Shown piece by piece: positions 1-55,080 of a DNA stretch of 55,080 nucleotides. The translations under genes and the position numbers were made by a program. The notes under the pieces are model-generated. The model was not told the origin of the DNA. It did not search any database and saw nothing but the letters and a program-made list of their open reading frames with translations. Within the stretch, counting starts at the first letter, position 1; each line of letters opens with the position of its first letter. Origin of the DNA: Candidatus Poribacteria bacterium (GTDB lineage Bacteria; Poribacteria; WGA-4E; WGA-3G); assembly GCA_022822085.1 (NCBI GenBank), contig JAJECK010000020.1, positions 1 to 55,080 on the forward strand, given 5' to 3'.

Positions 1-45
1 CTGATATTCTGATAACATTGCATCTAAGTGGGAAAGAGGGTTCAT
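1..45 (-). CDS. Start of a gene running off the left edge, probably zorD helicase
   Basis: Fifteen codons (MNPLSHLDAMLSEYQ) run from an ATG at 45 to the window edge without a stop. A good ribosome binding site (GAAAGGAT, about 7 bases upstream of the ATG) supports the start. It lies on the same strand as zorABC, 113 bases after zorC. In described type I Zorya loci the next gene is zorD, a large SNF2-type helicase; the identity here is inferred only from position, because 15 residues are too few to recognise a family. Confidence 0.5.
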   Translation of the reverse strand, partial: MNPLSHLDAMLSEYQ

Positions 46-158
46 TGTAATATCCTTTCAAGAAAGTTTGTTATTCTAAAAGGATACCCTCTTTTCTACA
101 TTTTGTCTCTAAAAATCTTAAAATTGTCCAAACTATAGTAACATTATGACTGTCTTAT

Positions 159-1709
159 TTAATATTCAAATGTGGTGTTACATTTTGGACAAGTAATTCT
201 TAATCTTCCTGTTCTGGCGGGGATTTGTAAGGTTTGCCCGCAACTCTTATTCGGGCAATTTATATGTATTTTCTCATTGTTCCCTACTGCTTGATTGTTT
301 TCCATGTTATTGCTACCATGTAGTAGTCGATAACTTCTCTGTGGCTTAATGTCAAGGTTTGTTTTTATCCATTCTGCCAAATTTTTTTGCCAATAATAGT
401 ACTCTGAACGTGGGTGAATTACTCTATGTACTGCCCAATCTTGATTTCGTAACTCGCGCATGTCATATTCTGCCCGCCCCGATTCATCTGACCTTCGCAA
501 TTCAAAGGGAAGATTAAAATTGTAATAAACATAACACGCTCCCGCGGTACTAAACTCAACAAAGGTATAATTACCCATCTGAATAATGAAAGCATGTTGC
601 CCCTTATCCCCTCCTTTCAACGTTGCTGGAAGACGATCATGATAGTACTGCAGAGTCTGCGGATCATGCCTAAAAAGAGATTCTGCATTTTTCTGTAACA
701 CTGGACGACAGAAAGAGATGTTTCCAAGATATGCCAACCAAAACTCTCTTCGATACTCAAAATTTTGGTCATCACAAGCTCGGGCGACAGCATCAAAGAA
801 AAAGCGGAGGTCCTCTTTCGTAATCCATTTCGTAAAGATTTGTCGTGCTTCATCAGTGACATCCCGCCATTTAGATATTGCAAGTCGCGGATCTCCCCAT
901 TCTTGAAGAATATAGGATTGAATAGGTTGACGCAAGTCTTCAGATGCATCGTCACCAAGTTGCTCAATAAAGTTAGACAAAATGGCACGGTTTTTTGTAT
1001 CATTATTGTATTTCTTGACAAATTCGACCACATCTTCAACAGATGCCTTATTATTAAGGACTGCTGATTGAACATACTCCATTGCGACAGAACCGAAGTA
1101 GGGATAGGGGTTCATATAGTCCGGTAATTCAAGAAATGACCAAACATCTGAAAGTTCCTTTTTTGAGTCACGCAGTGTTGTTGCAAGTTGCGTTGCACCG
1201 TTTTCTTCACAATACCAACGCATGTTTGTTTTCAGTTTCTGAACAAATTTTTGCTTTCCATCGTAATCTTTCAAATGCTTTTTTACAAATGCGCGTAGCA
1301 TATTGGCATTTGGACTATCCCATGCCTCCAGTAAAGTCTTGAAAACACCGCGCAGTGCACTTACACGAAAACGACTTTCAATTAACTGAAGTGCATCTTT
1401 GAGTTGCGGTCTATCTACAATACGAGGCAGCCCATCTTCGGAGAAGGTCAATGCCCATGCAAGTAGTCGGATTCGTCTGAGCGTGTTAAATTCGTTTAGG
1501 AGATTACTTGGCGGAGTGTCTATGAAAAGCCGGTAAATCTCGCGAAGGGTTTCCTGATTAGGTAGACAATTTCCTGTTCCAGAATGATCTTTTTCTATTT
1601 TTTTCAAGACAGCAAGTCTTTCTGGGGGAATTGTTTTGGGCTTCAGTGCACGCCGAGCAAATTCATCGGTATCAAAATTGAATTGAAGGAGTTTTTTTGC
1701 TGAATTCAA
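159..1709 (-). CDS. zorC: ZorC-like protein (EH-signature family) of a Zorya defence system
   Basis: A 516-residue soluble protein, the third gene of a zorA-zorB-zorC order. Type I Zorya ZorC proteins carry the EH_signature domain and act in the cytosol with the ZorAB motor and ZorD. The second half (about residues 370-450) has the aromatic, arginine-rich character I associate with that domain (HRVIHPRSEYYYWQ). The last 32 residues form a zinc ribbon with Cys485, Cys490, Cys507 and Cys510. The start is TTG: its first bases overlap the zorB stop (TTGA), with GGAG 7 bases upstream, which points to translational coupling. Family assignment rests largely on the operon; the C-terminal zinc ribbon is not something I recall as standard for ZorC. 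Confidence 0.78.
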   Translation of the reverse strand: MNSAKKLLQFNFDTDEFARRALKPKTIPPERLAVLKKIEKDHSGTGNCLPNQETLREIYRLFIDTPPSNLLNEFNTLRRIRLLAWALTFSEDGLPRIVDRPQLKDALQLIESRFRVSALRGVFKTLLEAWDSPNANMLRAFVKKHLKDYDGKQKFVQKLKTNMRWYCEENGATQLATTLRDSKKELSDVWSFLELPDYMNPYPYFGSVAMEYVQSAVLNNKASVEDVVEFVKKYNNDTKNRAILSNFIEQLGDDASEDLRQPIQSYILQEWGDPRLAISKWRDVTDEARQIFTKWITKEDLRFFFDAVARACDDQNFEYRREFWLAYLGNISFCRPVLQKNAESLFRHDPQTLQYYHDRLPATLKGGDKGQHAFIIQMGNYTFVEFSTAGACYVYYNFNLPFELRRSDESGRAEYDMRELRNQDWAVHRVIHPRSEYYYWQKNLAEWIKTNLDIKPQRSYRLLHGSNNMENNQAVGNNEKIHINCPNKSCGQTLQIPARTGRLRITCPKCNTTFEY

Positions 1710-2461
1710 GGTTTGTCTCCGATAAGGTGTTCAAGTTCTTTGATTTTTTCAAGCTGCTTTTCTGCGTTAGTCCGTACTCGAAACTCAACTCGTCTTGATT
1801 CCTCTTTATTCTGTGTACCATCCGGATTAGCGATCAATTTACTTGAAGATAAACCGTTAGCAGTCAAGTACTGCTGTATCCAGTCTCTATTATTACCGAT
1901 TACAGGTATCTGAAGCACATATTGAAGTACACTTCTCGTTCTGTCTTGTGATAATTCCATATTGAGAATGTAGGCATCTTGTTGACTGACTATCTCTGAC
2001 CATTCACTTGATGTGTGCCCCTCAATCCGAATTTCTGCTATCTCACTTACATAATCTGGATGTTTTAAAATTCTGATGTACCGTGGAAAAAAATCATCCA
2101 ATATTTCTTTGAAAGCAAACTGAACTTCTGCCTCTCCTTGCTGAAATAGTACTTTAGGCTCTCTGAATCGGACAGATAGCTTCTCTCTATCTAAGACAGC
2201 ATTCCATTTTTGGAGATCTTTTTCAAACTCGTTCTCAAGGTCCTCGTACAATTTTTCTCGTAACTTCACGTAATCTGTAAAAATTTCTAACAATCTTTTA
2301 TTAATTTCATTATCACGTTTCTCTTTTTCCATCAAATCCAGCATGACGAAAGAGAGCAAAAGCACGAAAATTAACAATAATCCTGCCATTAAATCACCTA
2401 ACGACAAACTGAATGGGTTCTCATCTGCGAGTGTTTTGGATGTAGGAAAAGTTCTTGGCAT
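1706..2461 (-). CDS. zorB: ZorB-like MotB/OmpA-family stator protein
   Basis: A 251-residue inner-membrane protein with one N-terminal transmembrane helix (about 22-42) and a C-terminal OmpA/MotB peptidoglycan-binding domain (GHTSS at 148-152, LSQDRTRSV at 170-178, RRVEFRVR at 223-230). Asp23 at the membrane entry (SLGDLMAG) matches the ion-carrying aspartate of MotB and ZorB. In Zorya, ZorB dimerises inside a ZorA pentamer to make an ion-driven rotary motor anchored to the cell wall. The start overlaps the zorA stop by one base (TAATG) and has GAGGT upstream. OmpA/MotB family is certain; the Zorya role comes from the neighbouring genes. Confidence 0.88.
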   Translation of the reverse strand: MPRTFPTSKTLADENPFSLSLGDLMAGLLLIFVLLLSFVMLDLMEKEKRDNEINKRLLEIFTDYVKLREKLYEDLENEFEKDLQKWNAVLDREKLSVRFREPKVLFQQGEAEVQFAFKEILDDFFPRYIRILKHPDYVSEIAEIRIEGHTSSEWSEIVSQQDAYILNMELSQDRTRSVLQYVLQIPVIGNNRDWIQQYLTANGLSSSKLIANPDGTQNKEESRRVEFRVRTNAEKQLEKIKELEHLIGDKP

Positions 2462-4422
2462 TATCTAATACCTCGTAGTCGCGATAACATATCACTTAAT
2501 TCCTCAACGCTGCTATCAAGTGCGGTAACACTACCAGCCAACTTCTCTGCAGCACCTTTTAAATGCTCCGAGAATTCCTTAAGATAATCTTCTATAGATT
2601 CACGAGTAGTTGTAGAGTAAGCAGTCAAACCTTTATCAATTTCCACAAAGATGTCTTGCAACCGAGACTCAATTGTATTAAACTTTTCAGCGAACTCATT
2701 GAGCAATTCTTGAGATTGTCGTAAGGATTCTTGAATATTCTGATTTGTTTCACGATTTTTATCGAGATATTCCTTATTCTGTTTATTAAAATCCGTACTT
2801 GCTTTTGTCAGGTCGTCTCCTGCTGTTTTAAGTGTAGATGCTGCCCCCTTCAATTGATCTGAAAATGCTTGCATTGTCACAATCATTTCATTTGCATTGT
2901 TCAGACTTGTATTCATTCTATCCAACAAATCGTTTCCTTTATCAAGTGCCTCTTGTGATTTAGAGATTGGCGAATTAACTGCATCAATCAGTTCACCTTG
3001 CTTCTCTAATAGAGTACTGACACGTGTTTCACCTTCCACAAATATTTTATTAAGCCGGTCCGCTGTGGTTTTCACACTCTCTTGGATTTGTCTAATCATT
3101 TCAGACGATTCTGTAGAAGCTTTTGATGTGGTTGAATCAATAACATTATTTAACTCTGTGATTGCAGACCGAAGTCCGTTAAGAATTTCTTTGATTGTTT
3201 CCTCAGTAAGTTTTGTCTGGTCTACAGTTGCTCTTTTCAAATGTTCACAAATCTCGTTTATCTTATTTCGTACTCCTTCCATCATGTTTTCCATACGCGT
3301 TGGTAAATCAATTAGACTTTGACTTACTGTGCTAAGTTCTGTAACGAGGGTTTCGATCTCTTTTGTGAATGATCCTGAAAGTGCGTTCTTAAATTCCTCA
3401 ACTAACTCTCGGATAGCTTCTGTGGAAGATTCATCTTTTTCTTCTCGCAATTTTTTAACAGTTTCGTTCAATTTATCAAGGCTTAGTCCTAACTGCTTTG
3501 CCACCGCTTGACTGAATGCATCTGGAGCGTTTCGGAGCTCCTGAAGAATATCTTCTTTTCCTTGCCTTGTCTCCTCACTAATGCTGCTAACATTCGCATC
3601 AATTTTGTCAAGGGATGGAGTTAACTGTTCAGCGATCGCACTTGCGATATCTGTTGCAGATGACTTGAAAGCAGCAGCCAATTGTTCAAATTCTTTTTGT
3701 TGGCTTCTTGTTATTTCCGCTAACGTTATAAGTGTAAATAACGGATCCAGAGCATGTTGTAAATCTGCAATTGCACGGCTTACTTTTCCAATACGCCATT
3801 TTTCTAATCCATTAAACAAAAGCGAGGCAATCATTCCCCAAACAGAGGTTACGAATGCAGTAGATACACCTGATAAAAGTACTTGGATAGCATTACGAAT
3901 TTGACCTGTTTGCTCAAAGTTAATTTTAGAAAAAGGAATCAAACCCCAAACTAATCCCACAAAAGTTCCCAATATCCCTAATCCAACAAGCATTGCTGGT
4001 ACACTGTTCCAGAATCTAAGATTGATATATTGTCCCAGTAAACGGTCTTCATTGAAGAAAAATGATGCTTCACTGGTCTTATACACCAACGTATCTGAAT
4101 TCTCAATATCATACCCAGGTAGTAGTGAATTCTCAAATTCCTGCCACAAAGTCTTAGCCAATTCTCCATTACTTTCAAATACCTTTCTTAATTCATTCAA
4201 AATATGCGGTTTTGCAGTTCTACCATTTCTATTTACTACCCCACTTAATTTGATTATTTCTCTTGTTAACCCGTTAATGAAACTACAACGACGAATTGTT
4301 TTCCATAAGAAAATTCCTAAAAAGATGGTAAAAAATAGGAAAATGCTGTAAACAAAAGTATCTGTAATCCAATTGACACTACGCCACGGCCATGGTAGTA
4401 ATAAATCAAAAAGTTGTTCCAT
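2461..4422 (-). CDS. zorA: ZorA-like MotA/TolQ/ExbB channel protein with long coiled-coil tail
   Basis: A 653-residue protein. It has a transmembrane helix at about 22-42, then the MotA/TolQ/ExbB core with helices at about 140-164 (GLGILGTFVGLVWG) and 182-204 (SGVSTAFVTSVWG). Residues 240-653 are an almost unbroken polar coiled coil. MotA and ExbB lack such a tail; ZorA of Zorya systems has it, where it projects into the cytoplasm and is thought to pass the phage-infection signal to the effectors. It heads the operon. No strong ribosome binding site precedes the ATG. The boundary upstream is a degraded OsmC relic, consistent with an inserted island. Confidence 0.88.
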   Translation of the reverse strand: MEQLFDLLLPWPWRSVNWITDTFVYSIFLFFTIFLGIFLWKTIRRCSFINGLTREIIKLSGVVNRNGRTAKPHILNELRKVFESNGELAKTLWQEFENSLLPGYDIENSDTLVYKTSEASFFFNEDRLLGQYINLRFWNSVPAMLVGLGILGTFVGLVWGLIPFSKINFEQTGQIRNAIQVLLSGVSTAFVTSVWGMIASLLFNGLEKWRIGKVSRAIADLQHALDPLFTLITLAEITRSQQKEFEQLAAAFKSSATDIASAIAEQLTPSLDKIDANVSSISEETRQGKEDILQELRNAPDAFSQAVAKQLGLSLDKLNETVKKLREEKDESSTEAIRELVEEFKNALSGSFTKEIETLVTELSTVSQSLIDLPTRMENMMEGVRNKINEICEHLKRATVDQTKLTEETIKEILNGLRSAITELNNVIDSTTSKASTESSEMIRQIQESVKTTADRLNKIFVEGETRVSTLLEKQGELIDAVNSPISKSQEALDKGNDLLDRMNTSLNNANEMIVTMQAFSDQLKGAASTLKTAGDDLTKASTDFNKQNKEYLDKNRETNQNIQESLRQSQELLNEFAEKFNTIESRLQDIFVEIDKGLTAYSTTTRESIEDYLKEFSEHLKGAAEKLAGSVTALDSSVEELSDMLSRLRGIR

Positions 4423-4481
4423 GTTTTATAGCGGTTTTCGTATTACCTATTCCTTAATTCTAACTAGTTTTTTCTTTGCAC

Positions 4482-4550
4482 TTATATCACGCGCAGGTCA
4501 ACATCCCGCGTAAGCGTATTCGGCACGGGTGAGGCAGCGAGAGTTTCCTT
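4482..4550 (-). pseudogene. 3' relic of an OsmC-family gene
   Basis: In the minus frame this reads 22 codons and a stop: KETLAASPVPNTLTRD followed by VDLRVI. The intact OsmC gene at 5366-6106 ends in nearly the same residues (ETLAASPVTNTLTR, four extra residues, DVDLRVI), so 20 of 22 positions match apart from one four-codon gap. The relic lies in the same frame as the toxin just upstream and begins at the codon after the toxin's family-typical terminus and TGA. I read it as the tail of a second OsmC copy whose 5' part was lost when the toxin-antitoxin or Zorya DNA arrived. Confidence 0.8.
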
Positions 4551-4820
4551 TCAAAGTTGACCAAGCAATTTCTCATATTCTGCATGTGGACCAATCCAAA
4601 ACTAATAGATTCCATCATCTTCCCGCAAACCCAAAACACGCCAATCATTTCCGATTCGGATTGAGTAAATTGGATTCCTTGTATGTACCCGCTTGAATTG
4701 CAAGCTTGGGTGGTTAGGATTTTGTCTCCAAAGGCGATAGTTTTTACGTGCTTTTTCCTTGATATCCTGAGGCAACCGCCCAAAACGTGTGATAAAATTA
4801 TCGGTCAGATATGAGTTCAC
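4551..4820 (-). pseudogene. RelE/ParE-type toxin interrupted by an in-frame TAG
   Basis: The first 72 codons encode a type II toxin of the RelE/ParE fold (RFGRLPQDIKEKARKNYRLW, then YSIRIGNDWRVLGLREDDGIY). At 4602-4604 a TAG stops translation, yet the same frame continues with FWIGPHAEYEKLLGQL and a TGA, which is the ending expected for this family (compare TWFWIGHHDDYKRFF in the second copy near 46130). The lesion fits a point mutation, possibly TGG to TAG. The start is GTG, overlapping the antitoxin stop (GTGA). The missing segment is the last beta strand, so the shortened protein is probably inactive or weakened. Confidence 0.82.
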
Positions 4821-5035
4821 AACTCATCAATCCCCATTTTTTTGACACGACCTGCCTTAATATCATCTCGAGCTTCTTCTGCAAGTTTTGCAAGTAGATC
4901 TTGTGATTCAGCAAAAGTCTTATCCCATTTCCGTTCATCCTCAAGTTCTTCCAGAATAATGGCAGCAATAAAATTCTGTTTTTCAGGAGGCAATTTGTAT
5001 ACCTCAGTGAGCACTTTTTCAAGTAGTTGTGTCAT
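4817..5035 (-). CDS. Antitoxin of a RelE/ParE-type pair
   Basis: A 72-residue acidic protein (MTQLLEKVLTEVYKLPPEKQ to KKMGIDEL) directly upstream of, and overlapping, the toxin gene. The C-terminal half (ERKWDKTFAESQDLLAKLAE) aligns by eye with the antitoxin at 46377-46571 (ELQWETTFNRTQDQLIAAAR), showing the two pairs are related. A longer reading starts at 5125, but the ATG at 5035 is preceded by GAGGAAAGG, so the shorter form is preferred. It would neutralise the toxin by binding through its C-terminal tail and probably represses the operon, as is usual for the class. Confidence 0.78.
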   Translation of the reverse strand: MTQLLEKVLTEVYKLPPEKQNFIAAIILEELEDERKWDKTFAESQDLLAKLAEEARDDIKAGRVKKMGIDEL

Positions 5036-5084
5036 AATCCTTTCCTCTTGTGTGAATTCTGGTCTTATAGTCCGCTGCCATAAA

Positions 5085-5336
5085 TTACTTATGGCCTCCC
5101 TTACGAAAATAGGTTTTATCTCCAACCCGCTGAAAGAAAAGTGGAGAATCCAAACCTTCTCTATCTCTTTGTTGGACTATCGCTTGAATAGTATCACCGA
5201 ACCAAATGCGACTACTTTTCGGATCTATCCCCACTGTTTGTCCGACACGTTCAGAAAGATCATATTGTTCTTGATACTCTTCCCATATCTGTTTTGCTTT
5301 GTAGGAATCGGCTTCAGTCCAATTTGGATGTTTCAT
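5085..5336 (-). CDS. Small protein of unknown function
   Basis: An 83-residue soluble protein beginning MKHPNWTEADSYKAKQIW. AAGGAG lies 9 bases before the ATG at 5336; an upstream in-frame TTG is less likely. It ends in an aromatic-basic motif (PLFFQRVGDKTYFRKGGHK) and contains GQTVGIDPKSSRIWFGD. I do not recognise a named domain. It lies between the OsmC gene and the antitoxin on the same strand, and might be cotranscribed with either. Confidence 0.6.
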   Translation of the reverse strand: MKHPNWTEADSYKAKQIWEEYQEQYDLSERVGQTVGIDPKSSRIWFGDTIQAIVQQRDREGLDSPLFFQRVGDKTYFRKGGHK

Positions 5337-5365
5337 TTCCAACTTCTCCTTGTAGTTTTTCCATT

Positions 5366-6106
5366 CTAAATCACTCGCAGATCAACGTCTATATCAACAT
5401 TACGCGTAAGTGTATTGGTCACAGGAGATGCAGCAAGCGTTTCCTCCCACAACGTCTCTAAAACTTCATCATCAGCATCCGATGCGACATATATCGTTCC
5501 GCGCACCTCTTTAAAACCACTATGTCCCTCTTGTTCCGTGCCAAGAAAAACAAAGATATTGTCTATTTGTCCACTTAAAGAGATTTCTAATTCATCAATC
5601 TCAATCTTCTGCTGCGATGCACGAATCTGAAAACCCATCGCTAAACAAGCACCGAGCGCACCTAAGACGTACTCCACTGCACTGGGTGCTTCATCTCGCA
5701 CATCAAAACTTGCAGGTTGTCCAATTGACCATGAATGATTTCTGCAAAACACCTTCGCTTGCAAACCACCATCCCAATGTATTCGTGTCTGCCACCGATA
5801 ATCTCGTGCTTGTTCGTAGGCAGCATCTGCATCCTGTTCTGCTTCACCGCGTTGCACAAAATATTTATTGTGCTCAGGGGCAGGTCGCCATCCGAGGTAC
5901 GGGTTCTCTGTCATCCGACACCAGGCGGGAAGGTCCTCTTTGACGCTAATTTCTGTACTTCGAATTTCCAAGACTTCTCCATCCGGCACTTTTTCCATAG
6001 ATTTCCGTATAAGCAAAAGTAGACCAGAACCACAGTCAAGGTTTCCACCTTCACATATATGAGATGTTTGTAAAGAATCCGGTGCATTTAAATCTTCTTC
6101 TCGCAT
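5366..6106 (-). CDS. TusA-like/OsmC fusion protein
   Basis: A 246-residue protein of two parts. Residues 15-75 resemble a TusA/SirA sulfur-carrier domain, with a cysteine at the expected place (NLDCGSGLLLLIRKSM) but without the CPxP motif. Residues 85-246 are an OsmC fold (SAVEYVLGALGACLAMGF; PVTNTLTR). Classical OsmC peroxidases use two cysteines; the first is present (GAC), whereas the second position reads SPVTNTL rather than CPV. Thiol peroxidase chemistry is therefore doubtful, and a role in sulfur transfer or redox handling of small thiols is a better guess. Freestanding TusA-like and DsrE-like genes lie just upstream on the same strand. Confidence 0.82.
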   Translation of the reverse strand: MREEDLNAPDSLQTSHICEGGNLDCGSGLLLLIRKSMEKVPDGEVLEIRSTEISVKEDLPAWCRMTENPYLGWRPAPEHNKYFVQRGEAEQDADAAYEQARDYRWQTRIHWDGGLQAKVFCRNHSWSIGQPASFDVRDEAPSAVEYVLGALGACLAMGFQIRASQQKIEIDELEISLSGQIDNIFVFLGTEQEGHSGFKEVRGTIYVASDADDEVLETLWEETLAASPVTNTLTRNVDIDVDLRVI

Positions 6107-6428
6107 ATATTACCTTTGGTGAACGATAAATTATGTCTTATGATTGTCCAAATAGGTGTTTGAAAATATGTAGTATTGGTTGTTTTTTGTATTCAATGTT
6201 ATATTTTGCGGTGGGTAATATTATTGTGGATGTATTGAGATGGAATATTAGTGGATAGTAAGTAAGAATCCCTCCCTATGTATTAGTTTATGCAATGTAT
6301 ATATCAAAAGCACTTCTGGTAAACTATCATATTATACATTGGGAGGGAGACATGTTTGTCAGAATAGGATTCAACCGAACCCAATTAGACGTTACTACCA
6401 CAAAAAGCAGGAACATCTTTACCCAATG
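6107..6428. other. Intergenic stretch with a long imperfect inverted repeat
   Basis: No gene is visible. The main structure is a pair of inverted arms at 6270-6282 and 6335-6347 (CCCTCCC and GGGAGGG, each followed or preceded by ATGTA/TACAT across a single mismatch), with a second nested pair TAGTTTA/TAAACTA at 6284-6290 and 6320-6326. The DsrE-like operon ends at 6429, so the hairpin could terminate it or mark a small inserted element. Minus-strand promoter elements for the OsmC gene would also lie here; none is clear. Confidence 0.5.
6270..6347. repeat. Imperfect inverted repeat, 78 bases
   Basis: The outer arms CCCTCCC-ATGTA and TACAT-GGGAGGG pair with one T:T mismatch; the inner arms TAGTTTA and TAAACTA pair perfectly. 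The remaining loop is about 29 bases. There is no T-run directly after the arm on the minus strand, so a simple terminator is less convincing than a transcript hairpin or a small non-autonomous element. Confidence 0.55.
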
Positions 6429-6788
6429 TCAATACGAAATACAAGATCCACCAGTAGTTAGAAACTCAACAGCCTTTGCTCCACCAACTATCAATGCGCT
6501 TTCAACAAGGTTATTCTCATCAAGATTGCGTTTTTTGAAGCATGGAGAACATACCCATATTGTTCCTCCAACTTCAGCAAAATCCGACATTAATTGTTTT
6601 AGAGGTGCAAAACCGTCTTCGTGAATATCATCTGCGTAACCATTCTGTGATAAATGTACACCCTCTGTGCTGAGAAAAATAACTGTTTCAACACCGGATG
6701 CAACTGAAGCATTCGCAACAACAAAACCGACAGTAGCTTTGTCGGTGTTATCTTTTGCGTGCGTAATGCTTATCATTAACTTCGCCAT
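6429..6788 (-). CDS. DsrE-family protein
   Basis: A 119-residue protein starting MAKLMISITHAKDNTDKATV, with the DsrE/DsrF-like alpha/beta fold (GVETVIFLSTEGVHLSQNGY; GGTIWVCSPCFKKRN; ALIVGGAKAVEFLTTG). Family members take part in sulfur relay with TusA. The cysteine in VCSPCFKKR is a candidate persulfide-carrying residue. An alternative ATG lies three codons upstream, but GGAG is then only one base away; the chosen ATG has GGAG 10 bases upstream and matches the usual start of the family. It follows the TusA-like gene directly, within the same operon. Confidence 0.82.
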   Translation of the reverse strand: MAKLMISITHAKDNTDKATVGFVVANASVASGVETVIFLSTEGVHLSQNGYADDIHEDGFAPLKQLMSDFAEVGGTIWVCSPCFKKRNLDENNLVESALIVGGAKAVEFLTTGGSCISY

Positions 6789-6793
6789 TATGT

Positions 6794-7051
6794 TCATTCT
6801 CCTTTTTTAATATAAAAATAGGCATTGTCTTCTCCGCAACAATCTGCGAGAAGTTCATTGCCTATCATGTTACACCATGCCGCGATGTCTACAGGTGCGC
6901 CTGGATCCAATGCGCGGACTTGTGCTATCTGTCCCTGTTCAAGAGTTCTCATAGATTTTAATAGTGCTATAATTAGGTCACCACATCCGAGTTCTCCAAA
7001 ATCAAAAACAGCATCTGGGTTAATATCAGGTAAAATGTTTGTTTCTTCCAT
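6794..7051 (-). CDS. TusA-like sulfur-carrier protein (variant motif)
   Basis: An 85-residue protein with a TusA/SirA-like layout: a conserved cysteine near the start of the first helix (DFGELGCGDLIIALLKSM), a central strand (GQIAQVRALDPGAPVDIAAW) and a C-terminal cysteine-rich end (ADCCGEDNAYFYIKKGE). The CPxP motif of canonical TusA is replaced by CGDL, as in the TusA-like half of the OsmC fusion nearby. It probably carries a persulfide for the DsrE-like protein encoded next to it. The operon with DsrE is clear; the acceptor is unknown. Confidence 0.75.
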   Translation of the reverse strand: MEETNILPDINPDAVFDFGELGCGDLIIALLKSMRTLEQGQIAQVRALDPGAPVDIAAWCNMIGNELLADCCGEDNAYFYIKKGE

Positions 7052-7117
7052 ACAGATAAGAATACCATATTACATAAGTGATGTCAATGAAAATAAATTC
7101 AGTAAAGAGAGTTAGTG

Positions 7118-7987
7118 TTAACGTTCAAGCCAACCCGGTAGCTTTATGCTTCCCGACATTTTCCAGGCAGTAAGATAAAGAGATGCAGTCCAACGTACAC
7201 CCTCTCGTGATTGTTCTTTCGTAAATTTTAACAATTCAGGTGATGGTTCTTTGAGAGTTTGGTATTGTTCAACGAGTTCATATACTTTGTCCACCAACCT
7301 GTGACCATTTTTTAGCTGCTTGACAATTGCTGGAAATAACTCACCAACCCTCTCAACATTTTGATCCTTGGCAAGTTCATTTGGATCAAGTTTTAACATC
7401 TCAATTGATGAATCTACCTTTTCATGAATCCCGCTATGTAATTTTGTTCCATCCTTCTGAACAATTCCATCAAAATGTATCGTTAAATGCAGCGGTTGAA
7501 CCATATCTTGAGCGTAATGAGCGAGAAAACCCGCATATACATAGCATTTATATTGTATTATTGGGTTATCAGGCCATTTGCGATATTCTGCGAAAGCAAT
7601 AGCAAGCCGCTCAGTCCATTCTGCAACTGCATAAGGAAGATAACCAACTTTTCTTGGTACGAGATTCAACTCTGCACACAATTCTATGAATGCATCGCGA
7701 TCCACTGGAACAGGATTATCTTTGATGAGTTCAAGGTCGAAGTAGTGTTCTCCGTATTCTGCTGCTCGTGCATGTGCCATATCCCGATTTTTTGATATAT
7801 CCGGATCGTAAGCACAATGTGCAATCATAGCCTTTCCGGAAGCAGATCTGAAAAATTCAGGTAATTCATCAGGTAATGCCTTTATTGTTGCTTGTGTGAG
7901 GATGTCGTGTCCACCACCCCACCATGCCCACGCGGGAGAGGTAAGTACGACGAATAAAAGAACAGATAATTGTGGGATACGTTTCAT
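7118..7987 (-). CDS. Secreted zinc-dependent phospholipase C / P1-nuclease-like protein
   Basis: A 289-residue protein with a signal peptide of about 21 residues (LSVLLFVVLTSPAWA). Maturation would leave Trp at the new N-terminus followed by WGGGHDILTQAT; in this fold the N-terminal Trp and nearby His bind zinc. Further metal-ligand-like motifs are seen at about 60 (HCAYDPD) and in the middle (FLAHYAQDMVQPLHLTIHFDG). It probably hydrolyses phosphodiester or phospholipid substrates outside the cytoplasm. The neighbours do not suggest a specific substrate. Confidence 0.78.
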   Translation of the reverse strand: MKRIPQLSVLLFVVLTSPAWAWWGGGHDILTQATIKALPDELPEFFRSASGKAMIAHCAYDPDISKNRDMAHARAAEYGEHYFDLELIKDNPVPVDRDAFIELCAELNLVPRKVGYLPYAVAEWTERLAIAFAEYRKWPDNPIIQYKCYVYAGFLAHYAQDMVQPLHLTIHFDGIVQKDGTKLHSGIHEKVDSSIEMLKLDPNELAKDQNVERVGELFPAIVKQLKNGHRLVDKVYELVEQYQTLKEPSPELLKFTKEQSREGVRWTASLYLTAWKMSGSIKLPGWLER

Positions 7988-8004
7988 AATATTCCTTTCT
8001 GTGA

Positions 8005-8964
8005 TTAGTCAGCTGCAAGATATTCAGATGCTTCATCTTCCTGCCATTGGAATTGAAGGTCAGCCGTTTCATGTGGTTTAAACGGTATTGCAACAGATGC
8101 AACATCAGGACCAATTATGTCAATCCTATTGAGATCTGCAGTGCCATAACCTAATTCATTTGCATAGTTGAATAGTCCGATATCCATAGGTTCAAATCCC
8201 ATTGCTTTTGAAGTGACAGCATCTGCAGCGAACACATCACCACTTGCTACAGCAATACCAAGAGGAACTGAATTGGTGCCTCCAGGTCCGTTCCCTTGTA
8301 ATCCAACTGTGCCATCAACAATAGCAATGTCCGGTTTTAGAAAACGCGACAATCTGAGAAGATTGATATTTAGACTCTGTGCTTCACGCGGAAGTTCACG
8401 ATCTGCATGGCTATGATACCCGTGCATTTTTATACGATCTTCCTTATGCAGTGTACCCATAATCATATTTTTCATAGCAAGGGTTACTACACCTGCATCA
8501 TGCGTCTTTGCAATAGCGACAGATATGGTGCATGGACAGTCAAGAACGATTTTCGGCATTCGTACTGTATCTGACTCCCTATCCGCAAGGTAAACACTGG
8601 TCTTCACCCATTCTGTTTCTTGGTGTAAATCAATAAGTCTAACAGGGACATCGGACTCCGCTTGTAGAGCTTCGTATCCAAATATTTGGAATGCTTCACC
8701 AGAAAACGATTCATTTGCCCCTTCAGCAATGATAATTTCACCGGGTGGTTTAGGTGTGCTTAATAGAAAATCTATTGCACCACGCATCACATCTACATGT
8801 GAGGATGCAAGTTGATTAGTACTAGAGAGGAAATTCGGTTTTAACAACACCTGTTCACGAACTTTCGGTGTGATGTCGTCTCGAATATTGTTTAGTGCTT
8901 CATACACGTTAGAGCGTCTTCTTCCTGTTTTAGAAAGACCTACCTTTGTAACATTCATAGCCAT
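8005..8964 (-). CDS. DUF362 domain-containing protein
   Basis: A 319-residue protein with the DUF362 pattern: KPNFLSSTNQLASSHVDVMR near the N-terminus, GEIIIAEGANES, then AKTHDAGVVTLAMKNMIMGT and DIAIVDGTVGLQGNGP, and a final segment on chromosome-wide DUF362 lines (AVASGDVFAADAVTSKAMGF). The family often includes ferredoxin-type iron-sulfur proteins, but no CxxCxxC cluster is present here. Function is unknown. The ATG has AAGGAG 7 bases upstream. Confidence 0.82.
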   Translation of the reverse strand: MAMNVTKVGLSKTGRRRSNVYEALNNIRDDITPKVREQVLLKPNFLSSTNQLASSHVDVMRGAIDFLLSTPKPPGEIIIAEGANESFSGEAFQIFGYEALQAESDVPVRLIDLHQETEWVKTSVYLADRESDTVRMPKIVLDCPCTISVAIAKTHDAGVVTLAMKNMIMGTLHKEDRIKMHGYHSHADRELPREAQSLNINLLRLSRFLKPDIAIVDGTVGLQGNGPGGTNSVPLGIAVASGDVFAADAVTSKAMGFEPMDIGLFNYANELGYGTADLNRIDIIGPDVASVAIPFKPHETADLQFQWQEDEASEYLAAD

Positions 8965-9015
8965 AAAGTTTCTCCTTTTCTGTCTGAGGGCACATGACTG
9001 TAGGAAATAGGATTG

Positions 9016-9900
9016 TCACATATCCTCTAAAATTGGTCGTAATAATCCACGATTTTTTTCTATTAGTCCAATTGCATCATCCCTGTCAATATCTTTTGCT
9101 AACATAACTATAGCAACCTTTGCCTTCCCACCTGCTTGCATCAATGCAGCTTTAGCTTTTGTTTCATCAACGCTTGTAACCGTTTGGACAATTCGTATAC
9201 TTCGCTCAACTAATTTAGTGTTAGAAGCATTCACATCCACCATAAGGTTGTTGTATACTTTTCCAATCTTCACCATTGAAACGGTGGTCAGCATATTTAG
9301 AACTAATTTTGTCGCTGTTCCTGCTTTCAATCGTGTTGAACCTGTGATGATTTCTGGTCCGACGATTGGCGTGATGAAATGATCAACATACGCCTTTAAT
9401 TCTTTTGCAGGTGGCACACACGAAAGAAATACGGTTTTGACTCCGATTGCGTGTGCTTGGTTTAGTGCACCCAGGACATAAGGTGTTCGTCCACTTGTTG
9501 CTATTCCGACGAGAATATCTTTATCTGATAATTGATGTTCTCTAATAGCATCTGCACCGCGTTCAGGTTTATCCTCTTCCCCTTCTACTGCATTGCGTAA
9601 AGCCGTATCACCTCCAGCGATAATCCCTTGGACTAACTCTGGATCAGTACTAAAAGTGGGTGGACATTCAGAGGCATCTAATACACCTAACCTACCGCTT
9701 GTTCCCGCTCCAATGTAAAATAGCCTACCGCCATCTTGAAACGTTCTAACTATCATTTCTATTGCTACGGTAATCGCATGAGATTCTGCATTAACTGCAT
9801 CAAGTGCTTTCTGATCTTCTTCGTGAAAAATATGAACAATTTCTGAGATTGACTTGAGATCAATGTCTGTTGAGTTTGGATTTCGTTGTTCTGTTATCAC
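9016..9900 (-). CDS. murQ: N-acetylmuramic acid 6-phosphate etherase
   Basis: A 294-residue SIS-domain enzyme that cleaves the lactyl ether of MurNAc-6-phosphate, giving GlcNAc-6-phosphate and lactate in cell-wall recycling. Diagnostic motifs are TEQRNPNSTDIDLKS at the N-terminus, FYIGAGTSGRLGVLDASECP with the catalytic glutamate, GIIAGGDTALRNAVEGEED, GIATSGRTPYVLGAL and GSTRLKAGTATKLVLNML. The length matches the family (about 300). The start is GTG with no clear ribosome binding site; translation may begin slightly upstream at a non-ATG codon, since homologues have a few more residues. The next gene upstream is a matching sugar kinase. Confidence 0.95.
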   Translation of the reverse strand: MITEQRNPNSTDIDLKSISEIVHIFHEEDQKALDAVNAESHAITVAIEMIVRTFQDGGRLFYIGAGTSGRLGVLDASECPPTFSTDPELVQGIIAGGDTALRNAVEGEEDKPERGADAIREHQLSDKDILVGIATSGRTPYVLGALNQAHAIGVKTVFLSCVPPAKELKAYVDHFITPIVGPEIITGSTRLKAGTATKLVLNMLTTVSMVKIGKVYNNLMVDVNASNTKLVERSIRIVQTVTSVDETKAKAALMQAGGKAKVAIVMLAKDIDRDDAIGLIEKNRGLLRPILEDM

Positions 9901-9927
9901 AATCAGATTACGTAGACTTTTGAGTGT

Positions 9928-10836
9928 CTATATTTCTTCCATTGCCAAAAGGACAGCACCGTAAGCAGGCTCGTGTTTCGGTCTAATCACTGTGCTACCA
10001 ATTATAATCTTTTCAATCCACCTTTGTAGTTTATCTGCTAATAGTGGTTGATTTAACAATATTCCTCCACTAAATACGATATCAAACTGTTGAGTGAATT
10101 CCAATTGAACTGTAACTGTCTCAACCGCACATGCCAACTCAGTAAATGCATTATCTATAATCTGTCCTGCTTTCTCATCATTCATTTCAGCTGCTTCAAA
10201 CACCAATCCTGCTAATTGTGCAATTTCATCTCTACTCGCGTCATGTGTCCACCGAATTAATTTGTTTGGGGCATTTAACTCAAGCTTCTTCAAAATCAAA
10301 TCAGTTAATAGAGTCGGTTTTCCACGTTTGTCTGATGCACGTGCTATAGCTTGGAGCCCCTTTAGGGCAATATCGTATCCACTCCCCTCATCTCCGAGTA
10401 GGTAGCCCCATCCACCAGCGCGTACTTCCTTACCACTTTCATTGATTCCATAGACAATAGAACCTGTTCCAGAAATTACGATGACACCTGCTTGTTTTCC
10501 TGTTCCACCAACTAATGCGATATGTGCATCGTGTGTAAGAATACGTTCTTTATTTATTCCTATCTCATCGCAAATCTGACCAATGACTTTTTTGTCTTCT
10601 TCGCGACCTAATCCTGCCATGCCAATGCGGAAAGATAATGATTCTAATTGGAAATTGTCGACTTTTGTAGATAGTTTGGATATGATTTCAGTTAGCACTG
10701 CTTGTGTCTGTTCAATGCCTACAACGTGATAATTTGATGGTCCAGCCTGTGCTTTAGCTACAATTTCACCTGTTTCAGTGGCTAAAATACCAACCGTTTT
10801 TGTTCCACCACCATCAATTCCAATTATATAATCCAT
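9928..10836 (-). CDS. BadF/BadG-type sugar kinase (GlcNAc/MurNAc kinase-like)
   Basis: A 302-residue ASKHA-fold kinase: phosphate-1 motif IGIDGGGTKTVGILA, GTGSIVYGINESG and WGYLLGDEGSGYDIALKGLQ, IVFSGGILLNQPLL near the C-terminus. Such proteins phosphorylate N-acetylglucosamine or, in MurK, both GlcNAc and MurNAc. Lying 28 bases upstream of murQ on the same strand, it very likely makes the MurNAc-6-phosphate that MurQ consumes, standing in for the phosphotransferase uptake of enterobacteria. Substrate specificity cannot be read from sequence. Confidence 0.88.
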   Translation of the reverse strand: MDYIIGIDGGGTKTVGILATETGEIVAKAQAGPSNYHVVGIEQTQAVLTEIISKLSTKVDNFQLESLSFRIGMAGLGREEDKKVIGQICDEIGINKERILTHDAHIALVGGTGKQAGVIVISGTGSIVYGINESGKEVRAGGWGYLLGDEGSGYDIALKGLQAIARASDKRGKPTLLTDLILKKLELNAPNKLIRWTHDASRDEIAQLAGLVFEAAEMNDEKAGQIIDNAFTELACAVETVTVQLEFTQQFDIVFSGGILLNQPLLADKLQRWIEKIIIGSTVIRPKHEPAYGAVLLAMEEI

Positions 10837-10971
10837 ATTTCATACTGGTAGAATAATATTGATTCGTTACCTCTGCAAGATAACATATACATTGACAATT
10901 TAGATAAAATTAGTTAAAGTAATATAACACATTTACAATCAAAATGCAATCAATAAAAATGGAGCTCCATC
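10837..10971. promoter_or_regulatory. Divergent promoter region
   Basis: This AT-rich gap of 135 bases separates the kinase-murQ operon (minus) from the Ycf48-like lipoprotein (plus), so promoters for both directions should lie here. A ribosome binding site (GGAGCTCCATC) precedes the lipoprotein ATG at 10972. Individual -35/-10 boxes are not clear enough to place. Confidence 0.5.
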
Positions 10972-11919
10972 ATGAAAAAGACACAAAACACATTAATCAT
11001 ATTAATCACATTATTCGTAATTTTGGGTTGTTCACAGGATAGGACTCAAGTTGAGTGGAAACAGGTAGACAGCGGAACAGAAGCACATCTCTACGGAATT
11101 CATTTTGGAGATGATAAAAATGGTTGGGCGGTCGGCACTAATGAGGTCATCCTATCTACAACAAATGGTGGAAAAACTTGGAATGAAACGGAAACCGATA
11201 CATCAACAGATAATAATTATACCGACGTTAACTTTACATCGCCTAAACACGGTTGGTTGGCAAGTATAGGTAAGGTGTCGTATACAGGAAGTGGTGGCAA
11301 TTCATGGAGTGTCCAATACCAAGAACGTGCAGTTGGAAAAAAACCATCTGGTATATTAGACTTATATTTTATCACGAAAACAGAAGGTTGGGCTGTTGGC
11401 GGATTTGGGACGATTCTACATACACAGAATGGCGGTGGTCAATGGGAAAAGATCAAGACATACTCTGATATTCATCTGTGGGGAGTTCATTTTGTTGACA
11501 CTGAACACGGTTGGATTGTGGGACAAGAAGGTGAAATCCTACATACACAAGACGGAGGTAAACAGTGGGTCCGTCAAGAAAGTAAAGTAGAACAACCTTT
11601 ATTTGCTGTCCATTTTGTGGATACAATGAATGGTTGGATTGTGGGAACTGATGGACTGATATTACATACTGCTGATGGTGGGAAAACATGGGACCGACAG
11701 ACAAATCCTCTAAAACATAGCCTACGGGATGTTGAATTTCACAATACAAATGAAGGTTGGGCAGTTGGTGAAGAAGGATTGATTTTACGGACAATAGATG
11801 GTGGGACCACGTGGAGTCCTTATCCATCACCAACCACACATAATTTGCAGGATATTTTCTTCAATAAGAAATCAGGGTGGATCGTCGGTGCCCAAGGCAC
11901 AATACTAAAAATCAAATAA
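10972..11919 (+). CDS. Ycf48/BNR-repeat beta-propeller lipoprotein
   Basis: A 315-residue lipoprotein with signal sequence and lipobox ending in Cys20 (LFVILGC). The mature part is six to seven Ycf48-type repeats, each with GWAVG or GWIVG, a strand, then IL.T.DGGKTW. Such propellers are related to the photosystem II assembly factor Ycf48 and to BNR proteins, but in non-photosynthetic bacteria they are surface or periplasmic binding proteins of unknown target. It is the only plus-strand gene in this part of the window. Confidence 0.88.
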   Translation: MKKTQNTLIILITLFVILGCSQDRTQVEWKQVDSGTEAHLYGIHFGDDKNGWAVGTNEVILSTTNGGKTWNETETDTSTDNNYTDVNFTSPKHGWLASIGKVSYTGSGGNSWSVQYQERAVGKKPSGILDLYFITKTEGWAVGGFGTILHTQNGGGQWEKIKTYSDIHLWGVHFVDTEHGWIVGQEGEILHTQDGGKQWVRQESKVEQPLFAVHFVDTMNGWIVGTDGLILHTADGGKTWDRQTNPLKHSLRDVEFHNTNEGWAVGEEGLILRTIDGGTTWSPYPSPTTHNLQDIFFNKKSGWIVGAQGTILKIK

Positions 11920-11962
11920 TATTGCTGGATGTTACTGTGATATTCCATTCTATTGCCGAGTC

Positions 11963-12358
11963 TTATTTTGAAATCAAAGTGAGATAGTATTCATAAAATT
12001 TATTGATGTGATGTTGTTGAATTGCAGTTGTAATAACACCTAATCCGAACAGCGTAAGTAAAACAGCTGTAATGGGTAAGTTGCGATGCACCGGCAAATT
12101 GTATTTATGTTCAACCCAATTAATACTCTGTGACATTTTATATTCTTCAAATACTTCGTAAATACCACATGTAACGATAGAGAGAAAGAACCACCGCCAA
12201 AAGTAGTATTCCTGCCTACCCAACCAAGCATTTAATGTCTTCATCTGTCTGTATTGCCAATATAGCAAATAAATACCTAAAGTAAACAGCGATAGAATAA
12301 TACTTACAGCAATATTCTGTGTTATAGTATAATTTTGATAGGGGTCTTGGATTTGCAT
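11963..12358 (-). CDS. DUF4234 membrane protein
   Basis: A 131-residue protein with three to four hydrophobic helices and the DUF4234 signature SLFTLGIYLLYWQYRQMKTL followed by FLSIVTCGIYEVFEEYKMSQ. Function unknown. It is closely similar in pattern to the protein at 12783-13169 (GIYSLYWQYKQMDTLNSWLG), and the two flank a DUF2752 gene, so the pair probably arose by duplication. Confidence 0.82.
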   Translation of the reverse strand: MQIQDPYQNYTITQNIAVSIILSLFTLGIYLLYWQYRQMKTLNAWLGRQEYYFWRWFFLSIVTCGIYEVFEEYKMSQSINWVEHKYNLPVHRNLPITAVLLTLFGLGVITTAIQQHHINKFYEYYLTLISK

Positions 12359-12406
12359 CTAAAGGTCTTAATTCAAGCAAGTTCTATAAATGGAGAAAAT
12401 CTAAAG

Positions 12407-12790
12407 TTACCATATAATAGATTTTAACTTAACAAACCACACAGACAGACATAGAACAATACCACAGATTGAAATATAATTCCGTGTTCTATTTGATTGT
12501 CGATTCCATATATCTGTCATTTGGGATGGAAAGAGTGCGATGCCGATTGCCAAACCTACAATGAGAAATGAGAACGGATGGTAACGCCATGCATCAGTAA
12601 AATGTCCATGTGTTAAGGAAAGACATGCGCGTGTCATACCACATCCTGGACAAGGTACATCTGTCACTTCGTGGAAAATACATGGAAGCAATGAAATTTC
12701 GTCCGGTGATTTTGCTGTGGCTGCTGAATAGACTGCAAATGCTGCCAATCCGACAAGAAACAGACGGGCAATAAGAATATGATTAACCAT
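12407..12790 (-). CDS. DUF2752 membrane protein
   Basis: A 127-residue protein with the DUF2752 core PCPGCGMTRACLSLTHGHF followed by WRYHPFSFLIVGLAIGI; three hydrophobic segments are visible. Function unknown; the CPGCG motif hints at metal or redox chemistry at the membrane. Its start overlaps the end of the upstream DUF4234 gene by 8 bases, indicating one operon. Confidence 0.85.
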   Translation of the reverse strand: MVNHILIARLFLVGLAAFAVYSAATAKSPDEISLLPCIFHEVTDVPCPGCGMTRACLSLTHGHFTDAWRYHPFSFLIVGLAIGIALFPSQMTDIWNRQSNRTRNYISICGIVLCLSVWFVKLKSIIW

Positions 12791-13169
12791 CAGTATGGTC
12801 GCCGTAGAGTTTATTTATGTGATATTGTTGAATTGCTATTGAAGCAAGACCTACACCGAATAATGCCAACAGAACACAGAGAATTGGTAAGTTTGTATCT
12901 ACGTACATGCCTTTGTTAGTCTGAATTTCATTGATACCAGTCGCCATCTTATATTCATAATATAAAGCGAAAATTCCACAGGTGAGAAAGGTGAGTAAAA
13001 GCCATAATATGAAAGAATATTCTTGTCTACCGAGCCAAGAATTGAGTGTGTCCATCTGTTTGTATTGCCAGTATAAACTATAAATTCCACATGTGATTAT
13101 TGCAAGTAATATTCCTGTTACAATACTTCGTCTTCCTTCATACTCTGGATATGGGTATTGATTTAGCAT
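12783..13169 (-). CDS. DUF4234 membrane protein, second copy
   Basis: A 128-residue protein starting MLNQYPYPEYEGRR, with DUF4234 features (AIITCGIYSLYWQYKQMDTL; FLTCGIFALYYEYKMATGIN). The ATG at 13169 has GGAG 6 bases upstream; an in-frame TTG four codons earlier is less likely. It is the first gene of the DUF4234-DUF2752-DUF4234 cluster and overlaps the middle gene. Confidence 0.82.
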   Translation of the reverse strand: MLNQYPYPEYEGRRSIVTGILLAIITCGIYSLYWQYKQMDTLNSWLGRQEYSFILWLLLTFLTCGIFALYYEYKMATGINEIQTNKGMYVDTNLPILCVLLALFGVGLASIAIQQYHINKLYGDHTDG

Positions 13170-13231
13170 TATTGTCTCCAATTTATGATCTTTCTAAGTC
13201 TGTTAGAATCCATTTCATTCATTTCATAGTT

Positions 13232-14281
13232 TTACTCACGTGGTAAAGTAATTGTGTTTGGGACGACAATTTCTCCAGTAATAATTTTTTCTTTTAAAGC
13301 TTCAACCTTTTCAATTATGTCGTCTGAGAGTAATGGCATGTTGTGTTCATCAACTGCATAATATACCCCACCGTCTTTCAATCCGAAGTAACGTACACCT
13401 GCAGTGAAATTCCCATCAATAGTCTCTTGTATGACACGTTGAACAGATCCAGAAATTTCTTTTGCCATACTTGTCAAGACAAGTCCTGGGACAAGTCCAT
13501 TTCCGTTTGAATCCACCCATATAATGTAGTTTTGAGTTTCTTGTGCTGCTTCAAGCACTCCTTGTCCTGAACCCCCCGCGGCAGTGTATATGACATCAAC
13601 ACCAGCTGCATATTGTGCTAAGGCGATCTCTTTTGCTCTATCAGGTTGAATAAAACCAGTTGCATCTAAACTTATGTATTCGACCGCAATTTCAGCCATA
13701 GGATTTATTTCACGAATTCCAGCGATATATCCAGCTTCAAATTCATGGAGCAGAGGAACATCTGCACCACCAATATACCCGATTTTTCCAGTTGCTGACT
13801 TTAATGCTGCGATTGCACCAACCAAAAATGAACCTTCATTCGATTTATAATTCACGGCTGCAACATTTGGCATATCAAGGACAACATCGAAAATCGAAAA
13901 TTTAACTCCTGGAAATTCTGGAGCAACACGATTGAGTATATCTCCCATTTGATAACCTGCTGTTATTACAAGATCAGAATTTTGGGCTGCTTCTCTCATC
14001 AGCATCTCTGTTGCGACAGGATCATTTTCATTTCCGTTTATTTCCGTTAATATAATGCCAAGTTCGGATTCGGCAGTTCTCACGCCAATATGGAATCCAT
14101 CACAGTATGCAGCCGAACCTACACAGTCATTTGGATAAATCATAGTTACTTTTAACTGAGATGACTCTAACGGACTTGCGTCATGGCTGTCTACCACCTT
14201 CTCTACATATTCACATCCACAAACAATTAGAAACATTATCACTAAAATCATTGGTAAACAAACATATTTGATATAATTCAT
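13232..14281 (-). CDS. BMP/PnrA-type substrate-binding lipoprotein
   Basis: A 349-residue lipoprotein (lipobox FLIVCGC, Cys about 23) of the basic membrane protein family. After VTMIYPNDCVGSAAYCDGFH come the expected segments ITAGYQMGDILNRVAPEFPG, GFIGG-like GKIGYIGGADVPLLHEFEAG and VDVIYTAAGGSGQGVLEAAQ. PnrA-like members bind purine nucleosides for ABC import. No permease or ATPase gene is adjacent, so the partner transporter must be elsewhere, or the protein is a sensor. The ATG at 14281 has GGAG 6 bases upstream. Confidence 0.88.
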   Translation of the reverse strand: MNYIKYVCLPMILVIMFLIVCGCEYVEKVVDSHDASPLESSQLKVTMIYPNDCVGSAAYCDGFHIGVRTAESELGIILTEINGNENDPVATEMLMREAAQNSDLVITAGYQMGDILNRVAPEFPGVKFSIFDVVLDMPNVAAVNYKSNEGSFLVGAIAALKSATGKIGYIGGADVPLLHEFEAGYIAGIREINPMAEIAVEYISLDATGFIQPDRAKEIALAQYAAGVDVIYTAAGGSGQGVLEAAQETQNYIIWVDSNGNGLVPGLVLTSMAKEISGSVQRVIQETIDGNFTAGVRYFGLKDGGVYYAVDEHNMPLLSDDIIEKVEALKEKIITGEIVVPNTITLPRE

Positions 14282-14330
14282 AGTCACTCCAAATCAGTGT
14301 AATATTACGATAGTCACAAACTATTGATTT

Positions 14331-14780
14331 TTATATATAAAATTGTTGATATATTTTATACGGGTCGGTAGTGTAAACACGATAAATTATTTGTCCATTA
14401 AAATCAAGCATATCTTTGATGCGATCACGAACAATCGGATTGGTAACTTTATTCAGAATTGAATCACGTTCTATCCATCTTGTCTCTATACTTTCATCAC
14501 TTGTAGTAAGTTCACCACTGACATACTTTCCCAAGAAACCGAACATTACTTTAGAAGGAGATCGAATGTTTGAATATACGCCTACCAGAGAACCGATTGA
14601 AGCATCGACACCTGATTCTTCCTTTATTTCGCGTTGCAAAGCTTCTATTAGGTCTTCTCCTTCTTCCACCTGACCACCCGGAAACTCCCAACCGCGATGT
14701 GGACTTCGTATAAGTAAGACTTGACCGTTCGGATGGTTTACCAATCCTGAGACCGCAACAATGTGTTTGGGATGATTCAT
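14331..14780 (-). CDS. Nudix hydrolase
   Basis: A 149-residue protein with a complete Nudix box (GGQVEEGEDLIEALQREIKE followed by ESGVD). It hydrolyses a nucleoside diphosphate linked to some other group; the substrate is not predictable. The ATG at 14780 is preceded by AGGA at a good distance and begins just after the glutaredoxin-like gene ends, suggesting coupling. Confidence 0.9.
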   Translation of the reverse strand: MNHPKHIVAVSGLVNHPNGQVLLIRSPHRGWEFPGGQVEEGEDLIEALQREIKEESGVDASIGSLVGVYSNIRSPSKVMFGFLGKYVSGELTTSDESIETRWIERDSILNKVTNPIVRDRIKDMLDFNGQIIYRVYTTDPYKIYQQFYI

Positions 14781-14791
14781 GTAATCCTCCC

Positions 14792-15073
14792 TCACCTCTT
14801 AGTAAGATAACTCCAAATACGGGACCATCTTAACTGCCAAATTATTTTTCTTGAATTAATTCGGTGGACGAATAGTTGCTTCCCATCCATTTCGAGCATT
14901 GGAATTAACAGTTTATATTTTGAAAATAGTCCAATATTTTTCGTAATGTCAATTTCCTCAACTGAAATAAACGATAACTTTGTTTCTATCTTTTTCAATT
15001 CTATTTTTGCCTCATCGCAAAGAGGACAATCCGCCTTCGTATAGAATTGTAGTTGAAGCGGTGGGTTCTTCAT
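14792..15073 (-). CDS. Glutaredoxin-like (DUF836) protein
   Basis: A 93-residue thioredoxin-fold protein with the redox motif CPLC near the N-terminus (LQFYTKADCPLCDEAKIELK) and the cis-proline region (KLLIPMLEMDGKQLF). Likely a cytosolic thiol-disulfide protein. It is 12 bases upstream of the Nudix gene, same strand. Confidence 0.82.
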   Translation of the reverse strand: MKNPPLQLQFYTKADCPLCDEAKIELKKIETKLSFISVEEIDITKNIGLFSKYKLLIPMLEMDGKQLFVHRINSRKIIWQLRWSRIWSYLTKR

Positions 15074-15083
15074 ATTGAAAAGA

Positions 15084-15103
15084 TGGCTCTTGTGGGGGAG
15101 CCA
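15084..15103 (-). terminator. Weak terminator-like hairpin
   Basis: Arms TGGCTC and GAGCCA enclose an 8-base loop between the DUF1501 stop and the glutaredoxin-like start. On the minus strand the hairpin is followed by TCTTTTC, a poor T-run. It could act as a leaky terminator that lowers expression of the downstream pair. Confidence 0.4.
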
Positions 15104-15109
15104 CCTATT

Positions 15110-16546
15110 TTATGCTAAAATGTCTCGGACAACATGCCCATGCACGTCTGTCAATCGGAAATCTCTACCTTGGAACCGATAGGTCAGTTTCTCATGGTCA
15201 ATGCCTAAAAGATGGAGCATTGTTGCATGGAAGTCGTGTACATGTACGATATTTTCAACAGCATTGTAGCCAAGTTCGTCAGTATTACCGTAACTTATTC
15301 CGCCTTGGACACCACCACCAGCCATCCACATTGAGAAACCTTTAATATGGTGGTCGCGCCCACTACCTTGTGCCATCGGGGTCCTTCCAAACTCTCCTCC
15401 CCAGATAACCAAAGTTTCGTCTAACATACCGCGTTGTTTAAGGTCATTGACAAGTGCTGCGGTTGCTTTATCCACATAGCCTGCAGTCGTTTTTATAGCG
15501 TTTTGGATTCCGCCGTGATGATCCCACCCTCTATGATAAAGCTGAATAAACCGCACCCCACGCTCCGCTAATCTTCGTGCAAGTAGACAGTTAGATGCGT
15601 AAGATCCATCACCAGGTTTTGCTCCATACATATCAAGGATTTCCTGCGGTTCTTTAGATATGTCGGTCAATTCGGGGACACTGGTCTGCATACGGAACGC
15701 CATCTCATATTGATTGATGCGGGTTGCAATTGTTGGGTCATCTACTGTTTCATCAAGTATACTGTTCAAACTTTGAACTGCACCGACAACATCTTTTTGC
15801 TGATCTTTGCTTACCCCGTCAGGATTTGAGACATAGTGAACTGGATCACCTTTTGAATTGAACTGAACGCCTTGGAATTGTCCGGGGAGAAATCCGCTGT
15901 GCCACTGGCGCGTTGCGATAGGTTGGTCTTGTCCACCACCAGAGGAAATTAGAACAACGAAACCAGGAAGATTTTCGTTCTCACTACCAAGACCATATAA
16001 CAACCACGACCCCATACTTGGTCTTCCTGCGATTGCAGTTCCAGTGTTCATAAACGTGTGTGCTGGATCGTGATTAATCTGTTCGGTACGTAGCGAACGG
16101 ACAATACAGATATCGTCAGCAAGACTTCCGATATTGGGAAAAGCAGTACTCATCTCCTGGCCAGAAACGCCAAATTTTTGAAATTCATGTGTTGGTCCAA
16201 GACATTTGAGCGAATTTGCCTGACCTTGCAGCTGCGCGATCGGTTGTCCTTTTGTGTAGGATTGCGGCATCGGTTTACCATGCATTTCTGCAAGTTTCGG
16301 CTTGTAGTCTAATGTCTCTAAATGAGATGGACCTCCTGCCATACAGAGATGTATCACACATTTTGCTTTCGGTTGAACATGAGGTTCGGTTATAATTCCT
16401 TGCCATCGCTCAATCTGTGGAGCAGCATCTGTCAATGATGGTGTGAGTAGGGATGCAAGGGCAACCGACCCGATACCTTTTACTGTTTTACCTAAAAATG
16501 TCCGCCTTGTCAGACGAAGTTTGGATTCCTCAGTATAATTATACAT
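15110..16546 (-). CDS. DUF1501 protein with Tat-type signal
   Basis: A 478-residue member of the DUF1501 family (alkaline-phosphatase/sulfatase-like fold). A twin-arginine signal (LTRRTFLGKTVKGIGSVALA) predicts folded export. Family features include CVIHLCMAGGPSHLETLDYK, NHDPAHTFMNTGTAIAGRPS, GWDHHGGIQNAIKTTAGYVD and VIWGGEFGRTPMAQGSGRDH. In Planctomycetes such genes are paired with DUF1549/DUF1553 genes; the partner lies 1.3 kb upstream here, separated by a PIN-like pair. AGGAG precedes the ATG. Confidence 0.92.
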   Translation of the reverse strand: MYNYTEESKLRLTRRTFLGKTVKGIGSVALASLLTPSLTDAAPQIERWQGIITEPHVQPKAKCVIHLCMAGGPSHLETLDYKPKLAEMHGKPMPQSYTKGQPIAQLQGQANSLKCLGPTHEFQKFGVSGQEMSTAFPNIGSLADDICIVRSLRTEQINHDPAHTFMNTGTAIAGRPSMGSWLLYGLGSENENLPGFVVLISSGGGQDQPIATRQWHSGFLPGQFQGVQFNSKGDPVHYVSNPDGVSKDQQKDVVGAVQSLNSILDETVDDPTIATRINQYEMAFRMQTSVPELTDISKEPQEILDMYGAKPGDGSYASNCLLARRLAERGVRFIQLYHRGWDHHGGIQNAIKTTAGYVDKATAALVNDLKQRGMLDETLVIWGGEFGRTPMAQGSGRDHHIKGFSMWMAGGGVQGGISYGNTDELGYNAVENIVHVHDFHATMLHLLGIDHEKLTYRFQGRDFRLTDVHGHVVRDILA

Positions 16547-16669
16547 CTAAAATTCTCCTGTAACTTAACAATGGAAACTACTGATTTCTGAAACAAACCA
16601 ATTTTATTTTAATTGAGTTTTAACCACTTACTTATCATTATCCTACAGCAAAAATACATTGTTCTAATT

Positions 16670-17209
16670 TCAGTCACTTACAATCGAATTTGCAAAAAAA
16701 TCAGGAAGATTTACAATTGGTAAAGAAACTTCGCAATATGGTGAACTTAAATTACGTTGCATATTGAATAGTCGCAGTTGAATTTCTGCTTGTTGTGTTT
16801 TCCATTGATTAATCATCGGTCTATCAAATGTAACTATCCCATGCACACCTAAAATATCCCTGTTCTGAGTCGTTCCAAATGTTGCTAAGGCTAACACCTC
16901 AGAATCCTCATTTGTAAACCCATATTCTTTCACCCTTCTTCTCCACCTCTTATAGTATTGAGCAGGATACAACACTTGTGTGTCAGTATTGAAACGGTGG
17001 ATTATCTCTGTATAACGTGAATGGTGTTCTAAACGAGATAATACATTTTCTGTTTGTGGAAGAATATACAACTCAATCTCATTTATTTTTGATTTGCGGT
17101 AGAAGTAAAGAGCAGATGTCTCTGCGGCTGTAATACTTTTGTTTTCTATAAGTTTTAACATCCCTTCCAATATATGTCGTGCAGTAACTTTATCAAGCAG
17201 GTAGCGCAT
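16670..17209 (-). CDS. PIN-like protein, probable toxin half of a two-gene pair
   Basis: A 179-residue protein beginning MRYLLDKVTARHILEGML. The N-terminus resembles the first strand of PIN-domain RNases (YLLD), and GIVTFDRPMINQW the later acidic strand of that fold. The pair has no match that I can name. The ATG at 17209 lies inside the end of the upstream gene (17-base overlap), typical of toxin-antitoxin gene pairs. If it is a PIN nuclease, expected catalytic acidic residues would be the Asp in YLLD and the Asp in TFDRP. Confidence in a gene is high; in the function, moderate to low. Confidence 0.6.
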   Translation of the reverse strand: MRYLLDKVTARHILEGMLKLIENKSITAAETSALYFYRKSKINEIELYILPQTENVLSRLEHHSRYTEIIHRFNTDTQVLYPAQYYKRWRRRVKEYGFTNEDSEVLALATFGTTQNRDILGVHGIVTFDRPMINQWKTQQAEIQLRLFNMQRNLSSPYCEVSLPIVNLPDFFANSIVSD

Positions 17210-17558
17210 CTGAATGAACCTTAATTTCCTCAAGCTCAATAATGTCCATCATACACCATTGATCCCAGAGTTCATTCCGTTCACCTTCTGATAACATTAG
17301 GTATTCTTCAAGTGTAAAGTCACCTAAGAATGGCTCTTTGGATAATAAAGGCTGTTCGCCGACGACTTCTAATAGTTCTATCTTTAACTCTTGTATAATT
17401 TGACTAACATCATCATTTGGCTCCTTTTGCATAAGTGCATCATTTACCAATTCTGGCACCATCGCAATTAATTTTTGTCGTTGTTGCGGGTGCATTCTTT
17501 TGATCAATAAAGCAACTTGCTCCAAGCTAATGGGTAATGTAAAAGAGTTTGATCTCAT
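17193..17558 (-). CDS. Small acidic protein, probable partner of the PIN-like protein
   Basis: A 121-residue acidic protein. The first half has a helix-rich pattern (PISLEQVALLIKRMHPQQRQ) and the second half a run of Leu/Glu (LGDFTLEEYLMLSEGERNEL). It overlaps the PIN-like gene and has an excellent ribosome binding site (TTTAGGAGAAAACC before ATG). The upstream small-acidic/downstream nuclease-like order matches antitoxin-toxin operons. No DNA-binding motif is obvious. Confidence 0.6.
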   Translation of the reverse strand: MRSNSFTLPISLEQVALLIKRMHPQQRQKLIAMVPELVNDALMQKEPNDDVSQIIQELKIELLEVVGEQPLLSKEPFLGDFTLEEYLMLSEGERNELWDQWCMMDIIELEEIKVHSDALPA

Positions 17559-17828
17559 GGTTTTCTCCTAAAATATGCCATAGTAACGCCTCTTGAGAAA
17601 TGACTATTGCCTTATAACAATATGTTTATTTTCTATTCACACATATTTGATTTTACATATAAACATATCGTCCCTACGGGACTAAAGATGGAGTTTATGC
17701 CGTTTTTCTATAAACATTTCGTCCCTACGGGACTAAAGAAAGTCCAAAGAAAAGAAGGACAGCCAAATCCACCTACTAACGGGACACACTATTTAACAAG
17801 CAGTTATTTAGCACAACTCGTTATAATG
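17559..17828. other. Intergenic stretch with tandem repeat pair
   Basis: No gene seen. It holds two copies of a 30-base palindromic repeat, listed separately, that recur inverted on the far side of the PSD1 gene. Confidence 0.6.
17659..17739 (+). repeat. Two copies of a 30-base repeat at 51-base spacing
   Basis: Copies at 17659-17688 and 17710-17739 share ATAAACAT.TCG followed by TCCCTACGGGACTAAAGA and differ at one position. The 21-base spacer contains CCGTTT before the second copy. Each unit can fold through GTCCC/GGGAC. The same arrangement occurs in reverse orientation at 21135-21195, also with 51-base spacing, so these are copies of one dispersed element. Confidence 0.8.
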
Positions 17829-20800
17829 TCAATACCGAGTAATCGTTTCATGCAAGTTCAAAATCACACGTGCAACAGATGTCCACGAAGCCAATTCTAT
17901 AGGTTCTATTCCTTGTGTTGCAGGAGCTTCTCCAATTGCTGCTAACGTATTTGCGACATCTGGATTTTCAGTGTATTCGCTTTTGTGTTTTTCATACAAC
18001 TGTGACATTATTTCAAGTTCTTTTGTTTGTGGCAGCCGCGAGAGTGCGAGTCGATATGCCCAATTGATTTTCTCAATTGGAGTACCACCACCTTCACGGA
18101 CAATACGTGCAGCAAAAACCCGTGCAGCCTCAACATAAGTCGGATCATTCAACAATGTAAGTGCTTGCATAGGTGTGTTAGATGTTGACCTTTCAGCAGT
18201 ACACTCTTGTCGACTCGGTGCATCAAATGCCATCATACTTGGATGTAGGAAAGTTCGTTGCCAATGTGTATAAAGACCGCGACGATATTGACTTTCCCCT
18301 TTGTCGTGCACATATTTTCGCTTCGGGAAATTTAGATTTGAGTAATATCCTATAGGTTGATAAGGTCTTACACTCGGTCCTCCAATTTTTGAAACAAGAA
18401 GTCCACTCAATAATAGGGCGTTGTCACGTACTATTTCTGCATCAAGTCTCCACCGAGATTGTCGGGCAATCAATCTATTGTAAGGATCTTTTTCCCGCAA
18501 TATTTCATTGGGTTTTGAAGATTGACGATATGCATTTGAGGATACAATGAGTTTCACCAAGTGTTTGACATTCCACCCACTCTCCATAAATTCAACTGCT
18601 AACCAATCAAGCAGTTCCGCATGAACAGGGGGTTCACCTTGTGCCCCAAGATCATCAAGCACGCGCGATATACCTGTGCCAAAGTACATTGCCCACAGAC
18701 GATTAACGAATGTGCGTGCTGTCAATGGATTGTTCTTTGATACAACCCAGTTTGCAAGATCGAGTCGAGTCGGACGACGATTCTTTATGTTAAAATCACC
18801 CATAAATTCAGGTGTCATCGGTTCAACAATTTCACCTGAATCATCCAACCAATTGCCTCTGGGGAGTATTCGGGTGGTACGAGGCTGAACCGAGACTGAT
18901 GTAAGGGAATAAGGACTCTTCACTCTGATTTCATTTTGTCGTTTTTCTAAATCGGCAATCTGATTTCGAATACCGTCAAGTGCTGGTGCTATATTTCGGT
19001 AGTAATCTTCAATCTGTTTTCGTTGGTTGGTCGTTCGGACAAACGGATCAATTTGAATTGCCTTAATGACAGCACCATCATGCGAATTCCTTGTCATTAC
19101 ACCGACAGTAGTTACAACACCCGCGACATCCCAGTAGGCAGTCCCACCAAATTGAGTAAATGCCATTCCGTTCAGGACACTTCCTGCTTTCAAACCAACT
19201 AATTCTGGTTCAACTTCAAGTCGCACCCATTTTCCCAATTCAGGTAGATCACCCATCGGTTTATGAGCAGGTGTATCATTTCCAATTTCTCCATACTGTA
19301 TCTTGTCTTCACCCCAGAATGCTCGGTGTTCCCAGCTTCCATCGTTCCATTGTAGCATGATTGTTTGGGGTGGGTTTTCAGGGTCTAACCAGACATAACC
19401 AAATAGTTTATCGCTATCAGCCAAAGTAACCTTCCGATTTGCATTGTGGAAAGAATGTTGCACAAGTTGATCTGGTGCAGCAGTCTGAATTCGTGAACGT
19501 TCTTTGCTGAAAACAGGTGCTTCAGTTTTAGTGGCAAATTTCCATGTGCCCTCAGTTTTCCCACCGTTTGACTGCGCATCATCTACCCATGCGAAATCTG
19601 CAGGCTCTGTTGAAGTTAGCAGTGAACGGACCTCTTCCTCCCACTTTGTCTGTTCTGCTTGTAAACCAGGAGAAGACAACATAAAGATTTTACGCAATCG
19701 GACTAATTCATCGTCAATTTTATTCAATTCATCTTGTTGCTCTTGAGATGGTAACCTGACAACAGGATCCCATTTGCTTCCCCCTCTATATACTCCGGGT
19801 CCCTCAATATCTGCAAAGAATGCAGCAAAGCTGTAGAAATCCTTTGCTGTAAACGGATCAAATTTGTGGTCGTGGCATTGTGCGCAACCGAGTGTTGCAC
19901 CTAACCATACTGATGCTGTGGTGCGTACTCTGTCAGCTGCATAGATTGTAAGATATTCTTTTGCTTGTGCGCCACCTTCTGCGGTCGTTTGAATTAGCCT
20001 GTTATACCCAGATGCCACTTTCTGTTCTGGTGATGCATTGGAAAGTAGGTCACCTGCAAGATTTTCTATTGTAAATTGGTTAAATGGCATATTGTCATTG
20101 AATGCTTTTATTACATAGTCACGGTAAGGCCATACACTAACATTTTCATCTGAATGATACCCACTTGTGTCGGCATATCGGACTAAATCGAGCCAATAGA
20201 TTGCCATCCGTTCGCCGAACTGAGGTTTAGATAGCAATCGGTTAACAAGATTTTCATAAGCATCTGGACTATCATCTCTTATGAATTGGTCAACCTCTCC
20301 GGGGGTTGGTAGTAACCCTGTCAAATCAAAATGCAGACGACGAATGAGTGTACGTTTGTCTGCCTCAGCAGATGGTTCAAGACCCTCTGCCTCCAATTTC
20401 GATAAAATAAACTGATCAATTTGATTTTTAACCCAAGCAGGATTGTTTATTTCTGGAAGTTCAACCCGTTTCGGTGGAACATACGCCCAATGTTCCTCCC
20501 ATTCCGCTCCTTCGGCAATCCACTGTATTAATGTATCTATCTGTTCTTGCGTTGGTTGACGATTTGAAGTTTGTGGCGGCATTCGTCTATCAATGTCATC
20601 ATGAGTAATTCTGAGAACCAATTCGCTTTCTTCAGGCTTACCCGGAACAATTATGGGGTAACCGCTTGGCTCAGAAAAAGCACCTTCCTTTATATCAAGA
20701 CGCAGATTTGCTTTCCGTACTGCCGGATCAGGACCGTGGCAAGCGTAACATTTATCGGACAAAATCGGACGAATATCACGATCAAATTGGAGTTTCTTAG

Positions 20801-20915
20801 CTTCTGTGTGCTGTGCAAACAGTGTTAGCAACATGACGATAACAAACAAACCCATCACACACTTAAATAATAGTATTGACGAAAATATCTCTGTTTTTTG
20901 GTATTTCCAAAACAT
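17829..20915 (-). CDS. PSD1 cytochrome c-like, DUF1549 and DUF1553 protein
   Basis: A 1028-residue exported protein. After a signal sequence comes a planctomycete-type cytochrome c-like region with one haem motif (RDIRPILSDKCYACHG), then the DUF1549 domain (ADKRTLIRRLHFDLTGLLPT; GERMAIYWLDLVRYADTSGY; LGCAQCHDHKFDPF), a middle carbohydrate-binding-like segment, and DUF1553 (NPLTARTFVNRLWAMYFGTG; PSRQECTAERSTSNTPMQAL). The family is abundant in Planctomycetes and relatives, usually beside DUF1501 genes, and is thought to serve polysaccharide breakdown. The ATG at 20915 has GGAGGAG 10 bases upstream; an upstream in-frame start has no such support. Confidence 0.93.
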   Translation of the reverse strand: MFWKYQKTEIFSSILLFKCVMGLFVIVMLLTLFAQHTEAKKLQFDRDIRPILSDKCYACHGPDPAVRKANLRLDIKEGAFSEPSGYPIIVPGKPEESELVLRITHDDIDRRMPPQTSNRQPTQEQIDTLIQWIAEGAEWEEHWAYVPPKRVELPEINNPAWVKNQIDQFILSKLEAEGLEPSAEADKRTLIRRLHFDLTGLLPTPGEVDQFIRDDSPDAYENLVNRLLSKPQFGERMAIYWLDLVRYADTSGYHSDENVSVWPYRDYVIKAFNDNMPFNQFTIENLAGDLLSNASPEQKVASGYNRLIQTTAEGGAQAKEYLTIYAADRVRTTASVWLGATLGCAQCHDHKFDPFTAKDFYSFAAFFADIEGPGVYRGGSKWDPVVRLPSQEQQDELNKIDDELVRLRKIFMLSSPGLQAEQTKWEEEVRSLLTSTEPADFAWVDDAQSNGGKTEGTWKFATKTEAPVFSKERSRIQTAAPDQLVQHSFHNANRKVTLADSDKLFGYVWLDPENPPQTIMLQWNDGSWEHRAFWGEDKIQYGEIGNDTPAHKPMGDLPELGKWVRLEVEPELVGLKAGSVLNGMAFTQFGGTAYWDVAGVVTTVGVMTRNSHDGAVIKAIQIDPFVRTTNQRKQIEDYYRNIAPALDGIRNQIADLEKRQNEIRVKSPYSLTSVSVQPRTTRILPRGNWLDDSGEIVEPMTPEFMGDFNIKNRRPTRLDLANWVVSKNNPLTARTFVNRLWAMYFGTGISRVLDDLGAQGEPPVHAELLDWLAVEFMESGWNVKHLVKLIVSSNAYRQSSKPNEILREKDPYNRLIARQSRWRLDAEIVRDNALLLSGLLVSKIGGPSVRPYQPIGYYSNLNFPKRKYVHDKGESQYRRGLYTHWQRTFLHPSMMAFDAPSRQECTAERSTSNTPMQALTLLNDPTYVEAARVFAARIVREGGGTPIEKINWAYRLALSRLPQTKELEIMSQLYEKHKSEYTENPDVANTLAAIGEAPATQGIEPIELASWTSVARVILNLHETITRY

Positions 20916-21134
20916 TTTGGAACATCTCCTCCTCAAAAAGTGGCACAAATAAAGACCTTATTAACCGATGTTTTTGTATGTCAAGTAATTTACCATATAA
21001 ATCAAATATGTGCAAATAAAATACAGAATTGGTATAAAACTATAAAACTTACGAGTTGTGCTAACTAACTATATGTTAAACATTATTCAACAATAACGGT
21101 TTGTTTTTAAAATACGCCTCATTGGATTGTCCGC

Positions 21135-21195
21135 TCTTTAGTCCCGTCCGGACGATATGTTTATAGGAAACGGAGTCCGCCCAGGTCTTTAGTCC
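21135..21195 (-). repeat. Inverted copy of the 51-base-period repeat
   Basis: On the minus strand this reads a partial unit GGACTAAAGA, a 21-base spacer and a full 30-base unit differing from the copy at 17659 only in its centre (CCGG for CCTA). Partial and full units are again 51 bases apart. Together with 17659-17739 it brackets the PSD1 gene in opposite orientation. Confidence 0.75.
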
Positions 21196-21260
21196 TATTA
21201 TGAAGATTAACTTATTAATTGGGTGATTTTTCTTCTGGGGAGGACAGTTGTACTACTGCT

Positions 21261-21282
21261 GGCGAGGTTTCCTAACCTCGCC
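21261..21282. repeat. Perfect 9-bp hairpin repeat
   Basis: GGCGAGGTT, loop TCCT, AACCTCGCC. The core GGTTTCCTAACC recurs in reverse orientation in another hairpin at 45103-45124, so it is a dispersed short palindrome family rather than a unique terminator. Confidence 0.7.
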
Positions 21283-21340
21283 ACATTACCCGATTAAATT
21301 CTTAATTTTCATTAGGGACGATATCTGTAAGGACAAAACC

Positions 21341-21393
21341 TAATACCTGTGAAAACATCAAAAAACAATCAGTTAACTGGCACAAGTCGTTAA
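21341..21393 (+). repeat. Direct repeat, left copy
   Basis: It shares TAATA..TGTGAAAAC and an exact 22-base core (21372-21393; starts GTTAACTGGCACAAG, ends TCGTTAA) with 21800-21852. The 459-base offset brackets a stretch with no gene. Confidence 0.75.
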
Positions 21394-21799
21394 AGGACCT
21401 ATATTTTCAATCAACACCAAATGGATTTGGCGGAGTGTACGAATTGCATTCTGCCTGATTGGTGCTGAGTGCCCTATTGTGCCCTATTTTGCCATGTTTT
21501 TCGGCTTTTTGAAAGGACCCGATCCTTGTACCGTCTATGTTTAGAGGGTTTTTTCGGTTACTCGTGACTCAGATTCGGGCACTGGTCTGGGGCTTCCCCT
21601 TCGAGACGCTTTATGAATATATCCATGATATTCCTAAGTCTTTGCGTTCCCTCGCTAATAGGGAAAGTGATCATCGGTGTCAGTTCAAAAAGATTATCCC
21701 AACGTGAGCTTGATCATTCGACACGACTGTCTCTATCCGTTGGGTTTCGTGCCTCAATCCAACGGACAGAGGTGATTGAATTTAATTGCCAAACTCACG

Positions 21800-21852
21800 T
21801 TAATATATGTGAAAACTTTGAAATCAACCTGTTAACTGGCACAAGTCGTTAA
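21800..21852 (+). repeat. Direct repeat, right copy
   Basis: Second copy of the repeat at 21341-21393, with the exact core at 21831-21852. It ends about 10 bases before the -35 box of the ATPase promoter. Confidence 0.75.
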
Positions 21853-21861
21853 GTTTATTAC

Positions 21862-21902
21862 TTGACAAGTTATATACTTTAGAGTATAATACTTTAGAGT
21901 AT
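21862..21902 (+). promoter_or_regulatory. Sigma-70 promoter overlapped by two operator-like palindromes
   Basis: TTGACA (21862-21867) and TATAAT (21885-21890) are exact consensus boxes with a 17-base spacer. Two copies of ATACTTTAGAGTAT (21874-21887 and 21889-21902), 15 bases apart, each an imperfect palindrome with arms ATACT/AGTAT, cover the spacer, the -10 box and the start region. A repressor bound there would block RNA polymerase. The target gene is the DUF234 ATPase. Confidence 0.8.
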
Positions 21903-21929
21903 ATAACATTGTTGTTGGAGGTGATCGTC

Positions 21930-23357
21930 ATGTTTATCAACAGAGAACAAGAACTTAACAATTTAGAACATAGGTATCGCGCGAAAAGAGCAGAATTATT
22001 TGTTTTGTACGGAAGACGACGGATTGGTAAAACTGAGCTTCTACTGCAGTTTTGTAAAGACAAACGTAGCATCTATTTTCTTGCAAGCCAGTTGAAAGAA
22101 AGTGATCACCTCATGCAAATAAATGAAGTCGCGCAGATTGCTATTGAGGACCCATTGCTACAAAATATGGCATTTAACGATTGGGAATCAGCATTGGTTT
22201 ATTTCGCTCAGAATGCTACCGAAGAACCGTTAGTCGTAGTCCTTGATGAATTCCAATATCTCTGTGAAGACAATACAGCACTACCCTCTTTAATCCAAAG
22301 GTTTTGGGATTTACATGGGAAAAACAGTAATCTATTCCTGATATTGTGTGGTTCACATGTCAGTTTCATGGAACATGAAGTTTTAGCTGAACGTTCCCCT
22401 CTGTATGGTAGACGAACCGGTCAACTAAAGCTACAACCTTTGTCCTATAGGGATAGTGGAAGATTTTATCCTGAATTTACATCTAAGGAGAAAACACTGA
22501 TATATGGCATGCTCGGAGGTGTCCCATCATATCTGAGTCGTTTTACATTGGACAATCCCGAACATATATATGAAACATATCATAAATCAATAGAACAGAA
22601 CATAATAAATGAATTGCTCACACCACAGGGATACTTATTTGATGAAGTTAATTTTCTTTTACGTACTGAACTCCGAGAACCCAGAACTTATGCGAGTATA
22701 TTACAGGCAATAGCAGGTGGTATGACGCGATTAAACGAAATTTCTCAAAGGGTTGGTCTAAACACAACAAGTGCTAATAAATACGTGAGTGTATTACGAG
22801 AATTAGGTTTAGTAAAACGTGTTGTTCCACTGACTGAACGGGCACCAAACAAAAGTAAAAAGGGTATATATAAAATAGCGGATAATTATGTCAAATTTTG
22901 GTATCGCTTTGTCTTACCATATCGGAGTCTTATAGAATCAGGAAATTCAGATTTGGTTTACAATCGGATGATAGCTCCTAATCTATCTCAATATATGGGA
23001 GAAATATTTGAAGATGTTTGTCGGCAGTATGTTAGACATTATTGGCAGGAAAGGATAGAAATTGCACCGAAACGGGTCGGTGCACATTGGAGTTCTGATC
23101 TTGAGATAGATATAATGACAGAAAATTTAGATGGTGATAATTGTTTTGGTGAATGTAAATGGTGGAAAAGCCCAGTTGGCGAAAATGTCCTCAATAAACT
23201 CATACAAAAGGTTAATTTACTCCCTGGACACTGGAGAGAAAGACCAAATTATATGTTGTTTTCGGCTTCAGGGTTTACAGATTCTCTGAAGGAAAGAGCA
23301 TCAAAGGAAGGTGTTTTTCTCATGGATCTAAATGATCTATTTTACGACAATAATTGA
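21930..23357 (+). CDS. DUF234-type AAA ATPase
   Basis: A 475-residue P-loop ATPase of the archaeal-type DUF234 group. Walker A is YGRRRIGKTELLLQF (about 28-42), Walker B LVVVLDEFQYL (about 103-113). A winged-helix part follows (RLNEISQRVGLNTTSANKYV) and the C-terminus carries a PD-(D/E)xK nuclease-like segment (SDLEIDIM, then FGECKWW). The role is unknown; relatives are common in mobile or accessory DNA. ATG at 21930 has GGAGG 8 bases upstream. The well-defined promoter with operators and flanking repeats suggest an independently acquired, tightly controlled gene. Confidence 0.88.
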   Translation: MFINREQELNNLEHRYRAKRAELFVLYGRRRIGKTELLLQFCKDKRSIYFLASQLKESDHLMQINEVAQIAIEDPLLQNMAFNDWESALVYFAQNATEEPLVVVLDEFQYLCEDNTALPSLIQRFWDLHGKNSNLFLILCGSHVSFMEHEVLAERSPLYGRRTGQLKLQPLSYRDSGRFYPEFTSKEKTLIYGMLGGVPSYLSRFTLDNPEHIYETYHKSIEQNIINELLTPQGYLFDEVNFLLRTELREPRTYASILQAIAGGMTRLNEISQRVGLNTTSANKYVSVLRELGLVKRVVPLTERAPNKSKKGIYKIADNYVKFWYRFVLPYRSLIESGNSDLVYNRMIAPNLSQYMGEIFEDVCRQYVRHYWQERIEIAPKRVGAHWSSDLEIDIMTENLDGDNCFGECKWWKSPVGENVLNKLIQKVNLLPGHWRERPNYMLFSASGFTDSLKERASKEGVFLMDLNDLFYDNN

Positions 23358-23372
23358 CTATCAGAGGATAGT

Positions 23373-24791
23373 TTATTTAGGTATAGGTTCATGCGGATCA
23401 ATGAAAGTGTTTTTACCATCCTTTTTACGAGGTGAAGGCAAGGCATCTACTTTTGCCTGAAGTCTTGTTAATACATCAGCATAATTCGGATTGTCTATCA
23501 GATTGTTACACTCGGTTGGGTCATTAGCAAGGTCAAAGAGTTGATCTTGCCAATCTTTACTGTCGTCAAAGCGGAAATACTTCATATCACCTTCTTTGAC
23601 CATCACAGATGGACCGTTCTGTGCACGCCAGAGTTCACTATACACTGTATCATTCCAATCATCTGCATTTCCTTCTATCAGAGGAACAAGTGATGATCCA
23701 TCAAGTTCATCAGGAGCGGGGATTTCGGCTAACTCACAGAGGGTGGGAAATAGATCAACTAATGAAACATTTTGTTCAATTACCTTCGGTTTGTTTCCAA
23801 ACTTTTTTGGATACCAGATAGACAATGGGACTCGGACAGAAGGTTCAAAATAACTCTGTTTTTCCCACAGTCCTTTTGTTCCGAGCATTTCACCGTGGTC
23901 AGAAAGAAAGACGATAATGAAATCATCTAAGACATTCAGGTGTTCCATTTTCTCAATAACTCTACCAAACTGTGCATCCATCCACTCAATCATACCGTAG
24001 TAGGCAGCAGTAGCACGGTGTGCCTGACGATAAGTAACATCCTTACCCACTTCAACTCTGAAAAAATTGGCATAATCAAACTTCTCATTAGGTTCTTCAA
24101 TAATCGGTTCAACACGTTGCATATAGTAATTGAACAGATCAAGTGGGCATTGATACGGATAATGTGGTGCTATAAGACTAACTGCCAAGCACAACGGAGC
24201 TGCTTTGGGTCGGTCATAAGAGGCGTTGACAAAGTATTCTTCAAGGAAAAGTAAAGCACCATCTACATTATATTGATCGTGAAGCATCCAATGTCCTATC
24301 CCAGGTTGTGCATCACGTATCTCTTGCGCACACTTATCTTGTTTCATTCCTGTACCGGGTTCACGTTCAATCTTTGCGGTGTGATCATCCTTAACAGCAG
24401 GAAATGGGTATCCATTTTTTCCTATAATATCGCGCCCAATCCGTTCATGCCAACCGTGCATAACATCAGTCCCCACAAAATGCATCTTACCAGCACAACA
24501 TGTATAATAGCCGTAGTTACCGAGATGGCCAGGAATGGTACGCACCTCTGTCGGCATTGGATCACCGAAGTTTAGGCATCCACAGTTCCGGGGATACAAA
24601 CCAGAGAGAAAACTCTGACGTGCAGGAACACAGACTGGAGAAGGCGTATAAGCGTTGCGAAAGTAGACACCTTCATCCATAAACCTTGATAGTGTAGGTG
24701 TCCGGATGACGGGATCACCTTCTATCGGTAATATATCTGGTCTATGTTCATCGTTAATGAGTAATAGAATATGGGGTTTATTTTGTGACAT
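23373..24791 (-). CDS. Sulfatase (formylglycine type)
   Basis: A 472-residue arylsulfatase-family enzyme with the formylglycine site Cys54-Val-Pro-Ala-Arg58 and metal-binding regions LLLINDEHRPDI and FLSDHGEMLGTKGLWEK. No signal peptide is visible, so it may act inside the cell or leave by another route. Substrate is probably a sulfated polysaccharide or its fragments. Activity would depend on a formylglycine-generating enzyme, not seen in this window. The next gene upstream is a phytanoyl-CoA dioxygenase-like protein. Confidence 0.92.
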   Translation of the reverse strand: MSQNKPHILLLINDEHRPDILPIEGDPVIRTPTLSRFMDEGVYFRNAYTPSPVCVPARQSFLSGLYPRNCGCLNFGDPMPTEVRTIPGHLGNYGYYTCCAGKMHFVGTDVMHGWHERIGRDIIGKNGYPFPAVKDDHTAKIEREPGTGMKQDKCAQEIRDAQPGIGHWMLHDQYNVDGALLFLEEYFVNASYDRPKAAPLCLAVSLIAPHYPYQCPLDLFNYYMQRVEPIIEEPNEKFDYANFFRVEVGKDVTYRQAHRATAAYYGMIEWMDAQFGRVIEKMEHLNVLDDFIIVFLSDHGEMLGTKGLWEKQSYFEPSVRVPLSIWYPKKFGNKPKVIEQNVSLVDLFPTLCELAEIPAPDELDGSSLVPLIEGNADDWNDTVYSELWRAQNGPSVMVKEGDMKYFRFDDSKDWQDQLFDLANDPTECNNLIDNPNYADVLTRLQAKVDALPSPRKKDGKNTFIDPHEPIPK

Positions 24792-24860
24792 GATAATTAG
24801 AAAAGATCTGTGTAATGAATTTATACCAAATAGTTAGATTCATTTAGCGCACCTATTCCA

Positions 24861-25619
24861 TCAATAGGGTGACATTAATCCTTCTGCCCCAGGGATCGGT
24901 TTGCGTTCAAATTCAGGTGATATCCACCTTACACCTGGATCTTTCCCGGGTTTATAATAGCCATAAACAACTGTCCATCTTGTGTTACTATCTTGTTTTC
25001 TTGGAGTTACAGCATGTGCTGCATGCGTCCACATCAGGACGACCGTTCCCGGCGGTACTGATAGGGTCTGGATCTTCAAGGGTTCGCCAGTCTCAGGATG
25101 AGTTTTCCCTGCCAACCAACCTTCTCGCAAGGTTTCATCAGTTGCAGCCTGTATTTTGGGATCACGATATAGATGACTGCCAGGTACTGCCTTCAAACCA
25201 CCATCATCCGCTTCAAATCCGTTGATATAGAAGAATATACGGACATACCCATAGCGCGGATCATCCTCAGAATAACCGTGGCTATGCCATCCGATGCCGC
25301 CATTACCCCCTGGACGATTGAGACTAACGCAGTGGTCATAACGTATCTCTTCGCCAAGTACTTGGCGTGCGAGTTTGAGCATTTGCGGATGCGGGATAAG
25401 ACTTTCAAGATAACTATCAAATTCCGCTGCAAATCTGTTCGGTTCATATCCTTTTTTACCACCAGGGATAAGTGATTCAATCCGAGACAAAGATTCTGTC
25501 AATCGTTCCTGTGCATCAGTAGTCAGTAGTTTAGGCAGTACATAATGACCATCACGATCTAATTCTTTTCGCTCTTGATCACCGAAGGTGTAATCATGAA
25601 ATATTGGCTTTGGTAACAT
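24861..25619 (-). CDS. Phytanoyl-CoA dioxygenase family protein
   Basis: A 252-residue Fe(II)/2-oxoglutarate-dependent oxygenase fold. Iron ligands are likely in IGWHSHGY (H-x-D/E region) and the distal His in MWTHAAHAVTPR; the arginine of the 2-oxoglutarate site follows (SNTRWTVVYGYY). The family hydroxylates varied substrates and is strongly expanded in Poribacteria. The ATG at 25619 has AGGAG 7 bases upstream; an upstream in-frame start is less likely. Confidence 0.9.
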   Translation of the reverse strand: MLPKPIFHDYTFGDQERKELDRDGHYVLPKLLTTDAQERLTESLSRIESLIPGGKKGYEPNRFAAEFDSYLESLIPHPQMLKLARQVLGEEIRYDHCVSLNRPGGNGGIGWHSHGYSEDDPRYGYVRIFFYINGFEADDGGLKAVPGSHLYRDPKIQAATDETLREGWLAGKTHPETGEPLKIQTLSVPPGTVVLMWTHAAHAVTPRKQDSNTRWTVVYGYYKPGKDPGVRWISPEFERKPIPGAEGLMSPY

Positions 25620-25660
25620 TAAATAACTCCTGACTACTACTTTCAATAATCAAGATTTTT

Positions 25661-25807
25661 ATACCATTTCTACTTTATAATGGACCCTTTTTCGTCCGTC
25701 GGGTATAGGCACGACACCCGCCCTGGACTGATTATGGTTATCATGGCGGGTTTCGTACCTCTACCCGACAAACGGAAGAATGGTCCAAAAATAATTAGAA
25801 TTGGTAT
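25661..25807. mobile_element. MITE-like palindromic element, copy 1
   Basis: A 147-base element with 26-base terminal inverted repeats (left begins ATACCATTTCTACTTTAT, right complement begins ATACCAATTCTAATTATT), and an inner inverted pair GTCGGGTATAGGCACGACAC / GTGTTTCG-type arm ending CTACCCGAC. No coding capacity. Termini match copy 2, so both belong to one family. Confidence 0.72.
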
Positions 25808-25933
25808 TAGATCATTTTCATCGATACTAAATGTTCGTATAGTTTATCATGTTTAAGAGCGTGTGTCAATTCATTTAGTTAGTTCAACCCTTCAAATCCC
25901 ACTTGTGTTCATCACAATGACGCTGCTATACTA

Positions 25934-26074
25934 ATACCATTTCTAAATGACATATTGCCATAATAAACTGTAGGTCGGGTAGAGGCACGAAACCCGACAA
26001 GAACAAAGACGTGTCGGGTTTCGTTCCTCAACCCGACGGATAAATAATGCTACATAATCATTTAGAAATGGTAT
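25934..26074. mobile_element. MITE-like palindromic element, copy 2
   Basis: A 141-base element with perfect 17-base terminal inverted repeats (ATACCATTTCTAAATGA and its complement) and an inner inverted pair of 25 bases (GTCGGGTAGAGGCACGAAAC at 25974 and its partner ending at 26037). It is flanked by TA-rich sequence; a TA target duplication is possible. No coding capacity. Confidence 0.75.
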
Positions 26075-26205
26075 AATACAACTTATTACCATCTTGTAGC
26101 AAATTAACATGATTTATCGTTATTTGATAAAGTAAGCGTTGCAAGGCATAGGGGACTCGCGCTACAAATCAGGTTAATTTTGTTTTAAACGGGTATTCAA
26201 AGATT

Positions 26206-28752
26206 ATGCAATTTATCAAACGTTTCTCGGAGATTGAGGCAGATGACCTTCTACTTGTCGGTGGTAAGGGGCTAAATCTCGGGAAATTGACGAGGGCAGG
26301 ATTCCAAGTTCCACAAGGTTTCTGCATTACGACAGATGCTTACCGTCGGTCAGTAGAGGACTTATCTGAACAGAATGTCCGTAATGTGAAAGAAGTCGCG
26401 TTAGAAACAGAGCTGGTTGAATCCATTCTGCAAGCACGAGAAGAACTGCAAACCGGTTCTGTTGCCGTGCGTTCCAGTGCGACTGCTGAGGATTTGGAAA
26501 CCGCAAGTTTTGCCGGACAACAAGACACCTTTTTGAATGTCCACTCTGACGAACTATTAGATGCTGTAAAAGCGTGTTGGGCATCTCTATGGTCAGAACG
26601 TGCTATTGCATACCGTCGCACACAAGGAATCGCCGATGATGGTTTGGCGATGGCAGTTGTTGTCCAAGAAATGTTTCAATCAGATGTTTCCGGTGTGCTT
26701 TTCACTGTCAGCCCTTTCAATGAGAATGTCAGTATTGTGGAATCGAATTGGGGGTTAGGAGAATCGGTTGTATCAGGGGACATTACACCTGACAGTTTCC
26801 AAATCTCACGGGAAACTGGAGAGGTATTGAAGAGAACTGTAGCAACAAAATGTGAGATGATAACGTCATCTGGTGTGAGTGAGGTCCCAACGGAACAGCA
26901 GAATATTTCAAGTCTTATCGATTCACAGTTAGAAGAACTGGTACAACTTGGGACCCAAGTTGAACGTTTGTATGGACAGCCGATGGATATTGAGTGGGCA
27001 CTTGCGGATGGCAAGTTTGTTTTGCTTCAAGCGAGACCGATTACAACTCATCAACAGGAACAGATTTCACTTGATAATGATGAAGAAATTGCGACACTTC
27101 GCGAGCAAGAGATTCAGATTCTAAAATCAATCACTGATACTCACGGTACTATCTGGAGTCATCATAATCTTGCAGAGGTCCTACCTGCACCGTTGCCGAT
27201 GACATGGGCAATTATGCAACATTTTATGTCGGGGGCAGGTGGCTTAGGCAGAGCCTATCGTGACTTAGGATTTTTTCCAAGCAAACGGGTAGACAGGTTG
27301 GGTATACTGGACCTGATTTGCGGTAGGATATATGTTAACTTGAACCGAGAGTCAGAACTTTTCTTTGATGGTTTCCCATACGCGCACAAATTTGAAGAAC
27401 TGAAGCAGAATCCTCAAAAAGCAATGTCCACCCAAGCAACATTAAATATAAAGCGTAGTACCCTTACATTCTGGTTCAAACTCCCACTTTACATAGTCCG
27501 TCTGACTCAAGCAGAAATGCGTTTAAGAAAGTTTCGGGCAAGTTTTGACCAGGAGTTAACTAAGCAGATATTTCCACAGTTTCAGGAAGATGTGCAGACT
27601 GAACAAAAACTTGATTATACTAAACTTTCAGATGAGGAATTAGTCACAAAGTTTGAAGAATGGTGTGAGAAAACATTGGATACCTTTGCACCGAAAGCAC
27701 TTATTGCGACTGTCCTTGCTGGCTTTTCACTTCAGCGGTTGGAAGTTGCACTTCAAAAATGTGTTGATGAAATAACAGCAAAAAACCTTGCCAGTACTCT
27801 GATTAGTGGGATTTCTGGTAATCTTACCGTAGAAACAAATGAGAAGTTAAGTCAGGTAGGTAATGGTGAATTAACTCTCTCCGATTTTTTGAAAGATTAT
27901 GGACACCGGGCAGTAAATGAGTTTGAGTTATCACAACCGCGGTGGCGAGAAGATACAGAATACTTAGAACAGATAATTACGTCTCTTTCTCAACAAACGG
28001 ATGTTGATAGCGAAGAGAGTAGTCAAACTTACAAACGACAAATTGAACAATGGGATAAAGCAAAAATAGAACTTAATAAGGTATTGGAGGAAAAGACAGG
28101 ATTGCGTAAACAGATTGAGAGTGAATTGGATTTTACAAGACGATATATGCCTTATCGTGAAACAGCGAAGTTTTACCTAATGCTCGGATATGAACAGATG
28201 CGACGGGCATTAGTAGAGTTGGACAAACGTTATCAACTTAACAATGGAATTTTCTGTCTTACACCTAAAGAATTGTCTCAACTAATTAATGGTGAAGATT
28301 TAGACGATGTTATTGCTGAACGTAGGAAACACCGTGAACTTTTGCTAAAGATTCCACTGCCAGATGTAATCTTTAGCGATGCGTTGGCTAATATTGGGAC
28401 ATCGTTGTCGACTGAGGTATCGGATACTTATGTAGGTGTGGGTGTTTCAGCAGGAGTTGCCCAGGGGCGGGCACGTGTGTTGTTAAATCCTTCAAATATA
28501 CGACCTGGTGAGCGGGATTATATCCTTGTATGTCCATCAACAGACCCAGCGTGGACACCGTTGTTTATGCATGCTGCAGGATTAGTAATGGAACGCGGTG
28601 GATTGCTATCACATGGGGCGGTAGTGGCAAGAGAATATGGTGTTCCTGCAGTTGCAAGCATCACAAATGCAACCAAACATCTCGTTGAAGGGCAGATGAT
28701 TCAGGTAGATGGGAACAAAGGGACAGTTTCAATTTTGTCAGAAACATCGTAA
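26206..28752 (+). CDS. PEP/pyruvate-binding phosphotransferase (rifampin-phosphotransferase-like)
   Basis: An 848-residue enzyme with an N-terminal ATP-grasp PPDK/PEP-synthase domain (LLVGGKGLNLGKLTRAGFQV; VAVRSSATAEDLETASFAGQ; MDIEWALADGKFVLLQARP), a large middle part and a C-terminal swivelling His domain (GGLLSHGAVVAREYGVPAV, with His803 as phosphocarrier). Length and order fit rifampin phosphotransferases (about 865 residues) better than PEP synthase, which has a PEP-binding TIM barrel at the end. The middle domain sets the acceptor, so the true substrate may differ. First gene of a plus-strand run. Confidence 0.85.
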   Translation: MQFIKRFSEIEADDLLLVGGKGLNLGKLTRAGFQVPQGFCITTDAYRRSVEDLSEQNVRNVKEVALETELVESILQAREELQTGSVAVRSSATAEDLETASFAGQQDTFLNVHSDELLDAVKACWASLWSERAIAYRRTQGIADDGLAMAVVVQEMFQSDVSGVLFTVSPFNENVSIVESNWGLGESVVSGDITPDSFQISRETGEVLKRTVATKCEMITSSGVSEVPTEQQNISSLIDSQLEELVQLGTQVERLYGQPMDIEWALADGKFVLLQARPITTHQQEQISLDNDEEIATLREQEIQILKSITDTHGTIWSHHNLAEVLPAPLPMTWAIMQHFMSGAGGLGRAYRDLGFFPSKRVDRLGILDLICGRIYVNLNRESELFFDGFPYAHKFEELKQNPQKAMSTQATLNIKRSTLTFWFKLPLYIVRLTQAEMRLRKFRASFDQELTKQIFPQFQEDVQTEQKLDYTKLSDEELVTKFEEWCEKTLDTFAPKALIATVLAGFSLQRLEVALQKCVDEITAKNLASTLISGISGNLTVETNEKLSQVGNGELTLSDFLKDYGHRAVNEFELSQPRWREDTEYLEQIITSLSQQTDVDSEESSQTYKRQIEQWDKAKIELNKVLEEKTGLRKQIESELDFTRRYMPYRETAKFYLMLGYEQMRRALVELDKRYQLNNGIFCLTPKELSQLINGEDLDDVIAERRKHRELLLKIPLPDVIFSDALANIGTSLSTEVSDTYVGVGVSAGVAQGRARVLLNPSNIRPGERDYILVCPSTDPAWTPLFMHAAGLVMERGGLLSHGAVVAREYGVPAVASITNATKHLVEGQMIQVDGNKGTVSILSETS

Positions 28753-28764
28753 AGGGAAAAGAAC

Positions 28765-29835
28765 ATGTTTTTTGATGAATATTCAGAAAAACTTCGGCAA
28801 AAACGTAGAAAAACGCGGCGTGCGTTTCTGGTGTCGTTGGTAGCGCACGGGATTGTGATTTTACTTGTTAGTATCAGTTATGTCCGGTGGTATCGTCCAA
28901 TGCTACATACGGACACTTTAGTTTCGGATGCAGTCTTAGTATCCACAACGCAACGTTTCCACATGAGTAGTGAACGGAAACGTTCAATGCCAAGACGTCG
29001 ACCAGTATCTTCAAATGCTACGGAAGTTACTGAGCAGAATGCTGCCCAACCGATCAACTCAACGCGTCCTATAAAAACCGGCACATCACTGACAGCAATA
29101 GGAACAGAAGCGAATTTGCCTTTACAAGAGACCTCCCTAAGTGAGATCAACACTGATTCCCCCGAATGGAAACAGATAACGATTGAGAATGCAAAATCAC
29201 CAACGATTACACCCCTTGCTGATTTAGTGCAGAAACAAACAGGTGTAATTCAGCAAAATACAGAAAATGCGCCCTTACCTATTGATCGGGATGGGAGGAT
29301 GGGTGAAGCGTTAGAAGGTATTGCAGAAAGTGTTGCTGATAGTAGAACAGAACAAGTCGTAGATGTCGTTTTTCTACTTGACATTAGTGGGAGTATGATA
29401 GATAATATCCGTGCTGTTGGCAGGCAACTTCGTCAGATGGTTACGGTGTTTGAAGAGAAAGGTATAGACTTTAGACTTGGGATAGTTCTCTTCAGATATC
29501 TTGATGATGACACCATCGTCCATCAACCGACATGGGATGTTGAAAGATATAAGCGATTACTTACGACACATGTTGTCGCTGCAGCGGGGGATGAACGCGC
29601 ACATGATGCGATTTTTAAGGCAATTCGTCGTGTGAATTTTCGAAAAGAAGCGAATCGACGTTTCATTCTCGTGACTGATGAGGCAAGCAAAGGTTCTTAC
29701 AAGTTATCAGATGTTCTACAGCAATGTTGGAAAAATAAAATTACAGTGGATGTGATCGGCATCAAACATACGACACATCTGGCATTATCATCCAAAACTG
29801 GTGGACTCTGGTACCCGATTCCAATTCAGGAGTAG
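28765..29835 (+). CDS. Membrane-anchored VWA-domain protein
   Basis: A 356-residue protein. One N-terminal transmembrane helix (about 20-40, RRAFLVSLVAHGIVILLVSI) resembles the TonB N-terminus. A low-complexity linker rich in Ser, Thr and Pro leads to a von Willebrand A domain (about 200-356) with the MIDAS motif DISGSM near residue 206. The fold usually binds proteins via a metal ion. It follows the PEP enzyme by 12 bases with a good ribosome binding site (AAAGGGAAAAGAAC), so they are coexpressed. Whether it works with that enzyme is unknown. Confidence 0.85.
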   Translation: MFFDEYSEKLRQKRRKTRRAFLVSLVAHGIVILLVSISYVRWYRPMLHTDTLVSDAVLVSTTQRFHMSSERKRSMPRRRPVSSNATEVTEQNAAQPINSTRPIKTGTSLTAIGTEANLPLQETSLSEINTDSPEWKQITIENAKSPTITPLADLVQKQTGVIQQNTENAPLPIDRDGRMGEALEGIAESVADSRTEQVVDVVFLLDISGSMIDNIRAVGRQLRQMVTVFEEKGIDFRLGIVLFRYLDDDTIVHQPTWDVERYKRLLTTHVVAAAGDERAHDAIFKAIRRVNFRKEANRRFILVTDEASKGSYKLSDVLQQCWKNKITVDVIGIKHTTHLALSSKTGGLWYPIPIQE

Positions 29836-29841
29836 CAATAG

Positions 29842-30606
29842 ATGAAATGGGCATTAAATACATATCAAACGTGTCAAGATTGGGAACTCAAGCGAATTCT
29901 TGATACCGCCGAAGCAACCGGTTATCACGGTGTTGAATTACTGATGGATTATAAACAGAAGCACGGATTTGAGTGGGATACACCGGAAGACGATTGGGAT
30001 GGTTTGAAAGCGCAAGTAGATGCAAGTAGTGTTGTCGTTTCTTCACTGACGAGTTGTCAAAATTTTCATTCAGAAAACGCTGCTGATCGCCAAGAGACCG
30101 TCCGTCGTGTTTCCCGTGTGATTGACATGGCGGAATTCATGGAGTGTGACCATGTTCGTGTGCTTGGTGACCGATATTCTGAGGATAACCGGGACGCTGT
30201 TGTCGGTTATGTGACGGAAGGTTTGAAGGCACTTGGCAACTATGCTGGTGAGAAGGATATTACAGTCTCTATTGAGATGCACGGTTCCTTCACAGATCCG
30301 GATTCTGCGATGGAGGTTATTGAAGGTGTCCATCTTCCGAATGTCGGTTTTGTCTTCAATTCCCAATTCGTTGGTTGCGATGATGGAAGTATTGAACCCC
30401 TCTTTTCACGCGTAGCACCCCACATCACTTCAGTCCATACACACAAAGTTGAAACTCCAGAAACATTTGAACTCTACCGACAGATGTTTGAATGGCTCAG
30501 TCGTATCGGTTTTTCTGGCTACATATCCAACGAATGTGCATATACTGGACCTGATCCAGAGAAAGTTCTTGCCCTATATGTTGGGCTTTTCAAGGCGTTT
30601 GTATAA
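29842..30606 (+). CDS. Sugar phosphate isomerase/epimerase-like TIM barrel
   Basis: A 254-residue xylose-isomerase-like TIM-barrel protein (AP endonuclease 2 superfamily): MKWALNTYQTCQDWELKRIL, TGYHGVELLMDYK, VSSLTSCQNFHSENA, VTVSIEMHGSFTD and a metal-site glutamate/histidine set (EMH; VHTHKVE). Probably an isomerase or epimerase acting on a keto- or aldo-sugar. GGAGTAGCAATAG precedes the ATG, 6 bases after the VWA gene, so it is part of the same operon. Confidence 0.88.
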   Translation: MKWALNTYQTCQDWELKRILDTAEATGYHGVELLMDYKQKHGFEWDTPEDDWDGLKAQVDASSVVVSSLTSCQNFHSENAADRQETVRRVSRVIDMAEFMECDHVRVLGDRYSEDNRDAVVGYVTEGLKALGNYAGEKDITVSIEMHGSFTDPDSAMEVIEGVHLPNVGFVFNSQFVGCDDGSIEPLFSRVAPHITSVHTHKVETPETFELYRQMFEWLSRIGFSGYISNECAYTGPDPEKVLALYVGLFKAFV

Positions 30607-30626
30607 ATGAAGAGACAGAGGTAAAA

Positions 30627-30746
30627 GTGCGTTATAGCATAGGAAAACCGCCTGATTTTTCAGACAGAGGCACCGAAAAAATTATTGACTTAGGTGAATT
30701 CCCTATGAAAATGGGAAACCCTGCTGAAACCCCTGCAGAACAATAG
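30627..30746 (+). CDS. Possible 39-residue small protein
   Basis: A GTG at 30627, preceded by AGAGGT, opens a 39-codon frame (MRYSIGKPPDFSDRGTEKII, later PMKMGNPAETPAEQ) ending in TAG. The stop codon is part of the AGGAG ribosome binding site of the next gene (TAGGAGTTCCC before ATG), an arrangement seen in coupled genes. No known family. It could be a real small gene or a chance frame. Confidence 0.35.
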   Translation: MRYSIGKPPDFSDRGTEKIIDLGEFPMKMGNPAETPAEQ

Positions 30747-30754
30747 GAGTTCCC

Positions 30755-31762
30755 ATGAAGTACTTTCTTCCATATCTTTGTTTGATCTTTTTCGTTCCGC
30801 TCACAGCCGATACAAAACTTACAAGTGAAATCATCTATGTAACGGGTCGTCAATTCAACGATTTATGGATCACCCGCATCAACAACACAGATAACACCCG
30901 TCCACTTTTAAAGATAGAAAATGATGATTTTCATGGAATAGAGCACTTATCTGTACAAAGAAATGGTCATCTTATTGCTATCTCCGTTCGTGATTGGGGT
31001 ATTCATCCTTTTGAGCATGAAGGATACCTTATTGATACAACTGAGGTTCCGGCAAAACCGCGTAAGTTAACACATAATCGAGTTGAGGATGTCTACGATA
31101 TAGATATCTCACCAAATGGCGATGTCGTTTTCGTGAACAGCCTGATTCACGTAAGAGACCCACTGCCGAAGAGGGGTATCTATTTCATACCCTATCGTGA
31201 ATTGAAAAAAGCGTCACCAAAAATCACACTATTAAAAGAAGTACATGCGACCAATGTCGCTTGGTCACCCGATGGAGAACAGATCGCTTACGACACCGCT
31301 GAAGGTGTCTTTATCTTTAATATCAGAACTGAAAGAACTATACATATTAGCAAAATCGGTAGCATGCCTGTTTTTTCACCGGACGGTAAAAAACTTGCTT
31401 TTTCTTCAGATCGTTTACATGACTTCGTGCGGATTGCAGATGAAATTCGTATTGTCTCACTACATAACCTGCGTACTTGGCGGACCATCAAAGGACTTCA
31501 AAAGCATTCGTGGTTTTTAGGACTTAAATGGTCACCTAATGGAAAGTACATCGTTTATGAAATAAGTGGTATGGACAATAGAGGTCTATCTGTTGACTAC
31601 ATCATTGCAGTTCCTCTTAATGGTGGTGTGCCTGAGAAAATATTGGATGATATGCCTAATTTCGTATACATTTTTGATTGGTCGAGTAGCGCGTATGCCG
31701 TTGAACCTGAAAATAGGTTGGCCACGCTTTGGGGAAAACTAAAAACAGCAAATACAAAGTAA
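30755..31762 (+). CDS. Exported TolB/WD40-like beta-propeller protein
   Basis: A 335-residue protein with a signal peptide (YFLPYLCLIFFVPLTADT) and TolB-like PD40 repeats, each with a W.PDG or SP.G motif (ISPNGDVVF, WSPDGEQIAYDTAEG, FSPDGKKLAFSSDR, WSPNGKYIVYEISG). It is likely a periplasmic binding or scaffold protein. It is in the same plus-strand run as the TIM-barrel, FG-GAP and sulfatase-like genes. Confidence 0.85.
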   Translation: MKYFLPYLCLIFFVPLTADTKLTSEIIYVTGRQFNDLWITRINNTDNTRPLLKIENDDFHGIEHLSVQRNGHLIAISVRDWGIHPFEHEGYLIDTTEVPAKPRKLTHNRVEDVYDIDISPNGDVVFVNSLIHVRDPLPKRGIYFIPYRELKKASPKITLLKEVHATNVAWSPDGEQIAYDTAEGVFIFNIRTERTIHISKIGSMPVFSPDGKKLAFSSDRLHDFVRIADEIRIVSLHNLRTWRTIKGLQKHSWFLGLKWSPNGKYIVYEISGMDNRGLSVDYIIAVPLNGGVPEKILDDMPNFVYIFDWSSSAYAVEPENRLATLWGKLKTANTK

Positions 31763-31775
31763 ACCTTGGTTGAGC

Positions 31776-33134
31776 ATGATTACCTTACAAGAAGCACACC
31801 TCTATAAACGGGTTGCTATTCCAGACGCATTTCTCAATGAAACAGCAGGACAAAGGTGGGGTGGTGATATCCGTATCGGAGATCTCACTGGAGATGGAAC
31901 GGTTGATTTTCTACTCTATAAGGCTCTTGGTGGAATCCATCCATGTTTTCTCGGTGCTTGGACACTTGATGGACAACCGTTGTGGTCACTGGGTGATAAA
32001 CATCTTGAGATCAAAAACGCAGATGATAAAAATACTCCTCTCACAACACTTTCACCAGACAGACCTGGACCTGTTGCTATCTACGATATTGATGCGGATG
32101 GAGATTCAGAGGTAATCTGTTTTTGGGTGGACTCCGATGCATCGGAAGTGAGTAAATGGGATCTGTCTGCCGTGCACTTGATGATTTTGGATGGTGCGAC
32201 TGGGGAGATTAAACGTGCTGTTGTCTCTGATGCACTTCGGCAATGTAATGCTTACGTAGATGGTGAATTGCATATTCCTAATTATGTCCATCAGCGTTTG
32301 ATGATTGCTAACCTTTGTGGAAACGCGCAACCACAAGATTTTATTGTGAAAGTCGGCGTGAATGTCCTTGCGTTTAACCACAAGCTTGAACTACTTTGGC
32401 AACATACAGATAGATGGTATCGTTATCCGAAACATTCTGCTTATATTCCGGCAGTCGGAGATTTCAATGGGGATGGACTTGATGAAGTCAATGGGGGTAA
32501 TTTTGGATTGGCTGCAGATGGAACGGTGCTTTGGGATAAATTCCTCGGTGACAACATAGATTCTGTCTTGGTTGAGGAATGGGATGGTCAAACCCGTGCT
32601 ATTCTCTCTGGCGGAGGGCAGGTTCTTGATGATAAAGGTAATTCTGTGCTATCGCTCGGTTTTGATGAGGTGCCGCATGGGCAAGAAATCAGATGTGGAA
32701 ACTTGCTGCCTGATGCATCACCTAATTTAGTCATCCGCTATAACGGACACCATCCTGACTTAATCGTTGTTAACAACAGTGGACAGATTCACAGTCGCTT
32801 TCGTGTGGACGAAACACCTAATAATACAGGATTAGAGATTATTCGGTGGCATGGTGTCGGTCAACAGGAATTGATTTATAGTTCTGCTGCCCTCTATGAC
32901 GGTGAGGGGAACAGAGTTGTTTCGTTTCCCGATCTGCCACCATCGACCGGTGGAAAAATGGGATGGTATCACTGCTTTCCTGCGGATGTCTGTGGAGATG
33001 CACGCGAAGAGGTAATCCTCTACGATCCATATAGCGATGCTGTGTATATTTACACTCCACACCCTTTTCACTCTGACCAATATGATGGATATCAACACAC
33101 TCCACGACAATACAATACCAGACTAATGGATTAA
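31776..33134 (+). CDS. FG-GAP/VCBS-type beta-propeller protein
   Basis: A 452-residue propeller with calcium-loop motifs DLTGDGTVDFLLY, DIDADGDSEVICFW, DFNGDGLDEVNGGN and DVCGDAREEVILYDP. Similar architectures occur in rhamnogalacturonan-lyase-like and integrin-like proteins. No signal peptide is visible at the ATG at 31776, which is odd for a fold usually outside the cell. It precedes a sulfatase-fold enzyme by 4 bases. Confidence 0.82.
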   Translation: MITLQEAHLYKRVAIPDAFLNETAGQRWGGDIRIGDLTGDGTVDFLLYKALGGIHPCFLGAWTLDGQPLWSLGDKHLEIKNADDKNTPLTTLSPDRPGPVAIYDIDADGDSEVICFWVDSDASEVSKWDLSAVHLMILDGATGEIKRAVVSDALRQCNAYVDGELHIPNYVHQRLMIANLCGNAQPQDFIVKVGVNVLAFNHKLELLWQHTDRWYRYPKHSAYIPAVGDFNGDGLDEVNGGNFGLAADGTVLWDKFLGDNIDSVLVEEWDGQTRAILSGGGQVLDDKGNSVLSLGFDEVPHGQEIRCGNLLPDASPNLVIRYNGHHPDLIVVNNSGQIHSRFRVDETPNNTGLEIIRWHGVGQQELIYSSAALYDGEGNRVVSFPDLPPSTGGKMGWYHCFPADVCGDAREEVILYDPYSDAVYIYTPHPFHSDQYDGYQHTPRQYNTRLMD

Positions 33135-33138
33135 CTTT

Positions 33139-34404
33139 ATGACAACAAAGTCTATCAATAAGTTTCTACTCATCTCAATAGATTGCTGGCGTTATGATGC
33201 GCTCAGTCGGACGAATCCTCTCTTCAATACGCCGAAATTTGATCTGCTGACCAAAGATTTCTCACTTGCCGACAAGTTTTTTGTCACAGCACCTGCCACA
33301 CGTCCCTCTCACACCTCATATTTTACCGGACTATATCCGTTTGAACATGGTGTTTACGGACAAACCTATCTTAAGATGTTTGATGGAATTTCAAACCTGT
33401 TTCACATTTTTGCTGATGAAGGTTATCATATCACTGGACGGTCTGAACGTGCTGAGGTATTTCGTTTTCTTGATTATGAGTCGTTCATCACACCCGTAGA
33501 CCCAAATGCGAAAGCGCAGCAACTCGGTTCTATGGAAGATATGATACATCATCTTAAGCAACCTTCAGAGACACCGCAGTTCTGTTTTTTACACTTTTGG
33601 TATACACATGGAGGGTACGGGATGAGTGGTATTCCGGGTGCACCGAGTTTAGGTTCACTGGTGAACAAGGGTAGAACAGATGAGGCATTGCGTTACTACT
33701 ATGCTGCTGCGACCCATATACTTGAGTTCAAACTCGTTGAAATCCTGAAGCAGCTTGATTTGCCAAAATGGGCAGTTTTTATCTTTGGGGATCACGGGGA
33801 AGGGATATGTGAGGAACTTATTGATCATGGACGGACGCTCAATCAGAATGTGTTGCATGTGCCGTTATTGGTGCATATCCCGGGTGTAAAGGAATTAGAG
33901 TTTCCAAAGTCACCAATTTCTGCTATTGATTTGTTTCCCACCATTACGAATCTGGCAGGTATCGAAACGGATTATCAAGGCTATGGTCAGGATTTACTTC
34001 TCCCCTCTGAATTTGATGGTAAACGCTTGGTGTTGGCGGAATTGGATAGTCTGTATGGTATCGGTTTTCTCAGTCAGAAAAACTTGGAGATGCCACATCA
34101 TCGGGTGACTTCACGCACGACGGTTGACAACGAAGAGATTAGCAGATATACAGAAGGTGTGCGTCTCTGGGCACTCATGGATGGAGAATATATGTATCGA
34201 GAAGATGAGCAGACAGGTGAATCTGTATATCGGCATGTCCTGAGTGGAGAAGAGTTAGACTGTGAAGATCCAGATAGGTTCCGCGACGCTTACGACGAGA
34301 TACTGATGAATTCCAATTATCAACACTTGCAAGCACAGATTTCTACACCTGAGGAGAAGAAGATTTTAGAAGGAAGATTGCGTAATTTAGGATATATTGA
34401 GTAG
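33139..34404 (+). CDS. Sulfatase-fold hydrolase lacking the formylglycine site
   Basis: A 421-residue alkaline-phosphatase superfamily protein (LLISIDCWRYDALSRTNPLF; FIFGDHGEGICEELIDHG). Where sulfatases have C-x-P-x-R, followed by the TGLYP stretch, this protein has Thr54-Arg-Pro-Ser-His58. It therefore cannot form formylglycine; Thr54 would be a phosphatase/phosphodiesterase-type nucleophile, as in related nucleotide pyrophosphatases and phosphopentomutases. Substrate is unknown; context suggests an anionic sugar derivative. Last gene of the plus-strand run, 4 bases after the FG-GAP gene. Confidence 0.85.
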   Translation: MTTKSINKFLLISIDCWRYDALSRTNPLFNTPKFDLLTKDFSLADKFFVTAPATRPSHTSYFTGLYPFEHGVYGQTYLKMFDGISNLFHIFADEGYHITGRSERAEVFRFLDYESFITPVDPNAKAQQLGSMEDMIHHLKQPSETPQFCFLHFWYTHGGYGMSGIPGAPSLGSLVNKGRTDEALRYYYAAATHILEFKLVEILKQLDLPKWAVFIFGDHGEGICEELIDHGRTLNQNVLHVPLLVHIPGVKELEFPKSPISAIDLFPTITNLAGIETDYQGYGQDLLLPSEFDGKRLVLAELDSLYGIGFLSQKNLEMPHHRVTSRTTVDNEEISRYTEGVRLWALMDGEYMYREDEQTGESVYRHVLSGEELDCEDPDRFRDAYDEILMNSNYQHLQAQISTPEEKKILEGRLRNLGYIE

Positions 34405-34424
34405 ATTGAATGCATTAGTAGCAG

Positions 34425-34841
34425 TCAGGAAACAGTCAGCGGTTTTTCTAAAAGAAGCCATGCACGTCTATCTTTTTTGGGGAATGGAAAAGGGTTTTCA
34501 TAGGTGCGTACATCGGTAACATGAATTAGGGTCGCGTACTTTGAAGTCAACCATTTTACCCTAAATTCTTGAAACCCTAAATCAACAAAGATCTCTCTGT
34601 AATAACGGGAATAGATGTGCTGTAGCATTTCAGGTGTTAGGTCTTCATAAGTTTCTACTTTGGAAACGGTGAATTCACCTTTGACATGTCCTACACTTTC
34701 CTTCATATAGACAACATCTCCAGCATTGATTTTACCGTGTGGGATGCATCGGACTTTGGCAAGCCTGCTGTCAATTGTTTTCTTTCCATCCAAAATCAGG
34801 TCAAGCCAAGGTTGTGTAAAGATAGCGAGATGGTGTTGCAT
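34425..34841 (-). CDS. ASCH-domain protein
   Basis: A 138-residue protein: FTQPWLDLILDGKKTIDSRL is the typical start of an ASCH domain, followed by INAGDVVYMKESVGHVKGEF and VRTYENPFPFPKKDRRAWLL. ASCH domains, related to PUA, bind RNA or act as amidohydrolases on modified nucleosides. Convergent with the upstream sulfatase-fold gene. Confidence 0.88.
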   Translation of the reverse strand: MQHHLAIFTQPWLDLILDGKKTIDSRLAKVRCIPHGKINAGDVVYMKESVGHVKGEFTVSKVETYEDLTPEMLQHIYSRYYREIFVDLGFQEFRVKWLTSKYATLIHVTDVRTYENPFPFPKKDRRAWLLLEKPLTVS

Positions 34842-34934
34842 TATTGTGTTACCATAGGTTTTACCTATTAGTGAACAGATTTCTCACTAACTGAGTTGCA
34901 AATTTCTATGTGCTCGTAACTAAGGGAATTGATT

Positions 34935-35450
34935 ATGGAAAAAGATGATTTTGTAGATCTTGATGAAGACATTTATATACTTGAGGCAGTTGGTTTGAAT
35001 CGCATTGCTTATGCAGATGGCATCTTGAGAGCTGCGGCTGTAGAAATAGATTCTCGTCTTGCTTATTCAGTATCAGCACAGCAAATAACGTATGTATCAG
35101 AAAAGACACCTTTTCTGGAGTTATATCCTGATCCGAAACAAGTCTCAGTGATGCGGATGCTGATCGCTGATGGTGCTCTGCGCCAGATACGGTTATTGGA
35201 TTCTGAAATGCAACAGGAATTGCGCGAACACTGGGCGAATATGCATTTTGGACAGGATGATCCGACAAAGTTAGAAGCAGATCAACTCAAGTATGGAAAA
35301 ATATTGATGAATTGTAGCAATAGCGGTTTTGAAGCATTGGATAAGACATTAATCCCTGAACCTGGTCAAGACAGCAAATATTGGGATAGAATGATTGAGG
35401 TAGCGGAGGCCTTAAAAGGCTTAAACGTAGCAAAGCATCTTTTTTCATAA
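34935..35450 (+). CDS. Protein of unknown function
   Basis: A 171-residue, acidic, mainly helical protein (MEKDDFVDLDEDIYILEAVG to LKGLNVAKHLFS). ATG at 34935 has AAGGGA upstream. I see no known motif; no signal or membrane segment. It is convergent with the phosphoesterase gene, and stands alone. Confidence 0.7.
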   Translation: MEKDDFVDLDEDIYILEAVGLNRIAYADGILRAAAVEIDSRLAYSVSAQQITYVSEKTPFLELYPDPKQVSVMRMLIADGALRQIRLLDSEMQQELREHWANMHFGQDDPTKLEADQLKYGKILMNCSNSGFEALDKTLIPEPGQDSKYWDRMIEVAEALKGLNVAKHLFS

Positions 35451-35496
35451 GTTTAGTGCAAATTCCACACATCCGTAACGCCAATAATCAACCTAT

Positions 35497-35979
35497 TCAG
35501 ATTTCATAGATTTTCGCATCTCGTGTTTCCAAATCCACAACGGCAATTGTTGCTTTACCGGTTGTCCAACCCCCTGTTTCACCTGGATTGAGTAGCAATG
35601 CTTTTTCCTTAGTTACTTCAATTTTATGCGTGTGTCCATAGACAACGATGTCAAATTCACCACTCTTTGCTATTGGAATCGCGAGTTCTGGATAGTGCAT
35701 GACTGCTATGGACATATCACCAAGTGAGGTGCTTGCGAGGTTAGGATGAACTTCACCGATTGCTTCAAATTTTTTTGCAAGGACAACACGTTCGCCATCG
35801 TTGTTACCGAAAACACCGACAACACGGCAGTTCAAATCTGCTAACGGATCAATAGCAAACGGTGCGATAAAATCCCCCGCATGAACTACCAGATCAACAC
35901 CAATATCGTTGAATATCTCTACAGCACGTTGGACATTTGGAATGTTATCGTGACTGTCGGACATAACACCAAGTTTCAT
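35497..35979 (-). CDS. YfcE/MJ0936-type metallophosphoesterase
   Basis: A 160-residue calcineurin-like phosphodiesterase with all metal motifs: MSDSHDN, HAGDF, FGNNDGE, and YGHTHK with a final NPGE. The ATG at 35979 has AAAGGAAAAG upstream; the longer in-frame start at 36057 would overlap the preceding gene and is rejected. Likely cytosolic, general phosphodiesterase activity. Confidence 0.9.
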   Translation of the reverse strand: MKLGVMSDSHDNIPNVQRAVEIFNDIGVDLVVHAGDFIAPFAIDPLADLNCRVVGVFGNNDGERVVLAKKFEAIGEVHPNLASTSLGDMSIAVMHYPELAIPIAKSGEFDIVVYGHTHKIEVTKEKALLLNPGETGGWTTGKATIAVVDLETRDAKIYEI

Positions 35980-35993
35980 ATTTGTCTTTTCCT

Positions 35994-37337
35994 TTATTTG
36001 GTTATAAAAACAGGCAGTCTGTGGATGACGTTGCCGAGATACCCTTTTGGGTTCCACGGTTGGGTAAACGGTTGCGCGTTCCCCGCACCGTCATAGGCGC
36101 GTGCCCAGATTTCATAATAACCTCTGTTTGCGAAGGTTAGTTCGGTTTCCCAGTGATTCCAAGCGTACTTATTTGACGGTGGAGTCAACCGAGTTTCTTG
36201 CCATTGGATACCGAAATCCGTTGAAACAAGGACTTTGTCAATTTCATTTTCACCTGCCCACGCATGTCCTCGGACCTTTATAGGTGTGCCTTTGCTGAAT
36301 TTTTGTAGTGATTCTGGCTGCGTGATGAGCGACTTAACACGCAATGAAGTCGCAATTTGCATATCCTCTACTGGCGGTTTACTTCCCGGTTCAACTTGAT
36401 AAGCAGGAATTCTATAGGAGTACCCGCTCATCTTTTCTGAATCGTGAACCCGATCTCTCACCCAGATGCGGTTAAGCCATTTCTGCATGGAACTGCCGAT
36501 CCATCCGGGAACGATCAATCTTGCAGGAAATCCGTGAGCTGCGGGTAAAACATCTCCGTTCATCTTAAAAGCGATGAGTGTATGTTCATTCATCGCTTTC
36601 TCAATTGGAATACCGCGTGAAAATTGCTCACTGCTGTCAGAGGGAAGATCATCACCGTAGTTTCCAGTATAGACAGCACTTGGCTTTAAACCTGCTGCTT
36701 GTAGGACATCGCGTAACCGCACACCTGTCCATTCACTACAAGCCACGGCACCGCGTCGCCACGGCGTGCCATCAACCTCCGGCACGAATAGACTTCTGCC
36801 ATTCCCAGCACATTCCAACACTACCTGCATAGTTACCTGCGGAAAACGAAGCAAATCCTCCATTGACAAGGCAAGTTCTTTATGTACTTCGCCATCTATG
36901 ACCAATTTCCATCCGTTAATATCCTGGCTGATTGCTCGTTCTGGAATACCGCTGTTATTACGGACGAAATGTCGGACCGTGGGTGTAACATCGTCATTGA
37001 GGAGGTGCGGCGGCAATTCACCATTAAAAGGATTTTCCGAATGGACAAGCATATCCGGCTTCGGAAGTCCTGCTGCCTGCAAATCCTCCAAGGCTATAGG
37101 CATCAGACCACGATCTAATAAACCTCGGTTGACTGCTTCGCAGCCGGCTCCGAACATACCCATACTTGCGAGTAATGCGATTTTGCCTGTGTTGACGAGA
37201 AAGTCTCGTCTTGAATGGCTATCGGCTATCGACTGATGGCAGATAGTTGTGCGCGGTGGCATATCACTTTCTGCACCAGATTGCTCTTTGCCGATTGCTG
37301 ACTGCTGTTGGCTGAATGCTTGAAAAATATTAATCAT
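35994..37337 (-). CDS. Sulfite-oxidase-like molybdopterin oxidoreductase
   Basis: A 447-residue protein with Oxidoreductase_molyb (SIPERAISQDINGWKLVIDG; LECAGNGRSLFVPEVDG with the Mo-ligand Cys; GFPARLIVPGWIGSSMQKWL) and a C-terminal Mo-co dimerisation domain (SLITQPESLQKFSKGTPIKV; WNHWETELTFANRGYYEIWA). A twin-arginine motif SRRDFLVNTG predicts export. The start overlaps the Rieske gene by 8 bases. The stretch before the Tat motif, about 40 residues rich in Gln and Ser, looks like translated repeat DNA; a start nearer the Tat motif is possible. The Rieske protein is a likely electron partner. Confidence 0.88.
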   Translation of the reverse strand: MINIFQAFSQQQSAIGKEQSGAESDMPPRTTICHQSIADSHSRRDFLVNTGKIALLASMGMFGAGCEAVNRGLLDRGLMPIALEDLQAAGLPKPDMLVHSENPFNGELPPHLLNDDVTPTVRHFVRNNSGIPERAISQDINGWKLVIDGEVHKELALSMEDLLRFPQVTMQVVLECAGNGRSLFVPEVDGTPWRRGAVACSEWTGVRLRDVLQAAGLKPSAVYTGNYGDDLPSDSSEQFSRGIPIEKAMNEHTLIAFKMNGDVLPAAHGFPARLIVPGWIGSSMQKWLNRIWVRDRVHDSEKMSGYSYRIPAYQVEPGSKPPVEDMQIATSLRVKSLITQPESLQKFSKGTPIKVRGHAWAGENEIDKVLVSTDFGIQWQETRLTPPSNKYAWNHWETELTFANRGYYEIWARAYDGAGNAQPFTQPWNPKGYLGNVIHRLPVFITK

Positions 37338-39168
37338 CGTCGCGTTCGCTAAGTAACTCCCCGCGCGCAAGGCGTTCTGCATTTTCAGTTGACCACAGAA
37401 TGTTCTTCATCAGTTTTTGTGCTGTGATGTAACGGGTTGCTGCTAATAGATGCATACGTTTTTCTTCAAAGTCGTCCGACAAATCATAATGCCGATAGGC
37501 GACTTCAAGCACCTGGAACATGTGGAGTTCAGCGTCTTCACGTAGCAGGATGTGTGCAAGCGTCCGTTTTAGCGCGTCAATGTCATGCCCTTCTTCAAGA
37601 TATTGATTTACCAATATCTCAGCCTCAAATACTTTTTGGAAGTCAGCGAATTCTTGTAGCCGTTCTAACATCTTTTTAGGCGAGTCGTAAGTCTCATCAG
37701 GTATCCGTTGTCCGGGTTTTGGAATTCGTGCGGCTGGCATGTTCAACCAACGTAGGTATGCTAAGTAGACGACACCGTGAAAAATGCCGCGTAGTAAAGT
37801 AGCACTGGGTGCATATTGAAAGGCGTGATATAAAGCATGGGAATATGAATAGATATTTGCTACATCGTGCCAATCACCTTCATTTTTCAGATGAAAACGT
37901 GCCGTCCGAATTGCTGAGGCATAAGTCATTGCGCGGCAGATGTCAGTGGGTTTGACTCCTTTGCGTAGGTATTCCTCAACTATAACGACAGTGGGTTCAA
38001 AGTCGTCTGCGAGCAGTGTTTGTGTGAACTCGGATATATCCAGTTCTGCTTCGTTTGCTTGGTTGTCTTCCCATATACTATCGATTCTCTGAAAAATCGG
38101 TCTTAGAACAGGAACAGAATCTGCCCATCGGGAGGTTTCCTCATGACGTGTCCTACTGACAAGATCAACGACGATTGGACGTAAGATTTCGTGTGAACCT
38201 TCCCAGTTGACGTAATCCAATGCTTCAAACATCTTATTGGCAAAATCAAGTGCGTGTCCATCACCTGTGAAGTAATAGTCAGTTGCTGCTGTGTAGACGA
38301 AATCTGCAATGACAGATTTGTCGTAGTCTCGGTCATTTAGCGTCAGTAAGATGCGTTCTGCTGCGCCTCTGTGACGTTTGTCTATAAAATAGCGGAACCA
38401 TCGTTTGAGTGTCACAAGGTCGTGTTCATCTTTTGTTCTTGGAAATGGGGAGCGGTAAGGACGTGCACTTCCCGTTGTTCTGCGACTAATCTGGCTTAAT
38501 CCGTGCACAAGGAACAGGTTATGGTCATTTGGGTCAACATCGTCCCACATGTTTGCTGCAAGCGTGAGGATTGCTACTCCTGACGACCATCCGTCACTGC
38601 TCTTATGTGCGCCGTAGTGGAGTCCCTGTTGGATAATCTCTGCGGGGTCTGCACCTGCGTCACGGAGTGCTGTGACAGCTTTTGCGATAAAGAAGGTGCT
38701 GCGGTCTTTGAGTCCCCGTTCAAGTGCGCGTTTTCCGTTTTCAATGACACGTCTTTTTGCTGCTTCGCGTTCACCTTTTGCTAATCCGACGTATAAATAA
38801 CCGTCTTCTCGCATTTCCACGGGAAACGCTTTCAGGTCATCACCGGATGCTAAGAAGCATGCGCCAGACTTGAGATCAAATTCCCAGTGGTGCCAGTGGC
38901 ATATTAGGACACCATCACGGATACTGCCTTTGGACATTGGGTATCCCATGTGTGGACAACGATTGTCAACTGCGTAAAAACTGCCGTTATTCTTGAAAAC
39001 AGCCAGATGTGTGCCGTTGACGTGAAAAGGTTTACCTTCCAATTCTTCAAAATCCTCAGCGGGACAGAGTTGGTGATAAACCAGTTGGGATTCGTCTATT
39101 TCTGTTGGTGGTAGTGGTTCGACGGTAACGGAACCGATGCTGGTTTCTTCAAGGGTTGAAGTTTGCAT
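37330..39168 (-). CDS. Rieske [2Fe-2S] protein with large helical domain
   Basis: A 612-residue protein. The N-terminal 100 residues are a Rieske domain with both ligand motifs (CPHMGYPM and CHWHHWEF). The remaining 500 residues are helix-rich and unfamiliar, with no oxygenase catalytic domain. ATG at 39168 has AAAGGAGGC upstream. It overlaps the sulfite-oxidase-like gene, which suggests electron transfer between the two. Whether it is cytoplasmic is not clear, since no signal peptide is seen while the partner carries a Tat signal. Confidence 0.85.
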   Translation of the reverse strand: MQTSTLEETSIGSVTVEPLPPTEIDESQLVYHQLCPAEDFEELEGKPFHVNGTHLAVFKNNGSFYAVDNRCPHMGYPMSKGSIRDGVLICHWHHWEFDLKSGACFLASGDDLKAFPVEMREDGYLYVGLAKGEREAAKRRVIENGKRALERGLKDRSTFFIAKAVTALRDAGADPAEIIQQGLHYGAHKSSDGWSSGVAILTLAANMWDDVDPNDHNLFLVHGLSQISRRTTGSARPYRSPFPRTKDEHDLVTLKRWFRYFIDKRHRGAAERILLTLNDRDYDKSVIADFVYTAATDYYFTGDGHALDFANKMFEALDYVNWEGSHEILRPIVVDLVSRTRHEETSRWADSVPVLRPIFQRIDSIWEDNQANEAELDISEFTQTLLADDFEPTVVIVEEYLRKGVKPTDICRAMTYASAIRTARFHLKNEGDWHDVANIYSYSHALYHAFQYAPSATLLRGIFHGVVYLAYLRWLNMPAARIPKPGQRIPDETYDSPKKMLERLQEFADFQKVFEAEILVNQYLEEGHDIDALKRTLAHILLREDAELHMFQVLEVAYRHYDLSDDFEEKRMHLLAATRYITAQKLMKNILWSTENAERLARGELLSERDDD

Positions 39169-39378
39169 GATGTGCCTCCTTTGAAGGTTGTTGTTTCCCA
39201 TTGTTGAATAACAACATTTCACGTGTATTATGCTAAGAGTATATTCAATTTTCCGAAAAATGTAAAGAAAAAGGGGTTTATATGTATAAAACCTTTGGCA
39301 ATATGTAGTTTAATACTTGTAATGGCAGCAAGGTTTATGCTGCTTTTTATTTCATGCTGCTTTTTATTTTATTAATTA

Positions 39379-39425
39379 AACGTATAACACGCCTTTTGCA
39401 ACATACAAAAAGCGTGTTATACGTT
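39379..39425. repeat. 47-base hairpin with 14-bp perfect arms
   Basis: AACGTATAACACGC and its exact complement at 39412-39425 enclose a loop in which TTTTG and CAAAA pair again after one mismatch, leaving seven unpaired bases. There is no T-run suited to either flanking operon, so it may be a palindromic repeat element or an operator. Confidence 0.6.
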
Positions 39426-39548
39426 CTAAAGCGATGGTAAACCATTGTTGTTTTCAAAGTTTAAGAAGGAAATAGCAAAGGTTTTCGCATTCAGTATTTT
39501 TGGACTGTAACCTTGAATGAGAACCTATATAACGCTGGTAACCTGTAT

Positions 39549-39592
39549 TAAAAACCAAGTTGAAATCCAATTTAGAACTGAGTTTCAACTTG
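39549..39592 (-). terminator. Rho-independent terminator of the three-gene operon
   Basis: On the minus strand CAAGTTGAAA and TTTCAACTTG form a 10-bp stem with a 17-base loop, directly followed by GGTTTTTAATAC. It lies 47 bases after the stop of the 164-residue protein. The stem is AT-rich, so the efficiency may be modest. Confidence 0.6.
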
Positions 39593-39638
39593 ATTTATTA
39601 CATTCAATAATTTCGTTCTTATGCAAGCATACCGTAAA

Positions 39639-40133
39639 TCATTTAATTGTCTTTGGTGGTATCCTTAAACCGAGTTTTTCATTAACAAGTTTGACAAGAG
39701 ATTTTCTCATTTGACTAAATGCTCTCTCTGTTCTACCACCACTAATTTCATGAACTATATTTGTCCTTGGCTTCATACATATTAGGGCATGTGCCTTATT
39801 ATTTGGTTTAGGGTCGTGCTTAACGACAATATCATGATCTATTACGTCCATATTTTTATCTTCTATTACTATATCAACCACGTCCCCAACAATTAAACCA
39901 ATAACACCGTCTGTATCACACCCTGACCTCTTAGTTCTTTCTGCGTCGAACTCGTTAATGCTGGCTACATCCGCTGACAGTTTCTCACCTGCACGAAATG
40001 CTGCACTTTGTATTTCTAAAAATCCATTAGGAAGCTCTTTGTAATGATCATCCCGTGATGGATTATTAATATCTATGGCTTTAATCCATCTATATATCTC
40101 TTCGTGCACATCTACAGAGTTACAAGTTTCCAT
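39639..40133 (-). CDS. Unrecognised protein, third gene of a TIGR04255-type operon
   Basis: A 164-residue soluble protein (METCNSVDVHEEIYRWIKAI). A central beta-rich stretch (GVIGLIVGDVVDIVIEDKNM) and a C-terminal helix rich in Lys (FSQMRKSLVKLVNEKLG) are visible, with two Cys (SGCD, ICMKP). I know no family. Its start overlaps the preceding gene by 14 bases, and a terminator follows, so this is the last gene of a tightly coupled operon. Confidence 0.65.
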   Translation of the reverse strand: METCNSVDVHEEIYRWIKAIDINNPSRDDHYKELPNGFLEIQSAAFRAGEKLSADVASINEFDAERTKRSGCDTDGVIGLIVGDVVDIVIEDKNMDVIDHDIVVKHDPKPNNKAHALICMKPRTNIVHEISGGRTERAFSQMRKSLVKLVNEKLGLRIPPKTIK

Positions 40134-40686
40134 TAATTATCCATTCCCATGTTTCTTTATAAATTTCTTTAGTGAGTGTTCCGTCCGATGATATTAATCG
40201 ACCGTCCTGAAACCAAAGTTTTGTAAAATATACACACTTATCTTTAATCTCAAAGTATAAAGACCTGCCATCTCTTTCCCACTTTATGGAGATATAATCA
40301 TCTTCATCTATTTTTATATCTACCATATCTAAACGGTGTATGCCAGTGTCAATATATGATGCAAAATTTTTTATAAAATCTTCCGTATATTGTATATCAT
40401 CAATAGGTGGATTTTCATATTGATATAATATATCAAATTTCGATATCATAGAATCTACAAAAAACGTTTTGTGGTTTTCACTGTTGCTCGCATTAAATAA
40501 ATCAAGCCTTTCTTCAACTAAGTTAAAATCTGATACGGGTCTTACATAAGCATCTTCTGGCATATTTGGATCTAAATTTTCTAAAGTATCGCTTATGGCG
40601 GGACTATTTGTGACGGTTGTTAATAATCCAACTATTGCTGCATAAAACCTTATCTGATAATTATTGGATGCATTTTCTAAGTTCAT
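40120..40686 (-). CDS. Unrecognised protein, middle gene of a TIGR04255-type operon
   Basis: A 188-residue acidic protein starting MNLENASNNYQIRFYAAIVG. The N-terminal hydrophobic segment (about 11-22) might be a buried helix. C-terminal half is beta-rich (YISIKWERDGRSLYFEIKDK, then TKLWFQDGRLISSDGT). No recognised domain. ATG at 40686 has GGAG 8 bases upstream and lies inside the end of the preceding gene; an earlier in-frame start at 40728 is less supported. DNA is conspicuously AT-rich, with many ATA codons. Confidence 0.65.
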   Translation of the reverse strand: MNLENASNNYQIRFYAAIVGLLTTVTNSPAISDTLENLDPNMPEDAYVRPVSDFNLVEERLDLFNASNSENHKTFFVDSMISKFDILYQYENPPIDDIQYTEDFIKNFASYIDTGIHRLDMVDIKIDEDDYISIKWERDGRSLYFEIKDKCVYFTKLWFQDGRLISSDGTLTKEIYKETWEWIINGNL

Positions 40687-41461
40687 CAGTAACACTCCAT
40701 TCAAAAGCATTTTTATAGATATTTTCAAAATCTTCGTAGAGATTGTCTACATCTTTGAGCTCAATGATATTTGCTTCACAAAAGCAATCTATGTCAATAA
40801 TATAGGACGGTTCATTTGTAATCTGTGTTAACCCATATACACCAGACACCGCACCGACTGAATATAATGCATTTACCTTAACATTGTTATCTTGCAGAAG
40901 ATATAATCTATCCATATAAATTAACTCGTCAATTTTCCCATCGTATAATTCTGGGAAAACCGATCGAGATGGAAAAGAGTATATATTTGAAAGATTTAAT
41001 TGAGAATTATTTGTTGTGTATTTATTAGCAATATTGCGGTGCCTAAGTCCGTTTCTGGTAAATTTTGAACATTTATAAATATCTACAAAACTATCCAAAA
41101 CCCTCATTAACCTGTTTTTGAAATCCACATCCTTTTTATAACTCCCTCTATGGTCTAAAGATATGGAATTTCTAGACATAGTTACTCTATAAGGCCTATT
41201 CGGATCAACGGAGGAAAATATAAAGTTATTAAGCAATCCAGGAGCTTCGCCAAGATCTTGCTTAATAATACCCTGCACCGCATTCGATCCTCTTACATCT
41301 ACATTGAAATTAGGGTACCCCTGATCCCGCATTGCAGACTGAAACCGTGTTGGTATGCCAGTAACGATATCTAAAATATCATGGAACCTCGCTTCAAATA
41401 TTATCTCAAAAGACAAACTTTTACGATATTCTTGCTTTTGATGATTTCCAAAAAATTTCAT
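40661..41461 (-). CDS. TIGR04255-like protein
   Basis: A 266-residue protein that I match, from memory, to the sporadically distributed TIGR04255 family. Supporting pattern: an N-terminal strand (SLSFEIIFEARFHDILDIVT), DLGEAPGLLNNFIFSSVDPN and VTMSRNSISLDHRGSYKKDV, mid LRHRNIAN, and the family-like ending FENIYKNAFEWSVTDELRKC. The function of the family is unknown; it tends to occur in variable, mobile-associated DNA. ATG at 41461 has AGGAA 8 bases upstream. First gene of a three-gene overlapping operon close to a nuclease-methyltransferase. Confidence 0.65.
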   Translation of the reverse strand: MKFFGNHQKQEYRKSLSFEIIFEARFHDILDIVTGIPTRFQSAMRDQGYPNFNVDVRGSNAVQGIIKQDLGEAPGLLNNFIFSSVDPNRPYRVTMSRNSISLDHRGSYKKDVDFKNRLMRVLDSFVDIYKCSKFTRNGLRHRNIANKYTTNNSQLNLSNIYSFPSRSVFPELYDGKIDELIYMDRLYLLQDNNVKVNALYSVGAVSGVYGLTQITNEPSYIIDIDCFCEANIIELKDVDNLYEDFENIYKNAFEWSVTDELRKCIQ

Positions 41462-42016
41462 TTTCAAATTTCCTATTGTTTTTTATACCATTCATTCGAG
41501 TCTCACCACCTCTATAAATTAAAATGAGGCAACTATACGAATATCAATAGTATACCATAATAACAAAATCAGAATCAAATCTTTTTTCATTTACAAAAAA
41601 ATCAACTTAATTTATGTCCAAAACTACTAATTGCGCTGTTTTTATATTTCTCACCTGCATTGAGGAACAAGGTTTACCTCTTGCTGTAGATGTTTTTTGA
41701 TAAGTTTTGCGTTGTCGTCTTTGCATTTGTCTGGTTTTGCGATTTTCAGAGGTGCCTGGTTTTGTTTGATTCACCGTTTTGTTTTATACTGATATTATAC
41801 CTGGTTCTATGTGTAAACAGAAGTTTTTGTGGTTTGCCGGACAATAGATATTCAATATATTCACAATAAGTTTACTGGAAAGTTGGGATTGACGTGTTTT
41901 TTTGGAGGGTATCTCGGATGCGCGCGTATTTTGTTTTCAGCGGGGCAGTTGACACAGGTTTTTGAAGTTGTGGTAAGGGAAGTAATTACTGGAGAATTGA
42001 ATGGTTCTGGAGGTTT
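41462..42016. other. Gene-free stretch, no clear features
   Basis: AT-rich from 41462 to about 41650, then less so. Promoter elements for the TIGR04255 operon should be here but are not distinct. A plus-strand frame at 41829-42185 starts here and overlaps the end of the methyltransferase antisense; it has no protein character. The stretch 41650-42000 may contain decayed coding DNA, but I could not identify a source. Confidence 0.5.
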
Positions 42017-45000
42017 TCAACGCTTAAGTTTTTCCCATTCCTTTTCAAGATTACACTTAGATTTTTTCCCACCGTGGATACTCGGTTCGGCACACAACAA
42101 TTCTCGGAGGCGGTGGACAGCATTGTGTGCATCTTCAGTTGTGATGTCTAATACTTCATTCAGTAAACGACGATCAAGTTCGTGACGGACTGGATCGTGA
42201 TCTGATTCATTGAAGGGTAACATGCGCTTATGTTTCAAGTCGTGGAAGATACGTTCTGCGTTTGCCAATGCTTTATCTGATAAGCATCTTACATCCAATG
42301 TAGGCATTTGGAGTAACATCTTGCGCGCACTCATCCCTCTACCCGGCTGCTGTTTTCCACTATGTGCCCAGTGTAACATAAGTCCTAATATTGAATTACC
42401 CCAAAGTGTCCAGGCATAGTCATACTCACGACTTCTATCCTTAAAAGCAATATTAGGCATCAAGGCAACACCAATTGCTGGTTTCTTAGTGAATAGAACA
42501 CCGAGGGAGTTTGCGTTAAATCCCATATTAAGATTGAAATGTACGCGTCCATTTCGTTCGAGAATTTTTTGTGCTTTTTCGTGACGATTGGGACGAGGAA
42601 TGAGATGACAATCGGGTTTAACAACCATTGTCCTTTGGGCAGGTGCGTTAACATGCCACAACCCTGGATATAGATCGCTGTCTGCACAACCTTTTTCAAC
42701 GTCAAATGCGCCACGTTCACTCTTTTCATAAATATCCCTATGTGTTGCTCCAATCTCAGCAATATCAGTTACATTACATATTGGGATCTTTAACGGATCT
42801 ACTTGTGTAGGTAGCCACATTTCACCGCTTGCTAAACGATACACAGATTGGACCAATGCCATCTCCTTGATACGGACAGCGTCCCACGCTTTGCTAATCC
42901 ATAATGGACAATTGAGGGCATATCCGAGTAAATCGTCTCCGACTTTAATTGGATCACCACCACTCGGTTCATCTTCTAACCGACGAATGCTATCATGTCC
43001 ATGAATAGTATTTGCTACTACACTTGCTTCTAACACACTCCGAGGACGATGGTTTAGGGATATAAATGTACCGCGTCCTGTCCTGTCATTTGTCTTGCCC
43101 TTGGTTGCAACTACTATGCACTCTGCCATGGTTGTATCTGCAGAAAAGGCGCAGCTTTCACCCTTTGCATCCGCGATGGTAAGGACAACCACGTCGTGGT
43201 ATTCAGTTGCCCACATATTCCGTACTTTCTGCCAGTCAGTAGCCGATAGACAAGTAATAGGTAAAATAAAACCCATTTTACTTTTTCCATTTTCCTTTAG
43301 CATCTTGTCTGCAAGGTCAACGAAGTCGGAAGCTAGTCCTGCATTGCCATCGCCGACTCGCCATTTTTTTCTCTTGCGTGCTTGGCGCATCTTCTGTTCT
43401 TCTTCTTTACTTCTGTTGCTTCCTTTGAATACGGCTTTTGGCATATTAGTATTTGGATCGGAATCTGGTCTGGTAAAAGGTGGATTTAACACAACTATAT
43501 CAAATTCTTTGTGATAAAATTCCTTTTGTGGGAGAACTTTCGCGTCGTCCTCTCCGCCAACTTGTCGAAATTCTGTGCCCATCATCGGTAGTGGAAACGC
43601 ACCTTCAGGACCATCAAACAGATCAAGTGAACCGAGAGCATAAACCCCATCTATTTGTTTTCCGTAAGGCATTGTATATATGCGTGTATTACCGATTTTC
43701 AGGTCAGGATAGGTACTTGTTAGAAGTGAGGCGGTTAAGTGGCTTGCATTTGGCATAATGTCACATCCGACGAGTTGTTGCTCAACCATCTGTGTATGAA
43801 TTTGGCTGCCTTTACCACCTGCTTGTTCGTGTAGTTCAAGGATACGTTGATATGCTCCGTATAGAAGTGAACCTGTCCCACAGGCAAAATCTGCCACCTT
43901 CAATTCACGGACATTTTCTTGAGTTTTCGGCAAAACCATGGCGGACAATAGGGAAACGGATTCAGGCCGTGTATAGTTTGCAGCGATGTATTTTCTATCA
44001 ACAATAAGTCGTTGAAAGACGGTACCTGCTAGTTCGTGTACTTGTGTGAGTCTTTGGTCAACCAATTCTTTTGCAGCGCGACAAAGTGTTGCTAATACTC
44101 TATCAATCAGTTCGTCGTCGGTAGCTATTGCTTCTATGAGTCGTTTTGCGACATAGAATATTGGACGATAGTTTACCTTGAGAATGATGTTCCATCCAGC
44201 AATTACGTGATCGTAGCGGAGTCGTTTTGCGTTGTCTGACAGCATCCTTTTGAGAGATACGACACCCTTCATTTCGGGTTTACCAGCAAGTGCACTTTGG
44301 AATACAAAAGCGTTGGTGATAATAAGCATTGCCATTCGTGAAGTTTGTTCGCCAGATTTTTGAAAGAGAATCTCCTCAATTTCTTCTCCGATCCCTGGGC
44401 GTTCTGAAATTGCATTTTCAAGATGCTTTGCTGCAATTTCAATTCGTGCCTCTAACAAATCGGCGGCAGCATTTATTTTTGAGATGGGAGTTGCCCCGAC
44501 GTGAATAGCAGTAGCGATGTCAGAAACCCTCCCTTTTAACCACCCTTTTTTGGGGAAATGTTCGTATCCTGCTGGTTTATCATTTCCTTGGTCTCCAGTT
44601 TCATAGGTGTATAAATCTGATTCAGCTTCTGGCTCGTTTTCTGTTTGTAGTTTGTTTATCAGCATGTAGGCAATGTCTTCAGCCGTTTGCATTTCAGATT
44701 CGATATTTCCTTGTGGCATTGTTTTGAATCGGGCAGGCATCCGGACTCTTAGGACATTTTCAACTGTATCGTAAGTCAGATCTGAAAAAACGCTGGGATC
44801 GAGCAGCATTCCAAAATGTGCTTCTGCTTGTGTCATACCTGAAAGATTTGGTGTCTTTCCATCGATTTTTACTTCAATGACGACAGGGTTTCGTCCTGTT
44901 TCGGTGACAATGACATCAGGTCTCTGTGTAGCATTGAGAAACGGCTTCGTGATTTGTTCATCGACACGCCATGCTTCTCTCATCGGGCGTAGGACGTTTA

Positions 45001-45037
45001 CAAAGGCACTGGTAATGGTGTTTTCACTGTTTGCCAT
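42017..45037 (-). CDS. Nuclease-methyltransferase (N6-adenine, type IIG-like)
   Basis: A 1006-residue protein that joins functions usually in separate restriction-modification subunits. Near the N-terminus is a PD-(D/E)xK-like nuclease pattern (Pro40-Asp41, then Glu55-Val-Lys57). A helical region leads to the methyltransferase with S-adenosylmethionine motif ADFACGTGSLLYGAY (about 384) and catalytic NPPF (about 519). Further motifs: MGFILPITCLSATDWQKVRN. The C-terminal part would recognise DNA. Organisation resembles type IIG enzymes. No specificity or helicase gene is adjacent, so it probably works alone or with the neighbouring operon. No clear ribosome binding site. Confidence 0.83.
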   Translation of the reverse strand: MANSENTITSAFVNVLRPMREAWRVDEQITKPFLNATQRPDVIVTETGRNPVVIEVKIDGKTPNLSGMTQAEAHFGMLLDPSVFSDLTYDTVENVLRVRMPARFKTMPQGNIESEMQTAEDIAYMLINKLQTENEPEAESDLYTYETGDQGNDKPAGYEHFPKKGWLKGRVSDIATAIHVGATPISKINAAADLLEARIEIAAKHLENAISERPGIGEEIEEILFQKSGEQTSRMAMLIITNAFVFQSALAGKPEMKGVVSLKRMLSDNAKRLRYDHVIAGWNIILKVNYRPIFYVAKRLIEAIATDDELIDRVLATLCRAAKELVDQRLTQVHELAGTVFQRLIVDRKYIAANYTRPESVSLLSAMVLPKTQENVRELKVADFACGTGSLLYGAYQRILELHEQAGGKGSQIHTQMVEQQLVGCDIMPNASHLTASLLTSTYPDLKIGNTRIYTMPYGKQIDGVYALGSLDLFDGPEGAFPLPMMGTEFRQVGGEDDAKVLPQKEFYHKEFDIVVLNPPFTRPDSDPNTNMPKAVFKGSNRSKEEEQKMRQARKRKKWRVGDGNAGLASDFVDLADKMLKENGKSKMGFILPITCLSATDWQKVRNMWATEYHDVVVLTIADAKGESCAFSADTTMAECIVVATKGKTNDRTGRGTFISLNHRPRSVLEASVVANTIHGHDSIRRLEDEPSGGDPIKVGDDLLGYALNCPLWISKAWDAVRIKEMALVQSVYRLASGEMWLPTQVDPLKIPICNVTDIAEIGATHRDIYEKSERGAFDVEKGCADSDLYPGLWHVNAPAQRTMVVKPDCHLIPRPNRHEKAQKILERNGRVHFNLNMGFNANSLGVLFTKKPAIGVALMPNIAFKDRSREYDYAWTLWGNSILGLMLHWAHSGKQQPGRGMSARKMLLQMPTLDVRCLSDKALANAERIFHDLKHKRMLPFNESDHDPVRHELDRRLLNEVLDITTEDAHNAVHRLRELLCAEPSIHGGKKSKCNLEKEWEKLKR

Positions 45038-45102
45038 AATGTTCTATACCGTACTATTTCTGATTCATTTTTGAGATTTCAGTGTAAACATATAATAAAT
45101 TC

Positions 45103-45124
45103 GGTAAGGTTAGGAAACCGTACC
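45103..45124. repeat. Hairpin repeat related to 21261-21282
   Basis: GGTA-GGTT, loop AGGA, AACC-TACC with one mismatch. Core GGTTAGGAAACC is the complement of the core at 21261-21282. It lies upstream of the methyltransferase start, between it and the DUF6807 gene end. Confidence 0.55.
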
Positions 45125-45219
45125 TATCAAAGAAGTCAAAACAGATATTGTGTAATACATATTTTAACACAAAAAGTATAATTGTCAAGTGTAATTTCAA
45201 TGAATTTGTAGGAAATCAA

Positions 45220-46074
45220 TCAGTTTGACCAAATAAGGTCTGGTACTTTACCACGGTAGAGGATAACGCGATACTGCAATGTCAAAGTATCATAAGGAGG
45301 GGAGAGGTGGAACGGTTCATGATAAACAGGTGAGGGATGGATTAAGGAGTAGTTCTTTCTATTTCGTACCCACCATGTTGTAGGATAGCGGGGATTGTCG
45401 GAATGAGGAATAATCATAATTCCGTAAGTTTCGTTGTCAGCGGGGTGTGTGGCAGTGAAGCTGCACCATTTGCTCTGTTTTCCAAAGATGTCCATTGCCT
45501 CGGTGCGTCCATCTGCGTCTAATAGTTTGCCGGGTGTGATGATGTTGTCAAATCGGATAGCCATGCCGCTGTAGTATCTGCCATCTGCGCCGGGTTCACC
45601 ACGCCGTAGGTCAAGCACAACATCACGGTCGTTTGGACGGAATGTCAATGTAATGTATATAGTCATAGAATCTGCTGTGGGTGGAGGATGACCGATTTCT
45701 ATTTTCCGTTGCTCTGTAAGGTGTTTTATTCCCTGCCAATCTATCCATGCGTTTTCAGTTACTAGACCTGCACTGGTGAAACCCGCATATTGTCTAATAA
45801 TCCGTTGATGGACGATTTTACCGAAGCCAGTTGGGTCTGCACCTTTTGCGGGTTGTTCCCAAAAATTAACATCGTTGACCTTCTTCCACGCAACCCATAG
45901 TCCTTGATGATGAACGTGATCGCCGGGTTCGTTCATAGTGAGCGGTGGTGCACCGGGTAGATTCAACGGATGACAAAAGGGACGGTTGCCATCTTCGGGA
46001 AAATGGTACCCTAAGACTTGCTGGTCATCCCAAGCGAGGGTTAAACTGTGTTGTGTTTGTGATAGTGAGAACAT
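45220..46074 (-). CDS. DUF6807 (PmoA-like) family protein
   Basis: A 284-residue beta-rich protein (PFCHPLNLPGAPPLTMNEPG, DHVHHQGLWVAWKKVNDVNF; GMAIRFDNIITPGKLLDADG; HPSPVYHEPFHLSPPYDTLT). The family is annotated as methane-oxygenase PmoA in databases, but it is unrelated to particulate methane monooxygenase and is common near polysaccharide or sugar-acid genes. A binding or hydrolytic role is likely. Terminates one accessory block; flanked by the methyltransferase and a toxin-antitoxin pair. Confidence 0.85.
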   Translation of the reverse strand: MFSLSQTQHSLTLAWDDQQVLGYHFPEDGNRPFCHPLNLPGAPPLTMNEPGDHVHHQGLWVAWKKVNDVNFWEQPAKGADPTGFGKIVHQRIIRQYAGFTSAGLVTENAWIDWQGIKHLTEQRKIEIGHPPPTADSMTIYITLTFRPNDRDVVLDLRRGEPGADGRYYSGMAIRFDNIITPGKLLDADGRTEAMDIFGKQSKWCSFTATHPADNETYGIMIIPHSDNPRYPTTWWVRNRKNYSLIHPSPVYHEPFHLSPPYDTLTLQYRVILYRGKVPDLIWSN

Positions 46075-46118
46075 ATTTTATCCATTAAAGTAAGTTATGC
46101 AAGACTGGATAGGCAACA

Positions 46119-46380
46119 TTATGAGAAGAATCGCTTGTAATCATCGTGATGCCCTATCCAGAACCATGTAACTGTATCACCTTTTAAGATTCCAATGCAC
46201 GGCAACCTTGAGTGATGCGCACAGACCAAATATCTTCTTTGGCATTGATACATTTGAAACGCAAAGAATTATGAAACGGATTAGAAATCCATACCGATAG
46301 GCCTTTTTAGCTTGATTTCTGAGCGCGCTATCAAGTTTCCGATAAGCTGACCAAAAAGAAGGTAATGTCGCAGATTTCAT
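46119..46380 (-). pseudogene. RelE/ParE-type toxin with two frameshifts
   Basis: Frame 1 gives MKSATLPSFWSAYRKLDSAL up to KKAYR; the family-typical continuation WISNPFHNSLRFKCINAKED to TQGCRAL is in another frame, and the end (GILKGDTVTWFWIGHHDDYK, RFFS, TAA) in a third. Two single-base deletions restore the full toxin: one at CGG-TATGG (expected CGG-CTATGG), one at TTGGAATC (expected TTGGGAATC). The last strand is what the other toxin, 4551-4820, lost to a stop codon. The ATG overlaps the antitoxin stop (ATGA). Two separate lesions make sequencing error less likely, but not excluded. Confidence 0.82.
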
Positions 46381-46571
46381 AACTGATCCAAGTCCATTGG
46401 CTCAGATTTTCCTTCAGCAATTTCCTGTTTAGCACGGCGGGCAGCGGCAATAAGTTGATCCTGCGTCCTGTTAAAAGTAGTTTCCCATTGAAGTTCGTCT
46501 TCTAATTCAGCAATATACTCGCGTGGATGTTCCACAATCTGATTTTGCAATGCTTTAAGCGGTGATTTCAT
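46377..46571 (-). CDS. Antitoxin, related to the one at 4817-5035
   Basis: A 64-residue acidic protein (MKSPLKALQNQIVEHPREYI to SEPMDLDQL) overlapping the toxin gene by 4 bases. The core ELQWETTFNRTQDQLIAAAR matches ERKWDKTFAESQDLLAKLAE in the first pair. It remains open although its toxin is broken, as in the first pair. It may be retained because it represses its own promoter or can neutralise related toxins elsewhere, or merely decays more slowly. Confidence 0.78.
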   Translation of the reverse strand: MKSPLKALQNQIVEHPREYIAELEDELQWETTFNRTQDQLIAAARRAKQEIAEGKSEPMDLDQL

Positions 46572-46598
46572 CGTTTACCTACGCTTCCTCTTTTCCAA

Positions 46599-47396
46599 CT
46601 ACAAGTCTTGCTTTGCATGATAACCGTGTTCTATGAGCGCAGTAGATACAGATGTCCAGACAGCGCGTGCTTGTTCAACTGCCTCAGCTGCATCTGTGTT
46701 CGTGGCTTCTTGCATGTTTTCTGGATAGCGTGCCTCAACTGCCCAACGGGTTAGATTCGACAGGTCTGGACACGCGGCTTTGAGTTGCCAACTTTCAGGT
46801 ACCATGTCCCGCAGATCATTTAAGTTATGTGTTCTGTGAAAATCGATCTGTAAGAAAATTAATGCTGTTTTTAAAGCCTTTTCTGCAGCCTGTTGCGCGT
46901 GCCAACAGCATTGACGAGGCGGTACGTGTGGATGATTTAAAAGTGTTTCAGCGGTTACCAAATCTTCCTCAGCATAGCGTAACCATCGGGCGGTATCTGC
47001 GAGTCGATCTGCTGTTTGCATATCAGATTTTACCTCCTTGTCGTGCATGCCACAGGAGCGATTTGATTCGTGTGTGGCTGTGTTCCAACTTTTCCAAATG
47101 ACTTTACCTTCCTGTTGGGCATAGCGCAGCACCGAACCGATCCGTGTGCGGTGACGTTCAAGTTCTTCAGGTGTTGAGACAAGGATGTCCTTCGGCACGG
47201 GTATGTCGGAGAGATTACGCATAATATCAATTGCAGTTTTCCGTTTATCAGAGAGTTCTGGAAAAACTACAAGAAGATCTATGTCACTATATCTATCTGC
47301 ATCCCCTCTTGCTTGCGAACCGAAGAGAATAATCTGCAAAGGGTCATATTCTTGTACGATGCGCTCTGTCATCATTGAAATAAAATCGTTATTCAT
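46599..47396 (-). CDS. MNT nucleotidyltransferase-HEPN fusion
   Basis: A 265-residue protein. Residues 1-105 are a minimal nucleotidyltransferase with the signature GS-x10-D-x-D (Gly26-Ser27, Asp38, Asp40). A linker of about 20 residues follows, then a HEPN domain (126-265; CCWHAQQAAEKALKTALIFL; DFHRTHNLNDLRDM). These are normally two genes of the MntA/HepT type VII toxin-antitoxin pair: HEPN ribonuclease and AMP-transferring antitoxin. An ATG at 47021 is in frame at residue 126 and has AAGGAGG 10 bases upstream, so the HEPN half might also be made as a separate protein. The full-length start also has GAGGAG. Confidence 0.86.
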   Translation of the reverse strand: MNNDFISMMTERIVQEYDPLQIILFGSQARGDADRYSDIDLLVVFPELSDKRKTAIDIMRNLSDIPVPKDILVSTPEELERHRTRIGSVLRYAQQEGKVIWKSWNTATHESNRSCGMHDKEVKSDMQTADRLADTARWLRYAEEDLVTAETLLNHPHVPPRQCCWHAQQAAEKALKTALIFLQIDFHRTHNLNDLRDMVPESWQLKAACPDLSNLTRWAVEARYPENMQEATNTDAAEAVEQARAVWTSVSTALIEHGYHAKQDL

Positions 47397-47498
47397 CCTA
47401 TTTTCTCCTCAATTCTCAATTCTGCGTTTCTTACGAGCAAGCGATTCGCTAAGGTTATAGGATTGTAACTTCCATTATACTAACGCGAAAACACCACC

Positions 47499-48323
47499 TT
47501 ATTTGAGATATGGGTTCACTACTTCGCGTTCAATAGCTAAACCTTCCCATTCGTCATCACCCGGACCGTCGTAGATGAGGGTGTGCGGTCCAGCAAAACC
47601 GGCTTTCTGTGTCAGTTCCAGACATTGGATGTAATCATCTTTGTCAATTTCGCGGGGTGCAGCAAAATGTGCTTTGGTATGACACGATTCTGCTGACGGT
47701 GCGATTTCTGCCAAGTCATCGTATTTTGTATCACCGCGCCAATTACCGAAGTCAAGACATAAACCCACTTTACCATCTAATCCATCTAAAATGGTATTCA
47801 CGTTGTGGGGTGTGGAAAAGATAGAGAACCAGTTTTCAGTCATTAGACGGATGCCAGCATTTTCTGCGCGTTCGGTGAGTCTGAAAAGTGCATTTTGACT
47901 TTGTGCTAAGGTTTCATTTGACGGTTCCGCTTTCCCACCGATAACGCGGGCACATTGGGCACCGAGTTCACCAGCGATGTCAATCCATTTTTCAATCCAA
48001 GCGATGTCTCGTTCTGCATGTGATGCGTGTGTGATGTTTCCATCGTCTATTAATAATGAGAAAAGTTCAAGATCAGCAGCTTGGAGTGCAGCGCGGAGTT
48101 CATATAGGTATGATTTATCAACTGAAGGAATGTGGAAATGACAGAGTTCAAAGGTATTGATACCAAATTCAGCAATGTGCATAGGCAAATCTAAAAGTGA
48201 AATAGGACCATTATTGTGGGTTTCAGTAGGGATTTGCATGTCGTGTGCGGGACCGGTAAATGCAGGTTTTCCCAGTTGGCGATGTAAACTCCACGATGAG
48301 ACAGATAGACGAGGTGATGGCAT
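47499..48323 (-). CDS. Sugar phosphate isomerase/epimerase-like TIM barrel
   Basis: A 274-residue xylose-isomerase-like TIM-barrel protein (RLSVSSWSLHRQLGKPAFTG; GINTFELCHFHIP; CARVIGGKAEPSNETLAQSQ; GIRLMTENWFSI with metal-site Glu; GLCLDFGNWRGD; SCHTKAHF). GGGAGAAG precedes the ATG. It differs from the one at 29842, so it is not a recent copy. Substrate unknown. Confidence 0.88.
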   Translation of the reverse strand: MPSPRLSVSSWSLHRQLGKPAFTGPAHDMQIPTETHNNGPISLLDLPMHIAEFGINTFELCHFHIPSVDKSYLYELRAALQAADLELFSLLIDDGNITHASHAERDIAWIEKWIDIAGELGAQCARVIGGKAEPSNETLAQSQNALFRLTERAENAGIRLMTENWFSIFSTPHNVNTILDGLDGKVGLCLDFGNWRGDTKYDDLAEIAPSAESCHTKAHFAAPREIDKDDYIQCLELTQKAGFAGPHTLIYDGPGDDEWEGLAIEREVVNPYLK

Positions 48324-48359
48324 ATTAGACTTCTCCCAATTATTATATATGGTATATGT

Positions 48360-49076
48360 CTACAACTTCTGATTTATCCACTCCACGACGTTTTCAACCA
48401 TAACAGCAGTTGAGTCGCCGGAGAAAACATGATCGGCACCTTCAAGTTCAAGGAGTTCTGTGGGTTCGTTGGCAAACTGAAGGACATCAATGCTATCTTG
48501 GATTGGAACGATGTCATCTTCTGAACCGTGCACTAAGAGCCATGGACCACCAAATTTACTTGCGTGTTTTGCGACACTATTAATTGTTGCCATGTCATCC
48601 ATATATAGTTTTGAGAGAGGACAATCCGGTTCGTCCCACATAAAACCGTGGTCAGGAGTAACATCACCAAATTCACGGTCGGCGAATGCTTTTGTATACA
48701 CCATTCCTGCAAGTGAGACGAGTACTTCAATGCGTTCATCGACAGCGGCACGAAGCGCACCGACTGCCCCACCCATACTATGCCCGACGTAGCAAATTTT
48801 GTGGTCGGTTAGGGCATCAAGGACGCTACCGAGGTCTGCCACCTCTTTTGTGATGGTTGAGGCTGTAAATTTGCCATCAGATTCCCCGTTACCAGAGAAT
48901 GAGAAGCGTAGTGCAGAGATGCCTGCCTCAGCAAGTCCTTCTGCTAAAGCGATAAGAGCCGGTCTGTCTTTATTGCCAGTGACCCCATGTCCAATGACGA
49001 CGATTCTGTCGTCTTTTCCTTCGTGGTACGTATAATCCAGTTTTTCTTTGTGTGCGTTTCTAATTTCGCCAAGCAT
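48360..49076 (-). CDS. Alpha/beta hydrolase
   Basis: A 238-residue serine hydrolase of the alpha/beta fold. Nucleophile elbow GHSMGGAVGAL, oxyanion region VIGHGVTGNKDRPAL, acid HGSEDDIVPI and catalytic His in EGADHVFSGD are all present. Length and motifs fit acylaminoacyl-peptidase or esterase relatives. No signal peptide; cytosolic. Confidence 0.9.
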   Translation of the reverse strand: MLGEIRNAHKEKLDYTYHEGKDDRIVVIGHGVTGNKDRPALIALAEGLAEAGISALRFSFSGNGESDGKFTASTITKEVADLGSVLDALTDHKICYVGHSMGGAVGALRAAVDERIEVLVSLAGMVYTKAFADREFGDVTPDHGFMWDEPDCPLSKLYMDDMATINSVAKHASKFGGPWLLVHGSEDDIVPIQDSIDVLQFANEPTELLELEGADHVFSGDSTAVMVENVVEWINQKL

Positions 49077-49090
49077 AAGTTATTATATTC

Positions 49091-49390
49091 CTAATATGAA
49101 CAATTTATCAATAGGACGTGGTAACCAACAAATTCACACCTATTCATCAGAAATTTTATCTTCCTGTTCCCTTTTGATAGCAAGTTCTTTATACATTTTT
49201 CTATGTTTTTTTCAAAATCAGGTGGCGGAGTGGGGCGGTATTTCCTTCCGCGCGCTTTCTCCCTTGCATTGACTTTCTTTAGATAAGCAGAGAGTTCCTC
49301 CATTGAATTAAATTGGGCATTGAATTCTTCTTTCATCCGAAAATATTCTTCAAGAATAGGGTCTGTCTGAGTATCAAGTTGTTCTTTCAT
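49091..49390 (-). CDS. Small hypothetical protein
   Basis: A frame of 99 residues from MKEQLDTQTDPILEEYFRMK. The first 60 residues (to GRKYRPTPPPDFEKN) resemble the small conserved proteins found beside PIN or toxin genes in other bacteria: acidic helix, then KYRPTPPP. The last 35 residues look less protein-like. A longer start at 49453 would lie inside the terminator hairpin and is unlikely. No ribosome binding site is clear; function unknown. Confidence 0.45.
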   Translation of the reverse strand: MKEQLDTQTDPILEEYFRMKEEFNAQFNSMEELSAYLKKVNAREKARGRKYRPTPPPDFEKNIEKCIKNLLSKGNRKIKFLMNRCEFVGYHVLLINCSY

Positions 49391-49441
49391 TTGAATATCA
49401 TGTATGAAATAATCTGTGAAGTATGACTTGTGTAAAATAGT

Positions 49442-49475
49442 TACGGTTTGCAAGGTATGTCCCTCGCAAACCGTA
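49442..49475 (-). terminator. Terminator hairpin of the molybdenum hydroxylase operon
   Basis: TACGGTTTGC and GCAAACCGTA form a perfect 10-bp stem with a 14-base loop, 8 bases after the large-subunit stop. On the minus strand it is followed by TAACTATTTTAC, a short T-rich run. Confidence 0.65.
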
Positions 49476-49483
49476 GAGAGAAA

Positions 49484-51787
49484 CTACTTGCCATGTCCGT
49501 TGTTTTTCAATGCCTCAACGACTTTTTCCGGTTTAATTGGTAGTTCGGTGACACGGATGCCGATAGCATCCTTGACAGCATTTGCCATCGTAGCCAATGT
49601 TGGTGTGATAGGCGGTTCACCAACCCCTTTGGCACCATAAGGACCATTCGGTGCGGGTACTTCTACGATCACAGATTCTACGGTAGGGAGATCAGCAGAG
49701 GTAGGCACACGGTAATCTACGAAACCGGGATTGACGTTTCCGTTTTCACCGTATTGCATCTCTTCCATCATTGCCCATGCGTAGCCTTGTACTACACCCC
49801 CTTCAATTTGTCCTTCAACTGCCATCGGATTAATGGCAAATCCGACATCTTGTGAAGCAATAAGTTTGAGGACTCTGGTTCTACCCGTGTCTGGGTCTAC
49901 CTCAACTTTTGCGATCTGTGCAGCGAGTGCGGGTGTGCTCGGTTGCCGTGCGAAAGAACCTTTACCGACAATGGGACCACCGGTTGTTGACAGACTAAAG
50001 GCTGCGAGTTCACCTAATGAGATAGATTTCGGTGGGTCTGCGGTAATAAGATGTACACCCCCGTCTCTGAGTTCAAGGTTATCTTCGTTTGTGTTTAGTC
50101 TTTCAGAAGCAAGTTGTAAAATACGTTTACGTGCGTCTTCTGCAGCCAGTTTTGCGGTGTTACCCATTGTGAAAGTGACAACGCTACCACCTGATCCTGT
50201 AGAATACGGAGCTGAGTCTGTATCTCCACGTCGGATTGTGACGTTTTCGTAAGGGACGGTCAGGATTTCAGCGATAATCTGTGTGATTGCGGTATCTGTA
50301 CCTGTAATATCCATAGAACCGTGGAAGATACGTGCGCTACCATCTTCGTGAACGGAAACATAAACACCACCGGGACCGCATCCGTTTGTCCAATCACCGA
50401 CAGCGACCCCCCAGCCTTGGTTATCATCTACTGTGCGATCCCACCAACCAGCGGCATCTGCAACTGCTTCTAATGTTTCCTTGTATCCGACTTTAGGTTC
50501 GCTTCCACCTGCGGGAACTGCGTCTCCTTCCTCGCGCATATTCATCAGGCGGAATTTGACCGGATCCATACCGATCTTTTCAGCGATGTCGTCAAGTTGG
50601 GATTCACCTGCGAAAATGGCTTGCGGTGCACCGGGTGCCCGATACGCAGCAGTTCCGGATTTGTTTGTATGCACACCATAAGCATCTATCTTGATGTTCG
50701 GTATTTTGTAGACACCACGCACTCTGATGGTACTTCCGATGGAGGCACCAGAAACAGAACCGGAATCCCAAAATGCAAGTGCTTGGCGTGCAAGAATATG
50801 TCCATCCTTGGTCGCACCTGTTTTGATTTTGATAACACAACCGGGAGCGGGTCTGCCATCAAGAAATTCCTCTTCCCGTGTCATTTGTACACGAACTGGT
50901 CGTCCGGCTTTTTGTGAGAGCAGTACAGCGGGGACATGCGTAATAATCACGCCAAAACGTCCACCAAAACCACCCCCCATGGTAGTTCCAATAACGTTGA
51001 TTTGTGTAAGCGGGATACCGAGTGTGCCTGCGATCCCTGATCGGATAGCAAATGGACCTTGTGTAGATGCCCACACTGTGACCTTGCCTGAAGAATCTGC
51101 ACTTGCTACCGATACGTGTGGTTCCATGTATGTTTGATGGACACGAGGGATTACATAAGTATCTTCAACGACGACATCAGAATCTGCAAATCCTTTTTCA
51201 ACATCTCCTGCTTCTGTATGGGTTTCAGCAGAAATGTTATAGTAGATTTCATCTTGGTGCTTCTCTAATTCTGCTTGAAGTTTACGAATAGTGTCCTGAT
51301 TGTCATCTGATTCAGCATCAGACAGTTCCTTTATTTTTGCGTTGATGTTGCGACGGTTTGGACCATCTTTTGTTTCATCGCTGTGCAAACGGGGAGCAGA
51401 CGGTTTTATGGATTCTATGACATCTTGCACAACCGGTAGCACTTCGTATTCAATTTTGATGAGTTCTGCAGCTTCTTCAGCAACATCTGCGTCCGTAGCA
51501 GCGACAGCTGCGAGGGGTTCCCCCAAGTAAAGCACTTTATTAGTGGCGAAGACACGACGTCCGCTTGGTACATCGTCTTGCGTAACAATTGCCCTGACTC
51601 CGGGGAGTTTTTCTGCTTCGCTTGTATCAATGCTGAGAATATTTGCGTGCGCGTGTTTGCTACGGACGATTTTTCCGTATAGCATTCCAGCAGGATGAAC
51701 ATCAGCACCGTATTGTGCGGCACCGGTAACTTTTTCAACAGCATCCACGCGCGGTAGTTTTTTACCGACAACCGAATAATCTGACAT
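49484..51787 (-). CDS. Xanthine dehydrogenase-type molybdenum hydroxylase, large subunit
   Basis: A 767-residue molybdopterin-binding subunit (CoxL/XdhA type). Motifs: GKKLPRVDAVEKVTGAAQYG at the start, VIGTTMGGGFGGRFG, GTAAYRAPGAPQAIFAGESQ, GRTRVLKLIASQDVGFAINP and YGAKGVGEPPITPTLATMAN with the catalytic Glu. Carbon-monoxide dehydrogenases have a CSFR-type active loop; I do not see it, so substrate is more likely a purine, aldehyde or other N-heterocycle. Last gene of an operon with FAD and 2Fe-2S subunits. AAAGGAG precedes the ATG. Confidence 0.93.
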   Translation of the reverse strand: MSDYSVVGKKLPRVDAVEKVTGAAQYGADVHPAGMLYGKIVRSKHAHANILSIDTSEAEKLPGVRAIVTQDDVPSGRRVFATNKVLYLGEPLAAVAATDADVAEEAAELIKIEYEVLPVVQDVIESIKPSAPRLHSDETKDGPNRRNINAKIKELSDAESDDNQDTIRKLQAELEKHQDEIYYNISAETHTEAGDVEKGFADSDVVVEDTYVIPRVHQTYMEPHVSVASADSSGKVTVWASTQGPFAIRSGIAGTLGIPLTQINVIGTTMGGGFGGRFGVIITHVPAVLLSQKAGRPVRVQMTREEEFLDGRPAPGCVIKIKTGATKDGHILARQALAFWDSGSVSGASIGSTIRVRGVYKIPNIKIDAYGVHTNKSGTAAYRAPGAPQAIFAGESQLDDIAEKIGMDPVKFRLMNMREEGDAVPAGGSEPKVGYKETLEAVADAAGWWDRTVDDNQGWGVAVGDWTNGCGPGGVYVSVHEDGSARIFHGSMDITGTDTAITQIIAEILTVPYENVTIRRGDTDSAPYSTGSGGSVVTFTMGNTAKLAAEDARKRILQLASERLNTNEDNLELRDGGVHLITADPPKSISLGELAAFSLSTTGGPIVGKGSFARQPSTPALAAQIAKVEVDPDTGRTRVLKLIASQDVGFAINPMAVEGQIEGGVVQGYAWAMMEEMQYGENGNVNPGFVDYRVPTSADLPTVESVIVEVPAPNGPYGAKGVGEPPITPTLATMANAVKDAIGIRVTELPIKPEKVVEALKNNGHGK

Positions 51788-51824
51788 GCAATTCTCCTTT
51801 CTCTTTTTTCTAATCTATTTATGA

Positions 51825-52097
51825 CTACGCTTCCACGGCTTGACTTGCAGCTTCTGCGGCTTGACTTGCAACGGGTAGTTGTATTTTGCCACGACCAATA
51901 GCAGTGTAACATCTTTTACAGACTACTACGGTATCCTCACCTACCTCTATGCTATAATGATCAGGCAAGACTTTGACACCAGTCCGTTTACATGCGGGAC
52001 AAGTACCGCGTCCGTTATTGTATAAACCTTCATGGACGTTACCGTTTGGATCAACGTATAGGTGTCTGATTCCTGATCCTCGACGTGTTTTTGCCAT
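51825..52097 (-). CDS. Small zinc-ribbon protein inside the hydroxylase operon
   Basis: A 90-residue protein with two CxxC knuckles (CPACKRTG and CKRCYTAIG), a basic N-terminus (MAKTRRGSGIRHLYVDPNGN) and an Ala-rich tail (SQAAEAASQAVEA). It probably binds zinc or iron. Ribosome binding site AAAGGAGGA is strong. It is not a known part of such operons, lying between the iron-sulfur and molybdenum subunits; candidate roles are subunit assembly or RNA/DNA binding, neither proven. Confidence 0.72.
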   Translation of the reverse strand: MAKTRRGSGIRHLYVDPNGNVHEGLYNNGRGTCPACKRTGVKVLPDHYSIEVGEDTVVVCKRCYTAIGRGKIQLPVASQAAEAASQAVEA

Positions 52098-52127
52098 CTG
52101 TTCCTCCTTTGGACTATTTCGGCAGAT

Positions 52128-52658
52128 TTATTCTGCTTGTTCTCTATGCGTTGTCCGTATCTCTTCTGCTGCTTGTAGAACGGCTTCAAGAATCTTCGTG
52201 TATCCGGTGCAACGACAGATATTACCACCGAGGGCGAATCTGAATTCTTCTTCAGTCCGATTCGGATTTTCGTCTACAAGTGCTTTTGATGCCATGATAA
52301 AACCGGGTGTGCAAAAACCGCACTGATAACCACCGGTATTAATGAATGCTTGTTGAATAGGGTGGAGTTCACCGTCGCTGGCTAAACCTTCAATTGTAGT
52401 AATCTCTTTTCCAGAGGCGGTAACACCAAGTACCATACAAGATGTGACTGCTTTTCCATCAACGATAACGGTGCATGCACCGCAATCTCCTGTGCTACAT
52501 CCTTCTTTAGTTCCTGTCAAACCGATTGTATCGCGAAGGACTGCCAGTAATGTTTTGCGCGGTTCAATCAGTAAATCGTGTTCATCTCCGTTGACATTTA
52601 GTGTGACAGGGTGTTTTGGTGAAGCTTGCAAACCAAAACTTGTATTAGAACGTGACAT
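52128..52658 (-). CDS. Molybdenum hydroxylase [2Fe-2S] subunit
   Basis: A 176-residue small subunit with both iron-sulfur sites: plant-type cluster CSTGDCGACTV (and a distal Cys at VTSC) and the four-helix cluster YQCGFCTPGF / NICRCTGYTKIL. It passes electrons from the molybdenum centre to FAD. ATG at 52658 has AAGGAG upstream. Second gene of the operon. Confidence 0.93.
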   Translation of the reverse strand: MSRSNTSFGLQASPKHPVTLNVNGDEHDLLIEPRKTLLAVLRDTIGLTGTKEGCSTGDCGACTVIVDGKAVTSCMVLGVTASGKEITTIEGLASDGELHPIQQAFINTGGYQCGFCTPGFIMASKALVDENPNRTEEEFRFALGGNICRCTGYTKILEAVLQAAEEIRTTHREQAE

Positions 52659-52721
52659 TTCTTCTCCTTGTTTCATAGTTACAATAAAAAAAGTTGCTAA
52701 GATATAAATACTATTTTATCC

Positions 52722-53570
52722 TTATGCTCTATCTATAGCGAGTTGTAAGGTTCGCCTTGTGAGGACATTGACCATTTCCTTGCGGTGTTCAGCGGAGCAA
52801 CGTAGATCGGAAATCGGACTGGTTGCGGCTGCGGCTGCTTCTCCTGCTTGTTCCAGAAGTTCAGATGTGATTTCTTTGCCTTTTAGGAGATCTTCTGCCT
52901 CTGTAGCGCGAATAGGCGTGGGGGCAACAGCGGCGAGACCAATTCGGGCATCCGTAATCGTTCCGTTGTCTATATTGACAGCAGAAGCTACACCGATGAA
53001 TGCTAAATCCATGACTTCTCGGATTTTATGTTTGATATAGTGTGAACCAGATGCAGGATTCGGTAGACGGAATTGTGTGATGATTTCTCCGGGTTTTAAG
53101 ACTGTTTGTCCTGGTCCTGTGAAAAGTTCATTGATAGGTACTGATCGGCCTCCATCAGCACTTGCGATGTCGACCTGTGCGTCAGCAACGAGTAGACCTG
53201 CGACTGTATCTGCTGCGGGGGAAGCGTGCGCGATATTTCCACCGATAGTTGCGAGGTTGCGTATTTGAATGGACCCTATTTCAGACGCACCTTCTGCTAA
53301 GGCTGTGTGGTATTTTTGGACATCATCAGACAATTCAACTTCACGCACTTTTGTCATCGCACCAATTGTGATGCCACCATCAGAATCGGATGTAATGCTG
53401 TCTAATCCTTGGATTTTCTGAAGGCTAATTACCGATTGCGGTGTTTCGGTGGACGCTTTCATCCCGATAACAAGGTCTGTCCCACCTGCAAGGAGTTGCG
53501 CGTGTTCTTCCGCAAAAAGACGAGACGCTTCTGCAAGCGTAGTCGGTTCAAAAAAATCAAAACTTTTCAC
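52722..53570 (-). CDS. Molybdenum hydroxylase FAD-binding subunit
   Basis: A 282-residue medium subunit (CoxM/XdhB type): LLAGGTDLVIGMKASTETPQ and NLATIGGNIAHASPAADTVA bind FAD, with a C-terminal CO-dehydrogenase-flavoprotein domain (MDLAFIGVASAVNIDNGTIT). The start is GTG with GGAGG 8 bases upstream; an out-of-frame ATG overlaps it. First gene of the operon FAD / 2Fe-2S / zinc ribbon / large subunit. Confidence 0.92.
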   Translation of the reverse strand: MKSFDFFEPTTLAEASRLFAEEHAQLLAGGTDLVIGMKASTETPQSVISLQKIQGLDSITSDSDGGITIGAMTKVREVELSDDVQKYHTALAEGASEIGSIQIRNLATIGGNIAHASPAADTVAGLLVADAQVDIASADGGRSVPINELFTGPGQTVLKPGEIITQFRLPNPASGSHYIKHKIREVMDLAFIGVASAVNIDNGTITDARIGLAAVAPTPIRATEAEDLLKGKEITSELLEQAGEAAAAATSPISDLRCSAEHRKEMVNVLTRRTLQLAIDRA

Positions 53571-53841
53571 ATCTGTTCCTCCGTTTTATTGTTTTTTCAA
53601 GATAATACGTTCCTTTTGTCTTCTATTTCCGTGGACATCTGATTATATCCTATCATAAAAGGATACCGAATTAAAGCGTAATTGTCAACGTTAAATTCAT
53701 TAGACATTATATAAAGGTTGCTATATAAAGGTTGCTTTTAGTTGAAAAGCGAATTTAGCTTTAGTTGTCAATATATGTGTGTGTATGTTAGAATATATCA
53801 ACAACCTATCAATAAGTATCTCACAAAGAGCGATCCGACAG
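53571..53841. promoter_or_regulatory. Divergent region with short tandem repeat
   Basis: This 271-base gap separates the hydroxylase operon (minus) from the HTH gene (plus). It holds a hairpin (TATCCT, TCATA, AGGATA around 53646-53665) and two tandem copies of TATATAAAGGTTGCT at 53708-53722 and 53722-53736, period 14. The tandem units look like operator or iteron sites. No consensus promoter stands out. Confidence 0.5.
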
Positions 53842-54123
53842 ATGAACACAACCAACATGGGTAGACCGCGTAAGTTGACGACCAAAGCAGTGCAACAGGC
53901 AGCCGTAGACCTCAGAAATGGTATGACGTGGAAAGCGTTGAGTCTCAAATATGAGTGTGCGATCAATACGATTCGCTATAGTTTGGCGGAGTATAGTGAT
54001 GAGTTTGCCCCGACCGTCTCGATGCTGCGTCCGCAAGTGGAACAGCAACTGAATGCGCTGCAATCCGATATGGATAATATCAAAAAGGCATTGAAGAAAC
54101 GATTTAACCTGCACGTTGGGTAA
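53842..54123 (+). CDS. Small helix-turn-helix protein
   Basis: A 93-residue protein starting MNTTNMGRPRKLTTKAVQQA. It resembles the C-terminal DNA-binding part of Hin-type resolvases (GRPRKLT, then AVDLRNGMTWKALSLKYECA with the turn, INTIRYSL), without the catalytic domain. A C-terminal helix is Lys-rich. It could bind the tandem repeats just upstream, or the palindrome downstream; that is a guess. The ATG at 53842 has only a weak ribosome binding site. Confidence 0.65.
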   Translation: MNTTNMGRPRKLTTKAVQQAAVDLRNGMTWKALSLKYECAINTIRYSLAEYSDEFAPTVSMLRPQVEQQLNALQSDMDNIKKALKKRFNLHVG

Positions 54124-54243
54124 CTCTCGCGGCGTTGCCTATTTGTCTGCACGCCCGCTCAATCCGTCCAATCCGTGTGATATAGATAGATATATATAAA
54201 CCCTTGCCCCTCTCTCAAAAATGCGTCACAAGTCCATCTGAAC

Positions 54244-54300
54244 ATTATTTAATGATATATCATTAAATAATTTGACACAAAAATGCAAAAGATGTATAAT
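54244..54300 (+). promoter_or_regulatory. 28-base perfect palindrome abutting a consensus promoter
   Basis: The palindrome spans 54244-54271: half-site ATTATTTAATGATA and its exact complement. TTGACA follows at once (54272-54277), then a 17-base spacer and TATAAT (54295-54300). Both boxes match the sigma-70 consensus exactly. The palindrome, immediately upstream of -35, is well placed for an activator or a repressor dimer. Transcription would start near 54307 toward the structured segment. Confidence 0.8.
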
Positions 54301-54306
54301 AGGGAC

Positions 54307-54400
54307 AAGGTGTTAGAACTGTTCGGAATGCGTGTATAACACCGGGGCACGCAACCCCCTTGTGGGGGCGCGCCGATTGTGGTGAAATGGTTTATCCACT
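54307..54400 (+). ncRNA. Candidate structured RNA or 5' leader
   Basis: After the promoter three hairpins follow: GGTGTTA/TAACACC (54309-54315 with 54337-54343), CCCCC/GGGGG with loop TTGT (54355-54359 with 54364-54368, GC-rich outer bases on both sides), and GTGG/CCAC (54379-54382 with 54396-54399). This GC-rich patch stands out from the AT-rich surroundings. It could be a free small RNA or a leader of the secreted-protein gene about 300 bases downstream. It does not match a riboswitch class I know. Confidence 0.45.
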
Positions 54401-54603
54401 CTCAGCGCGTAGCCATGCCATAATACTACTATGACAGGACTGTTTTCATAATAACAGATGCACAAGCTTCTGTATATAGAGAACCAACGAGCCCAAAGGA
54501 TAGAGTTGTCAGCAACACATCTTTTTCAGTCCTCTTGCAAACCTCTCCTTTGGAAGCTGTCAATAATTTGTAATTTGATAGATAAATAATAAGGAGAAAA
54601 TCA

Positions 54604-55080
54604 ATGTTCATGAAACAAAAGTCGATTCTCATCACAGCAGTCCTCGCTGCGTTGCTGTGCGTAAGTTTTGTTAATAGTAGTGATGCGGCATCTATAACGT
54701 CTCTGTCTGCCTATACAACTTATGATTGGGGATCTGGTGGGTACGTCGACGCATCTCTGACAACGGATGCAGACATATACGTTATAGACTGGTATATAGA
54801 CGATACGTATCTAAAGACAACTTTTCACTATCACTTTCCCACGCGATCCGTCTATGTCTCCGTGGCACCCGGACCGGTGAGATTAAAGGTGTAAAGTATG
54901 AGATAAAGGCAGTTGCGTGGTTCTCGGAGAATAATAATCATGTCTCTGATATCGAGACGGACACAGTGCGGATGTTTAAACCCGTCTGGTTGTATGGAGT
55001 AGGCGAAAGGACGGGTGCCTGGGGATACGCAGAGATTTCAAAGCTCTACTATAATGGCACGCATATTATTATGGATTCTA
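54604..55080 (+). pseudogene. Secreted protein gene, frameshifted and cut by the right edge
   Basis: It starts at an ATG with AAGGAG 8 bases upstream and encodes a signal peptide (KSILITAVLAALLCVSFVNS), then a beta-rich secreted domain (DAASITSLSAYTTYDWGSGG). Frame 1 stops at 54894, but from about 54865 another frame continues open to the window edge: GEIKGVKYEIKAVAWFSENN, later ERTGAWGYAEISKLYYNGTH. One base inserted at GTG-GCACCCGG (giving GTG-GGC-ACC-CGG) would join them as VSVGTRTGEIKG. Function unknown; the pattern suggests a repeated surface domain. It is a pseudogene unless the shift is a sequencing error. Confidence 0.6.

Follow-up and report, generated by a model that had tools for sequence, protein, structure and literature searches.

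A TIGR04255-headed operon of Candidatus Poribacteria as a probable member of a family of three-gene toxin-antitoxin-like cassettes

The stretch of DNA analysed here, 55,080 nucleotides from a Candidatus Poribacteria genome and hereafter called the window, carries on its minus strand a compact operon of three genes (A, B and C), the first of which encodes a protein of the TIGR04255 family. On balance we favour the view that this operon belongs to a large family of toxin-antitoxin-like cassettes made up of three parts, with TIGR04255 at the head, in which C would be the toxin, B an antitoxin or adaptor, and A a stabiliser; the family is apparently widespread and previously undescribed. The case is built on sequence comparison and comprises a tight A-B-C gene order, third genes that vary between loci and include known toxin families, a chimeric locus, the joint gain or loss of A and of an extension of B, and B-C pairs that are stably kept without A. 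By analogy with characterised systems, these patterns would fit a toxic C, its neutralisation by B, a chaperone or sensor role for A and an anti-phage purpose for the whole. NCBIfam lists TIGR04255 as a "sporadically distributed" family of unknown function, and we found no mention of it in the 5.39 million papers searched; as the head of interchangeable toxin-antitoxin-like cassettes, it would gain a role.

The operon and its surroundings

The original prediction, made from the nucleotide sequence of the window, had described three overlapping genes with their own terminator in DNA more AT-rich than its surroundings, and had proposed an acquired system, perhaps directed against phages. The features of the operon and its nearest upstream neighbour are as follows.

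40661..41461, minus strand: gene A (266 aa), which opens the operon; TIGR04255 family by NCBIfam match
40120..40686, minus strand: gene B (188 aa), a proposed antitoxin/adaptor; B proteins from other loci are homologous to its C-terminal part
39639..40133, minus strand: gene C, proposed toxin-like effector, 164 aa; homologues lie nearly always directly after B
39552..39596, minus strand: terminator-like hairpin and U tract 3' of gene C; -18.1 kcal/mol, z -4.95
41549..41578, minus strand: weak promoter-like site 5' of gene A; TTGATT-18-TATACT with TG, from a consensus scan alone
42017..45037, minus strand: N6/Eco57I-type DNA methyltransferase (type IIG-like), 1006 aa; Pfam N6_Mtase 2.6e-6, Eco57I 3.4e-6

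Read in the order A, B, C from 41461 to 39639, the genes do overlap, by 26 nt (A/B) and 14 nt (B/C), and an earlier ATG at 40710 is a possible alternative start for B. The hairpin and U tract after C bear out the predicted terminator, and the difference in composition is real: the operon has a GC content of 33.6%, whereas the window averages 41.5% (sd 3.1), and it ranks in the lowest 2% of segments of its size. Between the operon and the next gene, at 39381-39423, lies a perfect 20-bp hairpin followed by TTTAATTAAT.

HMM searches were run with all three proteins. Protein A, which had been said to resemble TIGR04255, is a true member of that family, scoring 78.9 bits against a curated cut-off of 30, with residues 19-263 aligned to positions 9-249 of the 252-position model. 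B and C have no match in Pfam, NCBIfam, PADLOC or PHROG, in agreement with the earlier statement that the partners resemble nothing known; because neither matches a housekeeping family, the reading of the operon as an undescribed system survives this comparison. None of the three proteins matches Panacea (DUF4065) in Pfam, A matches no SecB profile in Pfam or NCBIfam, and searches of PDB sequences with profiles of A, B, C and the HicA-like and QGDI families described below returned nothing significant. The AlphaFold model of A (pTM 0.76) consists of duplicated beta-alpha halves. Its fold matches to AdoMetDC, TBP and phosphagen kinases/McsB (best Z 8.3) are borderline and reflect likeness at the level of a common arrangement, and none was adopted; SecB is absent among the fold matches listed.

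Three neighbours had also been named. The methyltransferase part of the proposed nuclease-methyltransferase is present, with N6_Mtase and Eco57I domains, 555 bp upstream of A on the same strand; it lies outside the operon and is possibly a functional neighbour of it. Genes for MNT (nucleotidyltransferase) and HEPN domains are normally two separate genes; here Pfam places both domains in a single fused gene (46599-47396, minus strand), about 5 kb upstream of A, as the prediction had it. The supposed toxin pair fared less well: two small overlapping ORFs of 64 aa (antitoxin-like) and 67 aa do exist at 46177-46571 on the minus strand, but neither has a Pfam match and the second looks like a short or frameshifted toxin.

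TIGR04255 genes head a discrete three-gene unit

TIGR04255 genes occur in 54 of 289 genomes, spread over 37 of 218 genera, and 80 regions of 4-19 kb were examined with a simple ORF-based gene caller, whose start sites are approximate. Among complete A genes with room downstream, 59 of 62 have a same-strand neighbour within 60 nt downstream, compared with 129 of 312 control genes (other genes of similar size from the same regions). Two such neighbours in a row follow A in 50 of 62 cases against 44 of 312 in the background (Fisher p 1e-24), so that the three-gene order recurs in other genomes far beyond chance; loci from one order are not independent of each other, and outside the order of the host the same arrangement is found in 31 of 40 A loci (p 3e-16). 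A third tight downstream neighbour is present at only 12 of 62 A genes (15 of 312 controls), and a tight upstream gene at 6 of 62. A thus starts a discrete unit of three genes. In 42 of 43 loci this unit has a higher AT content than the DNA on either side of it (mean difference in GC -7.9 points), and this holds for hosts from 31% to 71% GC. Furthermore, the A protein of a Methylococcales locus (L189) is 56% identical to that of a poribacterial locus (L186), to which the A of the window is only 32% identical, indicating that the operon moves between phyla.

Variable third genes

Sorted by sequence, the third genes fall into classes whose names are our own: the window type and its relatives (class I), an 'LSVNWLEF' type (class II), a 'QGDI...SQSCDL' type (class III), and HEPN, HicA-like, PIN and zeta types. 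Several of the last four are known toxins. The third gene is a HEPN gene in some loci (Pfam, 4e-8) and a PIN gene in others (Pfam, 9e-15 and 5e-9), and on a Vibrio parahaemolyticus plasmid it encodes a zeta toxin (3e-12); the HicA-like match (3e-5, 24.5 bits) is just under the Pfam cut-off of 27. At the PIN and HicA-like loci, the middle gene stands in the position expected of an antitoxin. Class III genes (L157 96-632, L136 3832-4374, L235 550-1071 and others) share the pattern 'QGDI...SQSCDL...RLLPPYREHLSQAFARFFMRVGLP' without a Pfam match, and are a candidate new toxin family.

The B-C pair

With C as query, homologues were found in 27 of 98 related genomes, and a profile search recovered them in 30 of 289 genomes, all within the order of the host. 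A genome-wide scan, for which the profile was built from a closer set of C because the alignment of all C is too diverse, returned named relatives that are almost all Candidatus Poribacteria MAGs, in keeping with a poribacterial host, and added whole A-B-C operons in a Methylococcales MAG (L189) and a Betaproteobacteria MAG (L193). In the viral collection, C had no match and A matched two contigs.

At nearly every locus B directly precedes and overlaps C, so that the pair has the form of a type II toxin-antitoxin module: two small, overlapping, co-oriented genes that are inherited together. Recognised toxin or antitoxin domains are absent from B and C of the window and present in other effector classes of the TIGR04255 operon. 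Profile comparisons link the window B stepwise to B of other class I loci (1e-15, 2e-8 and 1e-11); they link C to its close relatives at 4e-22 and, weakly, to class II C and to PDC-M32B (about 1e-3 to 4e-4). Among distant relatives of C, only an AF pair and a C-terminal H (in an H.I pattern) are invariant, and R, V and I are nearly so. The predicted structure of C is poor (pLDDT 56), and its top match, the tRNA 2'-phosphotransferase Tpt1 (Z 4.3), is too weak a lead for an ADP-ribosyltransferase-like fold to be accepted.

Only about one poribacterial locus in three has an A gene before B, and at least five genomes that are 92-97% complete (G005, G006, G025, G043 and G061) keep B-C with no TIGR04255 gene. 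If C is toxic, B alone, in its short form, thus seems to suffice to tame it. The genome of the window itself holds two tandem B-C copies without A (L111 8605-10460, contig C40), with other B-C copies on contig C117 and a decayed one on C18. At five other loci (L133, L139, L140, L144 and L146), an A-B-C operon has additional B-C pairs or lone B genes next to it, with no A of their own, which gives the impression of a row of spare pairs.

Effector exchange and the division of B

On a tree of 66 A proteins, ten effector labels require at least 15 changes, where the minimum is 9 and the mean after shuffling is 42; effector classes therefore cluster on the tree but do switch. One switch can be followed within a single operon. 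The A proteins of L160 (class III) and L161 (class II) are sisters (support 99/89; 65% identical), and B of L161 is a chimera: residues 1-92 resemble class III B (4e-8), and residues 90-227 resemble class II B (35-39% identical, down to 2e-30). The C protein of L161 shares 57% identity with class II C and does not match class III C. The overlap in this operon is only 4 nt. The break inside B indicates that the N-terminal half of B is passed on together with A and the C-terminal half together with C, and B is best read as an adaptor with one side for A and one for C. A second swap is likely at L193, where a window-type B-C stands behind an A of another lineage.

The conserved, C-associated part of the window B, homologous to B of other loci, covers about residues 76-185, and we propose that the part N-terminal to it is an extension that docks onto A. 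In Poribacteria, B has a median length of 282 aa next to A and of 140 aa without A (Mann-Whitney 4e-6; in one A-less locus, L096, B is broken by an N gap). On the tree of C, the presence of A changes at least seven times. The independent pairs that can be drawn across supported branches are few (6-7): A and a long B go together in five to six of six, with the opposite pattern in none, and when any tight upstream gene is counted, B length agrees in seven of seven (sign test p about 0.016).

At three loci (L121 7622-8284, L125 9941-10615 and L126 7948-8586), a different gene of about 215 aa occupies the place of A before a long B-C; hhalign does not support its homology to TIGR04255. An N-terminal 'SSGVLP' motif shared by B of several Poribacteria and the Rhizobium partner was considered as a docking motif and rejected, since it is the +1-frame reading of the conserved FEWSITD segment of A, with which B has long overlaps; the chimera was used as evidence instead. 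The reading frame of A runs over the first ~35 residues of B in Poribacteria, so that likeness among B starts is partly imposed by dual coding.

Comparison with known systems

The window operon qualifies as a TIGR04255 operon but, judged by their defining features, not as a TAC, PanAT or PDC-M32 system. We nevertheless consider it likely, by analogy, that it works like TAC. In TAC systems, the antitoxin carries an extension, absent from antitoxins that need no chaperone, to which a SecB-like chaperone binds; when the chaperone is missing, this extension makes the antitoxin unstable, and a chaperone and its extension can be transplanted together to toxin-antitoxin pairs of other families (PMC5105189). 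In CmdTAC, a phage capsid protein draws the chaperone away and thereby frees an ADP-ribosyltransferase toxin (PMC11618068). The TIGR04255 operons resemble TAC in having three genes, with variable putative toxin and antitoxin families and a common third component, and in having a putative antitoxin with an extension that is missing from two-gene relatives, with A-extension pairs that move between effector types. The extension co-varies with the third component as in TAC, but it is N-terminal here and C-terminal in TAC; moreover, A comes first in the operon and is not SecB-like by sequence, and window-class C lacks a known toxin domain.

The promiscuity of A recalls PanAT, in which Panacea (DUF4065) acts as a hyperpromiscuous antitoxin, one domain serving dozens of toxins (PMC8832971). 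In both systems one conserved protein accompanies many unrelated toxin domains, on phages and chromosomes; however, PanAT has two genes rather than three, and in the TIGR04255 cassette it is a class-specific middle protein, not the common one, that appears to face the toxin.

The catalogue entry nearest to the window operon is PDC-M32, a functionally uncharacterised PADLOC candidate seen in Sinorhizobium prophages (PMC12429752). Matches come from relatives of B, to the C-terminal third of PDC-M32A (best 5.6e-7), and weakly from relatives of C, to PDC-M32B (0.006), and both systems contain an adjacent gene pair and occur in RM loci and prophages; B and C of the window themselves gave no score up to E 1 with the two models. 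In place of A, PDC-M32A has an unrelated 250-residue N-terminal domain. This domain also occurs as a separate gene directly before a PIN-like toxin (L195 1486-2610; L196, L197 and L198; three genomes) and so may be a promiscuous first component as well.

The anticodon nuclease PrrC, which is encoded within a type I RM locus (PMC12707154), offers a parallel for a candidate toxin inside an hsd operon. It has no sequence relation to the TIGR04255 cassettes, which, unlike it, comprise three genes and several unrelated effectors.

Genomic context and alternative functions

In four poribacterial loci (L139, L140, L143 and L145), hsdS and hsdM flank a class I cassette, and the PDC-M32 relative of L195 is likewise found between hsdM and hsdS. 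Other cassettes follow or lie near DNA methyltransferases (the window, L136, L225 and L226), of Eco57I type and upstream in the window and L136. On phage contigs, a class I cassette is found among tail genes (L229) and a class II cassette beside Zot (L228); a Rhizobium cassette (L032) adjoins a multiubiquitin-ThiF-DUF6527 cluster, and a Panacea gene adjoins the operon of L193. The expectation that such operons would recur beside defence genes is thus upheld in part: nesting in RM loci is recurrent, but the enrichment in PADLOC matches is modest and not significant, with three type I methylases and three specificity subunits among 120 near the loci and about one RM gene among 120 in control stretches, numbers too few for significance to be claimed. 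Taken with cross-phylum conservation, the AT-rich composition of 42/43 units, plasmid and phage carriage and the lack of any literature mention found, the RM nesting supports the original proposal of an acquired, previously undescribed conflict system.

The reading to which the data point first is a toxin-antitoxin-like module whose third component is promiscuous, and the cassette is probably a bacterial toxin-antitoxin or anti-phage switch. In such a module C would be a toxin-like effector and B its cognate antitoxin, binding C through its conserved C-terminal half and docking onto A through its N-terminal extension; A, a promiscuous stabiliser or sensor, would stabilise B or hold the complex inactive in healthy cells. 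A trigger, for example infection or RM inhibition, would remove A, whereupon B would fail and C would be freed. The hsdS-hsdM nesting, the corresponding position of the PDC-M32 relative, the upstream Eco57I-type methyltransferases and the PrrC precedent (PMC12707154) would also suit an A that watches the adjacent RM system or a phage protein and switches C on instead of stabilising an antitoxin, as the trigger-sensing activator of a PrrC- or PARIS-like abortive-infection module guarding RM. We consider this improbable, as many loci have no adjoining RM genes, the cassette is a unit used with many unrelated effectors, and B-C persists without A.

Carriage on plasmids and phages, the AT-rich, alien composition and the tandem and decayed B-C copies would be expected of plain selfish addiction, that is, a toxin-antitoxin module of three parts that persists on mobile DNA for its own sake and plays no part in defence; against this rather doubtful reading stand the recurrent nesting in RM loci and the distant kinship of B-C with PDC-M32. 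An anti-phage role is suggested by that nesting together with phage-contig carriage and the weak PDC-M32 kinship, and a defence role is plausible on these grounds, yet we place the chance that the cassette serves anti-phage defence rather than plain addiction a little below even. It is also unlikely that B-C is a two-subunit enzyme or binding complex of some other function with TIGR04255 as a general assembly factor: window-class C does lack a toxin-like domain, and many species stably keep a B-C pair at one conserved locus, but the same first gene and layout are used with HEPN, PIN, HicA and zeta toxins, and the distribution is patchy and the composition AT-rich.

Implications and further loci

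A broader, tentative reading, to which we give distinctly less than even credence, is that TIGR04255 defines a large undescribed tripartite class of conflict systems, in which a promiscuous sensor or stabiliser has repeatedly captured unrelated toxins by exchange of the C-terminal half of the adaptor-antitoxin, for anti-phage defence and RM guarding; the captured toxins would include HEPN, PIN, HicA, zeta and several new ones such as C. Should the adaptor model hold, the logic of chaperone addiction would have evolved more than once. Candidate toxin families newly pointed to are the C superfamily (invariant AF and H), the 'SVNWLEF' type and the 'QGDI...SQSCDL' type, and the chimera of L161, by showing where B can be divided, opens the adaptor model to testing with few constructs.

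Further TIGR04255 operons have middle and third genes of no known type (L230 57-2262 and L226 4983-6813). The cassette on Rhizobium plasmid NZ_CP104160.1 (L032 6001-8174) consists of TIGR04255 and two hypothetical genes, the third without a Pfam match. On plasmid pTB1 of Thermus brockianus, an unannotated HEPN-like gene (L225 6303-6695), missing from the PLSDB gene table, completes a TIGR04255 operon.

Follow-up and report, generated by a model that had tools for sequence, protein, structure and literature searches.

Translational riboswitches, orphan candidates among them, are the closest described systems to the RNA considered here. They lie in 5′ leaders, possess a conserved and covarying core, hide or free a Shine–Dalgarno (SD) site by means of mutually exclusive helices, and can occur in several copies per genome before different genes. 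These features recurred, the exclusive helices as a prediction, in a leader RNA encoded near the end of the window, the 55,080 nt stretch of Candidatus Poribacteria DNA that was analysed; it differed in lacking an Rfam match, in having a core larger than most, and in preceding genes that hint at no metabolite. The c-di-GMP riboswitches (GEMM) are numerous in individual genomes and often precede genes whose products are secreted or lie at the surface, and the leader RNA resembles them in being multi-copy and in preceding exported-protein genes. GEMM RNAs, however, are about 85 nt long with a signature of their own, and no GEMM match to the leader RNA was obtained at the gathering score or at E ≤10. 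In size and strong structure the leader RNA recalls OLE, ROOL, GOLLD, raiA and HEARO, from which it is distinguished by the lack of any Rfam match and by an extension into the next gene's ribosome-binding site.

The family member in the window occupies 54307–54561 (about 250 nt) and belongs to subfamily A, one of those labelled A to D. There were 10 clear matches in this genome, where BLAST of the region also revealed diverged copies elsewhere, and 13 of 60 relatives, all 13 of the same genus, had matches at about 67–76 % identity. In the family-level clade to which this genome belongs, the covariance model (CM) R1 detected the family in 55 of 59 genomes (1–16 copies each), representing three of four genera; 26 genomes from elsewhere in the phylum gave no hit under strict filters, by which weak matches can be lost. 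An exact pattern specific to subfamily A, scanned against one genome per species (84,980 species, a set in which records near the window's genome may be left out), returned 22 loci, exclusively in Poribacteria. The whole window gave no Rfam family at the gathering score, a search to E 10 produced only chance matches (E ≥3), and no tRNA or tmRNA was found. Comparison of the copies establishes a real and apparently undescribed family of cis-acting leader RNAs, so far found only in one family of sponge-dwelling Poribacteria. One locus (L124) carries two RNA copies 1.6 kb apart, separated by a gene for an ankyrin-repeat protein.

All elements of the RNA lie on the + strand. The predicted start and P1/P1a domain (54307–54343) pair GGTGT (54309–54313) with ACACC (54339–54343), and the compensatory versions GGTGT/ACACC, GGCGT/ACGCC and GGCAT/ATGCC were found among the copies. 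In five copies from genus g2 (L083, L086, L118, L120 and L121) the P1 domain is swapped for another hairpin (AAGGCTTTGAAAGCAC..) and the core is retained. This multi-branched core (54345–54494), derived from alignments of 28 sequences, 95 CM-fitted rows and 82 structure-blind sequences, is closed by P2 (GGGC 54345–54348/GCCC 54491–54494), which encloses a CCCC/GGGG hairpin (54356–54367), P3 (GCGCGC/GCGCGT, 54368–54410), P4 (TGCCATA..TATGACA with a hypervariable loop, 54411–54441) and P5 (54442–54485). The P4 loop (54423–54429 in the window; CATA-N7-TATG) varies between copies even within one genome, the hairpin being otherwise near-invariant. The 5′ strand of P6, CCAAAGGA (54493–54500), pairs with 54546–54553 and covaries across subfamilies; its partner lies in the switch strand TCTCCTTTGG (54544–54553), which is both the P6 3′ strand and an anti-SD sequence. 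After P6 comes a conserved CTGTC (54557–54561), which here forms the 5′ arm of a CTGTCAA/TTGATAG hairpin (54557–54581), followed by the SD site AAGGAGA (54591–54597), predicted to pair with 54544–54550 in the off state. The three 5′ hairpins described in an earlier note on this DNA (the P1 stem at 54309–54343, with an inner stem within it, the CCCC/GGGG hairpin and P3) were all recovered. The structured part extends beyond the 54307–54400 of that note, reaching about 54561, or 54597 if pairing with the SD site is counted. The 298 nt leader was more stable than dinucleotide shuffles (z −2.68; 1/200 shuffles equally stable) in minimum-energy folding, a method blind to ligands, tertiary contacts and co-transcriptional folding.

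Compensatory changes in relatives, whose absence the earlier note had named as grounds for rejection, were looked for and found, and covariation was heavy. In a structure-blind MAFFT alignment of 28 copies, 95.9 % of the cells of a 56-pair model were paired, 13 pairs showed double changes, and there were 47 double-change cells compared with 12.5 in shuffles. In a second such alignment, which drew 82 copies from the different subfamilies and took its structure from the window copy by projection, 89 % of cells were paired (81 % when shuffled); double changes affected 33 pairs and 407 cells, compared with at most 28 and 173 after shuffling. Since the shuffles ignore relatedness, these figures are not probabilities; in slid-partner controls, in which relatedness was kept, paired cells dropped to 30–53 %. 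Values higher than those of the 82-copy alignment came from the CM-fitted alignment (95 rows), which is biased towards the model and takes in seven partial or antisense hits. A conserved structured core with compensatory changes, as expected of a riboswitch, is thereby established by comparison. A kissing interaction between the loops of P3 and P4, assessed visually in genus g2 copies, was dropped, as the loops were complementary in some copies and not in others.

Base-pairing selection across the whole core also bears on the idea that the RNA is a mobile or duplicating repeat, spreading together with genes and lacking a regulatory role. Such a repeat would account for the 1–16 copies per genome, for a decayed partial copy on contig C132, and for the site beside the neighbouring dehydrogenase gene, which is occupied in this genome and, by another subtype, in only one relative. 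Together with the pairing, the conservation of promoter spacing, of strand and of placement ahead of genes makes it improbable, as does the lack of matches in phage and plasmid collections (queried with the subfamily A sequence) and in viral contigs (queried with patterns from the two main subfamilies). For most of 16 relatives, similarity to the window breaks off near 53704, immediately upstream of the dehydrogenase gene, and the sequence that follows (53705–55080) varies between genomes. This region encodes a small, possibly DNA-binding protein (53842–54123; MNTTNMGRPRKLTTKAVQQAA..) with no Pfam family above the cut-off, and a DNA match to it was present on contig C309 of another genome (G013), about 2.2 kb from another RNA copy.

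The best promoter site in the region is a sigma-70 sequence on the + strand with a 12/12 match (54272–54300), consisting of TTGACA (54272–54277), a 17 nt spacer and TATAAT (54295–54300). Its −35 box is abutted by a palindrome, ATTATTTAATGATATATCATTAAATAAT (54244–54271, no strand assigned), which is perfect over 28 bp, so that the ideal promoter and adjoining palindrome of the earlier note both stand. The palindrome did not occur in 100 shuffles of the window, and the genome search which that note had proposed located it once in 5.63 Mb with up to three mismatches allowed. Within subfamily A, 15/27 copies had a promoter-like site with the −10 box ending 6 nt upstream of the RNA start. Inverted repeats of different sequence were found at the same place in other copies (L026, perfect 32 bp; L016, 12/14; L028, 9+9), and were absent from others; as only some copies carry one, the idea of a general operator of the RNA family was rejected. 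In subfamily A, inverted repeats abutting the −35 box had a mean score of 3.7, compared with 1.3 in control stretches (p 0.027), and outside it their enrichment was not significant. A copy-specific operator formed by the inverted repeat is possible, and is a weak part of the case.

The predicted transcription start lies 297 nt upstream of the next ATG (54604), and no + strand ORF of at least 60 aa was found at 54124–54604, in agreement with the gene-free interval of about 300 bases noted previously. The gene that follows (54604–55080, + strand), which starts behind AAGGAGA, encodes a protein with a signal peptide, which belongs to a family of secreted two-domain beta-sandwich proteins. Its frame is broken near 54866 and then cut by the contig end. 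The break amounts to one base relative to a paralogue (L091) that is otherwise nearly identical and lies at the end of contig C95. As the two contigs end at the same sequence, either a pseudogene or a repeat within which the assembly broke off may be involved. The RNA copy in the window scored 150 bits, compared with 163–201 for most of its subfamily, and because of this and the broken frame it may be decaying.

Comparison also establishes the position of the RNA before genes. It was a 5′ leader on the same strand in 27/27 assessable subfamily A, 9/9 C and 5/6 D copies; in subfamily B an ORF lay downstream of about two thirds of copies by the criterion used, and some copies had no clear gene nearby. 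All 27 assessable A copies preceded a gene with a strongly hydrophobic N-terminal export or anchor segment (control 29/66), these targets being secreted beta-sandwich proteins, N-terminally anchored coiled-coil proteins and some others. Those of C and D were mostly small membrane proteins, and at least 14 subfamily B loci lie before an N6_N4_Mtase-type gene. Pfam returned N6_N4_Mtase for the methyltransferase-type target and no informative family for the secreted type. The predicted structure of one beta-type target (mean pLDDT 75) had Ig-like beta-sandwich folds; the closest solved structures, including Vibrio cholerae RbmA and other Ig-like proteins, had low TM-scores (about 0.3), and as these matches are to a generic Ig-like beta-sandwich no function was inferred.

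The earlier choice between a small RNA and a long regulated leader could thus be narrowed, the leader being strongly favoured and a trans-acting small RNA not favoured. The large conserved core and its own promoter would suit a free structured RNA acting in trans, with incidental read-through into the next gene, as would four loci without an obvious gene close by (L074, L080, L093 and L103). This is nevertheless considered quite unlikely, because all 27 A copies precede a same-strand SD site and exported-protein gene, because no terminator-like site was found on the + strand between RNA and gene (54300–54604), and because pairing with the SD site is predicted for the RNA's 3′ end. A leader is also compatible with binding by a protein rather than a small molecule, for example in autoregulation by the gene product or by a shared regulator; one core is common to unrelated target genes, and the invariant P4 stem and CTGTC could be read by a protein. 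Against this, the target proteins are themselves unrelated (secreted beta-sandwich, coiled-coil and DNA methyltransferase), so that classical autoregulation would require one core to be recognised by many different proteins, and we regard the protein-bound leader as a less probable, although serious, alternative to the small-molecule leader.

How the leader could act on its gene is suggested by P6, formed by the strand after GCCC and the strand directly preceding CTGTC. The P6 sequence differs wholly between subfamilies and the pairing is retained, in versions as unrelated as CCCAAAGG/CCTTTGGG, CTATAGGG/CCCTATAG and CTACAGA/TCTGTAG; own partners gave a mean of 6.3 bp, compared with 4.9 when permuted (top of 5,000 permutations 5.6). 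In subfamily A, the P6 3′ strand TCTCCTTT (54544–54551 in the window) is also complementary to the downstream SD site (TCTCCTTT/AAAGGAGA), by up to 14 bp in L002. Part of this is expected, as TCTCCTTT resembles the anti-SD sequence of 16S rRNA, and the own-versus-swapped comparison was of modest significance (p 0.016); most weight therefore falls on subfamily B, where before the DNA methyltransferases the strand at the same place, ATAGTCCT, is complementary to AGGACTAT(G), an SD site plus start codon. Covarying P6 and this second complementarity are both established by comparing sequences. Mutually exclusive structures of this kind were found, by sequence and folding, in A and B; C and D showed none, their local pairings being of other kinds. 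The shared architecture in the unrelated sequences of A and B is the best argument for a switch.

Ensemble folding of 26 leaders placed the switch strand on the SD site with a mean probability of 0.77 (>0.7 in 21/26), and on P6 instead in a few; four leaders (L019, L025, L028 and L034) showed no preference for sequestration. For the window copy, folded as the full leader, the probabilities were 0.55 for SD pairing with 54544–54550 and 0.23 for P6. SD accessibility was 0.22 in leaders, compared with 0.42 in 66 control genes (p 1e-6). An SD site sequestered in the predicted ground state would also suit an RNA thermometer, in which heat melts the helix off the site, but thermometers do not need a conserved 190 nt core with near-invariant bases, and this explanation is very improbable.

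From comparison and folding, exclusive pairing of the P6 strand is thus well supported as a translation switch, and our best reading is of a new cis-acting leader RNA that would function in the manner of a translational (orphan) riboswitch, although we do not give it that name. With a probability of roughly two in three, 54307–54597 is a 5′ leader that switches translation of the gene at 54604 in this way. The leader would be transcribed from the promoter at 54272–54300 and would comprise a conserved core of about 190 nt (P1–P5) followed by an expression platform, in which TCTCCTTT can pair in either of two mutually exclusive ways. Pairing with CCAAAGGA, at the base of the core (P6), would leave the SD site free and the gene translated; pairing with AAGGAGA would hide the site and turn translation off, the choice between the two helices depending on the state of the core. 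We infer transcription, switching in cells, this direction of the switch and its drive by a bound signal, which is most likely a small molecule, as in an orphan riboswitch, and possibly a protein. More speculatively, and somewhat against the odds, the family may form a novel class of riboswitch, responding to a signal particular to sponge-symbiont life (a host or community compound) and setting with one fold the output of exported proteins and, in a sister genus, of DNA methyltransferases; more remotely, it may be an RNA tag by which exported-protein messages are also steered to the membrane.

No regulatory RNA of this size was found for Poribacteria in a literature search, within whose scope the family, which has no Rfam match and reaches 16 copies in a genome, would be the first described. 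The family would join genes of unknown function in one regulon, making them jointly testable, and the reuse of the P6 strand as an anti-SD sequence in two subfamilies is a ready-made test of expression-platform evolution. If the leaders are ligand-driven, the family points to a signal used inside sponges.
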